In this document: positions 1 through 64,000 of the stretch, one piece after another | Position numbering within the stretch: the stretch's first letter is position 1 | Layout of the letters: each line of letters begins with the position of its first letter | From: Verrucomicrobiaceae bacterium E54 | GTDB lineage: Bacteria > Verrucomicrobiota > Verrucomicrobiia > Verrucomicrobiales > Akkermansiaceae | Assembly: GCA_022548915.1 (NCBI GenBank) | Contig: JAKZES010000010.1 | Coordinates: 62,001 to 126,000, forward strand | DNA length: 64,000 nucleotides | Direction of reading: 5' to 3' | The notes under the pieces: generated by a model | What the model was told of the DNA's origin: nothing | Databases searched by the model: none | The model's input: the letters and a program-made list of their open reading frames with translations, nothing else | Made by a program: the position numbers and the translations under genes

Positions 1-280
1 CATCTGCGCCCTCTATTCGAGCCAACGGTCTGGTGGGGCACCCATCCAACCCGGAGTATCTGCCGAATTGCTTGGCGGTCGTGGCTTGCCGAACTTGGTC
101 GGCTTCGGACGGCGGCAGAAGCGGTGGAGGGGCCGGACTTGTTCGTCGTTTGGAAGCGGGTGAAATCGTGCTCTCCAGGAGCACGGACCTGAAGTTCATA
201 CAACCCCCAGACTTGTGAAACCGAATCGGCTCTGCCATCGCCAGTGCTTTTCCCGTCGTGCAACTGGAGGCGGGTTTGGC

Positions 281-1804
281 ATGTTCGCTGCCGCCTGCAT
301 CGCGTGGATTCTGGGTGGGGTGGACTGCCATGGTGCGGATATCGCGGCCGATGGAAATCAGAGGATTCACGGAATTTTGATCTCCGGCAGCGGGAGTCAG
401 CACTGGCCGCAGACGCGGGACTTTCACGACCTGCTTGTCAATGACTACGCGGCCGATCCTGCCGATCTGCACGTGTTGATCGCCGATGGGAAGGAACCGG
501 ACACCTCCGCGGAGATCGTGGACGGCATGGCCACCCGCGAGACCCTGGGTGCCGCGTTTGCGAAGATTGCCGCTGAGATCGACGAGGACGACTTGTTCCT
601 TTTCTACGTCGAGTGGCACGGCAAGGGGTATGTGGGTCGCATCCCCGAGATCAAACGCAACGCGGCCTATCACGGTTTTTTCGGCAGCCCGCCGTTGATC
701 GCCGGGGAAGGGGACGAGAAGGACTTCAAGGAATCCGAGCTGAACCTGTCGCTTTTCTGCGCCGCGGGCGGGCTCCTGACCGGTCGCGACTTTCACTACG
801 GCATGGGGGAATGGGGCGTCGCCTATTATCCCCGGTCGAAAATGGTCCGCTATCGGGTCATGAGCCATTTCGGGGATGTTCAGGTCGCGGGCATGGGCAA
901 GCTGAGTGACTCGGATGTACTTCTCGAGCGCTTCACCGACTACACCCTCGGCGATCACAACAAGAACGGGAGGATCGAGAAGGACCTCGGCGAAGTCTGG
1001 GATCCGGACGGCGACGGCAAGCCGCCATGGGATCCGGAGACGGGCGAGTTCGACGAGGATGACTGGGGGGAGATCGACAAGTTCGAGGACGACTGTTCCT
1101 CGGGCGCATGGCACTCGAAGCTTGGCGGTGTCAAGTTCACGGTCTGGGACGCCGGCCTGGACAACCGGGCGGACATCGACATCAACCCCGGCGAGCAGCT
1201 CGAGGTCGATGGAACCGACACGGACAACGACGGCTGCATCGACGGCTTCGATCTCAACGACGACGGCGACATGGACGATTGGGTGTCGGTGCACGAAACC
1301 ATCCAGATCCATCGCGACGAGCTGATCGACGACGAGGTGCGGGACTACGCCGACACGATCACGAAGGGGACGAAGGTTTTCCTCATCAACTCGTGCTTCG
1401 GTGGTGGATTCGTGAATGACCTTTCCTCCGACAACACGATCATCCTTTGCGGGTCTCCCGAGGAATGCAGCGCCAGCGCCCAGGTCATGCCGAAGAAGTT
1501 GATCGAGGCCTTCGGGGAGAAGTTCGATCAGGCGGATGCCGACGGCGACGGCATGGTGAGCTTTCTGGAGGCGTTCAACTATGTCTGTGTCCGCCGCCAG
1601 TCGGGTTCCGGAGGCGGCTTCTATCGCTTCCAGTACGACGATAATGGGGACGGCATTTCCCAGGAAGGGCTGCTTCCCAAGGGAGGCGATGGTACGCTGG
1701 GGAGCCGGGTGGGTCTTCGGAAAACGGCGAAGGCAGGAACCGATCCCGATACGGAGCGGGATGGGCAGGGAGGGAGTCCGACGGAGCCGAACGTGCAAAA
1801 CTAG
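281..1804 (+). CDS. secreted caspase/legumain-like (C13-type) protein with calcium-binding loops
   Basis: The 507-residue protein starts with a short hydrophobic leader (MFAAACIAWILGGVDCHG) that looks like a signal peptide, so it is probably exported. The frame also opens at a GTG at 215, but ATG 281 has a GGAGG about ten bases upstream and places the leader at the N-terminus. A His in EWHGKG (His113) and a Cys in NSCFGGGF (Cys372) match the His-Gly and Ser-Cys dyad pattern of caspase/legumain-clan (CD) peptidases. Between and after them lie acidic Asp-rich loops of EF-hand/dockerin type, for example DPDGDGK, DTDNDGC, DLNDDGD, DADGDGMVSFLEAF and DDNGDG, which suggests calcium binding. The sulfatase gene follows in the same direction after 56 bases. 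The substrate is unknown. The clan assignment rests on motif spacing only, and a non-peptidase caspase fold is possible. Confidence 0.7.
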   Translation: MFAAACIAWILGGVDCHGADIAADGNQRIHGILISGSGSQHWPQTRDFHDLLVNDYAADPADLHVLIADGKEPDTSAEIVDGMATRETLGAAFAKIAAEIDEDDLFLFYVEWHGKGYVGRIPEIKRNAAYHGFFGSPPLIAGEGDEKDFKESELNLSLFCAAGGLLTGRDFHYGMGEWGVAYYPRSKMVRYRVMSHFGDVQVAGMGKLSDSDVLLERFTDYTLGDHNKNGRIEKDLGEVWDPDGDGKPPWDPETGEFDEDDWGEIDKFEDDCSSGAWHSKLGGVKFTVWDAGLDNRADIDINPGEQLEVDGTDTDNDGCIDGFDLNDDGDMDDWVSVHETIQIHRDELIDDEVRDYADTITKGTKVFLINSCFGGGFVNDLSSDNTIILCGSPEECSASAQVMPKKLIEAFGEKFDQADADGDGMVSFLEAFNYVCVRRQSGSGGGFYRFQYDDNGDGISQEGLLPKGGDGTLGSRVGLRKTAKAGTDPDTERDGQGGSPTEPNVQN

Positions 1805-1860
1805 GTCCGACTTCCTTTCCAACCCACTTGCAGGCCCCCATTCGGAATACTCACCGTCTT

Positions 1861-4800
1861 ATGAAACCTACCCTGATTCTCGCCTTGGCCGGAGCGGTCG
1901 TGACCACCGTCCATGCGGCCGAGGTCCTCCACTACTGGGACATGGACACCGTCGATGGCGGGGGCGTTCCGCTCGATGTGGTCGGCGGCCTCGTCACCAC
2001 CGCCGGCGCCAATCTCGATCTCACCCACACCGCCTACGGCCCCGCCGGGGGTTCCGGGGGGAACTACCTCCGCACCGACATTGGTGTCTTTGGCGTCCCG
2101 CTGACGGCGGAGGTTCACGACGGCACGACCGCCACCGCACTGGTTTTCCCCGGCAGCTTTTCCTTCAGCTACTGGTCCTACGAGGACTCCACCGATGGGA
2201 GCGGCTCCGGTCCCCGCACCTTCGATTGCCTCAACGGCACCGACACGGGCCTGCAGTTGAGCACCACCACCTCCGGTGGCCTGAACTTCCGCATGGATGA
2301 CGACGCCGGCAACGAGGTGCTGAGCAAGGACGAGACCAATCCCGATCCGACGCAGGCGGATGACGCCTGGACTTTCGTGGTCGTCAACGTGGACCGAACC
2401 CTCAATCAGGCGGAGATCTTCTTCAACGGCAGCTCGCAGGCCACCTACGGTATTGCCGCCCTCACCGGAGTCATCTCACCCTCCCAGGATCTGGAGATCG
2501 GGGTCATCAATGGAGGTGACTTTACCAGCGACATCCAGACGGCGGGTCTCGACGATCTTGCTTTCTACGACGGCCTGCTCAGCGTCCAGGAGATCGCCGA
2601 CCTCTACGCCGGGACCATCACGCCCGCCGACCTGGACAACGGCACCACCGTGCCTCCTCCCGCCGCGCCCACCGGTCTCACGGCGGTTGCGGGCGACGGC
2701 ATGGTCGCCCTCGACTGGGACGACAACACCGAACCGGAACTCGCCGGCTACCGTGTTTACAGCCGAACCGGCGCGAGCACGTTCCAACTCGTGGCCACCC
2801 CGACGGTGAGCGAGTTCACGGACACCGGCCTGATCAACGGACAGACCTACACCTACTACGTCACGGCGATCAAGACCGGCAGCGCCCAGTCAGAATCCAG
2901 CAACGAGGTCGATGCCACGCCTGAAGGCGACAGTGTGCCCGGCCTGGCCAGCCCCACCGGTCTGACGGCGGTTGCCGGCAACGGCACGGTCACGCTCGAC
3001 TGGAATGACAACACCGAACCGAATCTGGCCGGATATCGCGTCTATCGTCGGACCGAAGCCAGCGAATTCCAGCTCGTGGGCACCCCGACTGAGAGCTCTT
3101 TCACCGACAACGGCCTGCACAACGGGCACCGCTACACCTACCACGTGACGGCCAGGAACACCGGCAGTGAGGAGTCGGCTCCCAGCAGTCAGGTGTCTGC
3201 CGCGCCCGAGACCACCGGGGACGATGCCCTCGCCAATCTGAGCGGCTCACAGTTCGAGGACTTCGCTGGGTTTCCCCATCTCGCATCGCTTCCCGCCGAC
3301 CTTGAAGTCGATGGCGACGGGGATGGAGATCCGGACAATATGGAATTTGTGTTCGGCTCCGACCAAGCCGATCCCGCCAGCCGCGGCTCCTCCACGATCG
3401 CCTTGGGACCCGGCAACGGCAGCCCGCCGGTGCTCGCCTACCACGAACGCATCAGTTCCCCGGGCGTCCACGCCGAGGCATCCTACTCGACCAACCTCGA
3501 GAACTGGTCGACCGGCTCCCTCACCGAACTCGGACGCACGATTCTGCCGGATGGAGCAACCGAGGAAGTGACCATCCGCCTCGACGACCCGATCCTGTTG
3601 AACGCGCCCCGGGTCTTCGTCCGGATCACGGTCACCGACGACCTCTACGTCCCGCGCTTCGCCATCGTGCCGGAAGCGACCACCCCCTCGACGGTGTCCA
3701 TGACCGCCGGTCAGGCGGATCTCGATCCGCGCACGGTGGAGTATTTCTTCGAAGCCGTCTCAGCGGGCGGCAACGATTCCGGCTGGCAGCGCAGCCGGCT
3801 CTACATCGATTCCGGCCTCGCCGCCGGCGGCACCTACGCGTACCGGGTCAAGATCCGCCGCGTCGACCCGGCCGACGGCACCCCGGTGCCCGGGAGCGAA
3901 ACGGAATTTTCGCGCATCGCATCGGCCAGCACCCCGTCTGCCGGAACCCGCCCCAACATCATCGTCTTCATGGCCGACGACCTCGGCTACGAGTGCTTCG
4001 ACATCTACGGCGACTCGGACCACCAGACGCCGCAGATTACGCAGATGGCGGCCGAGGGGATGAAGTTCACCAACTTCCATTCCCAGCCCCTGTGCACCCC
4101 GTCGCGGGTGCAGATCATGTCCGGCCAGTACAACCACCGCAACGGCACCACTTTCGGCGACTACGAGGCGGACAAGTGCTTCGGGACGTTTTTCAAGCAG
4201 GGCGGCTACGTCACCTGCGTGGCGGGCAAGTGGCAGCTCGACTATCGGACCAGCGGCGATCCCGCGACCAATCCGGCCCTGCCCCAGCGGGTGATCGACC
4301 TCGGCTTCGACGAGTTCCTGCTCTGGAACATCAGCGGCGGCAGCTCGTCCTACTACGGCAGCCGTTACTGGAGTCCGAAGCTTTACACCAACCCGGCCAC
4401 TCCCGGCGGCAACTTCACCGTCATCGACGGCACCAGCGAGCAGTACGGGCCCACGCTGGTCCGCGAGTTCATCAACGGCTTCATCACCAATGCCGCCGAC
4501 GCCTCCGAGCCCTTCTTCGTCTATTGCCCGCTCATCGACCCGCACGACCCCTTCGTCACGCCGCCCGGCTTCTCGGGATTGTCGACCAACAAGGCGAAGC
4601 ACGAGGCGATGGTCGAATACATGGATGAGAGTGTCGGTGCCACCCTCGACCTCATCCGGAACACCCCGGCTCTCGCGGACAACACTCTCGTGATTTTCAC
4701 CAGCGACAACGGAACCAACGCCGGGATCACCACCGTCTTCAACGGAGCGAACTACCAAGGGGGCAAGGCGGGGACCTTCGATCCCGGAACCCATGTTCCC

Positions 4801-5253
4801 TTCGTGGCATGGGGTGCCGGCATCCCGGCTGGCTCCGTCTGCGATGACCTGGCCGACCTGACGGACATCCTGCCGACGATCTGCGACGTCGCGGGCGTCC
4901 CGATCGACGAGGACTACGTAATCGACGGCCGCAGCCTGCGATCGCAACTCCACGGGCGCAGCCGCGACCCGCGGCGCTGGGTTTACGGCTACTACTACGA
5001 CAGCCGGTTCAGCAGTCGTCGCAGCGCCTGGGTGCGCAACAAGCACTACAAGCTCTACGCCTCCGGACTCGATTATACCGGATCACCGTATGTCGGAGCC
5101 ACTGCCGGAAAACTCTATGATGTGATCAACGATGAGCGTGAAACCTCTCCGCTGCCGGACCCTCCGGCAGGATCACGGCTCGAAGTCCTGAAGAACGAAT
5201 TTCAGGCCGTCCTCGACCGGATGGAAGTGGACAGCGATCCGGGCGAAAACTGA
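1861..5253 (+). CDS. secreted multidomain sulfatase (LamG - FN3 - FN3 - sulfatase)
   Basis: This 1130-residue protein likely removes sulfate esters from a polysaccharide outside the cytoplasm. A signal peptide (MKPTLILALAGAVVTTVHA) leads into a LamG/concanavalin-like domain at about 20-260. Two near-identical fibronectin III domains follow (about 268-356 and 361-450, each starting PTGLTAVAG), then a linker with a DGDGDGDPDN acidic loop. The sulfatase domain starts at RPNIIVFMADDLGY (from residue 697). Its metal ligands are the DD pair, and the formylglycine-site motif CTPSR has Cys745. A later SDNGTN supplies further metal ligands. The start is ATG 1861, not the in-frame ATG at 1828, because the leader begins there. 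A Cys-type site needs formylglycine-generating enzyme or anSME, and neither is in the window. The C-terminal position of the catalytic domain is less usual than N-terminal. Confidence 0.9.
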   Translation: MKPTLILALAGAVVTTVHAAEVLHYWDMDTVDGGGVPLDVVGGLVTTAGANLDLTHTAYGPAGGSGGNYLRTDIGVFGVPLTAEVHDGTTATALVFPGSFSFSYWSYEDSTDGSGSGPRTFDCLNGTDTGLQLSTTTSGGLNFRMDDDAGNEVLSKDETNPDPTQADDAWTFVVVNVDRTLNQAEIFFNGSSQATYGIAALTGVISPSQDLEIGVINGGDFTSDIQTAGLDDLAFYDGLLSVQEIADLYAGTITPADLDNGTTVPPPAAPTGLTAVAGDGMVALDWDDNTEPELAGYRVYSRTGASTFQLVATPTVSEFTDTGLINGQTYTYYVTAIKTGSAQSESSNEVDATPEGDSVPGLASPTGLTAVAGNGTVTLDWNDNTEPNLAGYRVYRRTEASEFQLVGTPTESSFTDNGLHNGHRYTYHVTARNTGSEESAPSSQVSAAPETTGDDALANLSGSQFEDFAGFPHLASLPADLEVDGDGDGDPDNMEFVFGSDQADPASRGSSTIALGPGNGSPPVLAYHERISSPGVHAEASYSTNLENWSTGSLTELGRTILPDGATEEVTIRLDDPILLNAPRVFVRITVTDDLYVPRFAIVPEATTPSTVSMTAGQADLDPRTVEYFFEAVSAGGNDSGWQRSRLYIDSGLAAGGTYAYRVKIRRVDPADGTPVPGSETEFSRIASASTPSAGTRPNIIVFMADDLGYECFDIYGDSDHQTPQITQMAAEGMKFTNFHSQPLCTPSRVQIMSGQYNHRNGTTFGDYEADKCFGTFFKQGGYVTCVAGKWQLDYRTSGDPATNPALPQRVIDLGFDEFLLWNISGGSSSYYGSRYWSPKLYTNPATPGGNFTVIDGTSEQYGPTLVREFINGFITNAADASEPFFVYCPLIDPHDPFVTPPGFSGLSTNKAKHEAMVEYMDESVGATLDLIRNTPALADNTLVIFTSDNGTNAGITTVFNGANYQGGKAGTFDPGTHVPFVAWGAGIPAGSVCDDLADLTDILPTICDVAGVPIDEDYVIDGRSLRSQLHGRSRDPRRWVYGYYYDSRFSSRRSAWVRNKHYKLYASGLDYTGSPYVGATAGKLYDVINDERETSPLPDPPAGSRLEVLKNEFQAVLDRMEVDSDPGEN

Positions 5254-5425
5254 GCGTCGGCGACCTGCGAAGACGAGACGCAAGTGGCCACCATCGACTT
5301 GCCAGCCCACTCGAACTTACAGTTGGTGCCCTCATTGCCCTGAAAAGTCGAGACAGGCCCCGACATGGGGGACATGGGAGGGCACAAGGGTCATGAGGCT
5401 CAGGAAGTTAAGAAAGATTGTTGGA

Positions 5426-5470
5426 TTTGGGAGCAGGATGTCGTCAGTTCGAATCTGGCCGCCCCGACCA
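5426..5470 (+). pseudogene. 3' half of tRNA-Pro(UGG), probable attachment-site remnant
   Basis: These 45 bases read as a tRNA-Pro gene from the anticodon loop (TTTGGGA, anticodon TGG at 5428-5430) to the encoded CCA. They include the variable loop (GGATGTC), a T arm with TTCGAAT flanked by GTCAG/CTGGC, and the acceptor strand CGCCCCGA. The 5' half is missing: no CGGGGCG acceptor strand or D arm occurs upstream. A clean break at the anticodon loop is typical of tyrosine-integrase attachment sites, where the element carries only the 3' half of the target tRNA. Identity as tRNA-Pro is from recalled family sequence, not a search. Confidence 0.72.
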
Positions 5471-5639
5471 TCGGCCCCTTTCTCCGGCTTGCCCGGGGAC
5501 AGGGGCCGATCATTTCGAGGGGGTCCGTGAAGCTTGGTGAGCAGAGCGAGCCGTTTGAATGCGGGAAGCCGACGATGTCGGCGGCATCAGTCTGCGAGCG
5601 GAGTGAGCGAAATCGGCATGGCGTCGCCGCAGGCGAGGC

Positions 5640-5658
5640 AATCTGGCCGCCCCGACCA
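5640..5658 (+). repeat. 19-bp direct repeat of the tRNA-Pro 3' end
   Basis: AATCTGGCCGCCCCGACCA at 5640-5658 is an exact copy of the last 19 bases of the tRNA-Pro half at 5452-5470, with 169 bases between them. The copies could be nested attachment-site remnants or a small duplication. Confidence 0.7.
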
Positions 5659-5773
5659 CCATTCTTGGCGCTCCGCCAGATTTGCCGTCTTGAAAATGGG
5701 GGTGACGGACCCGGGGATGGCTGTGGGCTGGGAGTGTGAAAGCGCTCGAACAAATCCGACGGAACGCCATTTC

Positions 5774-6694
5774 TCACGGATTTTCCGCGGCGTAGGTGGC
5801 CCAGGCCCTGCGGGTGATCCGGTGCGACAGACTCTCGGCGGGGGTTTCCTTCTCCCGGGGAGTGGAAAGCGTCCGGAGGTCCCCGGAGGTGGAAAGCTCG
5901 GAGGCGATCAACTTGTAAGCGGCCCTGAGAATGGCCTGGCGGATGATGTCGGGATCCGACGGAGGATCGAGCGGCACCGAGGCCGGCGGGTCGTCTTCCG
6001 CTCCCGGAGGAATCAGGGATACCCTCAGGACGGGCGGATCCGATTCGTCGGCCCGGACCTTCGCGCTGAACGCAATGCTCCGGTCGGCGGCGGATTCGAG
6101 GATTTCGCTCGCCTCGGCGGCCGCACGACGGGTGAGTTCGACCCGGTCTTCCGGCGTGTCGACGACCAGTCCGACCGCCGGAGCCCCTTCGGGAACCTCG
6201 GCCGGCGGCGGCATCGAGGCCCGGATTCGTGCGATCGCCCTCACCGCGACCTCGAGGTCCTCCGGGCTGGAGTCGGCCAAGTCGATGACCCGTTCCCAGG
6301 TGACGCGGGCCCAGGCGAGGTGGGCGTCTGATTCGAGCCGCGAGGCAAGCTCGATGAAGGAGCCTGCCGGCAGGTCCAAGCGCTCGGCCCAGGCGTCGAT
6401 CGGTGCCTCGGAGGTGGGGTCCGAGATGTCGATCAGGGGCGGCTTCGGCTTCACGGGCTCGGGTCCCGGGGGCGGGGGTGGGGCCGGTTCGGGCGGCTCT
6501 TCGGAATCGGCTCCTTCCAGCACGAAAAGGTCGGACGGGCGGATCAGCTCCGAAGTCGCCCGCAGTTTGGCGGTTTCGATCTCGGTCGCGGTGGGCTCGC
6601 GGAGGAAGTCGTGGTGCCGCGTGCCCAGCCACCAGGTGATCCCGATGACGAGCGGGATCGATAAGATGACCACGATGAGCGGAATCCTTCGCAT
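5774..6694 (-). CDS. membrane-anchored hypothetical protein
   Basis: The 306-residue protein is not recognised. It begins with one hydrophobic segment (RRIPLIVVILSIPLVIGITWW) and an outer proline-rich stretch (PPEPAPPPPPGPEPVKPKPP). Several Ala/Glu-rich segments that look helical come next, around residues 120-290. The start is ATG 6694: the upstream in-frame ATG at 6757 would lie inside the rplS terminator. The predicted topology is a bitopic inner-membrane protein with a periplasmic soluble part. It is downstream of rplS on the same strand but separated by the terminator, so probably separately transcribed. A reading direction error is unlikely because the codon pattern favours G/C in third positions. 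Confidence 0.7.
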   Translation of the reverse strand: MRRIPLIVVILSIPLVIGITWWLGTRHHDFLREPTATEIETAKLRATSELIRPSDLFVLEGADSEEPPEPAPPPPPGPEPVKPKPPLIDISDPTSEAPIDAWAERLDLPAGSFIELASRLESDAHLAWARVTWERVIDLADSSPEDLEVAVRAIARIRASMPPPAEVPEGAPAVGLVVDTPEDRVELTRRAAAEASEILESAADRSIAFSAKVRADESDPPVLRVSLIPPGAEDDPPASVPLDPPSDPDIIRQAILRAAYKLIASELSTSGDLRTLSTPREKETPAESLSHRITRRAWATYAAENP

Positions 6695-6754
6695 CAGGAG
6701 GGAGCGTGGCGTGTCCCGACGGCGTATCCAAGTGGAGATGACGGCCGGGGCAAA

Positions 6755-6789
6755 CAAAAAGCGCCCGGGGTCATGGACCGCGGGCGCTT
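6755..6789 (-). terminator. intrinsic terminator of rplS
   Basis: On the minus strand a hairpin with arms AAGCGCCCG/CGGGCGCTT (6781-6789 and 6759-6767) runs directly into a run of five T (AAAAA at 6756-6760 on the plus strand). It follows the rplS stop by about 25 bases. Confidence 0.85.
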
Positions 6790-6814
6790 GAAATCGTGGG
6801 TGCGACCGGTCCGA

Positions 6815-7162
6815 TCAGGCGTCGGCGCTCTTCACCAGAGTGGCCTTCTTGCCGACCCGCTGACGCAGGTAGTGCAGCTTTGCCCGGCGGACCTTGCCGC
6901 GGTTGGTCACCTCGATCTTGGCGATGCGGGGCGTGTGGACCGGAAAGACCCGCTCGACGCCTTCGCCGTAGGAGATCTTGCGGACGGTGAACGACTGGTT
7001 CACACCCGAGCCGCGCCGGGCGATCACGATACCGGCGAAAATCTGGATCCGCTCCTTGCCGCCCTCGACCACGCGGGTGTGGACCTTGACGGAGTCGCCG
7101 ACATTGAAATCGGTGACGTCGTCCTTCATCTGCTCTTTCTCGATCTTGTTGATGATGTCCAT
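6815..7162 (-). CDS. rplS: 50S ribosomal protein L19
   Basis: L19 sits at the 30S-50S interface of the ribosome. The 115-residue product has the normal family length and runs [11 protein letters not shown], then [21 protein letters not shown], then [13 protein letters not shown] and [13 protein letters not shown], all classical L19 segments. ATG 7162 is preceded by AGGAGG at good spacing. The frame extends upstream to 7300 but that part has no L19 similarity. A strong terminator follows. The usual rpsP-rimM-trmD partners are not adjacent here. Confidence 0.97.
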
Positions 7163-7187
7163 GGTGGTCCTCCTTGCGTTGAAAACG

Positions 7188-7205
7188 GCCCCCGCGGGCG
7201 GGGGC
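7188..7205 (-). promoter_or_regulatory. G+C hairpin in the rplS leader / hisI-rplS spacer
   Basis: On the minus strand GCCCCCGCCCGCGGGGGC forms a seven-base-pair stem with a four-base loop, followed by CGTTTTC. It lies between hisI and rplS, about 15 bases before the rplS ribosome binding site. It could end hisI transcripts, or be part of a leader that controls L19. Which one cannot be told from sequence. Confidence 0.45.
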
Positions 7206-7268
7206 GGGAGAACTAGGTGAACTCCCGGTGCTTTGCAATCGCGAAATTGTGGCTTTCCCGCGATTTTT

Positions 7269-7712
7269 TCAAGCTCCGCCGTAAACGGCATCGGGGTCAA
7301 AGGAGCGGCCCTCTTCGGTCAGGGTGAGGGTGCCGTCCGGCCCCTCGATCCGGCGATAGAAGCAACCAGAGCGTCCGGTGTGGCAGGCGCCGGCACCGAT
7401 CTGCTCGACGAACATCACGATCGCATCCTGGTCGCAGTCGGTGCGGATCTCGCGGACCTTCTGCACGTGTCCCGAGGTCGCTCCCTTGTGCCACAGCTCC
7501 TGGCGGCTGCGCGACCAGTAAACGGCCTCGCCCTTTTCCAGCGTCATCCGCAGCGACTCGGCATTCATGTAGGCGAGCATCAGCGGTTCGCGGGTGGTCG
7601 CATCGAGGGCGACCGCGGGGATCAGGCCGTCGCTGTCGAACTTCGGGGTGAAGTTCAGGCCTTCTTCGACCTGCTTCTTGTCGCCGCGGGCAGGAAAGGG
7701 GGTGTCGCTCAT
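7269..7712 (-). CDS. hisI: phosphoribosyl-AMP cyclohydrolase
   Basis: The enzyme opens the adenine ring of phosphoribosyl-AMP in the third step of histidine synthesis. The 147-residue product carries the family core: [22 protein letters not shown], then [17 protein letters not shown], then the metal-binding DCDQDAI and [11 protein letters not shown] (Cys residues for Zn, Asp for Mg). It is the cyclohydrolase domain alone, without the pyrophosphohydrolase (HisE) domain fused in many bacteria. ATG 7712 (MSDTPF) is chosen; an in-frame ATG at 7748 adds twelve unconserved residues. No other his gene is nearby. Confidence 0.95.
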
Positions 7713-7960
7713 GGGGCGGCCTGTAGCGGCTGGCGGGGTGGCGATCAAGCCTTGGCGGGATTTCAGGTGGCGGGAGGCGGTGGAAAAGAATCTCTCCCGA
7801 AAAACATTCGGAATCGGTGCCGATCCCGCGTAGGCTCTTCCCGGCGCCTGCCGCGGGCAGGCATGGGCCGTTTGCTTGGTGAGCGGGGGGAGAGCCTCCG
7901 GTGTCGGGTTGAAGCGCTGTGTCCTGTGGTTCCTTCGGCAGGCCGGAACACTGAAGAAAC

Positions 7961-8323
7961 ATGATGAAGATATTTGTAGGAAACCTGAGTCACAACACCA
8001 CCGAGCAGGAGCTTCGCGAAGCCCTGGCCGAGCATGAACCCATCCTCGAGATCCGGCGTCCGCTGGACCGGGAGACCGGAAAGCCGCGCGGCTTCGCCTT
8101 CATTACCTTCGCCACGCCGGATGCCGGGATGAAGGCGATGGAGACCGTCAACGGACTCAAGCTGGGAGGCCGCGAACTGCGTGCCGATGAAGCGGAGGAC
8201 CGTGGGCGCGATGAGCCGGCGGCACCGCGCCGCCCCCGCGTTTCGATGAATGTCGAGGTCGAGCGCGTGGATGATCGTCCGATCGGGCCGGACGGCAAAA
8301 GGGTGCGCTACAAGGCGATCTGA
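7961..8323 (+). CDS. RNA-binding protein with one RRM domain
   Basis: The 120-residue protein has a single RNA recognition motif. RNP2 is IFVGNL near the N-terminus, and RNP1 is RGFAFITF at about residues 47-54. A short charged tail ([13 protein letters not shown]) follows. Small RRM proteins of this type are common in cyanobacteria, Verrucomicrobiota and other groups and are often linked to cold or RNA metabolism, but the target here is unknown. Two adjacent ATG codons (7961, 7964) are both possible starts. It stands alone between hisI (divergent) and proB. Confidence 0.92.
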
Positions 8324-8399
8324 TCGCGCCGGATGCCGCCGGGCCCGAGGATTTGCGGTGGTCAACCGCGTCACTTCGGTTCATACGGCGCGCCATCCG

Positions 8400-9161
8400 A
8401 TGAATGAACTGACGGTGATCAAGGCCGGGACCGGGGTGTTGACCCGGGTCGAGGATGGCACGCTCGATGGCGCGGCGCTGGTCCGCTTGGTGACCGCGAT
8501 CGCCGGCCTCATCGAGGATGGCGAACGCTGCGTGCTGGTCAGTTCGGGCGCGGTGGGCGCCGGCGTTTCCGCCTTCGGGCTGACCGGCTATCCCGATGAG
8601 CTGGTCACGCGCCAGGCCTGTGCGGCGGTTGGTCAGGCGCGGTTGATGCACACCTACGAAAACCTCTTCCGCAACTTCGGTCTCTCCGTCGCCCAGGTCC
8701 TTCTCGCCGGAGCCGACCTCGGCAGCCCCGACCGGGCGGAATACGTTCGCAACACGCTGACCCGCCTGCTGGCCACCGACGGCATTCTGCCCATCCTCAA
8801 CGAGAACGACTCGGTCGCCGTCGAGGAACTCCGGGTCGGCGACAACGACATGCTTTCCGCCCGGGTGGCCCGCTTGCTGGGGGCCCGACGGCTGATCCTG
8901 CTGACCAGCGTGGATGGTCTGTTGGAACCGAGTCGCAACGAAGTGGTCGCTGAAGTGACCGACCTGGCCACGGTCGAAGGGTTCGTCCGGGAGGATCAGG
9001 GTCGGTTCTCGATCGGGGGAATGGCCTCGAAGCTGAAGGCCGTGCAGCTTGCCGTGGAATGTGGTATCGAGACCCACATCGCTCACGGACGCCATCCGGA
9101 GCGCCTCGCGGGTATTATCGCTGGTGAACCTGGGCTCTCGACACGGTTTCTCGTGAGATAG
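8400..9161 (+). CDS. proB: glutamate 5-kinase, short form without PUA domain
   Basis: ProB phosphorylates glutamate at the gamma carboxyl in the first step of proline synthesis. The 253-residue product carries the amino-acid-kinase fold: KAGTGVLT near the N-terminus, VSSGAVGAG, the substrate stretch NENDSVAVEELRVGDND, and GGMASKLKAV near the end. It stops after the kinase domain and lacks the C-terminal PUA domain of E. coli-type ProB (about 367 residues). ATG 8400 is chosen since the 50 upstream in-frame codons overlap the RRM gene and show no similarity. proA begins three bases after the stop. Confidence 0.94.
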   Translation: MNELTVIKAGTGVLTRVEDGTLDGAALVRLVTAIAGLIEDGERCVLVSSGAVGAGVSAFGLTGYPDELVTRQACAAVGQARLMHTYENLFRNFGLSVAQVLLAGADLGSPDRAEYVRNTLTRLLATDGILPILNENDSVAVEELRVGDNDMLSARVARLLGARRLILLTSVDGLLEPSRNEVVAEVTDLATVEGFVREDQGRFSIGGMASKLKAVQLAVECGIETHIAHGRHPERLAGIIAGEPGLSTRFLVR

Positions 9162-9164
9162 AAA

Positions 9165-10469
9165 ATGCTGAAATTTGCCGATCTCTTAAGACCAATGATT
9201 TCAGAAGAAATTCACGAACAAATTGAATTCATGGCCAGGCGGGCTCGGGCGGCCGCGCTGAAGCTTTCTCAGCTCTCGACGGACGGGAAGAATGCGATCT
9301 TGGCCGCGATGGCGACCGGACTCCGCGAGGCGACTCCGGCGGTGTTGGCGGCCAACGCCAAGGATCTTTCAGCGGGCGGGGAAAAGGGCCTGGCCCCGGC
9401 CATGCTCGATCGGCTCCGGCTCGATGAGGCGCGTGTCGAGGCGATTGCCGGCGGAATCGAGCAGGTCGCCGGGCTCCCCGATCCGGTCGGCCAGGTGATG
9501 GAGTCCTGGACCCGCCCGAACGGCATGCGTTTGGAGCAGGTGCGGGTGCCGATCGGGACCATCGGGATCATTTTCGAGAGTCGTCCCAACGTCACCAGCG
9601 ATGCCGCGGTGCTCTGTCTCAAGGCGGGCAATGCGACCATCCTCCGCGGGGGATCGGAGGCGATCCACTCAAACCGGGCGATAGCCGAGGCCTTGGCGTC
9701 GGCGGGCGCTGCGGCCGGCATGCCCGACAATGCGATCCAGCTTGTCCCCTTCACCGACCGTGAAAGCGTGACCGCGCTGTGCAGGATGGAGAGGTGGCTC
9801 GACGTGATCATTCCGCGCGGCGGTCGGGGCTTGATCGGAACGGTCGTCTCGCAGGCCCGCATGCCGGTGATCAAGCACTACGACGGCATCTGCCACACCT
9901 ATGTCGACGCCGCCGCGGACCCCGACATGGCGGTCCGGATCGCGGTCGATGCCAAGACCCAGAAGCCCGGCGTGTGCAATGCAATGGAAACCCTGCTCGT
10001 TCACGAGTCCGTCGCTGCCGGTTTCCTGCCGCGTGTCGCCGAAGCACTGCGCGCCAAGGGGGTAGAACTCCGCGGCTGCAAGCGGACGCGGGCGGTGATC
10101 GACTGCCAAGCAGCGACCGAGGAGGACTGGAGCACCGAATATCTCGACCTGATCCTCTCGATCCGGGTGGTCGAGTCGCTCGATGAAGCGGTGGCGCACA
10201 TCAACAGCTACGGATCCCACCATTCCGAGTGCATCGTCACCGGCGACGAGGGCGCGGCGTCGCGCTTTTTGTCCGCCGTTGACTCGGCGTGTGTGTTCCA
10301 CAATGTCTCCAGCCGCTTTGCCGATGGTGAGGAGTTCGGGTTCGGGGCCGAGATCGGCATTTCCACCGAGAAGCTGCATGCCCGCGGACCGATGGGGCTG
10401 AGGGAGTTGACCAGCTATCAGTATCGGATCCGTGGGGAAGGGCAGACGAAAGGGGGCGAGGAGCCATGA
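9165..10469 (+). CDS. proA: gamma-glutamyl phosphate reductase
   Basis: ProA reduces glutamyl-5-phosphate to glutamate semialdehyde, the second proline step. The 434-residue product has the aldehyde-dehydrogenase fold: PIGTIGIIFESRPNV, LRGGSEAIHSN, PRGGRGLI, and the catalytic Cys271 in PGVCNAMET. HHSECIVTGD and the EIGIST end are typical too. It is coupled to proB. The first 30 bases (ATG 9165 to a second ATG at 9195) are A/T-rich; either ATG may be used. A REPIN-like repeat follows the stop. Confidence 0.96.
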   Translation: MLKFADLLRPMISEEIHEQIEFMARRARAAALKLSQLSTDGKNAILAAMATGLREATPAVLAANAKDLSAGGEKGLAPAMLDRLRLDEARVEAIAGGIEQVAGLPDPVGQVMESWTRPNGMRLEQVRVPIGTIGIIFESRPNVTSDAAVLCLKAGNATILRGGSEAIHSNRAIAEALASAGAAAGMPDNAIQLVPFTDRESVTALCRMERWLDVIIPRGGRGLIGTVVSQARMPVIKHYDGICHTYVDAAADPDMAVRIAVDAKTQKPGVCNAMETLLVHESVAAGFLPRVAEALRAKGVELRGCKRTRAVIDCQAATEEDWSTEYLDLILSIRVVESLDEAVAHINSYGSHHSECIVTGDEGAASRFLSAVDSACVFHNVSSRFADGEEFGFGAEIGISTEKLHARGPMGLRELTSYQYRIRGEGQTKGGEEP

Positions 10470-10487
10470 TCGTTGACGCGTTTCCTG

Positions 10488-10604
10488 CCAGTGGCATGAC
10501 CGTCCTGGTCATGGGCGGCCGAGGCCCGGAGCGAGTGATCGATTTCCATTGGGGCAGGTATGGCGCGCCTGGCCCATTCATGACCGGGACGGTCATGCCA
10601 CTGG
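10488..10604. repeat. REPIN-like hairpin pair, copy 1
   Basis: Two 26-base arms face each other (10488-10513 and 10579-10604) with one mismatch. Each arm holds the near-palindrome CATGACCGTCCCGGTCATG (copy 1 left has CTGG in place of CCGG). The 117-base unit sits between proA and the menG methyltransferase. The same arm recurs as a pair at 29456-29556. A short open frame over this spot is produced by the repeat and is not a gene. Confidence 0.85.
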
Positions 10605-10677
10605 TAGGTGGGAGATGTCAGTTGGGTGGAGCTGTGTTCGAGGCTTGGCGAAATCCAAATCGGGGGTAACTGGAAGC

Positions 10678-11364
10678 GTGGGCAGTGGCACCATTCAGGA
10701 CCCGGAGTACGTGCGCGAGGCTTTCGCCCGCATCGCGGACCGCTACGTCACGACCAATCACGTGCTGAGTCTCGGCACCGACATCCTGTGGCGTCGCAAG
10801 GTCGCGCGTATCGTCCGCGGCTGGAAACCGGAGCGGGTTCTGGACATCGCGACCGGCACCGGGGACCTTGCGCTGGAGATCCAGGACGCCTGCCCGGACG
10901 CCGAGGTGATTGGCAGTGACTTCTGCGCGGAAATGCTCGAGCACGCCAAGGCTCGGGGTCTCGCCAAGACCCTGGTGGCCGATGCCTTGGCGCTGCCTTT
11001 CGAGGATGAGTCCTTTGATGCGGTGACCGTCGCCTTTGGCCTGCGGAACATGGCGAGCTACCCCGATGCCTTGAAGGAGATGCACCGCGTGCTGCGTCCG
11101 GGCGGGCACCTGCTGGTTCTCGATTTTTCGCTACCGGAGGGGGTGCTGCGCCGACCCTACCGGTGGTATCTGCACCGGGTGCTGCCGAAGCTCGCCGGGT
11201 GGCTCACGCGCCAACCGGACGCCTACGAGTACCTGGGCGGCTCGATCGAGGAGTTCCCGATGGGCGGGGAGATGACCCGACTGATGGATGAATGTGGGTT
11301 TTCCGAAACCGAGGCCTGCCCGCTGACCTTCGGTGTCGCGAGTATCTATACCGGGCGACGGTGA
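10678..11364 (+). CDS. ubiE: demethylmenaquinone/ubiquinone methyltransferase (UbiE/MenG family)
   Basis: The enzyme methylates the quinone ring, the last step of menaquinone synthesis (and a step of ubiquinone synthesis), using S-adenosylmethionine. The 228-residue product shows MenG hallmarks: FARIADRYVTTNHVLSLGTDILWRR is the family signature, then SAM motif I LDIATGTGDLAL, VADALALPFEDESFD, FGLRNM, and the end motif LTFGVASIYTG. The start is uncertain: GTG 10678 gives a normal N-terminus. An upstream ATG at 10615 would add 21 residues of no clear similarity and lies next to the repeat. Confidence 0.92.
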   Translation: MGSGTIQDPEYVREAFARIADRYVTTNHVLSLGTDILWRRKVARIVRGWKPERVLDIATGTGDLALEIQDACPDAEVIGSDFCAEMLEHAKARGLAKTLVADALALPFEDESFDAVTVAFGLRNMASYPDALKEMHRVLRPGGHLLVLDFSLPEGVLRRPYRWYLHRVLPKLAGWLTRQPDAYEYLGGSIEEFPMGGEMTRLMDECGFSETEACPLTFGVASIYTGRR

Positions 11365-11403
11365 CCCCTCAGCGCCCGCTTTCCATCGACGTCACCGACT
11401 CCT

Positions 11404-11601
11404 CCCGGGCAACTCAGCGAACTCCGCGTCGGAAGCGGCCCGCAAGAGGGCGGGATTGCTCCCTTTACGGGCTGGCTGGACGAGATCGCGTTGTGGAAGC
11501 GGCCTCTGACGGCAGTCGAGGTCGCGGCGCAATATCGCTCGGCCAGGGGAGAGGAAGCTCCGGAACCTTCGCGGGCACCGTCGCCTGGGAATCCCCGGTG
11601 A
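11404..11601 (+). pseudogene. LamG-domain C-terminal remnant
   Basis: In one plus-strand frame these bases read PGQLSELRVGSGPQEGG, then FTGWLDEIALWKRPLTAVEV, then AAQYRSARG and a stop at 11599-11601. This is the standard last strand region of a LamG/concanavalin-like domain (GxLDEVALW ... LT..EV...Y). No start codon or N-terminal part exists upstream, where menG ends at 11364. The remnant runs antisense through the last 137 bases of the isomerase-like gene. It is best read as the tail of a destroyed LamG protein gene. Confidence 0.75.
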
Positions 11602-12391
11602 GTCTGCGCCAGGCGTCCATCGACTTCGCGAGGTGGACCGTGGCGGGTTGTTTGATCGCGTAGCATTGGAGGCCGACCGGGCCCCGGTAGCCGATCTCGT
11701 CGAGCAGCTTGAGCATCTGCGAAACCTCGAAGCTACCCTCGCCGAGCGGACGGATCAGGCGGTCCCAGCCCATGGCTCGCGTGTCGCCGGTGTCGGCACC
11801 GTTGATCGAGACGAGCTTCAGGTGGGGAGCGGCGGCGCGGATCGTCTTCTCCAGATCGGCGGGGTCGCTCTGCTTGAGGAAATGGCAGAGGTTGAAGGAA
11901 ACACCGAGGTTCTTGCGCTCCACCTGGCGAAGCAGGCGCAGGCAGCTCGCGACGGTGTCGGTGTGGAAGTTGGTGTGCGGGTAGAGCACGACCTCGAGCC
12001 CGAGTTCCGCTCCGAGGTCGCAGACCTTCCGGATCGACGGGACGACGATCTCGTCGGTCGAGCGACCATTGACCGCCAACCATACCTTGGTCTCGCGACC
12101 CTTGAGCGCCTTGAGCTCGGAGACGACCTTGTCGGGGACCGGGCAGCTTGTGGCGTTGGCATTCAGAACCAGATAGGTGGCGCCCAGCTTGAGTCCGCGC
12201 TGATCGAGGGCTTTGAGCATCCGGGCGTGATTGCCAACGCGACCGACCAGTCCGTCGTAACCCAATTCGGCGAGAAGAGCGGCCTGCTTCTCCGGTGACT
12301 TTAGGTCGGTGAGCCCGTTGTCGAAGGCGAAGAAACTCCGGGCGAACAGAGCGTGTGTCAGCAGCAGGGTGATGGTGAGGATTATCTTCAT
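11465..12391 (-). CDS. secreted sugar isomerase/epimerase-like TIM-barrel protein (AP endonuclease family 2)
   Basis: The 308-residue frame begins with a signal peptide (MKIILTITLLLTHALFA) followed by a xylose-isomerase-like barrel. Recognisable parts are LAELGYDGLVGR, VVLYPHTNF, NLGVSFNLCHFLK and YRGPVGLQCYAI. In this family such residues (His, Glu, Asp) bind a divalent metal. The gene ends one base before the Gfo/Idh oxidoreductase region upstream (stop at 12393, start at 12391), so the two form one transcription unit and probably act on one sugar derivative. The last ~45 residues, from about 264 on, are Pro/Ser/Arg-rich and are antisense to a LamG remnant, so the C-terminus appears to be a replacement. 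Confidence 0.82.
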   Translation of the reverse strand: MKIILTITLLLTHALFARSFFAFDNGLTDLKSPEKQAALLAELGYDGLVGRVGNHARMLKALDQRGLKLGATYLVLNANATSCPVPDKVVSELKALKGRETKVWLAVNGRSTDEIVVPSIRKVCDLGAELGLEVVLYPHTNFHTDTVASCLRLLRQVERKNLGVSFNLCHFLKQSDPADLEKTIRAAAPHLKLVSINGADTGDTRAMGWDRLIRPLGEGSFEVSQMLKLLDEIGYRGPVGLQCYAIKQPATVHLAKSMDAWRRLTGDSQATVPAKVPELPLPWPSDIAPRPRLPSEAASTTRSRPASP

Positions 12392-12392
12392 G

Positions 12393-13703
12393 TTAGAGTT
12401 TCCAAGGGGCTCGATAAGTGCCGGTCAGCAGCGTGTTGACATCCGTGTCGTTGGTGAATCGCTCGGTCTCGGGATCCCACTCCAGCCGTTTGCCGCGTTG
12501 GATCGCGATGTGACCGATCTGGCCGATGGAGCAGGTCCGGTGACCGATCTCGGCGTCGGCCATCGGCTTTGTACCATTGCGGATCGCGGAAATGAAGTCC
12601 TCCTTGTCGCCGCGGGTCGGCACCCGCTTGTCGGAGTCCTTGAGCTTGATGCGCAGCAGCTTCGGATCGCTGGCCTTGAGTCCGCCCTGGCTGTGCCAGT
12701 GCGCCTGGATCCAGCCCTCGTCGCCCTCCACCCGCAGGTAGGGAACGTCCATCTTGTAGTCGAGGCTGACGCCGTCGGCGTATTGATAGTGCAGCTCGAA
12801 ATCGACGAGGGTGTTCCACAACGAACCCTCGGGCGGGAAGCTGCCATTGCCTTCGACGGATATCGGGCCGCTGCGTTCGCTGCCGTTGATCAGGCTGGCG
12901 ACATCCAGGAGGTGGGTGCCCCAGTTGGTGACAATGCCGTCGCCGTAGTCGAGGATGCGCATCCAGCCCGGGCGACCGTTGTGGGCTGTTGGATGGACGC
13001 GGTCGACCGTGTAAGGGGCCTGCGGTGCGGGTCCGAGCCACATCTCATAGTCGAGGTGGTCGGGCACCGGCATCGGTTTCGGATCACCGAAGCCGTCGCC
13101 TTTTTCGCGGGGCACACCCACTTCGAAGCGCTTGAGTTTGCCGAGGTAGCCGTTGATTGCGAGGTCGGCGGCTTTCGTCATGTAGCCGTGGGACCGGCAT
13201 TCCGAGTCGGTGCGGAAGACGACGCCCTTGCGCTTGACGGCATCGGCAAGAACCCGGCCCTCCGCGAGATACCGGGTGAGCGGCTTCTCGCAGCTGACGT
13301 GCAGGCCCTTCTCGACCGCGGCCAGCGAAGTGATCACGTGCCAATGGTCGGGGGTCGAGTTCATCACGGCGTCGAGTCCTTCCATTTCGAGCGCCTCGCG
13401 CCAGTCGGTGAATAGCTTGCAGTCGCGATTGCCGTAGGTCTGATCGATCTTCGTCTTGGTGACCTCCGCCCGCTTGCGATCGACGTCGCACACGGCGACG
13501 ATCCGGACCTCGGGCAGGCCGAGCAGGGTGGGGAGGTTGGTGAAGAAGGCCTGCCGCCCGGTCCCGAGCATGAGCAGGTTGATCTGGTTCGAGGGGGATG
13601 CCTTGCCCAGCAATCGGGATGGGATGATCAAGGGCAGGGCGGCGGCCCCCAGGCCACCGATGACGCGGCGGCGGCTGATCAAGGAGGCTTTGGAGTCGGT
13701 CAC
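12393..13703 (-). CDS. Gfo/Idh/MocA family oxidoreductase with twin-arginine signal
   Basis: The 436-residue NAD(P)-dependent sugar dehydrogenase-type protein has a Tat-like leader (SRRRVIGGLGAAALPLIIPS). A Rossmann domain follows (INLLMLGTGRQA, VAVCDVDRKR, and the catalytic EKPLTRY region with the Lys). The C-terminal substrate domain includes NWGTHLLDVASL with the family His. The start is GTG 13703, immediately before the leader; longer frames to 14072 add unrelated residues. Tat export suggests it folds with a bound cofactor and acts in the periplasm. It is the first gene of the pair with the TIM-barrel protein and is divergent from the esterase. Confidence 0.9.
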   Translation of the reverse strand: MTDSKASLISRRRVIGGLGAAALPLIIPSRLLGKASPSNQINLLMLGTGRQAFFTNLPTLLGLPEVRIVAVCDVDRKRAEVTKTKIDQTYGNRDCKLFTDWREALEMEGLDAVMNSTPDHWHVITSLAAVEKGLHVSCEKPLTRYLAEGRVLADAVKRKGVVFRTDSECRSHGYMTKAADLAINGYLGKLKRFEVGVPREKGDGFGDPKPMPVPDHLDYEMWLGPAPQAPYTVDRVHPTAHNGRPGWMRILDYGDGIVTNWGTHLLDVASLINGSERSGPISVEGNGSFPPEGSLWNTLVDFELHYQYADGVSLDYKMDVPYLRVEGDEGWIQAHWHSQGGLKASDPKLLRIKLKDSDKRVPTRGDKEDFISAIRNGTKPMADAEIGHRTCSIGQIGHIAIQRGKRLEWDPETERFTNDTDVNTLLTGTYRAPWKL

Positions 13704-13917
13704 GGTCAAGCATACGCGGCCCCGACCGGATTCCTCGCAGAAGCCCGGAGGTTGTGTGAAGTACCCCTCCATCAAGCCCGATGGGTTGAACGCAAGGGAC
13801 GGGGTTTCACGGGAATGGACTCGGAGCCGGCGTCGCCCCTTCCTGAGTCTCCACCGAGGGAACGAGCCACCGTCGCAACATTGTGTCGGTGGATCGGATT
13901 GGGTAGGAATCCACGCA

Positions 13918-15684
13918 ATGAGAAACACATGGAGCCTGGTTTTTTGCTTCCTGATCTCCGTGCTGACATCCGCTGCCGACCGGGTCGCGCTGTGGCCGGA
14001 AGGAAAGATCCCGAATTTCCAGGCCCGGCAGATTGCGGCCACCACCCAGGAGGCCGCCGTGCCGGGATTCAAGGCCGCGGATCACGCCATGCCGCACCTC
14101 GATTGGTACGAAGCGCCGGCGGAGAGGAACGGGGCATGCATGCTGCTCATTTCCGGTGGCGGCTACCAGAACTGCTGCGATGGGGTGTGGATCGACCGGG
14201 TCGCCAAAAGGTTCACCGAACTCGGGTTCGTGTGCGCGAGCCTGACCTACCGCACGCCGCGTCCGCAGGGTTTGCCGATCTACCAGAGCGCGTGGGAGGA
14301 CGGTCAGCGCGCCGTTCGCCTGGTGCGCAACGACGCGGCCAAGCGCGGCTTCGATCCGGAAAAGATCGGCGTGCTTGGCTTTTCCGCCGGATCTCACCTG
14401 GCGGTTCTGCTTGGCACGAGCGCACTCACACCGGCTTACGGGCCGGTGGACGAACTCGACCAACTGCCCTGCCACATCAACTGGGCGGTGCCCATCTACA
14501 CGGCCTACGCGCTCACGGATGGCCTCACGGGTCCCAATACACGCGATGGGGATGCGATCGATGTGAAACTAACGGACGCGTTCAAGTTCGATGCCAGAAC
14601 TTGTCCGATGGCACTCTTCCATGGCGGGACCGATGTCTATTCTCCGAATGGCTCGACGCAGATCTACCGTCAGCTTCGGCGGATGAAGATTCCGGCCGAG
14701 CTCCATCTCTTTGCGGATCGCGGCCACGGTTTCATGGGCAACCCGGACAGGGGGGAGGACGGCGCCGCCTATGACCACTGGCTCGACCGGATCCCCGAGT
14801 TTTTCCGCCAGATGAATTTTGACGGGCGTCTCGGTGCGGAAGTCGACCTGATGACCCGCTATCCGAACGACGATGCACGCGGCGAGCATCACAAGGAGCC
14901 GGTCTGGCCGGAAGGCCGGATGCCGGATGTGCAGGCCAAGCAGTGCCAGCCCTACCTCGAGTGGCACATGCCCAAGGATCGCGCGACCCAGGCGATCCAG
15001 ATCATCTATTCGGGTGGCTCGTATCAAGGCAACGATCCGGACGGATTCGAAGTGGCCCCTGCAAGGCGATACCTGAACGAAAAGGGCATGACGGTCGTGA
15101 CGATGAAATACCGCACACCCCGTCCGCAGGGGGGGCTGGCGAAGCACACCACGGCGTGGCAGGATCTGCAGAGGGCCGTCCGGATCGTTCGGAGCAAGGC
15201 CGCGGCGAAAGGCCTCGACCCGGACCGGATCGGCATCATGGGATCCTCGGCCGGGGGACACCTGACGCTGATGGGCGCGACCAGCTCGAAGCGCCGTTCC
15301 TACCGGCCGATCGACGACCTGGACAAGCTTGCCTGCAACGTCCAGTGGGCGGTCGCGATCTACCCCGCCTATGCGCTGACAGATGGTGAAAACTCCCACA
15401 ATGCGACCGGCGGAAACGCAGACGATGCCCGGCTTGCTCCGGAGTTTTCCTTCGACCTGGCGACCTGTCCGATGCTGTTCCTGCACGGCGATGCGGACGG
15501 CTGGGCCGCCATGAATTCGGTTAAATGCTGGGAACAGCTGCGCCGGATGGGCATCCAGTCGGACCTTCACACACTCGCCAAACGCGGCCACTGTTTTCAG
15601 AGAAAGGCCGCCCCGGGCACCGGCAGCTACACCTGGATGGATCGCATTTGGGAGTTCATGAACCACAAGGGGTTCAATCGATAG
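13918..15684 (+). CDS. secreted tandem alpha/beta hydrolase (two esterase domains)
   Basis: The 588-residue protein has a signal peptide (MRNTWSLVFCFLISVLTSAA) and two copies of an acetyl-esterase/BD-FAE-like domain. Domain 1 holds MLLISGGGYQN (oxyanion region), GFSAGS with nucleophile Ser156, FHGGTDVY (Asp) and RGHGF (His). Domain 2 holds QIIYSGGSYQGN, GSSAGG with Ser444, LHGDADGW and KRGHCF. Both share the phrase TYRTPRPQG/KYRTPRPQG, which indicates internal duplication. Both Ser-Asp-His sets look complete, so both domains may be active. The role is probably deacetylation or deacylation of plant or algal polysaccharide. ATG 13918 fits the leader; the frame is open back to 13456 but antisense to the oxidoreductase. 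Confidence 0.9.
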   Translation: MRNTWSLVFCFLISVLTSAADRVALWPEGKIPNFQARQIAATTQEAAVPGFKAADHAMPHLDWYEAPAERNGACMLLISGGGYQNCCDGVWIDRVAKRFTELGFVCASLTYRTPRPQGLPIYQSAWEDGQRAVRLVRNDAAKRGFDPEKIGVLGFSAGSHLAVLLGTSALTPAYGPVDELDQLPCHINWAVPIYTAYALTDGLTGPNTRDGDAIDVKLTDAFKFDARTCPMALFHGGTDVYSPNGSTQIYRQLRRMKIPAELHLFADRGHGFMGNPDRGEDGAAYDHWLDRIPEFFRQMNFDGRLGAEVDLMTRYPNDDARGEHHKEPVWPEGRMPDVQAKQCQPYLEWHMPKDRATQAIQIIYSGGSYQGNDPDGFEVAPARRYLNEKGMTVVTMKYRTPRPQGGLAKHTTAWQDLQRAVRIVRSKAAAKGLDPDRIGIMGSSAGGHLTLMGATSSKRRSYRPIDDLDKLACNVQWAVAIYPAYALTDGENSHNATGGNADDARLAPEFSFDLATCPMLFLHGDADGWAAMNSVKCWEQLRRMGIQSDLHTLAKRGHCFQRKAAPGTGSYTWMDRIWEFMNHKGFNR

Positions 15685-15844
15685 GCTCGCTGGTGAACGT
15701 GGGTGTTGCCCGCCCTTCTGGCCGCGGCCCGATCAGCCCGGTCGAGGAGCTGAAGAACGGATAACGCTGAGCGCTGAAGGATCCGCCCGTTCGAGCTGGT
15801 GGCTGGGCGTGCCCATGATAGGATGCGCACAATCAAACAGATTC

Positions 15845-16123
15845 ATGGATATTACCAACAAGACCCGGAAGCCATTGAGCGTGCCCCTGCCCGGGGGAAA
15901 GAAGCTCTTTCTCCAGGCGGGAAAGACCGGCCAGATCAATCCAAAGGCGCTCCAGCATCCGCCCCTGGCCAAACTGATCGAGGCCGGAGACGTGGAAACG
16001 GGGGCCGCGGGTGCCGGGCGCAAAGCCCGTGGGGGAAGCGCCTCGTCCGGTCCGGCAGTCGGCACCACCAGTGGTGGCAACAAGGGTGGCGGCGGTGCCG
16101 CGCGTCAATCGGGTGACCGGTAA
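15845..16123 (+). CDS. small conserved-looking protein of unknown function
   Basis: This 92-residue protein is not assigned to a named family. Its first half is compact (MDITNKTRKPLSVPLPGGKK, then LFLQAGKTGQINPKA and LAKLIEAGDVE) and looks like a small beta-rich domain. The rest is a low-complexity Gly/Ser/Ala tail (GGNKGGGGAARQSGDR). ATG 15845 is chosen over the in-frame ATG 15809 because the ordered region starts there. The tail could be an unstructured linker or tether. It stands alone between the esterase and the convergent GH92 gene. Confidence 0.6.
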   Translation: MDITNKTRKPLSVPLPGGKKLFLQAGKTGQINPKALQHPPLAKLIEAGDVETGAAGAGRKARGGSASSGPAVGTTSGGNKGGGGAARQSGDR

Positions 16124-16203
16124 TGCCTGGCGCACTCCTCCCCCGACTGCCTGAGGTTTGCTTGTGAAGGGGGGCTTTGGGCACTCTCTATCGTTGCTGC
16201 CCG

Positions 16204-18897
16204 TCAGCGGCCTCCCCAGTTCTTGTTCGGTTCGGGGCCGAGCCAGAGCTCGAGTTTGCCGCCCTTGGCGAATGCGGTGTGGGGGAATTGGAAGGTCTGG
16301 AGCGGCATGCCGTTGAGGCTGGCCTCCTGGATGTAGACGTTCTCCGGAGTGTTGTCATGGGTGACGATGCGGAACTCCTTGCCGGGGTAGTAGCGCGGGT
16401 CGAGTTGGATGACGATCTCGTCGAACTCGGGCGTCGTGATCTCGTACATCGGTTCCTTTGAGCAGGTGCCGCGCAGGCTGAAGAGGCCGAGTTTCATCAG
16501 GGCGCTGACGCCGCCCATCTGGCCCTGGTCCTCGTCGTGGCCGCCGTAACCGAGACTCGGGTTGGTTCCGCCGTAGGCCTGCTGGCTGACCCGCCGCACC
16601 CAATACTGGCTCATCCACGGGTAGCCGACGTGGCTGAAGACGTGGGCGTTCGAGCAACCGGGCTGGTTGGCGTAGCTGACCTTGCCCTTGCCGTAGGAAA
16701 AGACGAAGTCGGAGTCGGCCTCTTCCTCGAAGGCCTGGTTGAGCTTCTTCATCAGTGCTTCATTGCCACCCATCAGCTCGGCGAGTCCGGGGATGTCGTG
16801 CGACACGCCGAAGGTGCCCTGCCAGTCGTTGGCCTCGACCCAGCGCCCCTTCAACAGGTTCGACTCCGGGTCGTGGAACCGCTTCCAGCAGTCGATCCAC
16901 TCCTGCCATGAGGCGGCATCCTGCGGGTGGCCGAGTTCCTCCGCCATCTGCGCGAGCGCCCAGTATTCGAAGGCACCCTGAACCGCGACGCCGAGGCGAG
17001 GTGGATCCACCGAAACCTTCTCGGGAAGCTGGAGCGGATGGCTGCGCTTCATCGCCTCGTAGGCGGCCTGAGCATTCACCTTGGTCAGCAGGTTCTTCTG
17101 CCAGGTTGCGGTGATCAGGCTGGTGGCCGGGCAGCCGGTCATGATGCCGGTGTAGCCGCCGGCCGAGGGCCCGCGGGGCAGGCGGCCGCCGTCGTTCTCA
17201 TTCTGCACCAGGCAGGCGGCGAATTCATCGAGCAGCTCCGGCCACCCGAGGCCCCAGAGGATGTTGAGGTTCCACATCGTCAGCCAGTAGGCGTCGGAGT
17301 TGTACATGTGGAACTTCGGCTTTCCCTTTTCGTCCATCGGCACGGTTCGCACCTTGAGGGCGGGTTCGCCGGGTGCCCGCGGGCCCATGTAGCTCGGGTA
17401 GTCGCCGCTGACGTCATCCAGCTTGTGGCGTCCTAACAGGACATGCCAGAGGTCGGTGTAGAACTTGACGCGGGTGTCCTCGGGGCCGCCCTTGACGGTG
17501 ATCTTCCCGAGCCACTCGTTCCAGATCTCACGCGACTCCTGGCGCACCTTGTCGAAGTCCCAGTGCGGGCATTCCACCTCGAGGTTCCTGCGGGCGTTTT
17601 CGAGGCTGGTGTAGGAGATGCCGATCTTGAACAGGAGTTCGTCGCCGGGCTCGGCGTCGTAGGACAGTGCGACGCCGGCCTGCTCCTCGGGGAGGTTGCG
17701 GAGGACGTATTTCGAAAGGGCCTGCGCGTTGCCTTCGATGATCCGTCCTGCCGGCACCGGGTTGGCGAACTCCTTGAGATTGGAGAGCTTTTCCCCGGCA
17801 CCCTTCCAGCCGTCCATCCGCGTGATCGGGCGGTTGAAGTCGATGACGAAGAACACATGGCTGAGCTTCGGGCCGCCCCAGATCCGGTCGGTCATGCCAT
17901 GGGAACCCTCGACGCGGGTCGGGCTGACGAGCTTTGCCTTGCCATCGACGTAGCTCACGTTGCCGACAAAGCCACCGAGTGAGAGCAGGAGCTGCGGGTC
18001 GGCGGAACCTTCGTGCTTGAGGCGGTAGAAGGCGACCCGGTCGGTGGTGCTGTACTCGACCTGCGTCTGGTAGCGGTCGAGGAACAGCTTGTGGTATCCC
18101 GGCTCGATGATTTCGGTCTCGTGGGAGAAGGGGGATTTCCAGCCCTGCTCGCCGAGGTTCGGATTCACATCGCCGCTCACCGGCATCACGTTCACGCCCG
18201 ACATCATCCAGTTGCGGATCTGGGCGAAGCCGAGGATCTCGGTGCTGTTGTAGTTGTAGCCGCCGCCGAGCTGGTTCTTGTTCCGGGTGTAGGCGCCGGC
18301 GCTGACCATGCCAAAGGGACGGCTGCCCGGCGTGCAATAGAACCAGCGTCCGCGGCCGGTCTCTATGGTCGGATCGACGTGCGAGACGAGGTCGGTGAGC
18401 TCCCGTTTCCGGACTTCCGGCTTCGCCCCGGGATCATGATAGAGTTCGAGTTCGGAGATGCCAATCTGAAGCCCGACCCCGTCGACGCAATGCAGGGTCA
18501 TGCGGGTGACCTCGCGCGGTTCGAAGACCACGGTTCTGGGTGAGCCGTCGTTCGGAACCGCCCAGACCTGGACCTCGGAGCCGTCGCTGAACTTCAACTG
18601 GCAGGCTGCCATGTGTTCATCGGCTGAGGGCCGGTCGTAGATCACCACCTTGTTCATGGTGCGGGGTTGGTCCCAGGACAGTGTCACGGTCGGCCGGGCG
18701 ATCCCGCCCCACACGCTGAACTGGCCCTGAACGAACCACTCCTTTCCGTTGTCGGTTCCCTTGAGGCCGTCGGTGAGGCTCTCGAGATTCTGGCCATTGC
18801 CCTCGAGCGTCGCCAGCGGAGCGAGATTCTGTGCGGCGCTGCAGGCGACCGTGACGGCGAGTGAAACGGCGAGAAGTCGGGTTGGCATGGCGGTCAT
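16204..18897 (-). CDS. GH92 family alpha-mannosidase with F5/8-type carbohydrate-binding domain
   Basis: GH92 enzymes are calcium-dependent exo-alpha-mannosidases that release mannose from N-glycans or mannans. The 897-residue protein has a signal peptide (ending near SAAQ) and a discoidin/F5-8 C-like domain at about 25-155 (LTDGLKGTDNGKEWFVQGQF and WDQPRTMNKVVIYD). The GH92 catalytic part runs at about 165-890: HVDPTIETGRGRWF, TRNKNQLGGGYNYNSTEILG, LLGRHKLDDVSGDYPSYMG, GGRLPRGPSAGGYTG and GYGGHDEDQGQMGG, the last matching the GNDDxGQMS region. Its start codon overlaps the stop of the upstream transporter gene by two bases, so it is the last gene of the mannoside operon. An ATG at 18888 is an alternative start. 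Confidence 0.93.
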   Translation of the reverse strand: MTAMPTRLLAVSLAVTVACSAAQNLAPLATLEGNGQNLESLTDGLKGTDNGKEWFVQGQFSVWGGIARPTVTLSWDQPRTMNKVVIYDRPSADEHMAACQLKFSDGSEVQVWAVPNDGSPRTVVFEPREVTRMTLHCVDGVGLQIGISELELYHDPGAKPEVRKRELTDLVSHVDPTIETGRGRWFYCTPGSRPFGMVSAGAYTRNKNQLGGGYNYNSTEILGFAQIRNWMMSGVNVMPVSGDVNPNLGEQGWKSPFSHETEIIEPGYHKLFLDRYQTQVEYSTTDRVAFYRLKHEGSADPQLLLSLGGFVGNVSYVDGKAKLVSPTRVEGSHGMTDRIWGGPKLSHVFFVIDFNRPITRMDGWKGAGEKLSNLKEFANPVPAGRIIEGNAQALSKYVLRNLPEEQAGVALSYDAEPGDELLFKIGISYTSLENARRNLEVECPHWDFDKVRQESREIWNEWLGKITVKGGPEDTRVKFYTDLWHVLLGRHKLDDVSGDYPSYMGPRAPGEPALKVRTVPMDEKGKPKFHMYNSDAYWLTMWNLNILWGLGWPELLDEFAACLVQNENDGGRLPRGPSAGGYTGIMTGCPATSLITATWQKNLLTKVNAQAAYEAMKRSHPLQLPEKVSVDPPRLGVAVQGAFEYWALAQMAEELGHPQDAASWQEWIDCWKRFHDPESNLLKGRWVEANDWQGTFGVSHDIPGLAELMGGNEALMKKLNQAFEEEADSDFVFSYGKGKVSYANQPGCSNAHVFSHVGYPWMSQYWVRRVSQQAYGGTNPSLGYGGHDEDQGQMGGVSALMKLGLFSLRGTCSKEPMYEITTPEFDEIVIQLDPRYYPGKEFRIVTHDNTPENVYIQEASLNGMPLQTFQFPHTAFAKGGKLELWLGPEPNKNWGGR

Positions 18898-20309
18898 GGC
18901 AGATAATCCTTTTCGATGTCCTCAAGCGAACGCCCTGCGGTTTCGGGCATGAATTTCCAGACCATGAAGATCTGGGGCAGGACGCAGGCGGCGAAGATCA
19001 GGAACATCGCCGAAGCGCCGAGTCCGTCGCGGAGCGTGGGCACCAGTTGGGCGACGAGCCAGTCGCTCGACCACATCGTCAGGATCACGATGGCCACGGC
19101 GTGCGAGCGGATGTGGGTGGGGAAGATTTCCGAGGCGAAGATGAACTTGATCGGCCCGAGCGAGAACGCGAAAAAGGCGACGAAGCTGCAGATCAGGAGG
19201 ATGAGCAGCGACTTGTTCCCGCTGCCGAAGCAGGCGCTCATGCCAATCAGGCAGGCGATCACTCCGATGGTGCCGATCTGCAGCAGTCGACGGCGTCCGA
19301 GCTTGTCGACGAACAGCACGGCGACAATGGTGAAGATCATGTTGAAGAACCCGATCACAGCCATGCCGCTGAAGGCACCATCGGGGTTCAGGCCGGCCTC
19401 CTTGAGCAGCGAGGTGCCGTAGTAGAAGACGGTGTTGATGCCGCTTAGCTGGGCGAAGGCCGCCAGCAGCATCGCGATGACCAGCGGCTTGCGGTAGCGC
19501 GGGGCGAAGACATCGATGAAGCGATGCTGGTGGGAGTCCTCCGATGCGATCGTTTGCTCGATGGCCGAGAGTTCCTCGTCCGCTCCGGTGGCGAAAATCC
19601 GCTTGAGCACGGTCCCGGCCTGCTCGCCGCGCCCCGCCTTCACCAGCCAGCGGGGGCTTTCCGGAAGCATCGCGGCGAGGCCGAGGAAGAGGGTGCCGGG
19701 GATCAGTTCGGAGGCGAACATCGTGCGCCAGCTTTCGTTGACCAGGAACCACTCCATGAAGCCGCCCGGAGTCGCGCTGTCCCCGGCACTCGAGGACCAG
19801 CGGACGATGCCGAGGTTGTTGAAGAGCGCGATCATGATGCCGGCGGTGATCGCGAACTGGAACAGCGTCACGAGACGGCCACGGAGGTGCGCCGGGGAAA
19901 TCTCCGAGATGTAGAGCGGGCAGATCATCGCCGAGATGCCGACGCCGAGGCCGCCGAGCCAGCGGGCGAAGACCAGGAGTTCGATGTGGGTGGCGAAGGC
20001 ACTGCCGACGGCGGAGAGCCACATCAGGACGGCGGCCAGCAGCAGATTGCGACTGCGGCCGAAACGGTCGGCCAGCCAGCCGGCGAGCCCCGATCCGATG
20101 ACGGCACCCAGCAGGCCCGAGCTGACGAAGAAGCCCTCCATGAGTGGCGAGAGCGTGAACTGGGCCTTCACCGCATCGGTGGTGCCCGAGATCACGATCG
20201 CGTCGAAGCCCCACAGCAGGCCGCCGAGGGTCGAGGCGACGCAGATGAAGATGAGGAAGGGGAGGTTGGGGCGGTGGATCGGCCCCGCGGCGGAGGGAAT
20301 GGTGCTCAT
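18894..20309 (-). CDS. MFS sugar porter
   Basis: The 471-residue protein of twelve predicted membrane segments belongs to the sugar porter family. It has the markers GGLLWGFDAIVISG in segment 1, the loop DRFGRSRNLL, GVGISAMICPLYISEISPAHLRGRL after segment 4, PESPRWLVKAGR before the central loop, VDKLGRRRLLQIG, and PETAGRSLEDIE near the end. It lies between the isomerase-like gene and GH92 in one operon, so the likely cargo is mannose or a short mannoside. Proton coupling is usual for the family but not shown here. Confidence 0.92.
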   Translation of the reverse strand: MSTIPSAAGPIHRPNLPFLIFICVASTLGGLLWGFDAIVISGTTDAVKAQFTLSPLMEGFFVSSGLLGAVIGSGLAGWLADRFGRSRNLLLAAVLMWLSAVGSAFATHIELLVFARWLGGLGVGISAMICPLYISEISPAHLRGRLVTLFQFAITAGIMIALFNNLGIVRWSSSAGDSATPGGFMEWFLVNESWRTMFASELIPGTLFLGLAAMLPESPRWLVKAGRGEQAGTVLKRIFATGADEELSAIEQTIASEDSHQHRFIDVFAPRYRKPLVIAMLLAAFAQLSGINTVFYYGTSLLKEAGLNPDGAFSGMAVIGFFNMIFTIVAVLFVDKLGRRRLLQIGTIGVIACLIGMSACFGSGNKSLLILLICSFVAFFAFSLGPIKFIFASEIFPTHIRSHAVAIVILTMWSSDWLVAQLVPTLRDGLGASAMFLIFAACVLPQIFMVWKFMPETAGRSLEDIEKDYLP

Positions 20310-20324
20310 GGGAGGTGCGGCCTG

Positions 20325-22100
20325 TCAGGTCCTGACGAAGGCCTTGAGGGTGGCGCACTCGGTGCCGACCGCCTTGCCGTGCGGGCGGATCGTGTAGGAT
20401 CCTACGGCGGCGGGGACGATGAAGGTCTCGGCATAGTGAACCACAAACGGCGCGAATGCTCCGGTCGGGCTCTCGACGACGGCCTCGCGGCCCTCGATCA
20501 GGTTGAGCACGTTCACGCCGCCGCCGGTGTGGTGTTCGACGGTGCCGGTGAACCAGTGACGGCGGGTTTCGATGAACTCGAGTTCGTGGAGTCCGGTGCG
20601 TTCCTCGCGCCAGCCATCGCCGGAGGCGACCGGCTCGATGCGGTTGACCAGGTTCTCCTTCGCCCAGCTCTCGTCGCGCTCCCAGCGGATGTTCGCGATG
20701 CCGCGCTCGATGTTGATCGGGCGGGGGAGTCCGTCGAGGCCGAGGCGGCCCCAGTCCCACAGCTTGAAGGTGAAGATGTAGGGCGTGGCGCTGATCTCGA
20801 GGACCATGCTGTTGCGGCCGCTGCAGTGGCAGGTGCCCGCCGGGATTAGGAAATGGTCGTGCTTCTTCGCCGGGAAGCGGGCGACGAAGCGCTCGTCGTC
20901 GAAGGTCTTCTCCCCGCGCTGGGCGGTTCGCAGGTCGTCGATCATTTCCTCCGGGTCGACGCCCTCGCGCAGTCCGAGAAAGACCTCCGCACCCTCGTCG
21001 GCATCGAGGATGTAGTAGGACTCGTCCTGGGTGTAGTGCATCCCGAAGTGGCGTTGGATGTAGTCGGTCAGCGGGTGGACCTGGAACGACAGGTTGCCGC
21101 CGTCCATCGTGTCGAGGAAATCGAAGCGGATCGGGAACTCGGCACCAAAGCGCGAGAAGACCCTTTCGCCGAGCAACTCCCGCGGCTGGTGGAAGACGAC
21201 GTTGATCGACGGGAGTTCCATCACGGTCCCGTCGAAGTCGAGCAACAGGCTGTTTTCCTCGGGCACGCAGTCGAAGCACCAGGCGAAGTTCTCCGGTTCC
21301 GGGTCGAGGTCGCAGACCTTCCGCATCCACTGTCCGCCCCACGGGCCGGGATCGAAGAAGGGAACCACCCGGAAGGGTCGCCGTGCGGCCTCGAGCAGTC
21401 CTTCGCGAACGGCCTCACCCGAGGCCATGCGCGGGTCGCCCGGTTGGTGGGTATCGAGGACGAAGTCCCATCGATCCATCAGCTCGCGCTTGAGTTTGTC
21501 GCAGACCCGCCAGTCGGTGAAGAAGGCTCGCTTGTACTGCAGGCTCCATTTCAGCCCGCGGTTCTCGACGCCGAGGTTGGAGATCTCGTCGCGGCGCATC
21601 CGCAGCTGGGCCTCCCAGCGCGCGAGGTCGGCGTAGACGAGCAGGTCGCCGGGATGGATCAGGCTGGCACCGGGGCCGATGAGGATGACGAGGGCGACCT
21701 CGGAGTGCCCGATCCGCTCCTGCATCGAGGTGATCTTCTCGGGATCGAGGAAGTCCTGCATCCGCAGGCGGGTCAACCAGCCGAAGACCGGGTCATCGCC
21801 ACCGTTGAAGGGGGCGACGCGGCGGTCGATCTCTTCGCCATCGTGAAACGCCTCGTCGCTCTGCAGGAACAGCGCTTCGGGAAAGGCGCCGGAGAGCGCC
21901 CGGGTGATTTCGTCGATGAACACCCCGCTGTAGCACTCGAACGTGAGGACGGTGCGGCGAGCCTTGCGGGTGTCCATCGCCTCCTTGAGGCGGGTGGTCA
22001 CGGCCTCCCATCCGCGGAGGCAGCAGCCGGGAACTTCCACCTTCGGAAACTTGTCGTAGTTGGGGGTCACCGGCTGGCGTGGTTCCAAATCCATTCGCAT
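20325..22100 (-). CDS. class I mannose-6-phosphate isomerase-like protein with N-terminal extension
   Basis: Type I PMI interconverts mannose-6-phosphate and fructose-6-phosphate using zinc. The 591-residue protein is much longer than ManA (about 390). The C-terminal part has PMI features: LLGERVFSRFGAEFPIRFDF, the metal site LSFQVHPLTDYIQRHFG, QDESYYILDADEGAEVFLGL, KHDHFLIPAGTCHCSG and the end domain. The N-terminal ~230 residues (VLTFECYSGVFIDEITRAL ... VRVVPFFDPGPWGGQWM-like) resemble a nucleoside-kinase-type domain, but no intact P-loop is seen. The same long form is known in Bacteroidota and Verrucomicrobiota. It overlaps the ROK gene end by 34 bases and precedes the transporter. Isomerase activity is inferred from motif and operon. 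Confidence 0.85.
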   Translation of the reverse strand: MRMDLEPRQPVTPNYDKFPKVEVPGCCLRGWEAVTTRLKEAMDTRKARRTVLTFECYSGVFIDEITRALSGAFPEALFLQSDEAFHDGEEIDRRVAPFNGGDDPVFGWLTRLRMQDFLDPEKITSMQERIGHSEVALVILIGPGASLIHPGDLLVYADLARWEAQLRMRRDEISNLGVENRGLKWSLQYKRAFFTDWRVCDKLKRELMDRWDFVLDTHQPGDPRMASGEAVREGLLEAARRPFRVVPFFDPGPWGGQWMRKVCDLDPEPENFAWCFDCVPEENSLLLDFDGTVMELPSINVVFHQPRELLGERVFSRFGAEFPIRFDFLDTMDGGNLSFQVHPLTDYIQRHFGMHYTQDESYYILDADEGAEVFLGLREGVDPEEMIDDLRTAQRGEKTFDDERFVARFPAKKHDHFLIPAGTCHCSGRNSMVLEISATPYIFTFKLWDWGRLGLDGLPRPINIERGIANIRWERDESWAKENLVNRIEPVASGDGWREERTGLHELEFIETRRHWFTGTVEHHTGGGVNVLNLIEGREAVVESPTGAFAPFVVHYAETFIVPAAVGSYTIRPHGKAVGTECATLKAFVRT

Positions 22101-23005
22101 CCGATCAGTGCGGCGTGGTCGCCAAGGGTGCCGGCGACAATTTCCACGGGACCCCCGGGCTGGATCGCGTGGTCACGGACGAACCGCCGCACCGGCGGCA
22201 GGATGATTTCGGCCGCCGCCATGATGCCGCCGCCGATGACGACTCGCCCGGGGTCGAACGCCTGGATCAGGTTGAGGGTGAGCGCGCCCCAGGCTTCGAG
22301 GGCGTGGTCGCGGATCGTGCAGGCCAGCGGATCGCCCTGGGCGGCGTGCGAAAACAAGGCCTGATAGTCGACTGGGGACACGTTCGACAGAGAACTGGCG
22401 CCGAATTCCGGATGGGCGGCAACCCGCTCTGGCAGGGCCCAGGTGGCGACCTGTCCCTCGGTGCAGCCGGGAGCCACGCGGTCACTGCCCGGAGAGCCGA
22501 GATGAGTGATGGAGAGTCCTCCCAGGGTGCCCGCCATGCCGGTCCGGCCGCGGACCGGGTATCCGTTCTGGATCACGCCCGTGCCGATGCCGGTGCCGAG
22601 CGTGATCATGACCAGATCATCGGAGCCCTTGCCGGCACCCGCCTGCCACTCGCCGATGGCCGCCGCCCGGGCGTCGCCATCCAGCAGTAGCGGAAGCCCG
22701 AACCGCTCTTCCGCCCGTGAGCAGAAGTCCTCATCGGTCACGTCCTCGAACTTGCCGAAGGCCCGGGTCGCCCGTCGCAGACCGGGATCGATGATGAGTG
22801 GCAGTGCCCATACCATGGCGTCGATCGCTTGCCGACGGACCCCCGACGTCCGGCACAAGTCGGTGACGGCTTGATCGAGCGTCGGGAACCACTCGGCGCT
22901 CGGGAGATGGGCCATCGAGTCGACCACCGTTGAGGCGACGACACATCCTTCGTCAATCAAGCCCAGCTTGATCCGCGTTCCACCGAAATCTCCCCCGAGG
23001 ATCAC
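22067..23005 (-). CDS. ROK family sugar kinase
   Basis: The 312-residue protein likely phosphorylates a hexose, from context mannose, at C6. It has the phosphate-binding motif GGDFGGTRIKLGL at the N-terminus, the ROK core VMITLGTGIGTGVIQNGYPVRG, GMAGTLGG, and the adenosine motif RVVIGGGIMAAAEIILPPV. The zinc motif of canonical ROK proteins (CxCGxxGC) is not present: only one Cys remains in APGCTEGQVATWA. That form is seen in zinc-free ROK relatives, so loss of activity need not follow. It is the first gene of the four-gene mannoside operon. A 277-bp MITE-like element ends 43 bases before its start codon. Confidence 0.9.
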   Translation of the reverse strand: MILGGDFGGTRIKLGLIDEGCVVASTVVDSMAHLPSAEWFPTLDQAVTDLCRTSGVRRQAIDAMVWALPLIIDPGLRRATRAFGKFEDVTDEDFCSRAEERFGLPLLLDGDARAAAIGEWQAGAGKGSDDLVMITLGTGIGTGVIQNGYPVRGRTGMAGTLGGLSITHLGSPGSDRVAPGCTEGQVATWALPERVAAHPEFGASSLSNVSPVDYQALFSHAAQGDPLACTIRDHALEAWGALTLNLIQAFDPGRVVIGGGIMAAAEIILPPVRRFVRDHAIQPGGPVEIVAGTLGDHAALIGCEWIWNHASR

Positions 23006-23039
23006 CTCGCCTGAGTAGGGGGGCTGGTGGCTTGCTGCA

Positions 23040-23048
23040 ATCCGAATC
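23040..23048. repeat. 9-bp target-site duplication, left
   Basis: ATCCGAATC directly abuts the left end of the MITE-like element and is repeated exactly at 23326-23334 on the other side. Confidence 0.85.
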
Positions 23049-23325
23049 GGGTGTCACTGAAAGTGGTGGGCATGGCCGGGACTTGCCGGCCGCGAGGCGT
23101 CCCCCCTCTAGAGTGCGGCGATTCATCGCCGCTTTGGCGAAGCATTTCAATGCGAGCCGGGCCACCGGCGATGAATCGCCGCACTCCAGATTTTCCGGAG
23201 GCTCGCCATCCGGGGCGGAGTGAAGCCGGGGAGCAAGGGAGGGACACCGGGCGTGAAACGTCCGGCCGCGGACCGCTGCTTCGCGGTCACCCCAACCGCT
23301 CTGCCCACCACTTTCAGTGACACCC
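23049..23325. mobile_element. MITE-like non-autonomous element, complete copy A
   Basis: The 277-base unit has perfect 24-bp terminal inverted repeats (23049-23072 starting GGGTGTCACTGAAAG, and 23302-23325 ending CTTTCAGTGACACCC). It is flanked by an exact 9-bp duplication ATCCGAATC. Inside is a second perfect 21-bp inverted repeat (23111-23131 against 23166-23186, GAGTGCGGCGATTCATCGCCG type) with a 34-base loop. No frame in it encodes a transposase. The right 226 bases recur at 43254-43505. It lies in the intergenic region before the mannoside operon and the divergent glycosidase. Confidence 0.88.
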
Positions 23326-23334
23326 ATCCGAATC
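23326..23334. repeat. 9-bp target-site duplication, right
   Basis: Exact copy of ATCCGAATC at 23040-23048, adjacent to the right terminal inverted repeat. Confidence 0.85.
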
Positions 23335-23431
23335 CCCGCGTGAGTCGTCGAACCCATGCTGTTGCGGCGTTGCGCTATTCCGAGAAGAGCGTGTGGAAAG
23401 AGCGGGGGTCCCGGCCCCGTTGAATGTCCCG

Positions 23432-25828
23432 ATGATCTTCCGGTCCCGAGGCGTCATGGCATCGCTTCTCGTGCTCTGCTCCGGGGTGTCACCGGGTGCG
23501 ACGGTGGACCACGAGGAACGTCTGGTCGAACTGCGCGGGAGTCTTGAGCGGACGGCGGAGTTGATCGACGGGGCGGCGGGCTACGCTGCGGAGGCCGGAC
23601 GAATCGACCTGCAGGTCGCGCGATGGTTTGCGGATTACATCGAGTGGGAGCTGGAGAATCCCGCGCTGATGAAGCAGGCGCTCGTCGGCGACTGGATCTT
23701 CCACGGTGATGAACCGCCCGCTCCCGAGGTGGCGGCCCAACGTTACCGGGAACATCTCAAGCGGGAACTCGACGGGGCATTTGCACTGGTGGAGCAGGCC
23801 GCCGCGCGGTTGACGGCACAGCGTGATTGGCCTGTGACCTTCAGGCCGGACTGGGAGCGGATGCGCTTCGCCGACGGCTACTTCCGCATGGGCGATCGTG
23901 CCGTGTTTCCCGGTGGCTTCAACATGATCCGCAAGGAACTCGTCGACCTCTCGCTCCATCCAGAGCAGGCGCGGGAATCGCGTGCGAGGCTCGACCGCTT
24001 CCTCGACGAGATGCGTGAAATGGGCGTGGGGGTCATCGAACACGGGGTGTCGCTGCCCCAGTTCATCGGTCCGGATGGAGGCTTCCGGCAGGAGCTGCTG
24101 GACACCCATGTCGAGCAGATCCGGGGCTTCGCCGCGAAGGGATTCAAGATCAACGTGCTGTTCCACTGGGGAGGGGATGCGGAAGTTCTCGAGCGTCGCT
24201 GGCCGGGCATCACGAGCTTCCGGGGGAACGGCGTGGCGCTCGACATCGACCACCCCGGGACTCGTGAATTGATTCGGGAGATCGGTGGCAGGGTCCTTCC
24301 GGTACTCGGCGGGCTCGATGCCGTCGTGGCCTGGGACATGGCGAATGAACCCTTCTTCAGTATGGAGGAGTGGAGCCCCCATGGCGTCGGTAAATACCGG
24401 GAATGGCTGCGCGAGCGGCACGGGACGATCGAGCGGTTGAACGAACGGTGGCGAAGCGGATTCGGAACTTTTGAAGAAATTCCCCCGCCGAAGACCAGTC
24501 AGCCGGAGTCATGCCCGGCCGGCGAATGGTTCGACCGGGTGAGTTTTCACAACCACCGCGTGAGTTCGTTCTTCGGCTTTTTCAGCGGGGTGATTCGCGA
24601 ACACGTGCCGGGCGCGGCGGTTCATTTGAAGTCGCAGGACAATTCCAGCCTCGGACCGATGCCAGACGCCGTCGGCCACGGGATCGATCGGGAGGCGTTG
24701 ACGCCTTTTTGTCAGATCCAGGGGCTCGATACGCGTCCGCTGCCGGTGACCGAACCCCGGATGGCGGCGTCGGACTACGACGAGGAACCTTACGCTTTTC
24801 ACTGGCTCGGGCAGTCCTTCACCTACGACTACCTGACCTCGCTGCCGCCCTCGCGCCCGATCGTCGACTTCGAGTATCACGCCTTCTCGATCAACGCGAT
24901 CCGGATCCCGGACCTGCCGGTCGATCACGGACGGGCAACCCTGTGGCTGGCGCACCTTCACGGGCTGATCGGAAACATGGCGTGGTATTGGCACCGCCGG
25001 TGGGGACCAGACCCGTTTCCGAAAAAGTATTTTCACTGGTGGTTCCGCAGCAGTCTCTCCACCCAGCCTTTGGCAGCGGCGGAGTATTTCCACACGATGC
25101 TCGAATTGAATGCCTTCGGTCCCGAGGTCGAACGCCTCGCGGGTGTGGAGGAACGCCCGGTCCGGTTGCTGGTTTCCAAATCATCCTATATCCACGACCA
25201 GGCGCACATCGACGCCCTGCACCGGGTGTATGAAGGCAGTTGTTTCCACGGTCTGCGGATCGGTTTCGTGACCGAGGACAAGCTGGAGGCCGATGGCGTG
25301 CCGGAGGACTGCCGGGTGCTCATCATCCCGAACGTGCGCCATCTTTCCGGAGAGGCGTTGGCGGCCCTGAGAAGAGCGAAGGAGGCGGGGCATCGCCTTT
25401 TGAATTACGGAGACAGGACTCCGTTGCTGGATTCCTACGGTTTTCCTCATCCGGTTGAGGCGACGGATTTTCTGAGCACGGAGGCGTCGGTGGAGAAGGG
25501 CTCGGCGGAGGACGTCTCCCGAAGGCTGGGGCGGGAGCTGGAGCACGTATTGAGCGGGCGGCCCCTGCGGGTGCAGCGGACGGATCTTCCGGGAGCTTTC
25601 GGGGTGATGCACCGCTTCGTCCGGGAGGATGACGGCCTGCTGATCCTGCTGGTCAACGTCCTCGATCAGTCCGTCACGGTCCGCCTCGAAGCCGACGGGA
25701 GTTTTCATGATCGCGGATCCGATGTCCTCAATGGCGAAGAGATCGGCTGCGACGGTATCAACCTGCCGGTCCGGAGCGTGCGGTTGATCCGCTTGCCGGT
25801 TCGGAGTTTTGATCCCCCGGTCCGGTGA
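23432..25828 (+). CDS. secreted clan GH-A glycoside hydrolase (beta-galactosidase/GH42-like)
   Basis: The 798-residue protein begins with a leader (MIFRSRGVMASLLVLCSGVS). After an N-terminal helical stretch it shows a TIM-barrel glycosidase: HGVSLPQFIGPDG, FKINVLFHWGG, and VVAWDMANEPFFSME with the acid/base Glu306 in the Asn-Glu-Pro motif. VDFEYHAF has Glu481 placed as nucleophile. A trimerisation-like domain (VRLLVSKSSYIHDQAH ... CRVLIIPNVRHLSGEALAAL) and a small beta domain follow, an order typical of GH42. The substrate is not determined. It is divergent from the mannoside operon and may belong to the same regulon. ATG 23432 or 23456 could be the start. Confidence 0.8.
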   Translation: MIFRSRGVMASLLVLCSGVSPGATVDHEERLVELRGSLERTAELIDGAAGYAAEAGRIDLQVARWFADYIEWELENPALMKQALVGDWIFHGDEPPAPEVAAQRYREHLKRELDGAFALVEQAAARLTAQRDWPVTFRPDWERMRFADGYFRMGDRAVFPGGFNMIRKELVDLSLHPEQARESRARLDRFLDEMREMGVGVIEHGVSLPQFIGPDGGFRQELLDTHVEQIRGFAAKGFKINVLFHWGGDAEVLERRWPGITSFRGNGVALDIDHPGTRELIREIGGRVLPVLGGLDAVVAWDMANEPFFSMEEWSPHGVGKYREWLRERHGTIERLNERWRSGFGTFEEIPPPKTSQPESCPAGEWFDRVSFHNHRVSSFFGFFSGVIREHVPGAAVHLKSQDNSSLGPMPDAVGHGIDREALTPFCQIQGLDTRPLPVTEPRMAASDYDEEPYAFHWLGQSFTYDYLTSLPPSRPIVDFEYHAFSINAIRIPDLPVDHGRATLWLAHLHGLIGNMAWYWHRRWGPDPFPKKYFHWWFRSSLSTQPLAAAEYFHTMLELNAFGPEVERLAGVEERPVRLLVSKSSYIHDQAHIDALHRVYEGSCFHGLRIGFVTEDKLEADGVPEDCRVLIIPNVRHLSGEALAALRRAKEAGHRLLNYGDRTPLLDSYGFPHPVEATDFLSTEASVEKGSAEDVSRRLGRELEHVLSGRPLRVQRTDLPGAFGVMHRFVREDDGLLILLVNVLDQSVTVRLEADGSFHDRGSDVLNGEEIGCDGINLPVRSVRLIRLPVRSFDPPVR

Positions 25829-25844
25829 GCTGCCGACAGACGCC

Positions 25845-26271
25845 TCAGCCGTCCCGATCCGCGGTCACGGTGTTGGAACAGGCTTCACCGCATTCGAGCT
25901 GACTCAGGTTGGCCAGGGTCGTGCGGGCAATCTGGGTCAGGGCGTTGCGGGTGAAGAAGGCCTGGTGGCCGGTGATGAGGACGTTGGGAAAGGTGAGAAG
26001 GCGGGCAAAAACATCGTCCTGCAACACCGTGGTCGACTGGTCCTCGAAGAACAGACGATCCTCCTCCTCGTAGACGTCGATGCCGAGGTTGCCGATCTTG
26101 CCGGACTTCAATCCGGCAATCACGGCGGTGGTGTCGACCAGACCGCCGCGGCTGGTGTTCAAAAGCGCGACTCCGTGCTTCATGGTAGACGAGATCGTGT
26201 TCCTTCTGCCGGTTGGCGGCATCGAGGAATTCCTGATCATACGGTTTGGTGCTGAAAACGGTGATCCTCAT
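25845..26271 (-). pseudogene. ldhA: D-lactate dehydrogenase remnant with central deletion and frameshift
   Basis: The minus strand begins like fermentative D-lactate dehydrogenase ([23 protein letters not shown] at 26271). After about 31 residues, near a point around 26185, it jumps to the C-terminal part in another frame: [60 protein letters not shown] and [11 protein letters not shown]. The middle of about 200 residues, with the NAD-binding GxGxxG and the catalytic Arg and Glu, is absent. A family member has about 330 residues. The remaining pieces keep good similarity, so the loss seems recent. Confidence 0.85.
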
Positions 26272-26329
26272 GACCTGATGATTTGATCGTCGCCGTGCGT
26301 GTATCAGAGCCCAGCCGTGGGAGGTAAGC

Positions 26330-27376
26330 TTGAACCACCAGTTTCCCCGGATCAACGGCAGGGTTCCCGGGCCGATGTGGAAGCGATTGAAGAATGGTTT
26401 CCGGATCCCAATCGACGGCCCGAAGCGGCTTTGTTACGGATGGCTGGTGATTGTTTCGATCCTGCTGACAACGCTCGGCTTCGGTCTCCTGTTCTGGGGC
26501 GCGGAGTGGTTGGTGAAGGGCGGTGCCGGTCTGGCGCTTCGGCTGGGCCTGACCACGCTTGTGGTGGGCCTGACGGTGGTCGCCTACGGCACTTCTTCGC
26601 CCGAGTTGCTGGTGTCGTTGAAGGCGGCATGGAGCGGTCAACCGGGGATCGCGGTGGGCAACGTCGTCGGCTCGAACATCTTCAACATCGCGGTGATTCT
26701 CGGATTGGCGGCGGTGATCCGGCCGGTGAAGGTCGAATCCGAGGCGATCCGCCGCGACGGGCCGGTGATGGTCGGCGTGAGCCTTGCCGCACTGGCGGTG
26801 CTGTGGGACGGAAACGTGTCCCGCTTGGAGGGTGCCTTACTGGTGGTGGCGAGCATTTTCTACACGGTGTGGATCGTTCGTCAGGCACGGCTCGAGCGGA
26901 GGGAGTCCGGCGCGGGGAAAAGCCCGATTCCGGTGGGTCGGGCGGTGCTCTATCTGGTGATCGGGCTGGGGCTGCTGGCGGCGGGCTCGAAGCTGCTGGT
27001 GGACCACTCGATCGTCATCGCGCGGGCCCTGGGTGTTTCGGAGGCGGTCATCGGGTTGACGATCATCGCCGCCGGGACGTCGATGCCGGAACTGGCAACC
27101 TCGGTGATCGGAGCCTTGCGGGGCCAGTCGGACATCGCGCTGGGAAACGTGATTGGGTCCAACATCTTCAACGTCCTTTTCGTCCTCGGCCTGGCGTCGG
27201 TCATCCACCCGATCGTCGGGGCGGGCGTGCGGCCGGTCGATCAGGCCTTCCTGCTCGGGACGGCGGTCTTGCTGTGGCCGATGATGCGCAGCGGCCGGGT
27301 GGTCGGGCGGCGGGAGGGCTGGATCCTGCTCGCGGCCTACGCCGCCTATCTTGCAGTCATGTGGCCGCGGGGGTGA
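26330..27376 (+). CDS. calcium/sodium antiporter of the CaCA family (YrbG-like)
   Basis: The 348-residue membrane protein exchanges Ca2+ for Na+ or H+. It has the two inverted alpha-repeats of the CaCA family: GTSSPELLVS with GNVVGSNIFN in the first half, and GTSMPELATS with GNVIGSNIFN in the second. About ten hydrophobic segments are present. The start is judged to be TTG 26330, because GGGAGG at 26319-26324 lies five bases upstream. An internal ATG at 26375 lacks such a site but would remove a non-conserved N-terminus. The ldhA remnant is divergent upstream; purD follows after 111 bases. Confidence 0.9.
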   Translation: MNHQFPRINGRVPGPMWKRLKNGFRIPIDGPKRLCYGWLVIVSILLTTLGFGLLFWGAEWLVKGGAGLALRLGLTTLVVGLTVVAYGTSSPELLVSLKAAWSGQPGIAVGNVVGSNIFNIAVILGLAAVIRPVKVESEAIRRDGPVMVGVSLAALAVLWDGNVSRLEGALLVVASIFYTVWIVRQARLERRESGAGKSPIPVGRAVLYLVIGLGLLAAGSKLLVDHSIVIARALGVSEAVIGLTIIAAGTSMPELATSVIGALRGQSDIALGNVIGSNIFNVLFVLGLASVIHPIVGAGVRPVDQAFLLGTAVLLWPMMRSGRVVGRREGWILLAAYAAYLAVMWPRG

Positions 27377-27487
27377 AGCCTGGCTCGGCGCGTTGGGGAT
27401 GCCGGAGGAGGGAGCGGGCGGGGCTCGTTCAGGTTCAGCCCGGTTCGGGGTTGATGCCGGGGCGCGGATCGGGGAGAAAGGGCGCGG

Positions 27488-28744
27488 ATGAAGATCTTGG
27501 TGGTAGGAAAAGGAGGGCGCGAGCACGCGCTGCTGCGGGCGTTCGATGAGTCGCCGGAACCGACGGACCTGTTCTGTTTCCCGGGAAGCGACGCGATCGC
27601 GGAAATCGCGCAGCCGGTCGAGGTCGATGGATTGGAGGCCCTGATCGAGTGGATGGGCGTCAACGACATCGAGCTTTGCGTGGCCGGTGAGGAGAGCTAC
27701 CTGGTCAAGGGCGAGGGGCTCGCCAATCTCTGCGAAGAAGCGGGCATCCCCTGCTGGGGACCGCACAAGCAGTCGGCGCAGCTGGAGGCTTCGAAGGAGT
27801 TCGCCAAGCGTTTCATGGAGCGACACGGCATTCCCACCGGGGGTGCGGTCGCGGCGGGAAGCCTGGCGGAGGCCAGGGCCGCGATCGGCGGGCACTATCC
27901 GGTCGTTCTCAAATTCGATGGACTCGCCGCGGGAAAGGGCGTCGCGGTCTGCCTCGAGGAATCCCAGGGTGAGGCCTTTCTCGACGAGGTCTTCGTCCAG
28001 AAGCGCTTCGGCGAAGGCCGGGTGTTGGTCGAGGAGTTTCTCACGGGGCCGGAGGTTTCGATTTTCGCCGCAGTGGTGGATGACGAGTATCTCATCTTCA
28101 CGCCGGCCCGGGACTACAAGCGGATCGGCGAGGACGACCGGGGCGACAATACCGGGGGCATGGGGGCGGTCGCGAGCCGGCGGCTGATTCCCGCCGCGAC
28201 GCTGGAACGCATCGAGCAGGAGGTGGTCGCTCCGACGGTGGCGGGGCTGCGCTCGGAGAATCTTCCCTACCGCGGCTTCCTTTACTTCGGCCTGATGCTG
28301 ACCCCGGAGGGTCCGAAGGTCATCGAGTACAACTGCCGCTTCGGGGATCCGGAGTGCCAGGCGGTGATGCCGCTGGTGAAGGGTGATCTGGCCGGCTTCT
28401 GCCTGGGCGGCGCGCAGGGCGAGTTGCGTTCCGATCTCCTTACCTTCGACGAAGGCTGGAGCGTTTGCGTGGTGCTGGCCTCGGCCGGCTACCCGGCGGG
28501 TTCGCGATCGGGCGATGTGATTACCGGCCTCGATGCGATCGGCGACGCGCGGGTGTATCACGCGGGGACGAAGCGCTCCGGAGACGACTGGCAGACCAAC
28601 GGCGGCCGGGTGCTGGCCGTGGTGGCGGGCGGCGTGGATCGCAAGGCCGCGGTCGATGCGGCGCACGTGGCCGCCGACCAGGTCCGCTTCGACGGGATGC
28701 AGCGGCGTCGCGACATTGGAATCCTTCACTTTGAAACGACATGA
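27488..28744 (+). CDS. purD: phosphoribosylamine--glycine ligase (GAR synthetase)
   Basis: PurD joins glycine to phosphoribosylamine with ATP in the second step of purine synthesis. The 418-residue product shows MKILVVGKGGREHALLRAF at the N-terminus, then GPHKQSAQLEASKEFAKRFM and PVVLKFDGLAAGKGVAVC. The ATP-grasp segments LVEEFLTGPEVSIFAAV and DRGDNTGGMGAV and the Mg-ligand stretch EYNCRFGDPECQ follow. Length is normal. Its stop overlaps the start of pyrR (ATGA), so the two are translationally coupled. Confidence 0.96.
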   Translation: MKILVVGKGGREHALLRAFDESPEPTDLFCFPGSDAIAEIAQPVEVDGLEALIEWMGVNDIELCVAGEESYLVKGEGLANLCEEAGIPCWGPHKQSAQLEASKEFAKRFMERHGIPTGGAVAAGSLAEARAAIGGHYPVVLKFDGLAAGKGVAVCLEESQGEAFLDEVFVQKRFGEGRVLVEEFLTGPEVSIFAAVVDDEYLIFTPARDYKRIGEDDRGDNTGGMGAVASRRLIPAATLERIEQEVVAPTVAGLRSENLPYRGFLYFGLMLTPEGPKVIEYNCRFGDPECQAVMPLVKGDLAGFCLGGAQGELRSDLLTFDEGWSVCVVLASAGYPAGSRSGDVITGLDAIGDARVYHAGTKRSGDDWQTNGGRVLAVVAGGVDRKAAVDAAHVAADQVRFDGMQRRRDIGILHFETT

Positions 28745-29265
28745 TCCGGGGACTGGATGCGAGCGAGATGGCGGCCGGCGTCGACCGGCTGGCCGAAATG
28801 ATTCTGGCGGGCAGCGCGGGCCGGGCGATCGCCCTGGTCGGGATCCGCAGCCGGGGCGACGAAGTGGCCGAGCGCCTGCGCGACAAGCTGGCGGCGAGCG
28901 GAAAGGAAGTGGACTTCGGCACGCTCGATATTTCGCTCTACCGCGACGACTACGAACACCTGCGGGAGAATCCGAAGCTGCAGGGCAGCGACATCACCTT
29001 CGAGGTCGATGGAGCGGAGATCGTGCTGGTCGACGACGTGCTCTTCACCGGGCGAACGATCCGCGCGGCACTGGATGCGATTTCCGACTACGGCCGTCCG
29101 GGCCGGGTCGAGCTGGCGGTGCTGATCGACCGGGGGCACCGGGAACTGCCGGTCCAGCCGGACTACGTCGGCATCCCGCTCGAGACCGATCGGCATGATC
29201 ACGTTCACGTCTCGCTGGCGAACACCGACGGCGAGGACAAGGTCGAGATCCGCAGCAGGGAATGA
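28741..29265 (+). CDS. pyrR: PyrR-type regulator / uracil phosphoribosyltransferase
   Basis: The 174-residue protein is a type I phosphoribosyltransferase with the PRPP loop VLVDDVLFTGRTIRAALDA and PyrR features: IALVGIRSRGDEVAERL near the start, DISLYRDDY, and LAVLIDRGHRELPVQPDYVG. PyrR binds pyr mRNA to cause attenuation and has weak uracil phosphoribosyltransferase activity. The location two genes upstream of pyrB supports this name. No clear pyr attenuator was identified here, so RNA regulation is inferred. The gene overlaps both purD and the next gene by four bases. Confidence 0.92.
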   Translation: MIRGLDASEMAAGVDRLAEMILAGSAGRAIALVGIRSRGDEVAERLRDKLAASGKEVDFGTLDISLYRDDYEHLRENPKLQGSDITFEVDGAEIVLVDDVLFTGRTIRAALDAISDYGRPGRVELAVLIDRGHRELPVQPDYVGIPLETDRHDHVHVSLANTDGEDKVEIRSRE

Positions 29266-30119
29266 GCCCGCTTCCCGAACGCCGAAAGACCGCCGAGGAA
29301 CTCGCCAAGCTGCGGGAGTCGCTCGGGATTTCGGCCGACGGCCCGCCGCCCGATGCGCCAGGGGTGAGGAGGGAGGAGCCGGCACCCGGTTCGGATGAGG
29401 TGGATGAACTCAAGGCGGCGGTATTTGAGCAGCCGGATCCGGCGAGGGATGCTTCGTGGCATGACCGTCCCGGTCATGGATCAGAGGAGTTGGAAGTGAG
29501 TGGAGAGGCAAGGGCGTTGCCGGACGAACCGCCCATGACCGGGACGGTCATGCCACAAGCGGGTGAAGCGTCGCATTTGGAGGTCAAGGAGGATGAATCG
29601 CCCGTGACCGGAACCCCGCCTCCGCACTCTCTCCGGAAGTCCGCAAGTCTGGTGGTCGATCAGCCGAAGCCGGTCCGGCACCGGCCGGATGGATCGCTGC
29701 CGGCGCGGCGGCACACCGATGAGGAGCTGATGCGGCTGCGACGGATGGACGCGGGGCCGGCGGTCTCTCCGGTCGAGGCCCTGGCCCGCCGGACCGTCTC
29801 GGTGCCGGTGATGATCCTGTTCTACCTCCTCGCGCTTGCGGCGGTGGCGCTGTTGATCATGGAGAGCCTGTGGTTCTCGAAGGCGCAGCCTTTCGACCTG
29901 CCCTTCGAGTGGCTCGGCCAGGCGGTTCAGGCGGACTGGTACGGAACCGCCATCATGAGCGCGATCGGCGGGATCAGCGCCGGGGTGCTGCTGATCGCCG
30001 GCTGGGTGGCGTGGCGTCGACCGCTGTCGCGGCATCACGCCGGCTTCATGACCATCATCGCGGTGCTTGTCCTTGTCTTCGGAACCCTCTATTTCTTCCC
30101 CGAGCTCCATGGCGCGTAA
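29262..30119 (+). CDS. membrane protein of unknown function inside the pyr operon, carrying a REPIN
   Basis: The 285-residue protein is not recognised. The first ~150 residues are hydrophilic, low-complexity and rich in Pro, Glu and Arg (KTAEELAKLRESLGISADG, then a similar HTDEELMRLRRMDAG at about 148-162). Three hydrophobic segments follow: MILFYLLALAAVALLIMESL, TAIMSAIGGISAGVLLIAGW and MTIIAVLVLVFGTLYFF. A REPIN-like repeat (29456-29556) is translated in frame as HDRPGH ... MTGTVMP without breaking the gene. The start overlaps pyrR (ATGA) and the end overlaps pyrB by eleven bases, so it is cotranslated with both. Confidence 0.8.
   Translation: MSPLPERRKTAEELAKLRESLGISADGPPPDAPGVRREEPAPGSDEVDELKAAVFEQPDPARDASWHDRPGHGSEELEVSGEARALPDEPPMTGTVMPQAGEASHLEVKEDESPVTGTPPPHSLRKSASLVVDQPKPVRHRPDGSLPARRHTDEELMRLRRMDAGPAVSPVEALARRTVSVPVMILFYLLALAAVALLIMESLWFSKAQPFDLPFEWLGQAVQADWYGTAIMSAIGGISAGVLLIAGWVAWRRPLSRHHAGFMTIIAVLVLVFGTLYFFPELHGA
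29456..29556. repeat. REPIN-like hairpin pair, copy 2 (inside a gene)
   Basis: Two perfect 24-base inverted arms (29456-29479 and 29533-29556), both with the CATGACCGTCCCGGTCATG core, are 53 bases apart. The core matches the pair at 10488-10604. The 101-base unit is not a multiple of three, yet the host gene stays open through it. It lies in the low-complexity N-terminal part of the membrane protein gene. Confidence 0.87.
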
Positions 30120-31044
30120 GGATCTTCTCGAACTCGCTTCTCTCTCCCGTGAGGAGATCGACCGGATTCTCGACGAGGCGGTGCCCTTCAAGGAGCTGTT
30201 CACCCGCTCGGTGAAGAAGGTTCCGGCGCTGAAGGGCAAGTCGGTGCTGATGCTCTTCTACGAACCCTCGACGCGGACGCACTCGTCCTTCGAGGTGGCG
30301 GCGAAGCGCTTGTCGGCCGACGTCACCAACTTCGACGTGCCGCATTCCTCGGTGGTGAAGGGCGAGTCGGTGCGGGAAACGGTCGAGACCCTGCAGGCGA
30401 TGCGCACCGACTACATCGTCGTGCGCCACAGTCGCAGCGGGCTGCCGGGGATGATCGCGCGCCATACCCGGGCCAGCGTGGTGAATGCCGGCGACGGCGC
30501 CCACGCGCACCCGACCCAGGGGCTGCTCGATGCCTTCACGGTCAAGGAGGTGTTCCCGGAAATGGCGGGCCGGCGGGTGCTCATCGTCGGCGACATCCTG
30601 CACAGCCGGGTCGCCCGCTCGACCAGCACGGTGCTGCGGCGGCTCGGAGTCGAGGTGGCCTATCTCGGTCCCGGATCGCTGGTGCCCAAGGCGACGCCCG
30701 AGGGAGTCCGGCGTTTCACCGACTACGGCGAGGCAATGGCCTGGGGGCCGGATGTCGTCTATCTGCTGCGGGTCCAGATGGAACGCCAGGACGTCCAGTT
30801 TTTCCCGAGTCTGCGAGAGTATCACCGCGTGTATGGCGTGACCTGCGAGCGGTTGAAGGAGCTGGCGGACAAGGGAATCTGGCTGATGCACCCCGGACCG
30901 GTGAACCGCGGCGTCGAACTCTGCGACGAGGCGATGGACTACGAGCGGAGCCTGATCAACCGTCAGGTCGAGAACGGCATCGCCGTGCGGATGTCGGTGC
31001 TTTACTCGCTGAAGCCGGGGAGTGGCGCTTTGGAAGCGCCATAG
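30109..31044 (+). CDS. pyrB: aspartate carbamoyltransferase catalytic subunit
   Basis: PyrB condenses carbamoyl phosphate and aspartate, the committed pyrimidine step. The 311-residue product has FYEPSTRTHSSFEVAAKRL (carbamoyl-phosphate site), DGAHAHPTQGLLDAF, VLIVGDILHSRVARS and MHPGPVNRGVEL. ATG 30109 (MARKDLL) is chosen; it lies inside the end of the upstream gene. The last residues (GSGALEAP and the stop) come from a hairpin repeat element that begins at 31019, so the natural end has been replaced or extended. No pyrI gene is next to it. Confidence 0.96.
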   Translation: MARKDLLELASLSREEIDRILDEAVPFKELFTRSVKKVPALKGKSVLMLFYEPSTRTHSSFEVAAKRLSADVTNFDVPHSSVVKGESVRETVETLQAMRTDYIVVRHSRSGLPGMIARHTRASVVNAGDGAHAHPTQGLLDAFTVKEVFPEMAGRRVLIVGDILHSRVARSTSTVLRRLGVEVAYLGPGSLVPKATPEGVRRFTDYGEAMAWGPDVVYLLRVQMERQDVQFFPSLREYHRVYGVTCERLKELADKGIWLMHPGPVNRGVELCDEAMDYERSLINRQVENGIAVRMSVLYSLKPGSGALEAP

Positions 31045-31179
31045 CGGGGCCGGGCGATCTCTGATCGCAGAGGAGACGCGCTTTTGTGCATGGCGGTCGG
31101 GCGTTCCATCGCAGGCGGTCTGTTTCGAAGCGGCTGAAAGCGGCCGCGCCCCGGCATGGCGCATGGAAGGCGCCACTCC
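31019..31179. repeat. paired-hairpin inverted repeat between pyrB and the hemX-like gene
   Basis: Two 32-base arms (31019-31050 and 31148-31179) are inverted copies with seven mismatches. The left arm is itself a hairpin (GGCGCTTTGGAAGCGCC), and the right arm holds a looser one (GGCGCATGGAAGGCGCC). The layout is the same as the REPIN-like units elsewhere, but the sequence is different. The left arm supplies the end of pyrB. Confidence 0.72.
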
Positions 31180-31230
31180 ATAGCGTTCCATAGCGCTTGC
31201 GTGGAAGGCCGGGAAGGGTCATGGGGGGGC

Positions 31231-31998
31231 GTGTACTTCTGGTTTTTGATCGTTTCCACGCTGCTCGCCGCGATCGGCGGGGCGGTCGGAGTGCGGTCGC
31301 TCCGCCACGGCCACCGGAGCCGGGCCACGGTTTTCTGGATGGGGGGGGCGTTTCTGGCCCAGCTCGGTTTCCTCGCGGTGCGGGGCGAGGCCCGCGGTGC
31401 CTGTCCGCTGATCGGCTTGGGAGAAATTCTCGTCTTCCTCGCCTGGTCGCTGACGCTGATCTACCTCCTCGTCGGGCCGACCTACCGGCTTTCCCTGCTG
31501 GGGCTTTTCTCGGCACCCGTGGTGGTGCTTTTCCAGGGAATGGCGCTCATCCCCGGTGTGCTGGAGCGGGACCCGCAGCGCGTGGTGGCCACGAATGCAT
31601 GGCGCGAAATGCATTCGGCGATGTCGGTGCTCGGTTACGGGGCGCTGGGACTGGCCGCGGTGTCCTCGGTGATGTTCCTCGTGCTCGACCGTCAACTGAA
31701 GGAGCACCACCTGAATTCCGGGCTGTTCCGCAACCTGCCGCCGGTGCGTGAGTTGCTGGTCTCCGGGCGCCGGTTGCTGTGGCTCGGGTGGCTCATGCTC
31801 ACGGTGGGCGTGGTCGCCGGCTTCCGCATGCCCCACGAGGGATCTGCCGGCGCGCACCTGATCGCCGCGGTGGTCGTCTGGGCCGCCTATGCCGCCCTGG
31901 TCGGGATCTCGCAGTTCCGCGGCCTGACCGGCCGGAAGTTCTCGCTGCTGACGGTCCTGCTGTTCGTCGTTTCCCTTTCAGTGTTCGCCTTTGTCTGA
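31231..31998 (+). CDS. HemX/CcsA-like integral membrane protein
   Basis: The 255-residue protein has about eight hydrophobic segments and belongs to the cytochrome-c-assembly (CcsA/HemX) superfamily, which sits before hemA in many bacteria. Family features are a conserved His in REMHSAMSVLGYGALGLAAVSS and the segment GWLMLTVGVVAGF. HemX affects glutamyl-tRNA reductase levels in Bacillus. The tryptophan-rich WWD motif of true CcsA is absent. GTG 31231 is chosen because residues from an upstream ATG (31156) lie in a repeat. The last base of its stop is the first base of hemA. Confidence 0.82.
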   Translation: MYFWFLIVSTLLAAIGGAVGVRSLRHGHRSRATVFWMGGAFLAQLGFLAVRGEARGACPLIGLGEILVFLAWSLTLIYLLVGPTYRLSLLGLFSAPVVVLFQGMALIPGVLERDPQRVVATNAWREMHSAMSVLGYGALGLAAVSSVMFLVLDRQLKEHHLNSGLFRNLPPVRELLVSGRRLLWLGWLMLTVGVVAGFRMPHEGSAGAHLIAAVVVWAAYAALVGISQFRGLTGRKFSLLTVLLFVVSLSVFAFV

Positions 31999-32990
31999 TG
32001 GAGCTTGTTTGTCTCGGTCTCAACCACCGCAGCGCTCCGGTCGAAGTCCGCGAGCGCTTCGCCGTGCCGCCGGTGCGCCTCGGCGAAAAGGCGCGGGAGC
32101 TGGCGGAGGCGCAGGGGATCGAGGAGGGCGTGGTGCTCTCGACTTGCAATCGCACCGAGTTCTACCTCGCGGGTCCGTCCGGTGACGAAATGATCGCCTC
32201 GCTGCGCCGGGTGGTGGACACCGGTGCGTCGGATCACTGGTATGAGATGCGCCGGCTCGACGCCGCCAGGCACTTGTGCCGCGTGGCGGGCGGCCTCGAT
32301 TCCATGGTGCTCGGCGAAACCGAGATTTTCGGGCAGGTCAAGGACGCCTACCGCCGGGCCCATGCGGCCGGGGCCACCTCGGGCGTGCTCAACCGCCTGT
32401 TCCAGCGAGCCTTCGGCATCGGCAAGAAGATCCGCACCGAAACCTCGATCCAGGAGGGGGCCACCTCGGTGGCCGGCACGGCGGTGGAGCTGGCGGAGAA
32501 GATTTTCGGCAAGCTCAAGGGCTGCCGGGTGATCGTGATCGGCGCCGGGGAAATGAGTCGACAGACCGCCAAGGCGCTGGTCTCGCGCGGGGCCACCAGC
32601 GTGTTCGTGACCAATAGATCCTTTGAAAGGGCCGAGAGCCTGGCCGAGGAGATGGGAGGCCGGGCCGTTCGCTACGACGACTGGCAGGCGACGCTCGCGG
32701 GAGTGGATGTGGTGATTTCATCGACCTCCGCACCCCATCCGGTGGTCAAGCCCTTCCACGTCGAGGCGGTGCGGCGCGTGCGGAAGTTCCGCCCGCTGTT
32801 CCTCATCGACATCGCCGTGCCGCGTGACATCGACCCGGAGGTGGGCGAGATCGAGGAAGTGTATCTCTACGACATCGACACGCTCGAGCAGCTCGCCGCC
32901 GAGGCGAGGGGGCGGCGCGAGCGACAGATCGAGGATTGTGCGCGGATCATTGACGAGGAACTCGAAAAGCTGAACCTGCCCGGGACATGA
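31998..32990 (+). CDS. hemA: glutamyl-tRNA reductase, short form
   Basis: HemA reduces glutamyl-tRNA to glutamate semialdehyde, the first committed step of C5 heme synthesis. The 330-residue product has LGLNHRSAPVEVRE, the catalytic Cys50 in LSTCNRTEFY, LDSMVLGETEIFGQVKDAY, KKIRTETSIQEGATSVA, the NADP motif VIGAGEMSRQTAKAL and the stretch FLIDIAVPRDIDP. It stops after the linker helix (RRERQIEDCARIIDEELEKL). The C-terminal dimerisation domain of E. coli-type enzymes (about 418 residues) is missing. ATG 31998 overlaps the hemX stop, and hemC follows with an ATGA overlap. Confidence 0.95.
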   Translation: MELVCLGLNHRSAPVEVRERFAVPPVRLGEKARELAEAQGIEEGVVLSTCNRTEFYLAGPSGDEMIASLRRVVDTGASDHWYEMRRLDAARHLCRVAGGLDSMVLGETEIFGQVKDAYRRAHAAGATSGVLNRLFQRAFGIGKKIRTETSIQEGATSVAGTAVELAEKIFGKLKGCRVIVIGAGEMSRQTAKALVSRGATSVFVTNRSFERAESLAEEMGGRAVRYDDWQATLAGVDVVISSTSAPHPVVKPFHVEAVRRVRKFRPLFLIDIAVPRDIDPEVGEIEEVYLYDIDTLEQLAAEARGRRERQIEDCARIIDEELEKLNLPGT

Positions 32991-33910
32991 GCAAGTTGAG
33001 GATCGGAACCCGCGGCAGTGAGCTGGCACTTGTGCAGGCGAGGGCGACGGAAGCGGCGCTCGGGGCGGCGTTTCCGGAGCGGACGCTCGAGCGGGTGGTG
33101 ATCAAGACGACCGGGGACCGGAGGACGGACGTGGCCCTGTCCGAGGTGGCGAAGGCCGAGGGCATCTACGACAAGGGGGTCTTCATCAAGGAACTGGAAA
33201 TCGCCCTCGAGGAGGGACGGATCGACATCGCGGTGCATTCCTTGAAGGACGTGCCGACGGTGCTCGAGGAGCATTTCGAGATCGCCGGGGTGCTGCCGCG
33301 GGCACCCATCCGGGACGTGCTCGTCTCTCCGGATCCCGGCGGGCTCGATGCCCTCGGCGAGGGCGCGCGGGTGGGCACCAGCAGCGTGCGCCGGGCCAGA
33401 CAGCTCGAATGGCTCAGGCCGGACCTGCAACTCGTCGACATCCGCGGCAACGTGCCGACCCGCCTGCGCAAGCTGGCGGAGGGGGAATTCGACGCGATCA
33501 TGCTGGCCGAGGCTGGGCTGGTGCGACTGGGTCACCCGATGGACACGGAACTCGAACTGGAGGAGACGACCCTGCATTTTCACCCCTTGGACGAGGCGGA
33601 GTTCCTGCCGGCGGCCGGGCAGGGGGCGATCGCCTTCGAGATCCGCTCGGACGACGAGTCGGCCCGCGGGGCCATCGCGGCGATCAACGACGAGCCGACC
33701 TTCATCCGGATCACCGCGGAGCGGGAGTTCCTGCGCCTGCTCGACGGGGGGTGTCACACACCGGTCGGAGTGGTCACGCGCCTCGAGGACGGTGTGCTTT
33801 CGATGACCGGGCGGGTCTTTCCGGAGGAGGGTGGAAAGCCGCGGGAAGGGGCGGCGGCGGGCCAGGATCCCATTGAAGTGGCGGGCGAACTGTTTGAATC
33901 ATTGGCATGA
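32987..33910 (+). CDS. hemC: porphobilinogen deaminase (hydroxymethylbilane synthase)
   Basis: HemC polymerises four porphobilinogens to hydroxymethylbilane. The 307-residue product has RIGTRGSELALVQA at the N-terminus, then DIAVHSLKDVPT and RVGTSSVRRARQLEWLRPDL. Then come VDIRGNVPTRLRKL, AAGQGAIAFE and the dipyrromethane-cofactor Cys256 in LLDGGCHTPVG. Length is normal. It overlaps hemA and cobA-hemD by four bases at each end. Confidence 0.97.
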   Translation: MSKLRIGTRGSELALVQARATEAALGAAFPERTLERVVIKTTGDRRTDVALSEVAKAEGIYDKGVFIKELEIALEEGRIDIAVHSLKDVPTVLEEHFEIAGVLPRAPIRDVLVSPDPGGLDALGEGARVGTSSVRRARQLEWLRPDLQLVDIRGNVPTRLRKLAEGEFDAIMLAEAGLVRLGHPMDTELELEETTLHFHPLDEAEFLPAAGQGAIAFEIRSDDESARGAIAAINDEPTFIRITAEREFLRLLDGGCHTPVGVVTRLEDGVLSMTGRVFPEEGGKPREGAAAGQDPIEVAGELFESLA

Positions 33911-35418
33911 GCAAGAAAGGAATCTGTTATCTGGTGGGTGCGGGGCCGGGGGATCTCGGCCTGGTGACCCTGAGGGCCAAGGAATGTGTCGAACGTGCCG
34001 ACGTAGTGGTCTACGATGCCCTTAGTAGTCCGGAGATCCTGCGCTGGATGAAGCCCGGCGCGGAGAGGGTCTACGTCGGCAAGCGGGCGAAGGATCACGT
34101 ACTGCCGCAGGACCAGATCAACGGGTTGATCGTCGACCGCACCCGCAAGGGGCAGACGGTGGTCCGGCTGAAGGGCGGGGATCCGATGATCTTCGGTCGC
34201 GGCGGCGAGGAGGCCGCGGAACTGGCGGAAGCGGGCGTGGCCTTCGAGATCGTGCCGGGCATCAGTTCCGCGATCGGGGGCCCGGCCTACGCCGGAATCC
34301 CCGTGACCCACCGCGATCACTGCTCGCAGCTCACGCTCTTCACCGGCCACGAGGATCCGACCAAGGGCGGGAGTTCGATCGACTACGCCCAGATCGCCAA
34401 GGCCCCGGGAACCAAGGTCTTTCTCATGGGCGTGGCGAGATTGCGCGAGATCGCGGACTCGCTGGTGGCCGGCGGAGCGGAACCCTCGACGCCGATCGCG
34501 TTGGTTCGCTGGGCGACGACGGGCCGGCAGAGGACGATCAACGGCACTCTCGCGGACATCGCGGACATCGCCGAGCGCGAGGATTTCAAAAGTCCGGCCG
34601 TGGCGGTGATCGGTGACGTGGTGACCGAGCGCGAAAAGATCAACTGGTTTGAAACACGGCCCTTGTTCGGCAAGCGGATCGTGGTCACCCGGACCCGCGA
34701 GCAGGCGGGTGCCCTGAGCCGTGATCTCGCGGATCTGGGCGCGGACGTGGTCGAGTTGCCGACCATCCGGATCGAGAAGCCCGACGACAAGCAGGGCTTC
34801 GCCGAGTCGGTGGCCCATGCCCACGAATACGACTGGCTGGTCTTTTCCAGCCCGAACGGGGTGGAGCGCTTTTTCGATGCCTTTTTCACCATTTACGAGG
34901 ATGCCCGCAGTCTCGGCAATCCGCGCATCGCCGTGATCGGCCAGGGAACCGCCAACAAGCTGAAGGAGTATCGTTTCGGCGTGGATCTGATGCCCGAGCG
35001 CTTCGTCGCGGAAGGACTGGTCGAGGCCTTCGAGAAGGAATCGATCGAGAACCTGACCGTGCTCTGGGTCCGGGCCCAGGAGGCGCGGGATGTCATCTAC
35101 GACGGGCTGGTGAAGCAGGGTGCCATCGTCGACGAGTGCGCCGCCTACAAGACCGTGCCGGAGACCGCCGATCCGACCGGTGCCGCCGAGCGGTTCAAGG
35201 AAGAGGGTGCCGACCTGGTGACCTTCACCTCCAGTTCGACGGTGGAGAATTTCTTCAAGCTCGGGCTTCCGTGGCCGGATGGCTGCGCGGCGGGGAGCAT
35301 CGGTCCGGTGACGAGCGCGACCCTCCGGAAGCACGGAGTGGAGCCGGCTTTCGAGGCCGGGCAGCACGACATTCCGGGCCTTGTGAAGGCGATCCGCCAG
35401 TGGAGCGGTGTCGACTGA
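33907..35418 (+). CDS. uroporphyrinogen-III C-methyltransferase / uroporphyrinogen-III synthase fusion
   Basis: The 503-residue fusion covers two steps. Residues 1 to about 250 are CobA/SUMT (LVGAGPGDLGLVTLRAKE, then VVVYDALSSPEIL, LKGGDPMIFGRGGEEA and PGISSAIGGPAYAGIPVTHR), which methylates uroporphyrinogen III towards siroheme or cobalamin. Residues from about 255 on are HemD (KRIVVTRTREQAGALS, WLVFSSPNGVERFF, VLWVRAQEARDV, FTSSSTVENFF), which closes the ring of hydroxymethylbilane. Such fusions are known in several phyla. Overlap with hemC couples translation. Confidence 0.95.
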   Translation: MSKKGICYLVGAGPGDLGLVTLRAKECVERADVVVYDALSSPEILRWMKPGAERVYVGKRAKDHVLPQDQINGLIVDRTRKGQTVVRLKGGDPMIFGRGGEEAAELAEAGVAFEIVPGISSAIGGPAYAGIPVTHRDHCSQLTLFTGHEDPTKGGSSIDYAQIAKAPGTKVFLMGVARLREIADSLVAGGAEPSTPIALVRWATTGRQRTINGTLADIADIAEREDFKSPAVAVIGDVVTEREKINWFETRPLFGKRIVVTRTREQAGALSRDLADLGADVVELPTIRIEKPDDKQGFAESVAHAHEYDWLVFSSPNGVERFFDAFFTIYEDARSLGNPRIAVIGQGTANKLKEYRFGVDLMPERFVAEGLVEAFEKESIENLTVLWVRAQEARDVIYDGLVKQGAIVDECAAYKTVPETADPTGAAERFKEEGADLVTFTSSSTVENFFKLGLPWPDGCAAGSIGPVTSATLRKHGVEPAFEAGQHDIPGLVKAIRQWSGVD

Positions 35419-35433
35419 CCGGAGGCTTGGGAT

Positions 35434-36069
35434 TCAGGAACCCGACATCCGCCGCTGGTAGTTGGACGGGCTGATCCCCTCGGCGGCCTTGAAGCGGCGG
35501 TTGAACTGGGAGAGCGACTGGAAACCGCTCTCGAAGGCCACTTCGGCGATCCGCGCCGCGGGATTCCGGAGAAGCTTCCGGCAGTGATCGAGCCTCACGC
35601 GGTTCAGATAATCCGAGAAGGTGATTCCCAGGGTGGCGTGAAACAGACGCGAGAGCCTCTCCCGGCTGATGCCGATCTCGTGCGCGACTTCGCCCAGACG
35701 CAGCGGCTCCTGGAAGCGCTCGCGGAGGATCTTCGCCGCGCGCTCGACCGTTGCCGGCAGAACATGCCGGCGGCCCGCGCCGGAGGCGTCGATGACCTTT
35801 CTGATCAGGCTCTCGGCGAGGCTCCCCAGGAGGCGTTGCAGTGCGTCATTCTTCGTGGCGTCGTCGGTCGCGGGGCAGGAGAGTTCGCCGAGGACGAGCG
35901 GCCCGTTTCCGACCGTTGCCACGATCCGGTTTGTCCCGGGGGGAGAGGCTCCGGTTGCCACGAATCCAAGGGGCAAGCCGGTGATCAGCAGGAAGTCCTG
36001 TGTCAGGGAATGAAGTGCTCCGGTTTCATCCAGACGCCGGAGCAGGGCCGTTTGCGCGATCGTTGGCAT
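35434..36069 (-). CDS. AraC-family transcriptional regulator
   Basis: The 211-residue protein has two helix-turn-helix motifs in a C-terminal AraC/XylS domain from about residue 110 on: LRLGEVAHEIGISRERLSRLFHATLG, then RIAEVAFESGFQSLSQFNRRFKAAEGISPSNY. The N-terminal ~100 residues form a small sensor-like domain of unrecognised type (FLLITGLPLGFVATG). It is divergent from the DUF4914 gene, and the 97-base space between the two carries a symmetrical site, so control of that gene is likely. Its 3' end faces that of cobA-hemD. Confidence 0.92.
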   Translation of the reverse strand: MPTIAQTALLRRLDETGALHSLTQDFLLITGLPLGFVATGASPPGTNRIVATVGNGPLVLGELSCPATDDATKNDALQRLLGSLAESLIRKVIDASGAGRRHVLPATVERAAKILRERFQEPLRLGEVAHEIGISRERLSRLFHATLGITFSDYLNRVRLDHCRKLLRNPAARIAEVAFESGFQSLSQFNRRFKAAEGISPSNYQRRMSGS

Positions 36070-36072
36070 GAG

Positions 36073-36116
36073 TTGACACTACTGTGACAAAATTGCGGTC
36101 ACAAAATGCGTAGTAG
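36073..36116. promoter_or_regulatory. symmetrical operator-like site between araC-type gene and DUF4914 gene
   Basis: TGTGAC (36083-36088) and GTCACA (36098-36103) form perfect six-base arms with a nine-base spacer. CTACT (36079-36083) and AGTAG (36112-36116) form outer arms. A perfect TTGACA lies at 36073-36078, though no good -10 box at usual spacing is seen. Position suggests a binding site for the AraC-type regulator or another dimeric factor. Confidence 0.5.
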
Positions 36117-36166
36117 CGCCCTAGATGCGTAGTCGTCAACGGCGATTCCATGGTGATCATCGCTCG

Positions 36167-38080
36167 ATGTCAGACAGCACTCAAGCCGCCGCCAATCCCT
36201 TGCCGTTCGATCTGCCCGCGGAGGTCGAAAAACTGGTCGCCCGGGCTCCTTCGGTCGTCGTTCCCAATACCATCAAGGAGATCGAGGATCTTGCCGTGCG
36301 GGATGCCGACGAGGCGGGTTGGCACCGGGTGGCCTACGAGGTGCCGGGGCGCGGAATGGTTCCGGAAGTCGATGTCTGCCGGGTCAAGAACGGCATCGCC
36401 GCCAACTACGTCGAGGCCTACATGCGGCGGCGCGATCCGGACTGCATGGTGATCGGCGACGACCGCCCCACCGACAAGCCCACCTACCAGGCGCGATTCG
36501 GCACTTCCTTCGACCCGCTTCGCGAGGAGACCCTGGAGTGGCTGGCAGGCCAGTCGCTGGCGATTTTCCCGTTCTCGGCGGGGATTGCCGGAAAGGGTGT
36601 GGATGCGATCGTGGTGGCACCCGACAACGCCGGTTTCTTCGCGCTCGGACTGGCACTCTTGCAGGGGATGCTGACCCCCGATGAGGTGCCCGAGGGATTT
36701 TCTCCGAAGGCGGTGATCTATGTCGCGCCGCCCTTCCGTCACACCCATTTCGACGGCAAGCAGGTCGTGGTGCACAACCGCAAGGAGGGCATGCACGAGC
36801 TCTTCAGCTACAACCTGTATCCCGGCCCGAGCGCCAAGAAGGGGATCTACGGGGTGCTGATCAATCAGGGCGAGTCCGAGAACTGGATCACGATGCACTG
36901 CTCCACGGTGAAGGTGATCACGCCCTACGAGCACCAGCTGGTGATTTCCCACGAGGGGGCCAGTGGCGGCGGCAAGAGCGAGTTGCTTGAACAGGTTCAT
37001 CGCCAGGGGGACGGATCCCTGCTGCTCGGCAAGAACACGGTGACGGGGGAGAAGCGGACGCTCAGCCTGCCCCAGGCCTGCGACCTGCGGCCGATCACCG
37101 ACGACATGGCGCTGTGCCACCCCTCATTGGACAAGGGCCGGGGCAAGTTGAGCCTGATGGATGCCGAGGATGCGTGGTTCGTACGGGTCAACCACCTCAC
37201 GAAGTACGGCACCGACCCCCACCTCGAGTCTCTCACGCTGCAGCCGCCGGAAGGCCTGCTGTTTCTCAACATCGACGCCAAGCCGGGCAGCACGGCAATC
37301 ATCTGGGAGCATACCCAGGACGAGCCCGGCGTGCCTTGCCCGAATCCCCGCGTGGTCATTCCACGCCGGGCGGTTCCCGGCATCGTCGAGGGTTCGGTCG
37401 ATGTCGACATCCGCAGCTTCGGCGTGCGCTGCCCCCCGTGCACGAACACGAAACCGACCTACGGGATCATCGGAATGTTCCACCTCCTGCCGCCCGCGCT
37501 GGCGTGGCTGTGGCGCCTGGTGGCGCCGCGGGGTCATGCCAATCCCAGCATCGTCGACAGCGGCGGGATGTCATCGGAAGGAGTCGGCTCCTACTGGCCC
37601 TTCGCGACCGGCCGCCGGGTGGACCAGGCGAACCTGCTTCTCAACCAGATTCGCGACACGCCGTCGGTGCGCTACATCCTGATGCCGAACCAGCACATCG
37701 GTTGCTGGGAGGTGAGCTTCATGCCGCAGTGGATCACGCGTGAGTATCTGGCAAGACGGGGAGGGGCCCAGTTCAACTCGACCCAGGTCCAGCCCTCGCG
37801 CTGTCAGCTGCTGGGATGGAATCCGAGATCGATCGTGGTCGAGGGCCGTCCGATCGGATCGTATTTCTTCCAGGTCCACACCCAGCCGGAAGTCGGCGAG
37901 GAGGCGTATGATGCCGGAGCGGCGATTCTTCGCGACTTCTTCCTCAGCGAGCTCGAGCAGTTCCGTGCCGATGACCTCGATCCGCTGGGCCGGAAGATCA
38001 TCGATTGCTGTTTCGACAACGGCAGCGCCGACGACTACCAGCGCTTGCTCGATCATCCGACGATCGTCGACGAAGACTGA
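36167..38080 (+). CDS. DUF4914 family P-loop protein (PEP carboxykinase-like)
   Basis: The 637-residue protein matches recalled DUF4914 sequences: AYMRRRDPDCMVIGDDRPTD, then VIYVAPPFRHTHFDGKQVVV, FSYNLYPGPSAKKGIYGVL and GHANPSIVDSGGM. A nucleotide-binding loop EGASGGGKSE lies at residues 263-272. Its Gly-rich form followed by Lys-Ser recalls the kinase loop of PEP carboxykinase, and a conserved Cys pair (CPPCTN) comes later. The biochemical function of the family is not established. ATG 36167 is chosen since the frame before it overlaps the operator-like site. It is divergent from an AraC regulator, which points to control by a metabolite. Confidence 0.85.
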   Translation: MSDSTQAAANPLPFDLPAEVEKLVARAPSVVVPNTIKEIEDLAVRDADEAGWHRVAYEVPGRGMVPEVDVCRVKNGIAANYVEAYMRRRDPDCMVIGDDRPTDKPTYQARFGTSFDPLREETLEWLAGQSLAIFPFSAGIAGKGVDAIVVAPDNAGFFALGLALLQGMLTPDEVPEGFSPKAVIYVAPPFRHTHFDGKQVVVHNRKEGMHELFSYNLYPGPSAKKGIYGVLINQGESENWITMHCSTVKVITPYEHQLVISHEGASGGGKSELLEQVHRQGDGSLLLGKNTVTGEKRTLSLPQACDLRPITDDMALCHPSLDKGRGKLSLMDAEDAWFVRVNHLTKYGTDPHLESLTLQPPEGLLFLNIDAKPGSTAIIWEHTQDEPGVPCPNPRVVIPRRAVPGIVEGSVDVDIRSFGVRCPPCTNTKPTYGIIGMFHLLPPALAWLWRLVAPRGHANPSIVDSGGMSSEGVGSYWPFATGRRVDQANLLLNQIRDTPSVRYILMPNQHIGCWEVSFMPQWITREYLARRGGAQFNSTQVQPSRCQLLGWNPRSIVVEGRPIGSYFFQVHTQPEVGEEAYDAGAAILRDFFLSELEQFRADDLDPLGRKIIDCCFDNGSADDYQRLLDHPTIVDED

Positions 38081-38143
38081 GTCCGCACGTGCCCGTCCGG
38101 AGCGTCCCTTGCCGGGGCGTTTCGGCGGCACCGGCACCGGGCC

Positions 38144-39034
38144 TCAGTGTCCCATCAGCGAGCCCATCCTCGCGTAGAGCTCGCGGCGGCGTGAGCTGTG
38201 CTCGAGGAGGTCGGAGGCGAGTTCGATCGTGCCCGGCTCGAAGAGGGTGATGGTGCTCGATCCGCCGAACCCGAAGTAGCCTTTCTCATCGCCCTTGGCA
38301 ACGGGCTGGCCGGGCACGTAGGTCTGCTGGATCGAGCCGACGCAGGTGGCCCCGACCTCGATCATCAGCACCAGGCCCAGGTCCTCGGTTTCGATCCGGG
38401 TGATCCGGCGCTTGTTTTCCCAGAGGTAGGCCAGGCGCCGCCGGAGGGCGATTGGCGAGACCGAAAACAGCGGACCGTCGATGAGCTGGCTTTCCGCGGG
38501 CGTGCCGTCGCAGGGGAAATGGAAGCGGTGGTAGTCGACCGGACAGAGCCGGGAGAGCACCAGCGGTCCCTTCGCGAAGCGGTGGGCGAGGTCGGCATCG
38601 CCCAGCAACCGGGCAAGATCGAATTTCTGGCCCTTGACGAAGACCGAGCGGACCTCGGCAGCACGCTCGAATCCGAAGTGGCGGCCGTCGGCGGGGAAGA
38701 CCACCGTCGCCTTGGGATCGATCGGGCGGGACCCGGGTCGCAGCTTGCGCGAGAAGAAGGCGTTGAAGTCGGGGAAGGAGTCGGGGGCGTCCGCGAACTC
38801 CGAGGTGTCGAGCCCGTACTGCTCGATGAAGGGCGCGATCTTCTCCGCCGATGCGGGATCGCTCATCCTGGCGCCATACCACCGGGAAAAGACCGGGCGC
38901 TTGATGAAGGCGTGCAGAGCCAGCCGCCCGAGGGGGTTGCCGTAGGCAAAACGCAGGAAGCCTTCGCCATAGACCTCTTCGCGCTGGAGGCGGTTCCGGT
39001 GGCGGTTGAAAAACTCGATGGAGGGCTTGGACAT
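38144..39034 (-). CDS. psd: phosphatidylserine decarboxylase
   Basis: Psd makes phosphatidylethanolamine from phosphatidylserine at the inner membrane. The 296-residue proenzyme has FFSRKLRPGSRPID, then FPADGRHFGFER, VDYHRFHFPCDGTPAESQLI and VEVGATCVGSI-like segments (here IEVGATCVGSIQQTY). The self-cleavage site is GGSS (FGFGGSSTITLFEPG), where the Ser becomes the pyruvoyl group. It carries an N-terminal extension as in eukaryote-like longer forms. It is divergent from the lipoprotein gene with 47 bases between starts. Confidence 0.95.
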   Translation of the reverse strand: MSKPSIEFFNRHRNRLQREEVYGEGFLRFAYGNPLGRLALHAFIKRPVFSRWYGARMSDPASAEKIAPFIEQYGLDTSEFADAPDSFPDFNAFFSRKLRPGSRPIDPKATVVFPADGRHFGFERAAEVRSVFVKGQKFDLARLLGDADLAHRFAKGPLVLSRLCPVDYHRFHFPCDGTPAESQLIDGPLFSVSPIALRRRLAYLWENKRRITRIETEDLGLVLMIEVGATCVGSIQQTYVPGQPVAKGDEKGYFGFGGSSTITLFEPGTIELASDLLEHSSRRRELYARMGSLMGH

Positions 39035-39081
39035 TCCGGTATCGCTTGCTTACGGCGCAGAGCAGGGCTATCGGGCGGCGG

Positions 39082-39693
39082 ATGAAATACAGAGCAGCGC
39101 TACTGTCAATCCCCCTGATGCTCGTTTCCTGTGGCGAGCGGAAGGAGGTCGTGGCGGACGAAACCCGTCCGCTGACCATGCGCGAGGAGAGTCTGAACCT
39201 CGAAGCGGACAACGACGAGCGTTTTCAACCGGGACGCCCGCAGCCGAGGGTTCCGGTCGAGTCGCCGCCCTCGCCGGTGGCGGCGGGCGTGGTTCCCGGT
39301 GACTGGAAGCAAGCGCCCCCGACCGGTTTCCGCCTGCTCAACTACACCTTCGGGACCGCGGGCCAGGTCTACGTGTCGGCGAGTCGCGGCGGAGTGATCG
39401 ACAACGTCAACCGCTGGCTCAAGCAGTTCGGCCGGGATGCGATCGACGCCGGGGGCCTGGAGGGGCTCGAAAAGGTCGAAACGGCCGGCCATCGCGGGGT
39501 GTGGGTCGAGGCGGAGGGTGACTTCGGCGGCGGCATGGGGCAGTCGCCCCAGTCCGGCTGGGGCCTGCTCGGCGTGGTCGCCGAGAACGAGGGCCAGATC
39601 CTTACGGTGAAAATGCTCGGGCCCGGGGCCGAGGTGGCGGCGCAGGAGGAAAATTTGAGAGCCTTCGTCGAAGGATTGAGGACGACAAATTGA
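39082..39693 (+). CDS. lipoprotein of unknown function upstream of cytochrome c assembly genes
   Basis: The 203-residue product has a lipoprotein signal (MKYRAALLSIPLMLVSC, lipobox LVSC). A Pro/Glu-rich linker follows, then a folded C-terminal domain of about 110 residues (GFRLLNYTFGTAGQVYVSAS, then WLKQFGRDAIDAGGLEGLEK and ILTVKMLGPGAEV). The domain is not assigned to a known family. ATG 39082 gives the signal. It is followed after 45 bases by resB on the same strand, so a link with cytochrome c maturation or heme delivery is possible but unproven. Confidence 0.75.
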   Translation: MKYRAALLSIPLMLVSCGERKEVVADETRPLTMREESLNLEADNDERFQPGRPQPRVPVESPPSPVAAGVVPGDWKQAPPTGFRLLNYTFGTAGQVYVSASRGGVIDNVNRWLKQFGRDAIDAGGLEGLEKVETAGHRGVWVEAEGDFGGGMGQSPQSGWGLLGVVAENEGQILTVKMLGPGAEVAAQEENLRAFVEGLRTTN

Positions 39694-39738
39694 ACAACCC
39701 GGCCGATGGGAACCGTAGGGCCGGGGCCTGATTTCAAC

Positions 39739-40959
39739 ATGAGCAAGGAGAAGTCACCTTTGATTGCCGTCTGGAGGCTGCTGTCCGGCCTCGGCCTGGC
39801 GGTGGTGCTGCTGGTGCTGCTCGGCGTCCAGACCTGGCTGGCAACGCTGGAGATGGTCGACGAGGGCCTGCTGGCGACGCTCCACAAGTACTTCCACTGG
39901 ACCTCCTGGTATGTGAAGGCGCACATGCCGCTGCCGTGGAACGACTGGAAGCTGGTGATTCCCATGCCGGGCGGCTACTGGGTCTGCGCGCTGCTTTTGC
40001 TCAACATGACGCTTGGCGGGCTGGTCCGGATTCGCAAGGGCTGGAAGACCGCCGGAGTCATGCTCGCGCACTTCGGCATCATCTTCATGATCGCCGCCGG
40101 CGGGGTGGCCCAGCTCTTCGAGAAGCGTGGCGTCATGTTCCTTTTCGAGGGCGAGCAGGCCGACTACGCGGTGTCGCTCACCGATCCGACCATCGAGGCC
40201 TTCGAGATCCGCGACGGCAAGGCGGTCGGGGAGGTCCATGTGGCCGGCGAAGCGGACCTCCGGCGGATGGGGCGCGATTCGTCGCGCACGATTCGGTTTC
40301 CCGGGCTGCCCTTCGACCTGGAGCTGAGCGGCTGGGCCAGGAATGTCGTGGTCGTCCCTGAGGACGGCCGGACCACCAATCCGGCCATCGATGGTTGGAC
40401 CTTGAGGGACCTGCCGATCGAGATCGAGGGTGAACTCAATGCGCCGGGCTGCTACGCCCGGGTGATCCGGGAAGACGGCGTGAAGGGTGATCCATTCATC
40501 CTCGCCGTGCCGCAACCGACGAGCGGCTTGGAGTCCTTCGCCCCCTACGTCATCGAGGCGGGAGGCCGGACCTTCGCCCTGCGCATGGTCAAGGAGACGA
40601 TCCCGGTTCCCTACGAGGTCAAGCTCACCGACGCGATTGCCGAGTATTTCCCGAACTCATCCAGGCCGAAGTCCTTCATGAGCAAGATCGAGCGGATCGA
40701 GTCGGAAACGGTACCGGTCGAGATCCGCATGAACGAACCGATGCGGCGGAGCGGCTTCACGTTCTTCCAGCGGACCATGAGCGGCGGTCCGCAACGGACC
40801 GACGGCCCTGAGTTCTCGGGCTTTGAAGTGGTCTCCAATCCGGCCGACCGGTGGCCGGAATGGAGCCTCTACGTCGTGACGCTCGGGCTGCTGATTCACT
40901 TCATCATGAAGCTGGTCGCCTCCGCCGGTCGCTCAACTTCCAAACCCAAGGCTACATGA
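39739..40959 (+). CDS. resB: ResB-like cytochrome c biogenesis protein
   Basis: ResB (Ccs1) is one half of system II cytochrome c synthesis, which carries heme across the membrane and keeps apocytochrome reduced. The 406-residue product has N-terminal membrane segments (LGLAVVLLVLLGVQTWLATL, then YWVCALLLLNMTLGGLVRI and MLAHFGIIFMIAAGGVAQLF). A periplasmic beta-rich region follows, and a final segment (WSLYVVTLGLLIHFIMKLVA). The phrase MRRSGFTFFQRTM is a ResB hallmark. ATG 39739 is preferred. The stop overlaps the ccsA start (ATGA). Confidence 0.9.
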   Translation: MSKEKSPLIAVWRLLSGLGLAVVLLVLLGVQTWLATLEMVDEGLLATLHKYFHWTSWYVKAHMPLPWNDWKLVIPMPGGYWVCALLLLNMTLGGLVRIRKGWKTAGVMLAHFGIIFMIAAGGVAQLFEKRGVMFLFEGEQADYAVSLTDPTIEAFEIRDGKAVGEVHVAGEADLRRMGRDSSRTIRFPGLPFDLELSGWARNVVVVPEDGRTTNPAIDGWTLRDLPIEIEGELNAPGCYARVIREDGVKGDPFILAVPQPTSGLESFAPYVIEAGGRTFALRMVKETIPVPYEVKLTDAIAEYFPNSSRPKSFMSKIERIESETVPVEIRMNEPMRRSGFTFFQRTMSGGPQRTDGPEFSGFEVVSNPADRWPEWSLYVVTLGLLIHFIMKLVASAGRSTSKPKAT

Positions 40960-43106
40960 CCCAGGTGATTCGTTGGATTCTCTTCGTTGTCGGACTGGTG
41001 CTGATCGGTCTGACTCTGATGGTGGTGGTGCGGGATGCGCGTCCTCCCGAAGACCACCGGGTGGTCGAGGACTATGTGCCGTGGGACCGGGAGACGCTCG
41101 CGATCGCCGAGTCGATTCCGGTGCAGGACGGCGGGCGGATCAAGCCGCTGACCACCTATTCGGGCTTCACGATGCTGCGGCTGTATGGGGCGCGCTCGAT
41201 GATGCTCAAGCCGGGGAAAGACGAGGAGGCGGTCAAGCTGACCCCGCTGGCCTGGATGTTGGATGCGCTTTTTCGACCGCATCTCTCGGTGCGCCAGCCA
41301 TCGTTCCGGGTCGAGGACTCGGCCGTTGTCGATGCGATCGGCGTGAAGGCCCGCGAGAAGCGCGACCGCTACTCCTACGCGGAACTGGAGCCGGGAATCG
41401 ATCGGCTGATGGAACTGGCCCAGGGCTACACTGACATCGAGAAGGGCGAGAGGACGCCGCTGGAGAGCCAGATTCTGACCTTGGCCGAGAACGTCCGCAG
41501 CTACGAGCAGTTGATCGGCGTCTTCGGCATGGCGCGCAATGGTCTGCGCATGGTCGATGTCGACGGCCTGCCGGATTCCGCCGCGACGCGGCGTGCCAAT
41601 GTCAGCGCCGCCATGGCCACCGCTCCGGTAATCCGGCGGGTGCTTGCCGAGAGCCAGTCGGCCAACCAACCGATTCCGCCCCACGTTCAGGACTTGCTCC
41701 AACAGATCCTCCAGGGGGCGAATGCATCGAAGTTCGGACTGTTCCTCTTTCCCCCGAAAGCCGAGTCCGACGATCACTGGCTGAGTCCGGGTGAGCGGGT
41801 GATGAATGCAATGGCAATGCAGACGCGTGACCTGGAGGGCTCGATCGAGGACATGGCGGCGGTCGAGCGGCTGTCGCGCACGCTCTACGATACCCCCGAG
41901 TCCGCCGAAGCGCTGGCGGCATGGATGGCGGAGCGGGCAGGCTCCGGGGATGAGGACAAGGTCTTCCTGGGAAAGGCCGCGGAGCTTCTGGAGACCGCCA
42001 GCCCCGGGGAGTTGCCGTATTTCAGGCGGCTCGCCTTCCAGCATGAGCTCGCTTCGCTGAAGGCCGACCTCGTCGAGCGGGCGGAGGCGCGCGGGGAGTA
42101 TGCCTCGATCGAGCTCGAAGCGGACTACTACCGGAAGAACTGGTTCCTCTACGCGCTCGCCTTCTTCCTGATCGGGACGGTGCTGGCGATCGTGATGTGG
42201 ATGCTCCGGGGCAATGCCCAGCGGTATCTGTCATGGGGGGTGTGGGCGGCTTCGCTGGCGGGGCTGACCTACACGGTGATCCCGATCGTCAAGCGCTGCA
42301 TCATCATGCAGCGGCCTCCGGTGGGAAATCTCTACGACACCATCATCTTCATCACCGCGGCGGTGGTCATCTTCGGGGCGGTTGCGGAGTTGTTCAGCAA
42401 GCGTCGGCTGGCACTGGGACTCCTGCCCATCGCCGGAACGATCCTCATCACCTTGGCGAGGCTCTTCGAGGTCGGTGACGGCAGCGATCACATGGATCCC
42501 CTGGTGGCGGTGCTGCGCTCGAACTACTGGCTGACGACCCACGTGATTACGATCACCCTCGGCTATGCCGGTGGCCTGGTGGCGGCCCTTCTCGCCATGG
42601 TCTACGTGCTGCTGCGCGGTCTGCGCCTGGATGGTGGCGACAAGAGTCTGCGTCGTTCGCTCACCCGCTCGGTTTATGGCATGGTCTGTCTCACGCTGAT
42701 CCTCTCGCTCGTCGGGACGGTGCTCGGCGGCATCTGGGCGAATGATTCGTGGGGCCGCTTCTGGGGCTGGGATCCGAAGGAAAACGGCGCCCTGATGATC
42801 GTGCTGACCACCCTGGCCATCCTGCATGCGAGGGTGGGCGGCTTCATTCGCGAGTGGGGTATCCATCTCGCCTCGATCGGGCTCGCCGCCGTCGTCACCT
42901 TCTCATGGTGGCACGTGAACCTGCTGGGGACCGGCCTGCACAACTACGGCTTCACCGAGGGAGGCGGTTACATCAACCTGCTCTACATGCTGGTGCTGTT
43001 GTTCATCGGCTTCGGGGTGGTCGCGATGATCATCGAAAAGGTGCAGGCGCCGAATCCCTCCACCGAGGTGGCGAAGCAACCGGAGCAGCGGGCCACCGGG
43101 GCCTGA
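40956..43106 (+). CDS. ccsA: cytochrome c biogenesis protein CcsA/CcsB with large N-terminal domain
   Basis: The 716-residue protein pairs with ResB. After one membrane segment (WILFVVGLVLIGLTLMVVV) there is a periplasmic region of ~350 residues, beginning PWDRETLAIAESIPVQDGGRIKPL. The C-terminal CcsA part contains the heme-handling tryptophan-rich motif WGRFWGWDPKENGAL at residues 599-613 and His residues in RPPVGNLYDT/VITITLGYAGG and SWWHVNLLG regions. The long N-terminal domain is typical for Bacteroidota and Verrucomicrobiota CcsA forms. It is translationally coupled to resB. A degraded repeat follows the stop. Confidence 0.93.
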   Translation: MTQVIRWILFVVGLVLIGLTLMVVVRDARPPEDHRVVEDYVPWDRETLAIAESIPVQDGGRIKPLTTYSGFTMLRLYGARSMMLKPGKDEEAVKLTPLAWMLDALFRPHLSVRQPSFRVEDSAVVDAIGVKAREKRDRYSYAELEPGIDRLMELAQGYTDIEKGERTPLESQILTLAENVRSYEQLIGVFGMARNGLRMVDVDGLPDSAATRRANVSAAMATAPVIRRVLAESQSANQPIPPHVQDLLQQILQGANASKFGLFLFPPKAESDDHWLSPGERVMNAMAMQTRDLEGSIEDMAAVERLSRTLYDTPESAEALAAWMAERAGSGDEDKVFLGKAAELLETASPGELPYFRRLAFQHELASLKADLVERAEARGEYASIELEADYYRKNWFLYALAFFLIGTVLAIVMWMLRGNAQRYLSWGVWAASLAGLTYTVIPIVKRCIIMQRPPVGNLYDTIIFITAAVVIFGAVAELFSKRRLALGLLPIAGTILITLARLFEVGDGSDHMDPLVAVLRSNYWLTTHVITITLGYAGGLVAALLAMVYVLLRGLRLDGGDKSLRRSLTRSVYGMVCLTLILSLVGTVLGGIWANDSWGRFWGWDPKENGALMIVLTTLAILHARVGGFIREWGIHLASIGLAAVVTFSWWHVNLLGTGLHNYGFTEGGGYINLLYMLVLLFIGFGVVAMIIEKVQAPNPSTEVAKQPEQRATGA

Positions 43107-43520
43107 CAAACCTCGGCCCTTTCGTCGTGGACGATCGCCACGCTGAAGCCGGGGGCGATCGACCGGACCACCTCCGCGAGTTCCTCCGCACCGGCTCCGG
43201 GCCAGTGGAATTCGGTCCGGGTCACGTCCGGGGCCGACGCCGGTCGGCAGGCATCCCCCCCTCTAGAGTGCGGCGATTCATCGCCGCTTTGGCGAAGCAT
43301 TTCAATGCGAGCCGGGCCACCGGCGATGAATCGCCTCCATCAAAGCGGCGATGAATCGCCGCAGTCTAGATTTCCCGGCGGCTCCTCATCCGGGGCGGAG
43401 TGAAGCCAGGGAGCAAGGGAGGAACACCGGGCCTGAAACGCCCGGCCGCGGACCGCTGCATGGCGGTCACCCCAACCGCTCTGCCCACCACTCTCAGTGA
43501 CACCCGGGCGAAAGGCGGGC
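43107..43520. other. gene-free stretch with degraded MITE copy
   Basis: No credible gene is present. Bases 43107-43253 have no clear content, though a minus-strand frame over 43110-43250 reads like ordinary protein (TEFHWPGAGAEELAEVVRS) and could be a remnant. The rest is MITE copy B. The convergent neighbours are ccsA and the small feo-associated gene. Confidence 0.5.
43254..43505. mobile_element. MITE-like element, copy B, truncated and altered
   Basis: These 252 bases match the right 226 bases of copy A (23100-23325) with scattered substitutions. The right terminal inverted repeat is at 43482-43505 with one change (CTCTCAGTGACACCC). The left ~50 bases, including the left terminal repeat, are replaced. 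About 26 extra bases lie in the inner hairpin, including a duplicate of AAGCGGCGATGAATCGCCGC. No target duplication can be seen. It follows ccsA. Confidence 0.85.
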
Positions 43521-43664
43521 CTACTTCGGAGGGCGGCGGGAGTCCGGTGAAGAGCATCCGCAACCGCCCGGGCAACCTTTCCTGCCACGCAGCGCGCGCC
43601 GGATGAAGAGCAGGATCGTGATCCCGACCACTCCGAGCGCCGCCCATGTCTGCCAGTCGTTCAT
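43521..43664 (-). CDS. FeoB-associated small Cys-rich membrane protein
   Basis: The 47-residue protein has one membrane segment (WAALGVVGITILLFIRRAL) followed by a Cys-rich tail (GRKGCPGGCGCSSPDSRR) with CxxxCxC spacing. This is the layout of the small FeoB-associated proteins found after feoB in many bacteria (Pfam name FeoB_associated). ATG 43664 lies one base before the feoB stop codon, so it is cotranslated. A role in handling ferrous iron at the FeoB pore is inferred from location. Confidence 0.85.
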   Translation of the reverse strand: MNDWQTWAALGVVGITILLFIRRALRGRKGCPGGCGCSSPDSRRPPK

Positions 43665-43665
43665 G

Positions 43666-45552
43666 TCAGAAGCCGAGGAGTGAGCCGACCTGATAGACCA
43701 GAAGGGATCCGAGTGCGGCGACACCGGTCATGAAGACGAACTGGCCCGCCGCCCATTTCCAGGATCCCGACTCCCGCGCGGTGACGGCGGAGGTGGGTAG
43801 GCACTGCAGGGCGTAGATGTAGAAGATGAGCAGCGAGATCACCGTCAGCGGCCGGAACATGGCCGTTCCGTCCTCCCATGTTTCCTCGGCCAGGCGTTGT
43901 CGCAGGCGGTCACGGCTGGCGGTTTCGTCCTCCTCGATTTCCTCGACCCGGAAGAGCTGGAACATCGAGGCGTTGAAGACCTCGCGGGCGGCGAAGGAGG
44001 TGAGGACCGCGGTCCCGGTCCGGCCGTCGAACCCGAGCGGTCTGACCACCGGCTCGACGGTGGAGCTGATCCGGCCCATGAGCGAGTGCTGGAGCATTTC
44101 CGCCGGATCGTCGCTGTCGGATTTCGGATAGGTGCTCAGGGCCCACAGCACGATCGAGATCCCCATGATCACGGTGCCGGCCTTCCGGAGGAACGACCAG
44201 CCGCGGTCCGCGAGGTGGCGGAACACGTAGCCCCATTGCGGAGCGCGGTAGGGCGGGAGTTCGAGGGTGAAGTGGCGGGGCTGGGCGTCCTCACCGAGGC
44301 GGCCGCGCAGGACCCGCGCGACCACAAAGGCGCTGAGCGTTCCGAAAACGTAGATCGCCAGCAGCACCAGCGCCTGGGTCAGACCGCCTTCGCTGCCGCC
44401 GAGGAGCATCGGGATGAGCAGGAAATAGACCGGAAGCCGGGCGGTGCAGCTCATCCAGGGCGCGACGAAGATGGTGGTGAGTCGTTCCTTGGCGGAGTCG
44501 ATCGAACGCGTCGCCATGATGCCCGGAATCGCACAGGCGTAGGAGCTGAGGAGCGGCAGGAATGCCTTGCCGCTGAGTCCGACCTTCGACATCAGGCCGT
44601 CCATCATGAAGGCGGCCCGCGCCATGTAGCCGGAGCTTTCGAGCAGCCCGATGAAGAAGAACAAAATCAGGATCTGCGGCAGGAAGACGACCACCGAGCC
44701 GACCCCGCCGATGATGCCGCTGATGATCAGGTCGCGGAAGTCACCCTCGGGCATGGCACCGGCGACGAGGCCCTCAAGCCAGCCCTGCCCGGCTTCGACC
44801 CATCCCATCGGAATGGCCGCAAACGAGAAGATCGACCAGAACACGGCGAACATGATCGCGATCAGATACACCCAGCCGAGCACGGGATGGATGAGCTGGG
44901 CGTCGAGCTTGTCGGACAGGGTGCTCTGGTGCGAGTCGGGCCGGCGGGCGGCAAGCTCACAGAGTTCCAGGGCCAGCTGCTGCCGGGCTTCGACCGGATG
45001 CTCGGCGCTGGCCCACGGGGCGCCGGACGCGGGGGGCAGGGGATGCCGGATCGCCTGCTTGAGTTCCACGATGCCGTGCTGCTTGTTGGCCTGGACCGGT
45101 ACGATGGGAACGCCGAGTTCCTCGGAAAGCACGACCGGGTCGAGCCGGATGCCGGAGGCCTCGGCGACATCGATCATGTTGAGCACGACGATGACGGGCA
45201 GCCCGGCTTCGATGACCTCGAGGGCGAGCATCAGGTTGCGCTCAAGGTTCGAGGCATCGAGTACGCACAACGCGAGGTCCGGCTTGCCCAGCTCCTCAAG
45301 CTCCCCGAGGAGTGCCCGGCGCGCGAGTTGCTGGTCCGGTGCCTCGCCATTGAGGGAGAGGCAACCCGGCAGATCGACGATCCGCAGCTTCTGTCCGTGC
45401 GGGGTGAAGGTCTCGCCGGTCTTGAGGTCGACGGTGGCGCCGGCGACGTTGGCGACCTTTCCCGTCTTGCCGGTCAGTGCGTTGAAAAGGGTGGTCTTGC
45501 CGACATTCGGATTGCCGGCCAGCACGACCGTCTCCATCTCCCGCGCGGTCAT
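43666..45552 (-). CDS. feoB: ferrous iron transport protein B
   Basis: FeoB is the GTP-driven Fe2+ importer of the inner membrane. The 628-residue product has an N-terminal G domain: G1 GNPNVGKT, G3 DLPGC, G4 NMID, and the G2 region VANVAGATVDLKTG. A helical domain follows, then a membrane part with two Gate regions: FLPQILILFFFIGLLESSGYMARAAFMMD and the later PPYRAPQWGYVFRHL stretch. It is shorter than E. coli FeoB (773) but holds all these parts. ATG 45552 or 45537 may be the start. feoA lies six bases upstream and a small Cys-rich gene follows. Confidence 0.96.
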   Translation of the reverse strand: MTAREMETVVLAGNPNVGKTTLFNALTGKTGKVANVAGATVDLKTGETFTPHGQKLRIVDLPGCLSLNGEAPDQQLARRALLGELEELGKPDLALCVLDASNLERNLMLALEVIEAGLPVIVVLNMIDVAEASGIRLDPVVLSEELGVPIVPVQANKQHGIVELKQAIRHPLPPASGAPWASAEHPVEARQQLALELCELAARRPDSHQSTLSDKLDAQLIHPVLGWVYLIAIMFAVFWSIFSFAAIPMGWVEAGQGWLEGLVAGAMPEGDFRDLIISGIIGGVGSVVVFLPQILILFFFIGLLESSGYMARAAFMMDGLMSKVGLSGKAFLPLLSSYACAIPGIMATRSIDSAKERLTTIFVAPWMSCTARLPVYFLLIPMLLGGSEGGLTQALVLLAIYVFGTLSAFVVARVLRGRLGEDAQPRHFTLELPPYRAPQWGYVFRHLADRGWSFLRKAGTVIMGISIVLWALSTYPKSDSDDPAEMLQHSLMGRISSTVEPVVRPLGFDGRTGTAVLTSFAAREVFNASMFQLFRVEEIEEDETASRDRLRQRLAEETWEDGTAMFRPLTVISLLIFYIYALQCLPTSAVTARESGSWKWAAGQFVFMTGVAALGSLLVYQVGSLLGF

Positions 45553-45558
45553 CGGGAA

Positions 45559-45819
45559 TCAGGCGGCGGTCAGGGGAGTGCCCTTGACCTGCTGGGCCAG
45601 CTCACGGCTGAGCGCCATGCGGGTGCCGCAGACCGTGCAGATCAGGTTGCGTCCGTGGGAGAGTTTCCGCACCCGGAGCGTCTCGCAAAAGCCAAGACGC
45701 CTGAGTTGTTCGCAGGCCGGTCCTTCGAGAAAGCGAATTCGAAAGTCACAGCCGACCGTGGCCTGAGCCAGCGTTTGAAGGCTGTCAGTTTCGAGTTCGG
45801 CGGCGGAGACGTGAGCCAT
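45559..45819 (-). CDS. feoA: FeoA family protein
   Basis: The 86-residue SH3-like protein works with FeoB in ferrous iron uptake. The N-terminal piece ends at SLQTLAQATVGCDFRIRFLE, and RLRRLGFCETLRVRKLSHG-like residues (here QLRRLGFCETLRVRKL) are the FeoA core, followed by ICTVCGTRMALSRELAQQV. The CxxC-like Cys residues in LICTVCGT are unusual for FeoA. ATG 45819 is chosen over an in-frame ATG at 45855. It is the first gene of the feo unit. Confidence 0.92.
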   Translation of the reverse strand: MAHVSAAELETDSLQTLAQATVGCDFRIRFLEGPACEQLRRLGFCETLRVRKLSHGRNLICTVCGTRMALSRELAQQVKGTPLTAA

Positions 45820-45906
45820 CGGCAAAAAGGTGCCGCAGTTGAGACTGGGTTGCAATAGGAATCCGCCGGATGCCGGGAGATTCGGTCATTTCCGCCCGGG
45901 AAGCAT

Positions 45907-46476
45907 TCAGCCGATCAGGGACCGGTCTTCCTCGGTGGGCGGGTGCTGGAGTGCCCTGTGGGCGGACGCGCTGTAGCGGAACCCCACGATGGCGGACGCG
46001 AGGGCGACGCCGAACATCGACCAGAAGATCAGGAACAGCCAGCTTTCGTCGACTCCGGCGCCCTCGGACGAAATCCAGGCGATCCAGCCGAGGATGCAGG
46101 GCGAGGCGATCGTGCCGAAGACCCCGCAGATGGCCCAGCAGATCCGTTGCCAGCGGGCGTCGTTGCGCTTGAAGAACAGCATCGACAGCGCCGACCAGGC
46201 CAGCACGCCGAAGCTGCTGCTGACCACGGCAGAGCCCATCGCCAGCATCTCCTCGCTACCCATGCCACCGAAGCCGCCGGCGGACATGCCGCCAAAGTAG
46301 ATGAAGAACTGGATCAGCCCGAACATCACCAGGCCCGCCGGCAGGAGCATGATGGTGCCGAGCGACACGAGGGTGATGTGGGCCACCTTCGAGGCCCGCC
46401 ACAGACTGGGCCGGAGATGGTCGAAGGGCGTGGCCTCGGGAATCGCCAGATCGGGAGGAGGTTGCTCGAGCTGCAT
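45907..46476 (-). CDS. membrane protein of unknown function
   Basis: The 189-residue protein has four hydrophobic segments: ITLVSLGTIMLLPAGLVMFGL, then SAVVSSSFGVLAWSALSMLF, ICWAICGVFGTIASPCILGWI and WLFLIFWSMFGVALASAIVG. The N-terminal 35 residues and the tail are soluble. A Gly/Met-rich loop (GGMSAGGFGGMGSEEMLAMG) lies between the first two segments. It has no recognised family. It stands between feoA and the phosphatase gene on the same strand, without overlap. Confidence 0.75.
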   Translation of the reverse strand: MQLEQPPPDLAIPEATPFDHLRPSLWRASKVAHITLVSLGTIMLLPAGLVMFGLIQFFIYFGGMSAGGFGGMGSEEMLAMGSAVVSSSFGVLAWSALSMLFFKRNDARWQRICWAICGVFGTIASPCILGWIAWISSEGAGVDESWLFLIFWSMFGVALASAIVGFRYSASAHRALQHPPTEEDRSLIG

Positions 46477-46541
46477 GGGCTGGATCCGGAAATGCTTCAG
46501 GTCGTCGATGAAGGCTTGATGAAGCCGCGCGGAATTCCGCG

Positions 46542-47039
46542 TCAGCCGGCGGAGGGATCGATGGCACCGGTCTTGAGAAGGTCCTCGATCAGACCCGCGC
46601 TCGCGTCCTCGATCAGGTCGGCGACTTCTTCGAAGCCTCCCCTGGCCCCGTAGTAGGGGTCGGGCACGTGGTCGGCATCGTGTTCCCGGCAGTAGTCGGT
46701 CAACAACCGGATCTTGTGGTGGGTCGATCCCGAGGGATCGAGCAAGCGGACGTCGTGGAGATTCTCCCGATCCGCGCAGAGGATCAGATCGTGGATCTCG
46801 AGGTCGCGGCGTTTTACCTGTCGGGCACTTCCCTCGACCACGTAGCCGCGCGACTCGAGCGTCTCGCTCATCCGGGGGTCGGGCGGGCTTCCGGCGTGGT
46901 AGCCGATGGTGCCGGCGGAATCGATTTCCAGTCGATCGCCGAGGCCGGCCTGCTCGGCGAGACGGGTGAAGACGATCTCCGCCGCCGGGGAACGGCAGAT
47001 GTTTCCCATGCAGACGAAGAGGATGCGGTAGGGAGTCAC
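46542..47039 (-). CDS. low-molecular-weight protein-tyrosine phosphatase
   Basis: The 165-residue enzyme removes phosphate from protein tyrosines (or arsenate reductase-like substrates). It has the P-loop VCMGNICRSP with catalytic Cys and Arg near the N-terminus, the middle part DSAGTIGYHAGSPPDPRM, and the general-acid motif VPDPYYG near the C-terminus. GTG 47039 directly before TPYRILFVCMGN is chosen; longer frames up to 47285 run into the upstream divergent gene. The target proteins are not evident. Confidence 0.93.
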   Translation of the reverse strand: MTPYRILFVCMGNICRSPAAEIVFTRLAEQAGLGDRLEIDSAGTIGYHAGSPPDPRMSETLESRGYVVEGSARQVKRRDLEIHDLILCADRENLHDVRLLDPSGSTHHKIRLLTDYCREHDADHVPDPYYGARGGFEEVADLIEDASAGLIEDLLKTGAIDPSAG

Positions 47040-47154
47040 TCCGGGATGCTCGGAATTCGAACGCGATTGGCCAAGCGGGAATGCAGTGGAACTCCCGGGG
47101 CCGGGCCGAAATTTGGGCGCGACTTCTCGGAAATTCCGGGGTTTATAGCTGCCG

Positions 47155-48495
47155 ATGAACCAGAGCATTGTGATCGGGGTGGCGGCTCTCCTGGCGGGAG
47201 CGGCTGGTGGATTTCTCGTCGGAAAGTCGAACGGAGGGGCTGATGCCGCCGCAGCGACGGCCAGCGATGCGCCGCCTCCGGCCAAGATCCGTCGCGACGG
47301 CCCGCAAGCGGTTCAGGACCGCCCGGCCCGTTCGGGAGGCCGGAGTTTCGACGAGATCATGCGCGAACCCGGGCAGAGCGCCCGCCTGCAGGCGCTGATC
47401 GATCTGTATGCGGGGATGGATCCGTCGCAGCTCGAGGCCGAGGCTGAGAAGCTTGACGGCTTGCCGATGGGCGACCGCATTCTGGCGTCGGTCCTGCTGT
47501 TCAGCCGCTGGGCGGAGGTCGATCCGCAGGGGGCCATGAGCTATGCGAACGGGATGGGCTTCGGGGGCATGTTTGCCAAGCCGACCATCCTCCGGAGCTG
47601 GGCGAGCGTCGATCCGGTCAACGCGGCGAAATACTACACCGAGAACCCCAACGAGTTCGGCGGCATGGGCCGCGGCCGGGGTCCGCGGGGCGATGCCGGG
47701 GCGGAAATCGTGGCGCGCGAGTGGGCCAAGCTGGACCCGGCGGCGGCGATGCAGTGGGCGGAAGGGCTGGAAGGTTCGGAACGGACCGACGCGATGGTGT
47801 CGGTGATCGGCGAGGTCGCCGCCACCGATCCGTCCAAGGCGGCGACGATGGCCGCGGGTCTCGAGGGGGCCGATCAGGCCCGGGCCTATGGCGAAATCGC
47901 CGAGCGTTGGGCGCGGGATGATTTCGAGGCGGCCGACGCGTGGGCCTCGACGCTGAGCGGCGAGGCGAGGGACCGGGCGATGCGGGAAGTGATCGAAGTT
48001 CTGGCCGGCAGCGATCCGGCGGCCGCCGCGGCGCGAATTTCCACCCTCGGCGACGAGCGTGAACGGGACCGGGCGATCGAGAGGGTGGCCGGGGAGTGGT
48101 CGCGGCAGGACCCGGCCGGAGCCGCCGAATGGCTGGTTACCCAGGAGACTTCCGAAGGCGACGACGCGATGCGCCGGATCATGGGCAACTGGGTCGCGCA
48201 GGACTCGGCCGGGGCGCGCGCCTTCATCGAGGATCAACCGGCGGGCGACATTCGCGACGGTGCCGCCCAGACCTATCTGTGGATGAATCGCGACATGGAG
48301 CCGACCGAAGCCATCACGCTGGCGGAGTCGATCACCGACGAAAACAACCGCGCCAGATCGATCGGCATGACCGCTCGTCGCTGGATGGAGGAAGACGAGG
48401 CGGCCGCCAGGGCCTACATCGAGTCGAGCACCGCGATCGACGATTCCATCAAGGGCCGCATTCTCAATGCGGACGGTGATCGCCGGGGACGCTGA
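47155..48495 (+). CDS. exported tandem-repeat protein (about 30-residue helical repeats)
   Basis: The 446-residue protein has an N-terminal membrane or signal segment (MNQSIVIGVAALLAGAAGGF) and then degenerate repeats of ~30-35 residues. Each repeat has a conserved W near DP: SRWAEVDPQGAMSYA, SWASVDPVNAAKYY, EWAKLDPAAAMQWAE, EWSRQDPAGAAEWLV and NWVAQDSAGARAF. The repeats look like paired helices of HEAT/TPR type. Related repeat proteins are frequent in Verrucomicrobiota, but no function is known to me. A Gly/Arg-rich insertion (GGMGRGRGPRGDAG) lies at about 165-180. It is divergent from the phosphatase gene. Confidence 0.8.
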   Translation: MNQSIVIGVAALLAGAAGGFLVGKSNGGADAAAATASDAPPPAKIRRDGPQAVQDRPARSGGRSFDEIMREPGQSARLQALIDLYAGMDPSQLEAEAEKLDGLPMGDRILASVLLFSRWAEVDPQGAMSYANGMGFGGMFAKPTILRSWASVDPVNAAKYYTENPNEFGGMGRGRGPRGDAGAEIVAREWAKLDPAAAMQWAEGLEGSERTDAMVSVIGEVAATDPSKAATMAAGLEGADQARAYGEIAERWARDDFEAADAWASTLSGEARDRAMREVIEVLAGSDPAAAAARISTLGDERERDRAIERVAGEWSRQDPAGAAEWLVTQETSEGDDAMRRIMGNWVAQDSAGARAFIEDQPAGDIRDGAAQTYLWMNRDMEPTEAITLAESITDENNRARSIGMTARRWMEEDEAAARAYIESSTAIDDSIKGRILNADGDRRGR

Positions 48496-48519
48496 CCGAG
48501 CGGCCGCCGCGGGCCGGGG

Positions 48520-49152
48520 TCAGTCTTCCGGCGGATCTTCCGGCGTCGCCGCTTCGGGTTCAGCCGGAGCTTCGGCTGGAGGCACGCCGTTCCGGATATC
48601 GTTCACCAGCGAAGACCTGCCCGTCTCCTTGCTGTAGCGGATCGAGAGCCCGATGAAGAAGGCACCCACCGCCAGCAGGAAGAACAGCAGGGTCATGAAG
48701 AAACTGGCGGCGGAACTCGGCTGGGCCACCGGCGGGCTGTGGCGGGGCTGAGGCTTGCCGGATGGGGGGCTCTTCTTTCGTTTCGGAGCCTCCTCGCCTT
48801 CCTTGATGATCGGCGAATCGCCGTCGGGGCGCTCCTTGGCCAGCGCCATCTGTTCGTCTGCCGTCAGGGAAAAGTCGAAGTCGACGTCGCCGATTTGCAC
48901 GGTCATGCCGTCGAGCAGCTCGACTTTCGGCATCAGTTCACCTTTGAATTTGGTGCCATTGGTCGACCCGAGGTCGCGGAGTTGGTAGCCGCCCTCGATG
49001 CGCTCCATGACGGCGTGGTGGACGGAGATGGAGCCGCAGTCGACCACGATGTCGTTCTCACTTCCCCGGCCCAGAGTCACGCTCTTGCGGTCGAGCGCGA
49101 AGCGGTAGGGCTGCGAGTTCTTTTCCGGGACGGTGATGGTGACGCGTGGCAT
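48520..49152 (-). CDS. FHA-domain protein with C-terminal membrane anchor
   Basis: The 210-residue protein starts with a forkhead-associated domain: VTLGRGSENDIVVDCGSISVHHA, then QLRDLGSTNGTKFKGELM. These residues (Gly-Arg, Ser-xx-His, Asn-Gly) bind phosphothreonine peptides. A basic Pro-rich linker (RKKSPPSGKPQPRHSPP) leads to one membrane segment (FFMTLLFFLLAVGAFFIGL) and an acidic tail. The domain order places the FHA part in the cytoplasm. The partner kinase is not in the window. ATG 49152 (MPRVTITV) is preferred to 49161. It is divergent from the bactofilin gene. Confidence 0.9.
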   Translation of the reverse strand: MPRVTITVPEKNSQPYRFALDRKSVTLGRGSENDIVVDCGSISVHHAVMERIEGGYQLRDLGSTNGTKFKGELMPKVELLDGMTVQIGDVDFDFSLTADEQMALAKERPDGDSPIIKEGEEAPKRKKSPPSGKPQPRHSPPVAQPSSAASFFMTLLFFLLAVGAFFIGLSIRYSKETGRSSLVNDIRNGVPPAEAPAEPEAATPEDPPED

Positions 49153-49304
49153 ACGGATCAAACGGGGTTTCGAGAGACTTTCTAACGTGGATCAGGGGCG
49201 GATGGCACGGAAAATTCCGCCCAATGAGCGATCCTCGAAATCCGCTCGTTCAGGCGCAAATCCCGGTTGCTTTCGGGGTCCGGACCTGCTGCATTGACGG
49301 CGTC

Positions 49305-49625
49305 ATGGCAAATGCAACCAACGTGCTGGCGAGCGGCATCGATATCAATGGCTCGATCCGTTTCTCCAACGACATGATCATCGATGGCAAAATCGAGGGC
49401 GAAATCATCTCAGACAAGGGCCGGGTGACCATTGGTGAAAACGCCGAGATCAAGGGCGACGTCACCGCCGGCGAGGTCAAGGTCTTCGGCAAGGTCGAGG
49501 GCAAGATCACCTCGGAGCGCTGCGAGCTGAAGACCGACAGCCGGCTCATCGGCGACATCAAGACCAAGAGCATCGTCATGGAGGACGGTGCCTCCCACTC
49601 GGGTCGCTCCGATATCGGTGGCTGA
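49305..49625 (+). CDS. bactofilin
   Basis: Bactofilins are polymer-forming cytoskeletal proteins of bacteria that act in cell shape, stalks or chromosome placement. The 106-residue product has the repeated right-handed beta-helix pattern: INGSIRFSNDMIIDGKIEGE, then ISDKGRVTIGENAEIKGDVT and KVFGKVEGKITSERCELK, ending RLIGDIKTKSIVMEDGA. ATG 49305 is chosen over an in-frame ATG at 49146 because the region between has no similarity. A strong terminator follows. Confidence 0.95.
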   Translation: MANATNVLASGIDINGSIRFSNDMIIDGKIEGEIISDKGRVTIGENAEIKGDVTAGEVKVFGKVEGKITSERCELKTDSRLIGDIKTKSIVMEDGASHSGRSDIGG

Positions 49626-49644
49626 AATTTCCGCCGTCAATTTC

Positions 49645-49682
49645 AGGCCGGTCTTCCTCGTGGGGAGATCGGCCTTTTCTTT
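49645..49682 (+). terminator. intrinsic terminator of the bactofilin gene
   Basis: The hairpin begins AGGCCGGTCTTCC and ends GGGGAGATCGGCCT (14 paired positions with G-T pairs, four-base loop) at 49645-49675. It is followed by TTTTCTTTT. It lies 20 bases after the stop codon. Confidence 0.85.
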
Positions 49683-49707
49683 TGAGGCACCCTGGTTGCG
49701 GGTGGCT

Positions 49708-50613
49708 TCAGTGCTGGGTGAATCCTCCACCGATCCGGAGTCCGCCGCCGGCCTGGGTGACGGTGCCGCCACCGGTGCCGGGCGAACCGCCGAAGACCGA
49801 CTGTCCGGGCTTGGGGCGATAGCAGAAGTAGTTCACGCCCTTGGACATCTGCGACAGCACCGGAAACATCATGATGAGTCCGAGGGGTTGGACGAAAACA
49901 CCGATGCAGAAGGTCAGGAAGACCCCTTCGGAGAACTTGGGAGCGGCCTTGAGATCCTCGAAGGTGGAGACCGTGCGATTCCAATCGGTCGCGAGACCCT
50001 TGATGGCCATGAAGATCCAGTAGAAGTTGAAGAACGGGATGAACATGAAGCCGATCGCCTTTCCCGGCGTGCTGCGGGCCATCCCACCGGGCTGGAGGCA
50101 CTTCCAGGCGCGGAACAGGGTCATGTAGAAGGGGATGACACTGAGAAGGGTGACGAGGTAGCCCGCCATGCCGAGAAGGCCGGCGATCAGCATGCCGGCT
50201 GTCGCCTGGTTGGAAGGATTGCCTTCGGCGTCGAGCCTGGCATTGGAACCGACCAAGGCCACCATCAGGCCACCGATGAGGATCAGTGCGATGCCTCCCA
50301 GGAAGAGGCCCATCCACAGTCCGAACTTCCCGGGGCCAACCTCGGGAGCCGGGTAGGGAGCGGAGGGGTCCGCCGGCGCCGCCATCTGGGTTCCGTAGGG
50401 GGAGCCGGCGGGGGCCATCTGGGCAGGGGCGGCTTCGGCGGGGAAAACGCCTTCAATCTGACCGGCGGGCAGCCAGTTTTCCATGCCTTCCGTCCACACC
50501 AGCGATTCCCTCACGATGTTGCCGTTGGCGGCGAATTCGACCAGTTGGGTGCCGGTGTAGGGCCCGAGCTGCTCTTCTCCCTGCATCACGAACCATTGCG
50601 TTTCCTCGCTCAT
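49708..50613 (-). CDS. GYF_2 (DUF4339) domain membrane protein
   Basis: The 301-residue protein begins with a GYF_2 domain (WFVMQGEEQLGPYTGTQLVE, then VWTEGMENWLPAGQIEGVF), a small domain that is thought to bind peptides. An Ala/Pro-rich linker follows, then four hydrophobic segments: LWMGLFLGGIALILIGGLMV, TAGMLIAGLLGMAGYLVTLL, FMFIPFFNFYWIFMAIKGL, and LTFCIGVFVQPLGLIMMFPV. The tail is Gly-rich. The same type of protein is common in Verrucomicrobiota and Planctomycetota. The function is not known. It is convergent with the bactofilin gene. Confidence 0.88.
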   Translation of the reverse strand: MSEETQWFVMQGEEQLGPYTGTQLVEFAANGNIVRESLVWTEGMENWLPAGQIEGVFPAEAAPAQMAPAGSPYGTQMAAPADPSAPYPAPEVGPGKFGLWMGLFLGGIALILIGGLMVALVGSNARLDAEGNPSNQATAGMLIAGLLGMAGYLVTLLSVIPFYMTLFRAWKCLQPGGMARSTPGKAIGFMFIPFFNFYWIFMAIKGLATDWNRTVSTFEDLKAAPKFSEGVFLTFCIGVFVQPLGLIMMFPVLSQMSKGVNYFCYRPKPGQSVFGGSPGTGGGTVTQAGGGLRIGGGFTQH

Positions 50614-50713
50614 CTTTTGTTGGCACGATCGGAAACGAGGGAAACTTGCAAAGCAAGCCGCGATTTCGTTCCCCAGGCTTGGATTCCGCGGGGAACGGAG
50701 CTGGTTCGTCAGG

Positions 50714-51319
50714 CTAGGGGTTGAGGCGCGAGCACAGCCAGGCGATCCGGGCGGCGACCGACTCCATGCTCAGCAGCTCGTAGCGGTCGTCGGGCTCGTG
50801 GATGAACTGCTGGCTGAGCACGTCGGCCAGGATTGCGGGGTCGTCGATGCCCGCGGCCATGGCGTCGAAGGCGTCCTTGACCTCCCCGGGAAGCCCCGCG
50901 GTGGCGTATTCGGCCGCCTCCCGCAGGGCTTCCAGAGCGCCCTCGGTCTGCGACTCGGGCTCGAAGATCTGCGGGATGGGCCGGATTCGGGCGGTCGGGT
51001 AGTCCGCTCCTTCGAGCCACTCGACGAAATGGACCCGGATCACGCCGTGCAGCAGCAGGTTGGAAGTGCCGTCCTCCATCTCTCGCGAGGCCCTCACGAG
51101 CCCGATGGTGCCGACCGGGGAGACGCATTCGACCGGATTCCCGGTTTCCTCGCCGACCAGGCGGGCAATGGCGAAGAAACAGCTGCCGGCCAGGCTGTCG
51201 CTGAGCATCTTGCGGTAGCGCTCCTCGAAGATCCGGAGCGGAAGTCCGCCGTGGGGAAAGAGGGTGCAGTCGGGCAGCAGCATTGCGCCGCAGGTTTCCG
51301 GGATTTCGAGCGAGGACAT
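50714..51319 (-). CDS. LON substrate-binding domain protein
   Basis: The 201-residue protein consists of a LON N-terminal domain: MLLPDCTLFPHGGLPLRIFE, RYRKMLSDSL, then SPVGTIGLVRASREMEDGTS, LLLHGVIRVHF. No ATPase or protease part follows, so it is a stand-alone form as in the YbbN/LonN group. It probably binds protein segments, but the role in the cell is not defined. ATG 51319 is chosen; the longer frame to 51421 has no similarity. Confidence 0.9.
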   Translation of the reverse strand: MSSLEIPETCGAMLLPDCTLFPHGGLPLRIFEERYRKMLSDSLAGSCFFAIARLVGEETGNPVECVSPVGTIGLVRASREMEDGTSNLLLHGVIRVHFVEWLEGADYPTARIRPIPQIFEPESQTEGALEALREAAEYATAGLPGEVKDAFDAMAAGIDDPAILADVLSQQFIHEPDDRYELLSMESVAARIAWLCSRLNP

Positions 51320-51383
51320 CCGCCGCCAAGGGAGCCCGCCGGGTGGTGACGCGCAATCGGAAAATCGCCTCGAGCCCGAGCGG

Positions 51384-51803
51384 TCAGTGCCGGGGATCGG
51401 TCGCATCGCAGGTCTCGCCACAGTGGAGGCAGCGGAAGTTGCCGGTGAAGAAGAGCCGGGTGACGACCCGGAAGCGATAACTTCCGAGGAGCGGCTGGAC
51501 GCCTCTGCCGATCGGAGCCCCCCGCATCCGGCGCATCACCTGGCCGCGGCAGAGCGGGCAGCGGACGTCCGAACTCACCAGCAGGAACAGCAGCCCGGAG
51601 ACGACGGCGGTCGGGAGCAGGATGATGCTGGCTTGAAGACCGCGCGGATCATAAATCAAGGTTCCCCACACCACGGCGAGGGGCAGCAGGAACATGCTGA
51701 GTGCGAAAACAACCAGCAGCAGAGCCGAGAGACGCAGCCGGATGAGTAGGGATTTATTGGCGAAACGATGCACGGCAGCTGTCCCTAACACTCTTCGTGC
51801 CAA
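51384..51803 (-). CDS. small membrane protein with Cys-pair motifs
   Basis: The 139-residue protein has two hydrophobic segments (LSALLLVVFALSMFLLPLAVVWG and ASIILLPTAVVSGLLFLLV). A soluble C-terminal region of about 60 residues follows with two metal-binding type Cys pairs: CPLC near the membrane and CLHCGETC near the end. These may bind zinc as a split ribbon. The family is not known to me. It lies between the LON-domain gene and dnaB, on the same strand. Confidence 0.75.
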   Translation of the reverse strand: MARRVLGTAAVHRFANKSLLIRLRLSALLLVVFALSMFLLPLAVVWGTLIYDPRGLQASIILLPTAVVSGLLFLLVSSDVRCPLCRGQVMRRMRGAPIGRGVQPLLGSYRFRVVTRLFFTGNFRCLHCGETCDATDPRH

Positions 51804-51858
51804 CCTGTGATCCGGTCAATCGGAGAAAGTCGAGCGGTCGGGATTCGCCGCCCAACGG

Positions 51859-53277
51859 TCAATCCGCCTCGTGAGCGCGCGTCTCGAAACGCATCAGCTC
51901 GGCGATGAAGGTCAGGGGGATGTGGCCGGTCTCGCCGTTCCGGTTCTTGGCGAGGACCAGCTCGGACTTTCCGGCGAGTTCCTCCTTTTCTTCCTCGGTT
52001 TCGGCATAGTAGGCGCTGCGGTAGAGCAGACCGATCATGTCGGCATCCTGCTCGATGGTGCCGGATTCCCGGAGGTCGGACATGCGCGGCACACCGAGGG
52101 ACGATCCGGTGCGGCTCTCGGGACCGCGGTTGAGCTGGGCGAGGACGAGGATCGGCACGTTCAGCTCCTTGGCCAGGGCCTTGATGCCGGCGGAGATCTC
52201 ACCGATCTCCCGCTCGCGGGAGTTGGAGGCCTGACGGGTGTTCGACTTGAGCAGTTGCAGGTAGTCGATCGCGATCAGGCCGATCTTGTCCTCCCGGTGC
52301 CGCCGCCGCGCCTTGGCCCGCAGGGTGTCGATCGGAATTCCGGCGGTGTCGTCGATCCAGAGTTTGGACTCGGCGATCTCCTTGGTCGAGCGCTTGAGTT
52401 TGAGGAGTTCCTCCTTGGAAGGTTTGAAACCCTTGCCGATCCGGCTCTGGGCGAAGCGTGCCCGCGAGAAGACCAGGCGCTGGACGATCTGGAAGGCCGT
52501 CATCTCGCACGAGAAAACGAGGGTCGGCACGTTCTGGTCCACGCAGACGTGTTCGACGATGTTCATCATCAGCGAGGTCTTGCCCATCGAGGGGCGGGCG
52601 GCGATGACGAACATCTCCCCGGGCTTGAGTCCCTTGCTCATGCCGTCGAGGTCGGTGTAGCCCATCGGAATGCCCTGGGTTTCCACCTCGCCGGCGAGGA
52701 CTTCCTGGAACTTGGTCCAGACCTCGGCAACTTCCGTGCGGATGTCGAAGCTGGCCTTGGTTTCCGATCCCTGGCGGATGCCGAGCACCTCCTGCTCGAC
52801 CTGGTCGAGGAGCACGCTGGTGTCCTCCGGGTTTTCGTAGGCCTCGGCGATCGACTCGGTGCAGGTGCGGATGATGGAGCGCAGGACGTGCTTCTCCTTG
52901 ACGATCTTGAGGTGGGTGGCGAAGTGCGAGGCGTTCGGCGAGTAGGTGTAGATGTCGGCGACGGCCGGCCGCCCGCCGATGTCATCGAGGATTCCGCGGT
53001 CGTGGAGGAGCTGGACCAGCGAGACGAGTTCGATCTCGTTCCCCTTGTCGTTCAGCTCGCACAGGGTTTCGAACAGCAATCCGTGGGCGGGGAGATAGAA
53101 ATGCTCGCGGGTCAGGCTCTCTTCGCGCGCTTCCGTGATGTAGCGCTGCGGGTCCTTGAGCATCGAGGAGAGGATGCTCTTCTCGGGGCCAAGGGCATTG
53201 GGCAGGGTGCGGCTGCCGTCGTCCGAATCGGACGGCGGGGCGGACTGGAGAACGGGTGCTTCGGTGGAGACGGCCAT
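51859..53277 (-). CDS. dnaB: replicative DNA helicase
   Basis: DnaB unwinds DNA at the replication fork. The 472-residue product has the N-terminal DnaB domain (EKSILSSMLKDPQRY, then ESLTREHFYLPAHGLLFETL) and a RecA-like domain. That domain holds Walker A ARPSMGKTSLM, Walker B GLIAIDYLQLL, SREREIGEISAGIKALAKEL and the DRNRE-like end SELVLAKNRNGETGHIPLTF. Length is normal. rplI follows upstream on the same strand (order rplI-dnaB), a classical linkage, but with a terminator between. Confidence 0.96.
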   Translation of the reverse strand: MAVSTEAPVLQSAPPSDSDDGSRTLPNALGPEKSILSSMLKDPQRYITEAREESLTREHFYLPAHGLLFETLCELNDKGNEIELVSLVQLLHDRGILDDIGGRPAVADIYTYSPNASHFATHLKIVKEKHVLRSIIRTCTESIAEAYENPEDTSVLLDQVEQEVLGIRQGSETKASFDIRTEVAEVWTKFQEVLAGEVETQGIPMGYTDLDGMSKGLKPGEMFVIAARPSMGKTSLMMNIVEHVCVDQNVPTLVFSCEMTAFQIVQRLVFSRARFAQSRIGKGFKPSKEELLKLKRSTKEIAESKLWIDDTAGIPIDTLRAKARRRHREDKIGLIAIDYLQLLKSNTRQASNSREREIGEISAGIKALAKELNVPILVLAQLNRGPESRTGSSLGVPRMSDLRESGTIEQDADMIGLLYRSAYYAETEEEKEELAGKSELVLAKNRNGETGHIPLTFIAELMRFETRAHEAD

Positions 53278-53401
53278 GAGCTTGGGTGACCATGGTGGAG
53301 GAAATCGGTGCGGGTCAATCAGGGCATCCGGTGAACTTCTGTGGATAACTCCGGAGGGTCATGGAGCGCGTCGGTTTTGTTCCGATCGGACCGCTCGCTC
53401 C

Positions 53402-53424
53402 GGAAGCGATGGCAGGCCACCGCA
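53402..53424. repeat. half copy of a paired-hairpin repeat
   Basis: GGAAGCGATGGCAGGCCACC and the next bases resemble the right hairpin of the element at 58846-59021 (AAAGCGGTGGCAGACCACCG). Only one arm is present, just before the rplI terminator. Confidence 0.5.
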
Positions 53425-53434
53425 CGCTGGAACG

Positions 53435-53468
53435 AAAAAGCGCGCGACCCGGTCGGGGCGCGCGCTTT
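53435..53468 (-). terminator. intrinsic terminator of rplI
   Basis: On the minus strand arms AAAGCGCGCG (53459-53468) and CGCGCGCTTT (53437-53446) pair across a twelve-base loop and run into TTTTT (53435-53439). It starts 20 bases after the rplI stop. Confidence 0.87.
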
Positions 53469-53488
53469 CGGAAAGGTTGGTGGCGGAA

Positions 53489-53968
53489 TTACTCCGTCTC
53501 GCCCTCGGCGTCCGGGGAGTGGGCCTCGACGGTCACGGTGAGGGTGGTCGAGATCTCCGGGTGGAGGCTGATGGTCACGTCGCTCTTGCCGGACTTCTTG
53601 ATCGGCTTTTCGAGTTCGATCGCGGTGCGGTCGATTTCGATGCCGGCCGCCTGAAGTTCCTTGTGAATGTCGATCGAGGTGACCGATCCGAAGGCCTTGC
53701 CGGATCCGCCGACCTCGAGGGTGAACTTCGGACGCAGTTTCGAGATCTTGGTCGCAAGTTCCTGGGCGCCGGCGAGTTCCTCGGCCTCGCGCTGGGCGCG
53801 GGCGGTCTTGAGGGCCTCGAGGTGACGCAGGTTGGCCTTGGTGGCCTCGAACGCCTTGCCTTGGGGGATCAGGAAGTTCCGCGCGTAGCCGGAACGGACT
53901 TTGACGACGTCGGCCTCGGAACCGAGACCTTCGACTTTTTCGCGGAGAATGACTTCAGAGTTGGCCAT
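53489..53968 (-). CDS. rplI: 50S ribosomal protein L9
   Basis: L9 is a two-domain ribosomal protein at the base of the L1 stalk. The 159-residue product shows the N-terminal domain (VILREKVEGLGSEADVVKVR, then SGYARNFLIPQGKAFEAT), a long linker helix and the C-terminal domain (KAFGSVTSIDIHKELQAAG). Length is close to the usual 148. The C-terminal tail is acidic (PDAEGETE). ATG 53968 is chosen; the frame continues to 54025 without similarity. Confidence 0.97.
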   Translation of the reverse strand: MANSEVILREKVEGLGSEADVVKVRSGYARNFLIPQGKAFEATKANLRHLEALKTARAQREAEELAGAQELATKISKLRPKFTLEVGGSGKAFGSVTSIDIHKELQAAGIEIDRTAIELEKPIKKSGKSDVTISLHPEISTTLTVTVEAHSPDAEGETE

Positions 53969-54139
53969 GACGTGGATGGGCTTGCGTGGGGGCGGGGAGG
54001 TAGGACCCGCAGCCGACCGAGTCAAGGAAAATGGAGCGTTTCATTCGGTTCCGGATGCTCCCGGAACTCGGCCCGGAGCCACGAGTCCGCGCGATTCGGG
54101 CTTGGAGGCCCGGCCTGATGATGGGATGTAAGGGGCAGC

Positions 54140-54862
54140 ATGAGCACACCACCCCCGATGCCGCAGTCGCCGAGCTACTCGCTCGATGAGTTCCTTTCGA
54201 AGACCGCCCAGCAGGACCGGGGGCAGGGGCTTTTCGAGTTGGAGACGCCCCGCCTGCTGGAGGTGAACCTCAATGGCCGGGTGAACACCAAGATGGGCTC
54301 GATGGTCTCCTATCGCGGGCAGATCAAGTTCACCCGCGAGAAGATGATGGACCAGGGCCTCGGAAACCTGCTCAAGAAGGCGGTCTCCGGCGAGGGCATG
54401 AGCATCACCTACGCCGACGGTCAGGGAAAACTCTACCTCGCCGACGCCGGCAAGAAGGTAAGCATCATCCGCCTGCAGAACGAGGAGATCTTCATCAACG
54501 GCAACGACGTGCTCGCCTTCGAGCCGAGCCTTTCGCACCGGATCGAGATGATGCGGAAGGTGGCGGCCCTGGCCAGCGGCGGGCTTTTCAACATTCACCT
54601 GACCGGCTCGGGCATGGTGGCACTTACGACGCACTACGAGCCGATCACCCTCAAGGTCGAGCCGGGCAACCCGGTGATCACCGATCCGAATGCCACGGTC
54701 GCGTGGAGTGGTGGCCTGAAACCGCAGTTCCGCACCGACGTTTCGTTCCGGACCTTCCTCGGCCGCGGCTCCGGCGAGTCCTTCCAGATGCAGTTCGAGG
54801 GAAGCGGCTTCGTGGTGATCCAGCCGTATGAGGAAGTGGCGTTTGCGGCGCAGGCGGGGTGA
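54140..54862 (+). CDS. AIM24 family protein
   Basis: The 240-residue protein belongs to the AIM24/DUF124 beta-rich family: LLEVNLNGRVNTKMGSMVSY, GNLLKKAVSGEGMSITYADGQGKLYLA and VSIIRLQNEEIFINGNDVLAF, with SFQMQFEGSGFVVIQPYE at the end. In yeast Aim24 acts at the inner mitochondrial membrane, but bacterial members have no settled role. ATG 54140 gives a normal start. The MBL nuclease gene follows after 101 bases. Confidence 0.92.
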   Translation: MSTPPPMPQSPSYSLDEFLSKTAQQDRGQGLFELETPRLLEVNLNGRVNTKMGSMVSYRGQIKFTREKMMDQGLGNLLKKAVSGEGMSITYADGQGKLYLADAGKKVSIIRLQNEEIFINGNDVLAFEPSLSHRIEMMRKVAALASGGLFNIHLTGSGMVALTTHYEPITLKVEPGNPVITDPNATVAWSGGLKPQFRTDVSFRTFLGRGSGESFQMQFEGSGFVVIQPYEEVAFAAQAG

Positions 54863-54963
54863 TCCCCGTGCCGACCGGAGCCGGGGTGTCGGAACGGAGC
54901 TTGAAGGCCCGATGTACGGATTTCTGCTTCCCCCGGTCGCGGGGGATGTGAAGGCTGGGGGTG

Positions 54964-56370
54964 ATGAAGCTCAAGTTTTGTGGCGCGGCGGGGACGACGA
55001 CGGGTTCGCAGCATCTGCTGGAGGTGAACGGAACGAGGATCCTGCTCGATTGCGGCCTTTATCAGGGCCGGCGGCATGACTCCTACGAGGTGAACCGGGG
55101 CTTTCCCCATTTCGAGCCCTCCGAGGTCGACGTGGTCATCCTCTCCCATGCCCACATCGATCACAGCGGCAACCTCCCGAACCTCACGCGCCGCGGCTTT
55201 GCCGGCAATATTTACGCAACCTTCGCTTCGCGGGACCTGTGCACGATCATGCTGGCCGACAGCGCCCACATCCAGGAGCAGGACGTGAAGTGGCTGAACA
55301 AGCAGCGGGCCAAGGACGGCGAGCCGCCGGTCGAACCGCTCTACAACAAGGCCGACGCGGAGAAGTGCCTGCGGCAGTTCGTGACCGTGGGTTACGAGCG
55401 GCCGATGCCGGTGGCCGACGGGGTGACGCTGACCTTTTTCGACGCCGGTCACATCCTCGGAGCGGCGCAGGTGCTGCTCGAGGTGATCGACAAGGAGGAT
55501 GGTGGGAGGAAGAAGCGCTTTCTGTTCTCCGGCGACGTCGGTCGCGGGAGGAATGACATCCTCAACGACCCCGTGGTGGTTCCGGATGTTGATTTCGTCC
55601 TCATGGAGTCGACCTACGGCGGGCGCGAGCACGAGGAGGCGACCGGGGCCGACGAACACTTCGCGCGAATCCTGACCGAGGCGATCGAGCGCAAGGGCAA
55701 GGTCATGATCCCCTCCTTCGCGGTCGAGCGGACCCAGCAGGTCCTCTACGTGCTCAACCGGCTCTTCCACGAAGGCCGGCTGCCGAAGCTTCCGGTCTAT
55801 GTCGACAGTCCGCTGGCGGTCGGCGCCACCGAGATCTTCCGCCTGCACCCCGAGTGTTTCAACGAGGAGGTCTATGAGTTCATGTTCGAGAAGGACAAGG
55901 ATCCCTTCGTCTTTGAGGGCCTGCGACTCGTGCGTGCCGTCAGTGAGTCGAAGAAGATCAACCAGAAGGACGAGGCCTGCATCATCATTGCCGCTTCCGG
56001 CATGTGCGAGGCGGGGCGGATCCGGCACCACCTGAAGAACGGCATCGGGGATCCGAAGAATACGGTGTTCTTCGTCGGCTACTGCGCCCAAAACACCCTC
56101 GGGCGCTTCATCCGCGACGGCAACCAGGAGGTCAACATCTTCGGCAAGCGCTACAAGGTGCGTGCCAAGATCGAAGCGATCGATTCCTTCTCGGGTCATG
56201 CCGACCACTCGGAGCTGGTGGACTACTTCGAGGCGATGAGCGGACCGAAGTCGCGCACCTGGCTGGTGCACGGTGAAGAGGAACACTCCGAGGCATTGCG
56301 CGTCGCGCTGGCGGAAAAGCACGACCAGCCCATCGAGGTCGGAGTGCTCGGAGAGACGGTGGAGTTCTGA
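54964..56370 (+). CDS. metallo-beta-lactamase / beta-CASP ribonuclease
   Basis: The 468-residue protein has a metal-dependent phosphodiesterase fold: VVILSHAHIDHSGNLPNL (HxHxDH site), then DAGHILGAAQVL, FLFSGDVGRG and LMESTYGGREHE. The beta-CASP domain includes PSFAVERTQQVLYVLNRL and IIIAASGMCEAGRIRHHL, and ends with the SGHADHSEL motif. Bacterial relatives of this type (YsiE/CPSF73-like) cleave RNA. ATG 54964 is preferred to GTG 54961. The gene is convergent with the HAD phosphatase gene. The cellular substrate is not known. Confidence 0.94.
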   Translation: MKLKFCGAAGTTTGSQHLLEVNGTRILLDCGLYQGRRHDSYEVNRGFPHFEPSEVDVVILSHAHIDHSGNLPNLTRRGFAGNIYATFASRDLCTIMLADSAHIQEQDVKWLNKQRAKDGEPPVEPLYNKADAEKCLRQFVTVGYERPMPVADGVTLTFFDAGHILGAAQVLLEVIDKEDGGRKKRFLFSGDVGRGRNDILNDPVVVPDVDFVLMESTYGGREHEEATGADEHFARILTEAIERKGKVMIPSFAVERTQQVLYVLNRLFHEGRLPKLPVYVDSPLAVGATEIFRLHPECFNEEVYEFMFEKDKDPFVFEGLRLVRAVSESKKINQKDEACIIIAASGMCEAGRIRHHLKNGIGDPKNTVFFVGYCAQNTLGRFIRDGNQEVNIFGKRYKVRAKIEAIDSFSGHADHSELVDYFEAMSGPKSRTWLVHGEEEHSEALRVALAEKHDQPIEVGVLGETVEF

Positions 56371-56375
56371 GGCGG

Positions 56376-57026
56376 CTACCCGCAGGCAATTCCTTCGTCG
56401 TCGTTCGGGGGCGGAACCGTGAGATAGCCGAGGCCGAGTTCGGCGGCGGGTTTCCGGTCGTTCTCGTCCGAGTCGCCGACCATCAGGATCTCCGCGGGAG
56501 CGATGCCGGATTCGATCAGCGGACGGACCGCGTGCCGGAACAGGCGCAGGTCGGGCTTGGCGAAGCCGTGCTCGTAGGAGAAGGCGCAGAGATCGGGCCG
56601 GAACTGCGGCCAGTATTCCGGAAAGTGCGTGGCGAGCAGGCGCCGGGTGTAGGCCTGCGCGTTGGAGACGATGCCGAGCGCCGCGCCGGTTTCGACACTG
56701 GCCTCGAGGAGTCGATTCGCCCAAGGGGTCGGTTCCACCGGATGGATCGATTCCTCCAGTTCGAACGCGAAGTCCCCGGCGTCGGTCAGCGTGGGGAAGA
56801 TCGATTGCCAGATCTCTCGAATGTCGATCTCGGGCCAGCGCTCTGGAGATTGCTGGTGGGCGGTGGCAATCGCTTGGTCGAAGGTGGTGTCGGGGTACGG
56901 GAACTCTGGTAGTTCGAAACGCTTGATGACGGATGCCATGCGATTGCGGCGATCCGGATGCCGGGGACCGTCGAGAAGGGTCCCATACACATCGAAGAGG
57001 ATGGCCTTGGTGGGAGCGGGGATCAT
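56376..57026 (-). CDS. HAD-superfamily hydrolase
   Basis: The 216-residue phosphatase-like enzyme has motif I ILFDVYGTLLDG (nucleophile Asp), motif II near GIVSNAQAY, motif III Lys in GFAKPDLRLF, and motif IV MVGDSDENDRKPAAELG. The cap is helical. ATG 57026 is chosen; its first bases overlap the glycosyltransferase stop (TGA/ATG), so the two are coupled. The substrate is not identified; a sugar phosphate would fit the context. Confidence 0.92.
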   Translation of the reverse strand: MIPAPTKAILFDVYGTLLDGPRHPDRRNRMASVIKRFELPEFPYPDTTFDQAIATAHQQSPERWPEIDIREIWQSIFPTLTDAGDFAFELEESIHPVEPTPWANRLLEASVETGAALGIVSNAQAYTRRLLATHFPEYWPQFRPDLCAFSYEHGFAKPDLRLFRHAVRPLIESGIAPAEILMVGDSDENDRKPAAELGLGYLTVPPPNDDEGIACG

Positions 57027-58228
57027 GCGTAGGCGGCAGCGATGGCCCGGCGATCGAGTGCGCGGACAGGTCCCGGTGCGGCGCTGGTCAGGCGTGCCTG
57101 AAGCTCGGTGAGTCGCTTCAGATGGGCCGCGTGCGAATGGCGCGCGAGGGCCGGGGACGCGTCGGGAGGCGGGCGGTCGTCGAGTTGACGGCGGAGCCAC
57201 GGGTGCAGCAAATCCGTTTCTCCCTGCCGCACGACCTGCACGTCGCACTTTCCCAGCCGGAACGAGTGGATCGCTGCCCGCTGGTGATCGTCGTCGAGCA
57301 GGGCGAAGTCGATCCCATCGCAGACGAGGGCGTCGTAGAGACCATCCCGGGGGAAACCGTCGAGATTCAGGCTGGCGATGCGCCGGCCAAGCACGCGGCG
57401 TCGATGCGCGGCTTCCAGGTGAATCAGGCCGAATCCTTCCTGCCTCGAAGTGGTGAGCAGGTGAGTGCTGGCGGCGATGCAGCGCTCGGGCGACTGCCGG
57501 CGGAACACGTCAAACTCGACCGGCAGCCCTTGTTCCCCGGCAAAGCGGCGCCAAGCCTCGTAGGCCGGCTTCCACTCGTCGCGAGCCGGCGCGCTGCCCT
57601 GAAGAAAGCGGGTCCCGGCGGGAGCCGCGGCGGAGAGCAGGAGGAATTCCCCGAGATTCTTTCGCGGGATTCCCCGCATCGGCAGCAGGACCACCGCGGG
57701 CCCCGCGGGCGGTGGTGGCGTGGGCGGGCGTGGTGGAGCCGGATTGGGCAGGAGAATCGCCCGCTCGCCGGGCAGGCCGCCGGCGATGAAGGCGCTTCGA
57801 TCCCGCTTGTTCAGGAATGCGTGGGCGACTCGCGGCGAGTCGGGGTAGGGCCTGGCAACCATTTCGAGGATGGCGAGGTTTTCCGGGCGGTCGTCTTCAG
57901 CAAGGTCGTGGTGCTGGAGAATCATGGCTTCCCCGGCATCGGCGAGCGCGCCGAGCGAGCGGGTCAGGGCCGGATTCTTGCCGAGGCAGGGGTTGTGGAA
58001 ATGCCACAGCCGGGGGCGCCCGCCGAACCGCCGGGTCGCCGCATCGAGCAGCGGCGCGGCGAGATCGCCGGATGCCTCCGCCTGGTAGCCGAGTCCGGCC
58101 ATGTTCTCTTCGCTCAGGACGAGGTGGGGAATGCCGGCGTCGCCAAGGATGCGCTCGGTGGCCCGGATGACCTGGGTCACCCCTCCCGGGCGGAGGTGAT
58201 AGTGCACGATGATGATCGCCGCCGTCAT
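57023..58228 (-). CDS. glycosyltransferase, GT-B fold, family 4-like
   Basis: The 401-residue protein starts with a Rossmann-like N-terminal half (IIIVHYHLRPGGVTQVIRATE). A C-terminal half follows with ERAILLPNPA, VLLPMRGIPRKNLGEFLLL and TTSRQEGFGLIHLEAA, the last being the EX7E-type donor site of GT4 enzymes (Glu in EGFGLIHLEA). The donor and acceptor are unknown. The gene is overlapped by four bases on both sides, by the HAD gene downstream and the acetyltransferase upstream, so one operon of three genes is likely. Confidence 0.85.
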   Translation of the reverse strand: MTAAIIIVHYHLRPGGVTQVIRATERILGDAGIPHLVLSEENMAGLGYQAEASGDLAAPLLDAATRRFGGRPRLWHFHNPCLGKNPALTRSLGALADAGEAMILQHHDLAEDDRPENLAILEMVARPYPDSPRVAHAFLNKRDRSAFIAGGLPGERAILLPNPAPPRPPTPPPPAGPAVVLLPMRGIPRKNLGEFLLLSAAAPAGTRFLQGSAPARDEWKPAYEAWRRFAGEQGLPVEFDVFRRQSPERCIAASTHLLTTSRQEGFGLIHLEAAHRRRVLGRRIASLNLDGFPRDGLYDALVCDGIDFALLDDDHQRAAIHSFRLGKCDVQVVRQGETDLLHPWLRRQLDDRPPPDASPALARHSHAAHLKRLTELQARLTSAAPGPVRALDRRAIAAAYA

Positions 58229-58671
58229 CGATCGAGTGAACCGAGCGGACGCACGAAGTGGAAACCCCAGATTTCGAAACCCAGCCGGTGATACAGCCGG
58301 TGGGAGGCGTGGTTGTGGGTGTAGGCGTCGAGGGTGATCAGGTTGCAGTCGCGTTCACGACCGAGTTGCTCCAGATGCGCGATCAGGGCGCTGCCGACGC
58401 CGCTCGAACGGTGTTCGGGATGGACGACGAGATTGTCGATCTCGAGATAGCGCCCGCACCAGATCTTGGTCGCCACCCAGGCACCGGCGAAGCCGACCAT
58501 GGTGCCGCGGCGAAACGCGCCAATGGGAAGGTAGTGCGGATGCTCCTCGATGATTCGCCGGAAGCGCTCGAGCAGCACCGCGGTGGTGCAGTCGGGATTC
58601 AGGTGCGCCAGCAGACCGGTGGCGGTCGGGAACTCGGCGGGCGAAAGGGAGCGGACTTCGATCGAGGACAC
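58225..58671 (-). CDS. GNAT family N-acetyltransferase
   Basis: The 148-residue protein has the GNAT fold with acetyl-CoA loop VVHPEHRSSGVGSALIAHLEQLGRERDC and the end motif HRLYHRLGFEIWGFHFV. Segment GRYLEIDNLVVHPEH is motif A start. The substrate is not clear. It is the first gene of the three-gene unit with glycosyltransferase and HAD, so it might modify a sugar or amino group in the same pathway. Confidence 0.92.
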   Translation of the reverse strand: MSSIEVRSLSPAEFPTATGLLAHLNPDCTTAVLLERFRRIIEEHPHYLPIGAFRRGTMVGFAGAWVATKIWCGRYLEIDNLVVHPEHRSSGVGSALIAHLEQLGRERDCNLITLDAYTHNHASHRLYHRLGFEIWGFHFVRPLGSLDR

Positions 58672-58712
58672 GATTCCGGTTTAGCGAAGCCGGGCTTGGA
58701 CGGGAAAGAAAA

Positions 58713-58787
58713 TGGTGCGCGATGCTGGGTTCGAACCAGCGACCCCATCGGTGTGAACGATGTGCTCTACCACTGAGCTAATCGCGC
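58713..58787 (-). tRNA. tRNA-Val (anticodon CAC)
   Basis: The minus strand folds into a cloverleaf: acceptor GCGCGAT/ATCGCGC, D arm GCTC...GAGC, anticodon stem CATCG/CGATG with loop TTCACAC (anticodon CAC), T arm GCTGG TTCGAAC CCAGC and discriminator A. CCA is encoded. It reads GTG codons. The 75-base gene is complete. Confidence 0.97.
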
Positions 58788-58845
58788 ATGATTCCGTCGG
58801 ACGGGGCCGAGGGTTTAGGCCACCGGCCCGGGGTTTGGCAAGCGA

Positions 58846-59021
58846 TTTGGAGTGCGGAGGCCCTCGACTCCGCTTTTCGAGTCACCAGTGGATCCCTTTG
58901 GTTCTCGAATCCTGCCGATGGAGGAATCTCGCCTTTCCCATGCCCGAGGGGAAGCCGCGCCAGGGCCGGGGGTGGGCGTCATGGCGGCAACCAAAGCGGT
59001 GGCAGACCACCGCATTCCAAA
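58846..59021. repeat. paired-hairpin inverted repeat between tRNA-Val and the transporter gene
   Basis: Ends TTTGGAGTGCGG (58846-58857) and CCGCATTCCAAA (59010-59021) are inverted with one mismatch. Next to each is a hairpin: GCGGAGGCCCTCGACTCCGC on the left and GCGGTGGCAGACCACCGC on the right. The 176-base unit makes up most of the 299 bases between the tRNA and the transporter start. Nothing else is seen there. A half copy of the right arm is near 53402. Confidence 0.72.
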
Positions 59022-59086
59022 GTAAACCGGCGGCTCGACGCGGCCATTCGAGGGGGGCAGGCTGGCGTCCGAACTTTTCCAAACCC

Positions 59087-60436
59087 ATGAGCAACAAACC
59101 GCAGCTGTCGTTCTGGCAGATCTGGAACATGTCGTTCGGCTTCCTGGGCATCCAGTTCGGCTGGGGCCTGCAGATGGCGAACATGTCGGCCATCTATTCC
59201 TTTCTCGGAGCCAAGGAGGAACAGCTTTCGCTGTTGTGGATCGCCGCCCCGCTCACCGGCTTGATCGTTCAGCCCATCGTCGGCTACATGAGCGACCGGA
59301 CCTGGACCGGACTGGGACGGCGTCGGCCGTATTTCCTGGTGGGAGCCATTCTCGCCAGCATCGCGCTGGTGCTGATGCCGCATTCGTCCGCGCTGTGGAT
59401 GGCGGTTGGCCTGCTCTGGATCCTCGATGCCTCGATCAACATCACGATGGAGCCGTTCCGGGCCTTCGTGGCGGACAAGCTGCCGGCGGAGCAGCGGGCG
59501 ACCGGCTTTTCTGTCCAGAGCCTCTTCATCGGACTGGGTGCGGTGGTGGCGTCGGCCATGCCATGGATGCTAACCAATTGGTTCGGGGTCGAGACCGGAG
59601 CCAGTGGCGGCGGCGCCATTCCCCGGGCGGTGATCATTTCCTTCCATGCCGGGGCGGCCGCGCTCTTCATCGCGGTGGTCTACACGATCATCACCACGCC
59701 GGAGTACCCACCGGAGGACATGGAGGCCTTCAGGAAGATGAAGGCGGAGTCGCGGGGGGTGGGCGGTTTCCTGGTCGAGTTGGTCGAGGGACTCGGCTCG
59801 ATGCCGAAGACGATGAAGCAGTTGGCGGTCGTCCAGTTCTTCACCTGGATCGCGCTGTTCTGCATGTGGATCTACTGGGCGCCGGCAACGGCGCGACAGG
59901 TCTTCGGCGGGGATCCGGCCAACGAGGAGGCATGGAAGGGAATCATGGAGGAGGCCGGGGCGTGGACCGGCATCTGTTTCGCCACCTACAACCTGGTGTG
60001 CTTCGTGTTCTCCTTCGTGCTGCTCGCACTCTCCCGGAAGGTGTCGCCGAGGATGATCCACCTCGTGTGCCTGCTGATCGGCGCGGCGGGCCTGCTCAGC
60101 GCGCGGGTGATTTCGGACCAGAACACGCTGCTGATCGCGATGGTGGGCGTGGGTGTCGCCTGGGCGTCGATCCTCTCCATGCCCTACGCGATTCTCTCGT
60201 CGGTCCTGCCTCCGGCGAAAATGGGATTCTACATGGGCGTTTTCAACTTCTTCATCGTGATTCCGCAAGTGCTGGTGTCGCTGGTGATGGGCAAGTTGGT
60301 CGGGTCGGTTTTCGGCGGTGACTCGATGATGGCGATCGTCTTCGGTGGTGCGTGCCTCGTCATCGCGGCCGCGGCGATGCTGCGGGTGGATCACGCCGGC
60401 GAGGCGGCGGCGCCTTCGGGGGCGGCCGGACACTGA
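59087..60436 (+). CDS. MFS sugar transporter (SLC45/maltose-sucrose type)
   Basis: The 449-residue protein has about twelve membrane segments and motifs of the GPH/SLC45-type sugar transporters: FLGIQFGWGLQMANMSAIYSFLG, GYMSDRTWTGLGRRRPYFLVGA (the RWGRRRP-like loop), and WILDASINITMEPFRAFVADKLP. The family includes maltose and sucrose symporters. The GH13 gene follows after 13 bases, so maltose or maltodextrin is the likely cargo. ATG 59087 is chosen; the frame reaches back to 58760 across the tRNA gene and repeat. Confidence 0.9.
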   Translation: MSNKPQLSFWQIWNMSFGFLGIQFGWGLQMANMSAIYSFLGAKEEQLSLLWIAAPLTGLIVQPIVGYMSDRTWTGLGRRRPYFLVGAILASIALVLMPHSSALWMAVGLLWILDASINITMEPFRAFVADKLPAEQRATGFSVQSLFIGLGAVVASAMPWMLTNWFGVETGASGGGAIPRAVIISFHAGAAALFIAVVYTIITTPEYPPEDMEAFRKMKAESRGVGGFLVELVEGLGSMPKTMKQLAVVQFFTWIALFCMWIYWAPATARQVFGGDPANEEAWKGIMEEAGAWTGICFATYNLVCFVFSFVLLALSRKVSPRMIHLVCLLIGAAGLLSARVISDQNTLLIAMVGVGVAWASILSMPYAILSSVLPPAKMGFYMGVFNFFIVIPQVLVSLVMGKLVGSVFGGDSMMAIVFGGACLVIAAAAMLRVDHAGEAAAPSGAAGH

Positions 60437-60449
60437 ACTTCTGGAAGTG

Positions 60450-62318
60450 ATGGGATTGAATCGTTGGCAAAAGGGCATCGCCGTCGCATGGATGGCGGCG
60501 ATGAGCATGGCGAGCGCGACCGAAGATCCACGACCGGTGATCTATCAGGCACTCCCGCGTCTGTTCGGGAACACCGATGAGACGAGGAAGCTGAACGGCA
60601 CCCTGGAGCAGAACGGCTGTGGCAAGTTCTCCGATTTCAACGACTGCTCGCTGGCTTCGTTGAAGGAACTCGGGATCACCCACCTGTGGCTCACCGGGGT
60701 CATCGAACAGGCCAGCGGCACCGGCTATCCGGGACGCGAGGCCGACCCGGCGGACATCCTCAAGGGGGTGGCCGGGAGCCCGTATGCGATCCGCGACTAC
60801 TTCGACGTCTGTCCCGACTACGCCGACGACCCGGAGAAGCGGATCGACGAGTTCAAGGCCCTGATCGAGCGCTGCCGCAAGCACGATCTCGAGGTGCTGA
60901 TCGACTTCGTGCCGAATCACGTGGCCCGCAGCTATGCCTCGGACGTGCGCCCCGAGTTGAGCTTCGGCGAGGGCGACGATCCAGCGCGGTTCTTCGCCAG
61001 GAAGAACAACTTCTTCTACGTGCAACCGGGCATGGCCGATGGGGGTCCGCCGCTGAAACTGCCGACGGAGGGCAAGCCGGGCTGCACCGGTCGTTTCGAA
61101 CCGGAGACCGACTTTGTCCGCGTCACCGGCAACAACGCGATCACCTTCGCGCCGGGCGAGGGCGACTGGTATGAAACGGTGAAGCTCAACTACGGCCACG
61201 ACTTCACGCAGGGGCGCGACACCTCGCACCTGCCGGGTCCGGATGCCGCGGTGGACGAGGTGCCGGACACCTGGCGCAAGATGGATGAAATTTTTGCCTA
61301 CTGGCAGGACATGGGTGTCGCCGGCTTCCGCGTGGACATGGCGCACATGGTCCCGATGGAGTTCTGGCGGTGGATGATTACCCGCGCGCGCCAGCGGGAT
61401 GGCGGGGTCTACATTTTCGGCGAAGCCTACGACAACGATCCCGCCAAGCTCACCGATGGGAATGTCCTCGACGCGCTGCTCGAGTCGGGCTTCGACGCGG
61501 TCTATGACGATCCGGTTTACGACATCTGCCTCGGTCTCTACGACGACTTCCACGGTTACAAGTGGGCCAACGACCTCGACGAGCTGACCTTCACCGGCGA
61601 TCGTTTTCACCGGTCGCTGCGCTACGCCGAGAACCACGACGAGATCCGCCTGGCCTCACCGAAGGAGTGGGGAGGTCTCGGGATGGCGGTGGGACGCCCG
61701 GTCAGTGCCGTGATGTTCGGCATGGGCCGCGGCCCGTTGATGATCTACCACGGCCAGGAAGTCGGGGAACCGGCGCTGGGTGCCGAAGGATTCGGGGGCG
61801 ACGACGCGCGGACGACGATCTTCGATTACTGGGCGATGCCCGAATTCCAGAAATGGGTGAATGGCGGACGCTTCGACGGCGGCGGGCTCTCGGACGAGCA
61901 GCGGGCCTTGCGCCAGTGGTATGCGGACCTGCTTGCGGTGGTGAAAAGCCCGGCCTTCACACAGGGCGAGTTTTACGGCCTGAACCACGCCAACAAGGAC
62001 AACGAGAGCTTCGGGCGGCTCGACGGCGAGACCGCCAGCGGTCACTGGCTCTACGCCTTCCTGCGTCGCGATGCGACGAGCGGGAAGGCCTTCCTGGTGG
62101 TTGCCAATTTCCACGGTACCACGACCCTGGAAGGCGTGAGCATTCGGATTCCACAGCACGCCCTCGAGTGGCTCGACAAGACCGCCGGAAGCATCAGTTT
62201 CCGCGAACGCCTCGTCGACGACTGGCAGGCGAGTGCCGGAGTTTCCGAGTTGCCGGAGAAGGGCTTGATCCTTCCTGACCTGCCGCCCTTGAGCGCGCGG
62301 ATGCTGGAAATCCGGTGA
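60450..62318 (+). CDS. exported GH13 alpha-amylase family enzyme
   Basis: The 622-residue protein has a signal peptide (MGLNRWQKGIAVAWMAAMSMASA) and a GH13 barrel. The catalytic set is complete: nucleophile Asp296 in GFRVDMAH, acid/base Glu325 in FGEAYD and transition-state Asp397 in ENHDEIR. Before that VLIDFVPNHVAR is conserved region I. The C-terminal beta domain is short (LVVANFHGTTTLEGVSIRI). It hydrolyses or transfers alpha-glucosidic bonds; the subfamily is not determined. The start ATG 60450 has GGAAG seven bases upstream. It forms a unit with the upstream sugar transporter. Confidence 0.92.
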   Translation: MGLNRWQKGIAVAWMAAMSMASATEDPRPVIYQALPRLFGNTDETRKLNGTLEQNGCGKFSDFNDCSLASLKELGITHLWLTGVIEQASGTGYPGREADPADILKGVAGSPYAIRDYFDVCPDYADDPEKRIDEFKALIERCRKHDLEVLIDFVPNHVARSYASDVRPELSFGEGDDPARFFARKNNFFYVQPGMADGGPPLKLPTEGKPGCTGRFEPETDFVRVTGNNAITFAPGEGDWYETVKLNYGHDFTQGRDTSHLPGPDAAVDEVPDTWRKMDEIFAYWQDMGVAGFRVDMAHMVPMEFWRWMITRARQRDGGVYIFGEAYDNDPAKLTDGNVLDALLESGFDAVYDDPVYDICLGLYDDFHGYKWANDLDELTFTGDRFHRSLRYAENHDEIRLASPKEWGGLGMAVGRPVSAVMFGMGRGPLMIYHGQEVGEPALGAEGFGGDDARTTIFDYWAMPEFQKWVNGGRFDGGGLSDEQRALRQWYADLLAVVKSPAFTQGEFYGLNHANKDNESFGRLDGETASGHWLYAFLRRDATSGKAFLVVANFHGTTTLEGVSIRIPQHALEWLDKTAGSISFRERLVDDWQASAGVSELPEKGLILPDLPPLSARMLEIR

Positions 62319-62325
62319 GGATATT

Positions 62326-63375
62326 TCACTCGATCACGAAGAGCGTGGCGCGGTGGTCGCTGGCGTCCGCCCATTCGGGATCGTCGAGCAGCTTGCACTC
62401 GTCCCACAAGGCCCGCTCGGTGAGCGCCTCGCTGAAGAGCACGTAGTCGAAGCGTGAATACACGTCCTGAAAATCCCAGAAGTGGGTCCAGGTCTGGCCG
62501 CGCTCATCCTTGAGCCACGCCATGCCGAGCTTGAGCGGACCCGACCGCGGCCCGCGGACGGTCCGCACGGCGGACGAATTGCGGGTATCGTTGAGGTCTC
62601 CGTAAACGATCAAGGCGGTCGTCGGATCGGCGGTAAGGATCCGGGTCGCCTGCTCACGCAGCAGATGGGCTTCGGCGCGGCGCATCATTTCCTGGTCCGC
62701 TTCGGGGATCTCGCGCTTCGACTTGAGGTGCGCACCCAGGAAACGGATGTCGCCGACGGGGCTGTCGACGGTCACATCGAGAATCCCGCGCCCCATGCCG
62801 AAGGTCCGCCCTTCGAGTTGGTACTCGAGATTCTCGTGGAGTTCGACGTTGGCGAATGGATGCCTGGAGAGCATGGCAAGCCGGCGGGTGTCGTCGAAAC
62901 CGCCGGTGTGATGCGCATGGGGAAGATCGACCCCGGCGGCCTTCAGGCGATCCTGCAAGTCGGCAAGGTCCGCAGGAGTGCCGACTTCGCAGAGGCCGAG
63001 CACGTCGGGCCGGTGGCGGGCGATGATGCTGACGACGGCCTCCTTCTCGCTGTCGGGCTTGGGCTTGCCGTTGATCCGCTTGCCGTCGATGTAGCGATCC
63101 ATCGTCAGCCAGTTCTCGACGTTGTAGGCGATGAAACGAAGGGTGTCAGTGCTTCCTTGTTTCGCTCTTTCAGTGTTTCGGTCCTCCGGCGCTTCGGCGT
63201 CCGGAGCAGGGTCTGTGACGGATGATTCCTCGGCCGCCGGAGGTGAGGCTTCGGCGACGACCGGCTCGCCCTCCCATGCGGTGAGTTCCTCGTGTCGGTC
63301 GCACGAGGGAAGCGCCAAAACAAACGCCCCGAGGATTCCCGGGGCGACGATCCATCGAAAGGCGGGAAGCATCAT
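62326..63375 (-). CDS. exported endonuclease/exonuclease/phosphatase-family lipoprotein
   Basis: The 349-residue protein has a lipoprotein-type signal (MMLPAFRWIVAPGILGAFVLALPSC), then an acidic Pro/Ala/Glu-rich linker. The EEP-fold domain follows, with YNVENWL, DVLGLCEVG (metal Glu), RFLGAHLKS (His), IVYGDLNDTR and DYVLFSE ... ASDHRATLFVIE (Asp-His). All the usual catalytic residues appear present. It may cleave extracellular DNA or a phosphoester such as inositol phosphate or lipid. It follows tatA directly (stop of tatA at 63376, start at 63375), so they are cotranscribed. Confidence 0.9.
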   Translation of the reverse strand: MMLPAFRWIVAPGILGAFVLALPSCDRHEELTAWEGEPVVAEASPPAAEESSVTDPAPDAEAPEDRNTERAKQGSTDTLRFIAYNVENWLTMDRYIDGKRINGKPKPDSEKEAVVSIIARHRPDVLGLCEVGTPADLADLQDRLKAAGVDLPHAHHTGGFDDTRRLAMLSRHPFANVELHENLEYQLEGRTFGMGRGILDVTVDSPVGDIRFLGAHLKSKREIPEADQEMMRRAEAHLLREQATRILTADPTTALIVYGDLNDTRNSSAVRTVRGPRSGPLKLGMAWLKDERGQTWTHFWDFQDVYSRFDYVLFSEALTERALWDECKLLDDPEWADASDHRATLFVIE

Positions 63376-63627
63376 TCAGACTTCGCGAGGTTCCTTGCCG
63401 GCGACTTCCTTCACCTTGGCTTCGTCCTCCTCGGCGGATGCCTCGGCCTCGGCGGTCTTGATCTCGCGTTCGAATTCATCCTTGGCCTTCTTGAATTCCC
63501 CCATGCTCTTGCCCAGTCCACGAGCCAGTTCCGGGATCTTCTTGGCTCCGAAGAGCAGCAGGACCACGACGAAGATGATGACCCATTCCGGGCCCTGGGG
63601 CATACCAAAGGCGAGCAGCGCGTTCAT
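63376..63627 (-). CDS. tatA: Sec-independent (twin-arginine) translocase subunit TatA/E
   Basis: TatA forms the pore-like part of the Tat system that exports folded proteins. The 83-residue product has one N-terminal membrane segment ([21 protein letters not shown]) with the family [23 protein letters not shown] run into the amphipathic helix, then an acidic Lys/Glu-rich tail. Tat-type leaders are present in this window on the Gfo/Idh oxidoreductase. tatC and tatB are not seen here. Confidence 0.95.
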
Positions 63628-63712
63628 GAGAAAAGTTTAGGGGCGGTGTTTCCGCTTAGCAACGCGAATAACGGGCCCCCCTGCCGCGAGCTTTCACCTT
63701 GGCCGGGGTTTT

Positions 63713-64000
63713 GTGATTCGTGCTTTGGAATTCGCAAAATCCGTCTACGGGAACGGCGTGCAGTTGCCGGTATTCGAGATCGAGGACGAGCTGAAACAGG
63801 CGGCGGCGCCGGGCGGACGGCTGCTGCTCAAGGCTCCCACCGGCTCGGGAAAATCAACCGCGGTGCCGGGCATGATGCGCGATGCCGGGGTCGAGGGACG
63901 CATCCTGGTCATCGAACCCCGACGGATGGCGGCCCGCATGCTGGCGGGCTGGGTGGCACGTCAGCGCGGCGGAGCGGTGGGAGGCGAGGTCGGCTACTCG
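63713..64000 (+). CDS. hrpB: ATP-dependent helicase, HrpB-like DEAH/RHA type (5' part only)
   Basis: Only the first 96 codons lie in the window and the frame runs off the end. The start is probably GTG 63713 (VIRALEFAKSVYGNGVQLPV). The fragment holds helicase motif I (LLKAPTGSGKSTAVPGMM) and motif Ia (ILVIEPRRMAARMLAGWVA), with VGGEVGYS as the start of the next block, as in HrpB. HrpB is a DEAH-box helicase of unclear role. The downstream part is needed for a firm name. Confidence 0.8.
   Translation, partial: MIRALEFAKSVYGNGVQLPVFEIEDELKQAAAPGGRLLLKAPTGSGKSTAVPGMMRDAGVEGRILVIEPRRMAARMLAGWVARQRGGAVGGEVGYS

Follow-up and report, generated by a model that had tools for sequence, protein, structure and literature searches.

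A MITE with REP-like palindromes in its interior in Verrucomicrobiaceae bacterium E54, probably mobilised by an ISKra4-family transposase

The element and its setting

The window, a stretch of 64,000 nucleotides from Verrucomicrobiaceae bacterium E54 (contig JAKZES010000010.1, positions 62,001 to 126,000), contains a short repeat-bounded unit between two divergent genes, which encode a ROK family protein and a beta-galactosidase-like (GH42) protein. The features are listed below in positions of the window.

22067..23005, minus strand: gene for the ROK family protein, context only (PF00480, E value 1.1e-40; start at 23005)
23040..23048, plus strand: left copy of the target site duplication (TSD), 9 bp, atccgaatc, matching the right copy at 9/9 positions
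23049..23325, plus strand: whole MITE, 277 bp; its boundaries recur in other copies
23049..23072, plus strand: left terminal inverted repeat (TIR), 24 bp, agreeing at 21/24 positions with the left end of the ISKra4-like IS from genome G227
23107..23131, plus strand: left half of the inner REP-like palindrome pair; the palindrome also occurs outside MITE copies
23166..23190, minus strand: right half of the inner REP-like palindrome pair
23302..23325, minus strand: right TIR, 24 bp; the likeness to the G227 IS reaches 31 bases inwards (23295-23325)
23326..23334, plus strand: right copy of the TSD, 9 bp, atccgaatc
23393..25828, plus strand: beta-galactosidase-like (GH42) gene, context only (PF02449, E value 5.6e-13; mechanical start at 23393, start codon uncertain)
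43239..43505, plus strand: another copy within the window, lacking its left end, 84% identical to positions 37-277 of the query (G000:C11:105239-105505)

The two TIRs are complementary at 24/24 positions, and both the 277-base unit with perfect ends and the exact flanking 9-bp duplication, as described in an earlier note on this DNA, were recovered base for base. Under a uniform base model, about 2e-7 perfect 24-bp inverted pairs no more than 1 kb apart would be expected by chance in 64 kb, a figure into which the 9-bp duplication does not yet enter. The inner inverted repeat matches at 24/25 positions. It contains the perfect 21-bp core that had been noted before. This repeat is best regarded as a member of a second repeat family in the interior of the element, rather than as a part of its ends. 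Folded as single-stranded DNA, the MITE is much more stable than shuffled sequences (z -9.0; 0/200 as good), as is implied by its nested inverted repeats. By eye, the longest listed ORF within its span has fewer than 100 aa, and none was retained as a gene. Short, bounded by perfect 24-bp TIRs and without a transposase gene, the 277-bp unit is a genuine MITE.

A simple E. coli-type scan of positions 22900-23500 revealed no promoter-like sites, and terminator-like sites were likewise absent from this interval. From its position, the MITE may possibly influence expression of the ROK and GH42 genes. Some ISKra4 members insert upstream of sigma-A promoters, according to the part of PMC3942029 used here. 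Elsewhere in the window, positions 2641-3209 hold a tandem direct repeat of 284 bp in two copies with 74% identity.

Copies in the host genome

The host assembly comprises 5.9 Mb in 255 contigs and is 97.5% complete. With up to three mismatches to the 24-mer, it holds 21 TIR-like ends, the two of the window MITE included, nine of which are identical to the window TIR (window again included); the reversed 24-mer, used as a control at the same threshold, had no match in the host genome. Seven copies have both ends and measure 161, 239, 277, 309, 366, 403, and 404 bp. One-ended or contig-cut copies lie on contigs C11 (at 105 kb), C189, C190, C173, C196, C222 (at 82 kb), C226, C233, and C240. The copies found elsewhere terminate at the same bases as the window MITE.

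In the second copy within the window, the right TIR (43482-43505) has one mismatch, and a stretch of 80 bases (43256-43335) is identical to the window MITE at 80/80 positions. The best full-length relative in the host, on C222, shares 82% identity. Over its left 132 bases the window MITE agrees with the C196 copy at 94%, and the host genome yielded no full-length sibling that is nearly identical. Thus, the copies look like mosaics, and the recent movement proposed in the earlier note is not borne out by these identities. The gene context of 12 host copies, evaluated by longest-ORF rules, was uninformative, since in this GC-rich DNA spurious ORFs traverse the elements, including the window copy.

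The inner palindromes

With up to two mismatches, the inner palindrome (near CTAGACTGCGGCGATTCATCGCCGC) has 41 matches in the host, of which 26 fall within MITE copies and 15 lie elsewhere; a C251 palindrome with two overlapping matches contributes both to the count. It occurs mostly as inverted pairs and also stands alone. Within this family, paired changes keep the stem intact in the variants CGGCGATTCATCGCCG, CGGTGATTCATCACCG, and CGGCGCTTCAGCGCCG. The C189 copy has its inner block in reverse orientation with respect to the ends. In the copy at 82 kb of C222 another palindromic block sits at CTAG, and the copy at C11:45992, which shares only its ends with the window copy, encloses a quite different palindrome. 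The results from these three copies indicate that the ends and the inner repeat behave as separate units.

Inverted pairs and compensating stem changes are also features of REP/REPIN/BIME sequences and RAYT TIRtrons, as described in the available parts of PMC3733652 and PMC3116915. The present palindromes differ from REP/REPIN/BIME in that no RAYT gene was found beside them at the 30 Y1_Tnp loci scanned and in the tag at the hairpin foot, which is CTAG in most copies and not the GTAG of REP and REPIN; for the latter reason we term them REP-like only. The bacterial MITEs RUP, NEMIS, and Nezha, in the partial account drawn on here (PMC3733652), resemble the window MITE in being non-coding, 70-300 bp long, bounded by 15-30-bp TIRs and present in many copies. 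The window MITE differs from them in carrying a second repeat family as an inverted pair in its interior, and some of its related copies are longer. Two further palindromic repeat pairs in the window, at 10475-10608 and 29456-29572, are of the CATGACCGGGACGGTCATG type and mutually similar.

Target site duplications across copies

The test set for duplications consisted of 12 two-ended copies, namely the seven from the host, four from the relatives G254 and G297, and one from an Akkermansia muciniphila MAG. The numbers of matching positions between the 9-bp flanks were 9, 9, 8, 6, 2, 7, and 2 in the host copies, 9, 9, 0, and 2 in those from G297 and G254, and 8 in the Akkermansia muciniphila MAG copy; hence 8-9 positions agree in six copies, 6-7 in two and 0-2 in four. 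As a null, the left flank of one copy was paired with the right flank of another, and the 132 mismatched pairs averaged 2.3 matches, with 5 as the maximum. Judged against this maximum, a 9-bp staggered insertion has good support in 6/12 two-ended copies, and it is likely in two more. The remaining 4/12 have no duplication at the expected offset; among them, the C111 copy shows 8/9 matches after a shift of two bases, and the right end of the C219 copy is changed.

That the unit is a chance or structural palindrome with strong hairpin potential, and no mobile element, has a negligible probability, as it is contradicted by the presence of several copies whose ends coincide and by their target duplications.

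An ISKra4-like partner

Transposases were sought in the host and in chosen relatives with the profiles PF01609, PF00872, and PF01610, and then with NF033572 (transpos_ISKra4), the NCBIfam model for ISKra4. Among 288 genomes of the order, the ISKra4 model has matches in 30, four of them above the cut-off. In G227, from another family of the order, the match (C426:3108-4325) immediately follows a TIR-like end at position 2888 that had been found independently by the TIR search. Together they delimit an ISKra4-like IS of 1,495 bp (G227:C426:2888-4382) with the ends GGGTGTGATTAAAAGTGGTGGGC and GGGTTTGATTTAAAGTGGTGGTC, which agree with each other at 19/22 positions. Its 461-aa ORF has transpos_ISKra4 as its best NCBIfam match (E value 1.2e-45; positions 16-420 of 422), with a score of 156 bits that is below the curated cut-off of 205, the family being nonetheless by far the best and the match near full length.

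The results from BLASTN indicate that the right end of the MITE shares 27/31 bases (E value 6e-7) with the left end of this IS, the left end of the MITE shares 21/24 bases (E value 3e-4) with the IS, and the C222 copy of the MITE 27/31 (E value 7e-7). The likeness stops at 31 bases, and the interiors show no convincing match. Measured against a 23-base TIR of the MITE, the two ends of the IS agree at 20/23 and 18/23 positions. It is the single example of an autonomous element with matching ends, with none in the host, and it stops exactly at the contig end, so that its own duplication is out of sight. In the fragmented host genome, the profile search revealed no ISKra4 transposase; the sole match (C188, E value 1.4e-6) is within an IS256-family gene.

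For a search for TIRs and duplications, 20 ISKra4 regions of the order were fetched. This search demanded GGG at the ends, and therefore only the letters after GGG count as evidence. TIR pairs with an 8- or 9-bp duplication were present in 3/20 regions: L354 (TIR 20/22, duplication 9/9), L357 (16/22, 9/9), and L362 (22/22, 8/8). Two regions, L359 and L361, have TIRs of 22/22 and 18/22 and no duplication, L360 (22/22) and L352 (19/22) end at contig ends, and nothing convincing was seen in the remaining ones. Apart from G227, the TIRs of these regions agree with that of the MITE at 8-13/23 bases. In the other ISKra4 regions scanned, the MITE TIR has within five mismatches either no match or one at chance level, the one being a small element in G153. 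A broken ISKra4-like gene (34.8% identity) on the plasmid of Opitutaceae TAV5 (CP007054.1) is accompanied by a possible left end, GGGTGTAATCGGAAGTGATGGAG, with 16/23 agreement, and its right end was not found; this locus was not used as support.

Mutator-like prokaryotic elements have inverted repeats of 18-39 bp with a conserved terminal C and duplications of 8 or 9 bp, in the part of PMC3942029 consulted, and the 24-bp TIR and 9-bp duplication of the MITE are inside these ISKra4-type ranges. In TIR length, near-perfect complementarity of the ends and 9-bp duplication the MITE resembles the ISKra4 family (p-MULT 4, Mutator superfamily; the same part of PMC3942029), and its ends are nearly identical to those of one ISKra4-like IS from the same order, although it has no transposase gene and an interior unrelated to the G227 IS. 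Based on one IS with matching ends and on the agreeing duplication length, we consider it probable that the unit is a non-autonomous MITE on which a transposase of the ISKra4 family (Mutator-superfamily DDE) acted in trans. The transposase, unseen in the window, that the earlier note had postulated is supported by the common ends, by the six copies whose flanks agree at 8-9 positions, and by this IS.

Other possible movers

The MITE might instead belong to another DDE family with 8-9-bp duplications, such as IS256, IS4/IS50, ISL3 or one beyond those searched, for example IS1, IS903, ISAs1, IS66 or IS1595, which we regard as improbable. The host does encode one IS256 transposase (C188), one of ISL3 (C44) and a weak IS4-type match with IS50-like ends (C66). 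At all three host loci, however, every end differs from the 23-base TIR at 8 or more positions; the ends of the G227 IS are far closer to it. The host transposases detected with PF01609 (one, weak), PF00872 (one), and PF01610 (one) were accordingly rejected as partners, their loci bearing other ends; ISL3, tried for a likeness of its ends, was among those rejected. The IS4-type gene of the host lies at G000:C66 (L280:1022-2780, approximately), and its IS50-like ends are CTGATCTTTACACACATCTC and CTGATCTTTATACACATCTC.

Movement by a RAYT (HUH tyrosine) transposase was considered because of the REP-like palindromes in the interior and of a RAYT gene beside one end in G254; it would resemble TIRtrons, i.e., RAYT genes between long TIRs, for which the part of PMC3733652 seen does not mention duplications. 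In G254 the L208 copy consists of a TIR end followed by palindromes and then by a Y1_Tnp gene (L208:1846-2295; PF01797, E value 2e-18) 140 bases inside the TIR end. The unit, whose right TIR was not found, lies between the copies of a near-repeat of about 24 bases. The two-ended copy L198 retains the start and end of this RAYT gene, with its middle deleted, and several Y1 transposase genes are present in the host. HUH enzymes of the IS200/IS605 kind are not known to produce a target duplication, whereas 9-bp duplications are observed here. The inner REP, with up to two mismatches and within a reach of about 1.5 kb, was found at 0/30 Y1_Tnp loci (30 of 60 matches had loci), the TIR occurs only at L208's own locus, and the RAYT flanks in the host contain no matching palindrome. 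The copy at C11:45992, which resembles the window copy at its ends only, also speaks against this enzyme, and we judge its involvement to be highly improbable.

A proposed course of events

Under mobilisation by an ISKra4-family transposase, the enzyme would bind the 24-bp TIRs, excise or copy the unit and join it to a target cut with a 9-bp stagger, leaving atccgaatc on both sides. Circular intermediates are known for families related to ISKra4 (in the part of PMC3942029 used). The transposase may later have been lost from the host, or may be encoded in a part absent from the assembly. The REP-like palindrome pair would have been trapped between the MITE ends and then multiplied along with them. 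It is conceivable, though we hold it doubtful, that ISKra4-type ends act as a vehicle by which REP-like pairs, and the RAYT gene of one relative, owe their spread mainly to transport within DDE-type MITEs rather than to an HUH enzyme of their own.

We found no paper in the open-access literature searched on MITEs with target site duplication in Verrucomicrobi- taxa, nor on ISKra4 in Verrucomicrob- taxa. A MITE family of a little-studied bacterial order hereby gains a probable enzyme, which makes its mobilisation testable, and a route is suggested by which REP-type palindromes may spread without a transposase of their own, when caught within an element to which they are unrelated. Apart from these two points, the element is an ordinary, well-formed MITE.

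Relatives carrying the ends

The full element has matches in 4/57 relatives, the host included. A 23-mer of the TIR, with up to three mismatches, is present in 19/288 genomes of the order, several of which are probably chance matches; the reversed 23-mer gave a single match over all 288 genomes. In eight of them (G048, G051, G082, G110, G134, G145, G155, and G185) the matches have one common sequence context in both orientations and look like one conserved gene, and these genomes were excluded from every family count. G254 and G297 have 20 and 47 such TIR ends, respectively. A search for the terminal repeat in related genomes, as the earlier note had advised, thus yielded two-ended copies as well as an IS with nearly the same ends (G227). 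Some related copies are longer than the window MITE, up to 1,139 bp, and in relatives the MITE ends are also found with other palindromes and in one case with a RAYT gene.

At seven places in G297, two outward-facing TIRs enclose a spacer of about 150 bp (C33:39649-39848, C45:32520-32719, C124:10476-10675, C129:20580-20779, C134:5991-6190, C139:16119-16318, and C15:20346-20553); the arrangement is also present, in a changed form, in G254 (C33:241-532). Where sequenced, the inner flanks on both sides are ggaatcaga, as would result from joint copying of two elements with the spacer. Genes near single TIR ends in G254 and G297 (L207:754-1423, L209:1072-2064, L192:4993-5985, and L197:2737-3150) include those for an HTH antitoxin-like protein with a weak HigB-like partner, a Fic protein with a MerR domain, and a weak PIN-domain protein. 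The small G153 element (G153:C418:7610-7703; L368:1611-1704), from another family of the order, is 94 bp long, has ends that resemble the MITE TIR at 20/23 and 16/23 positions and flanks that are alike at about 7/9 (by eye), and appears to be a very small relative.
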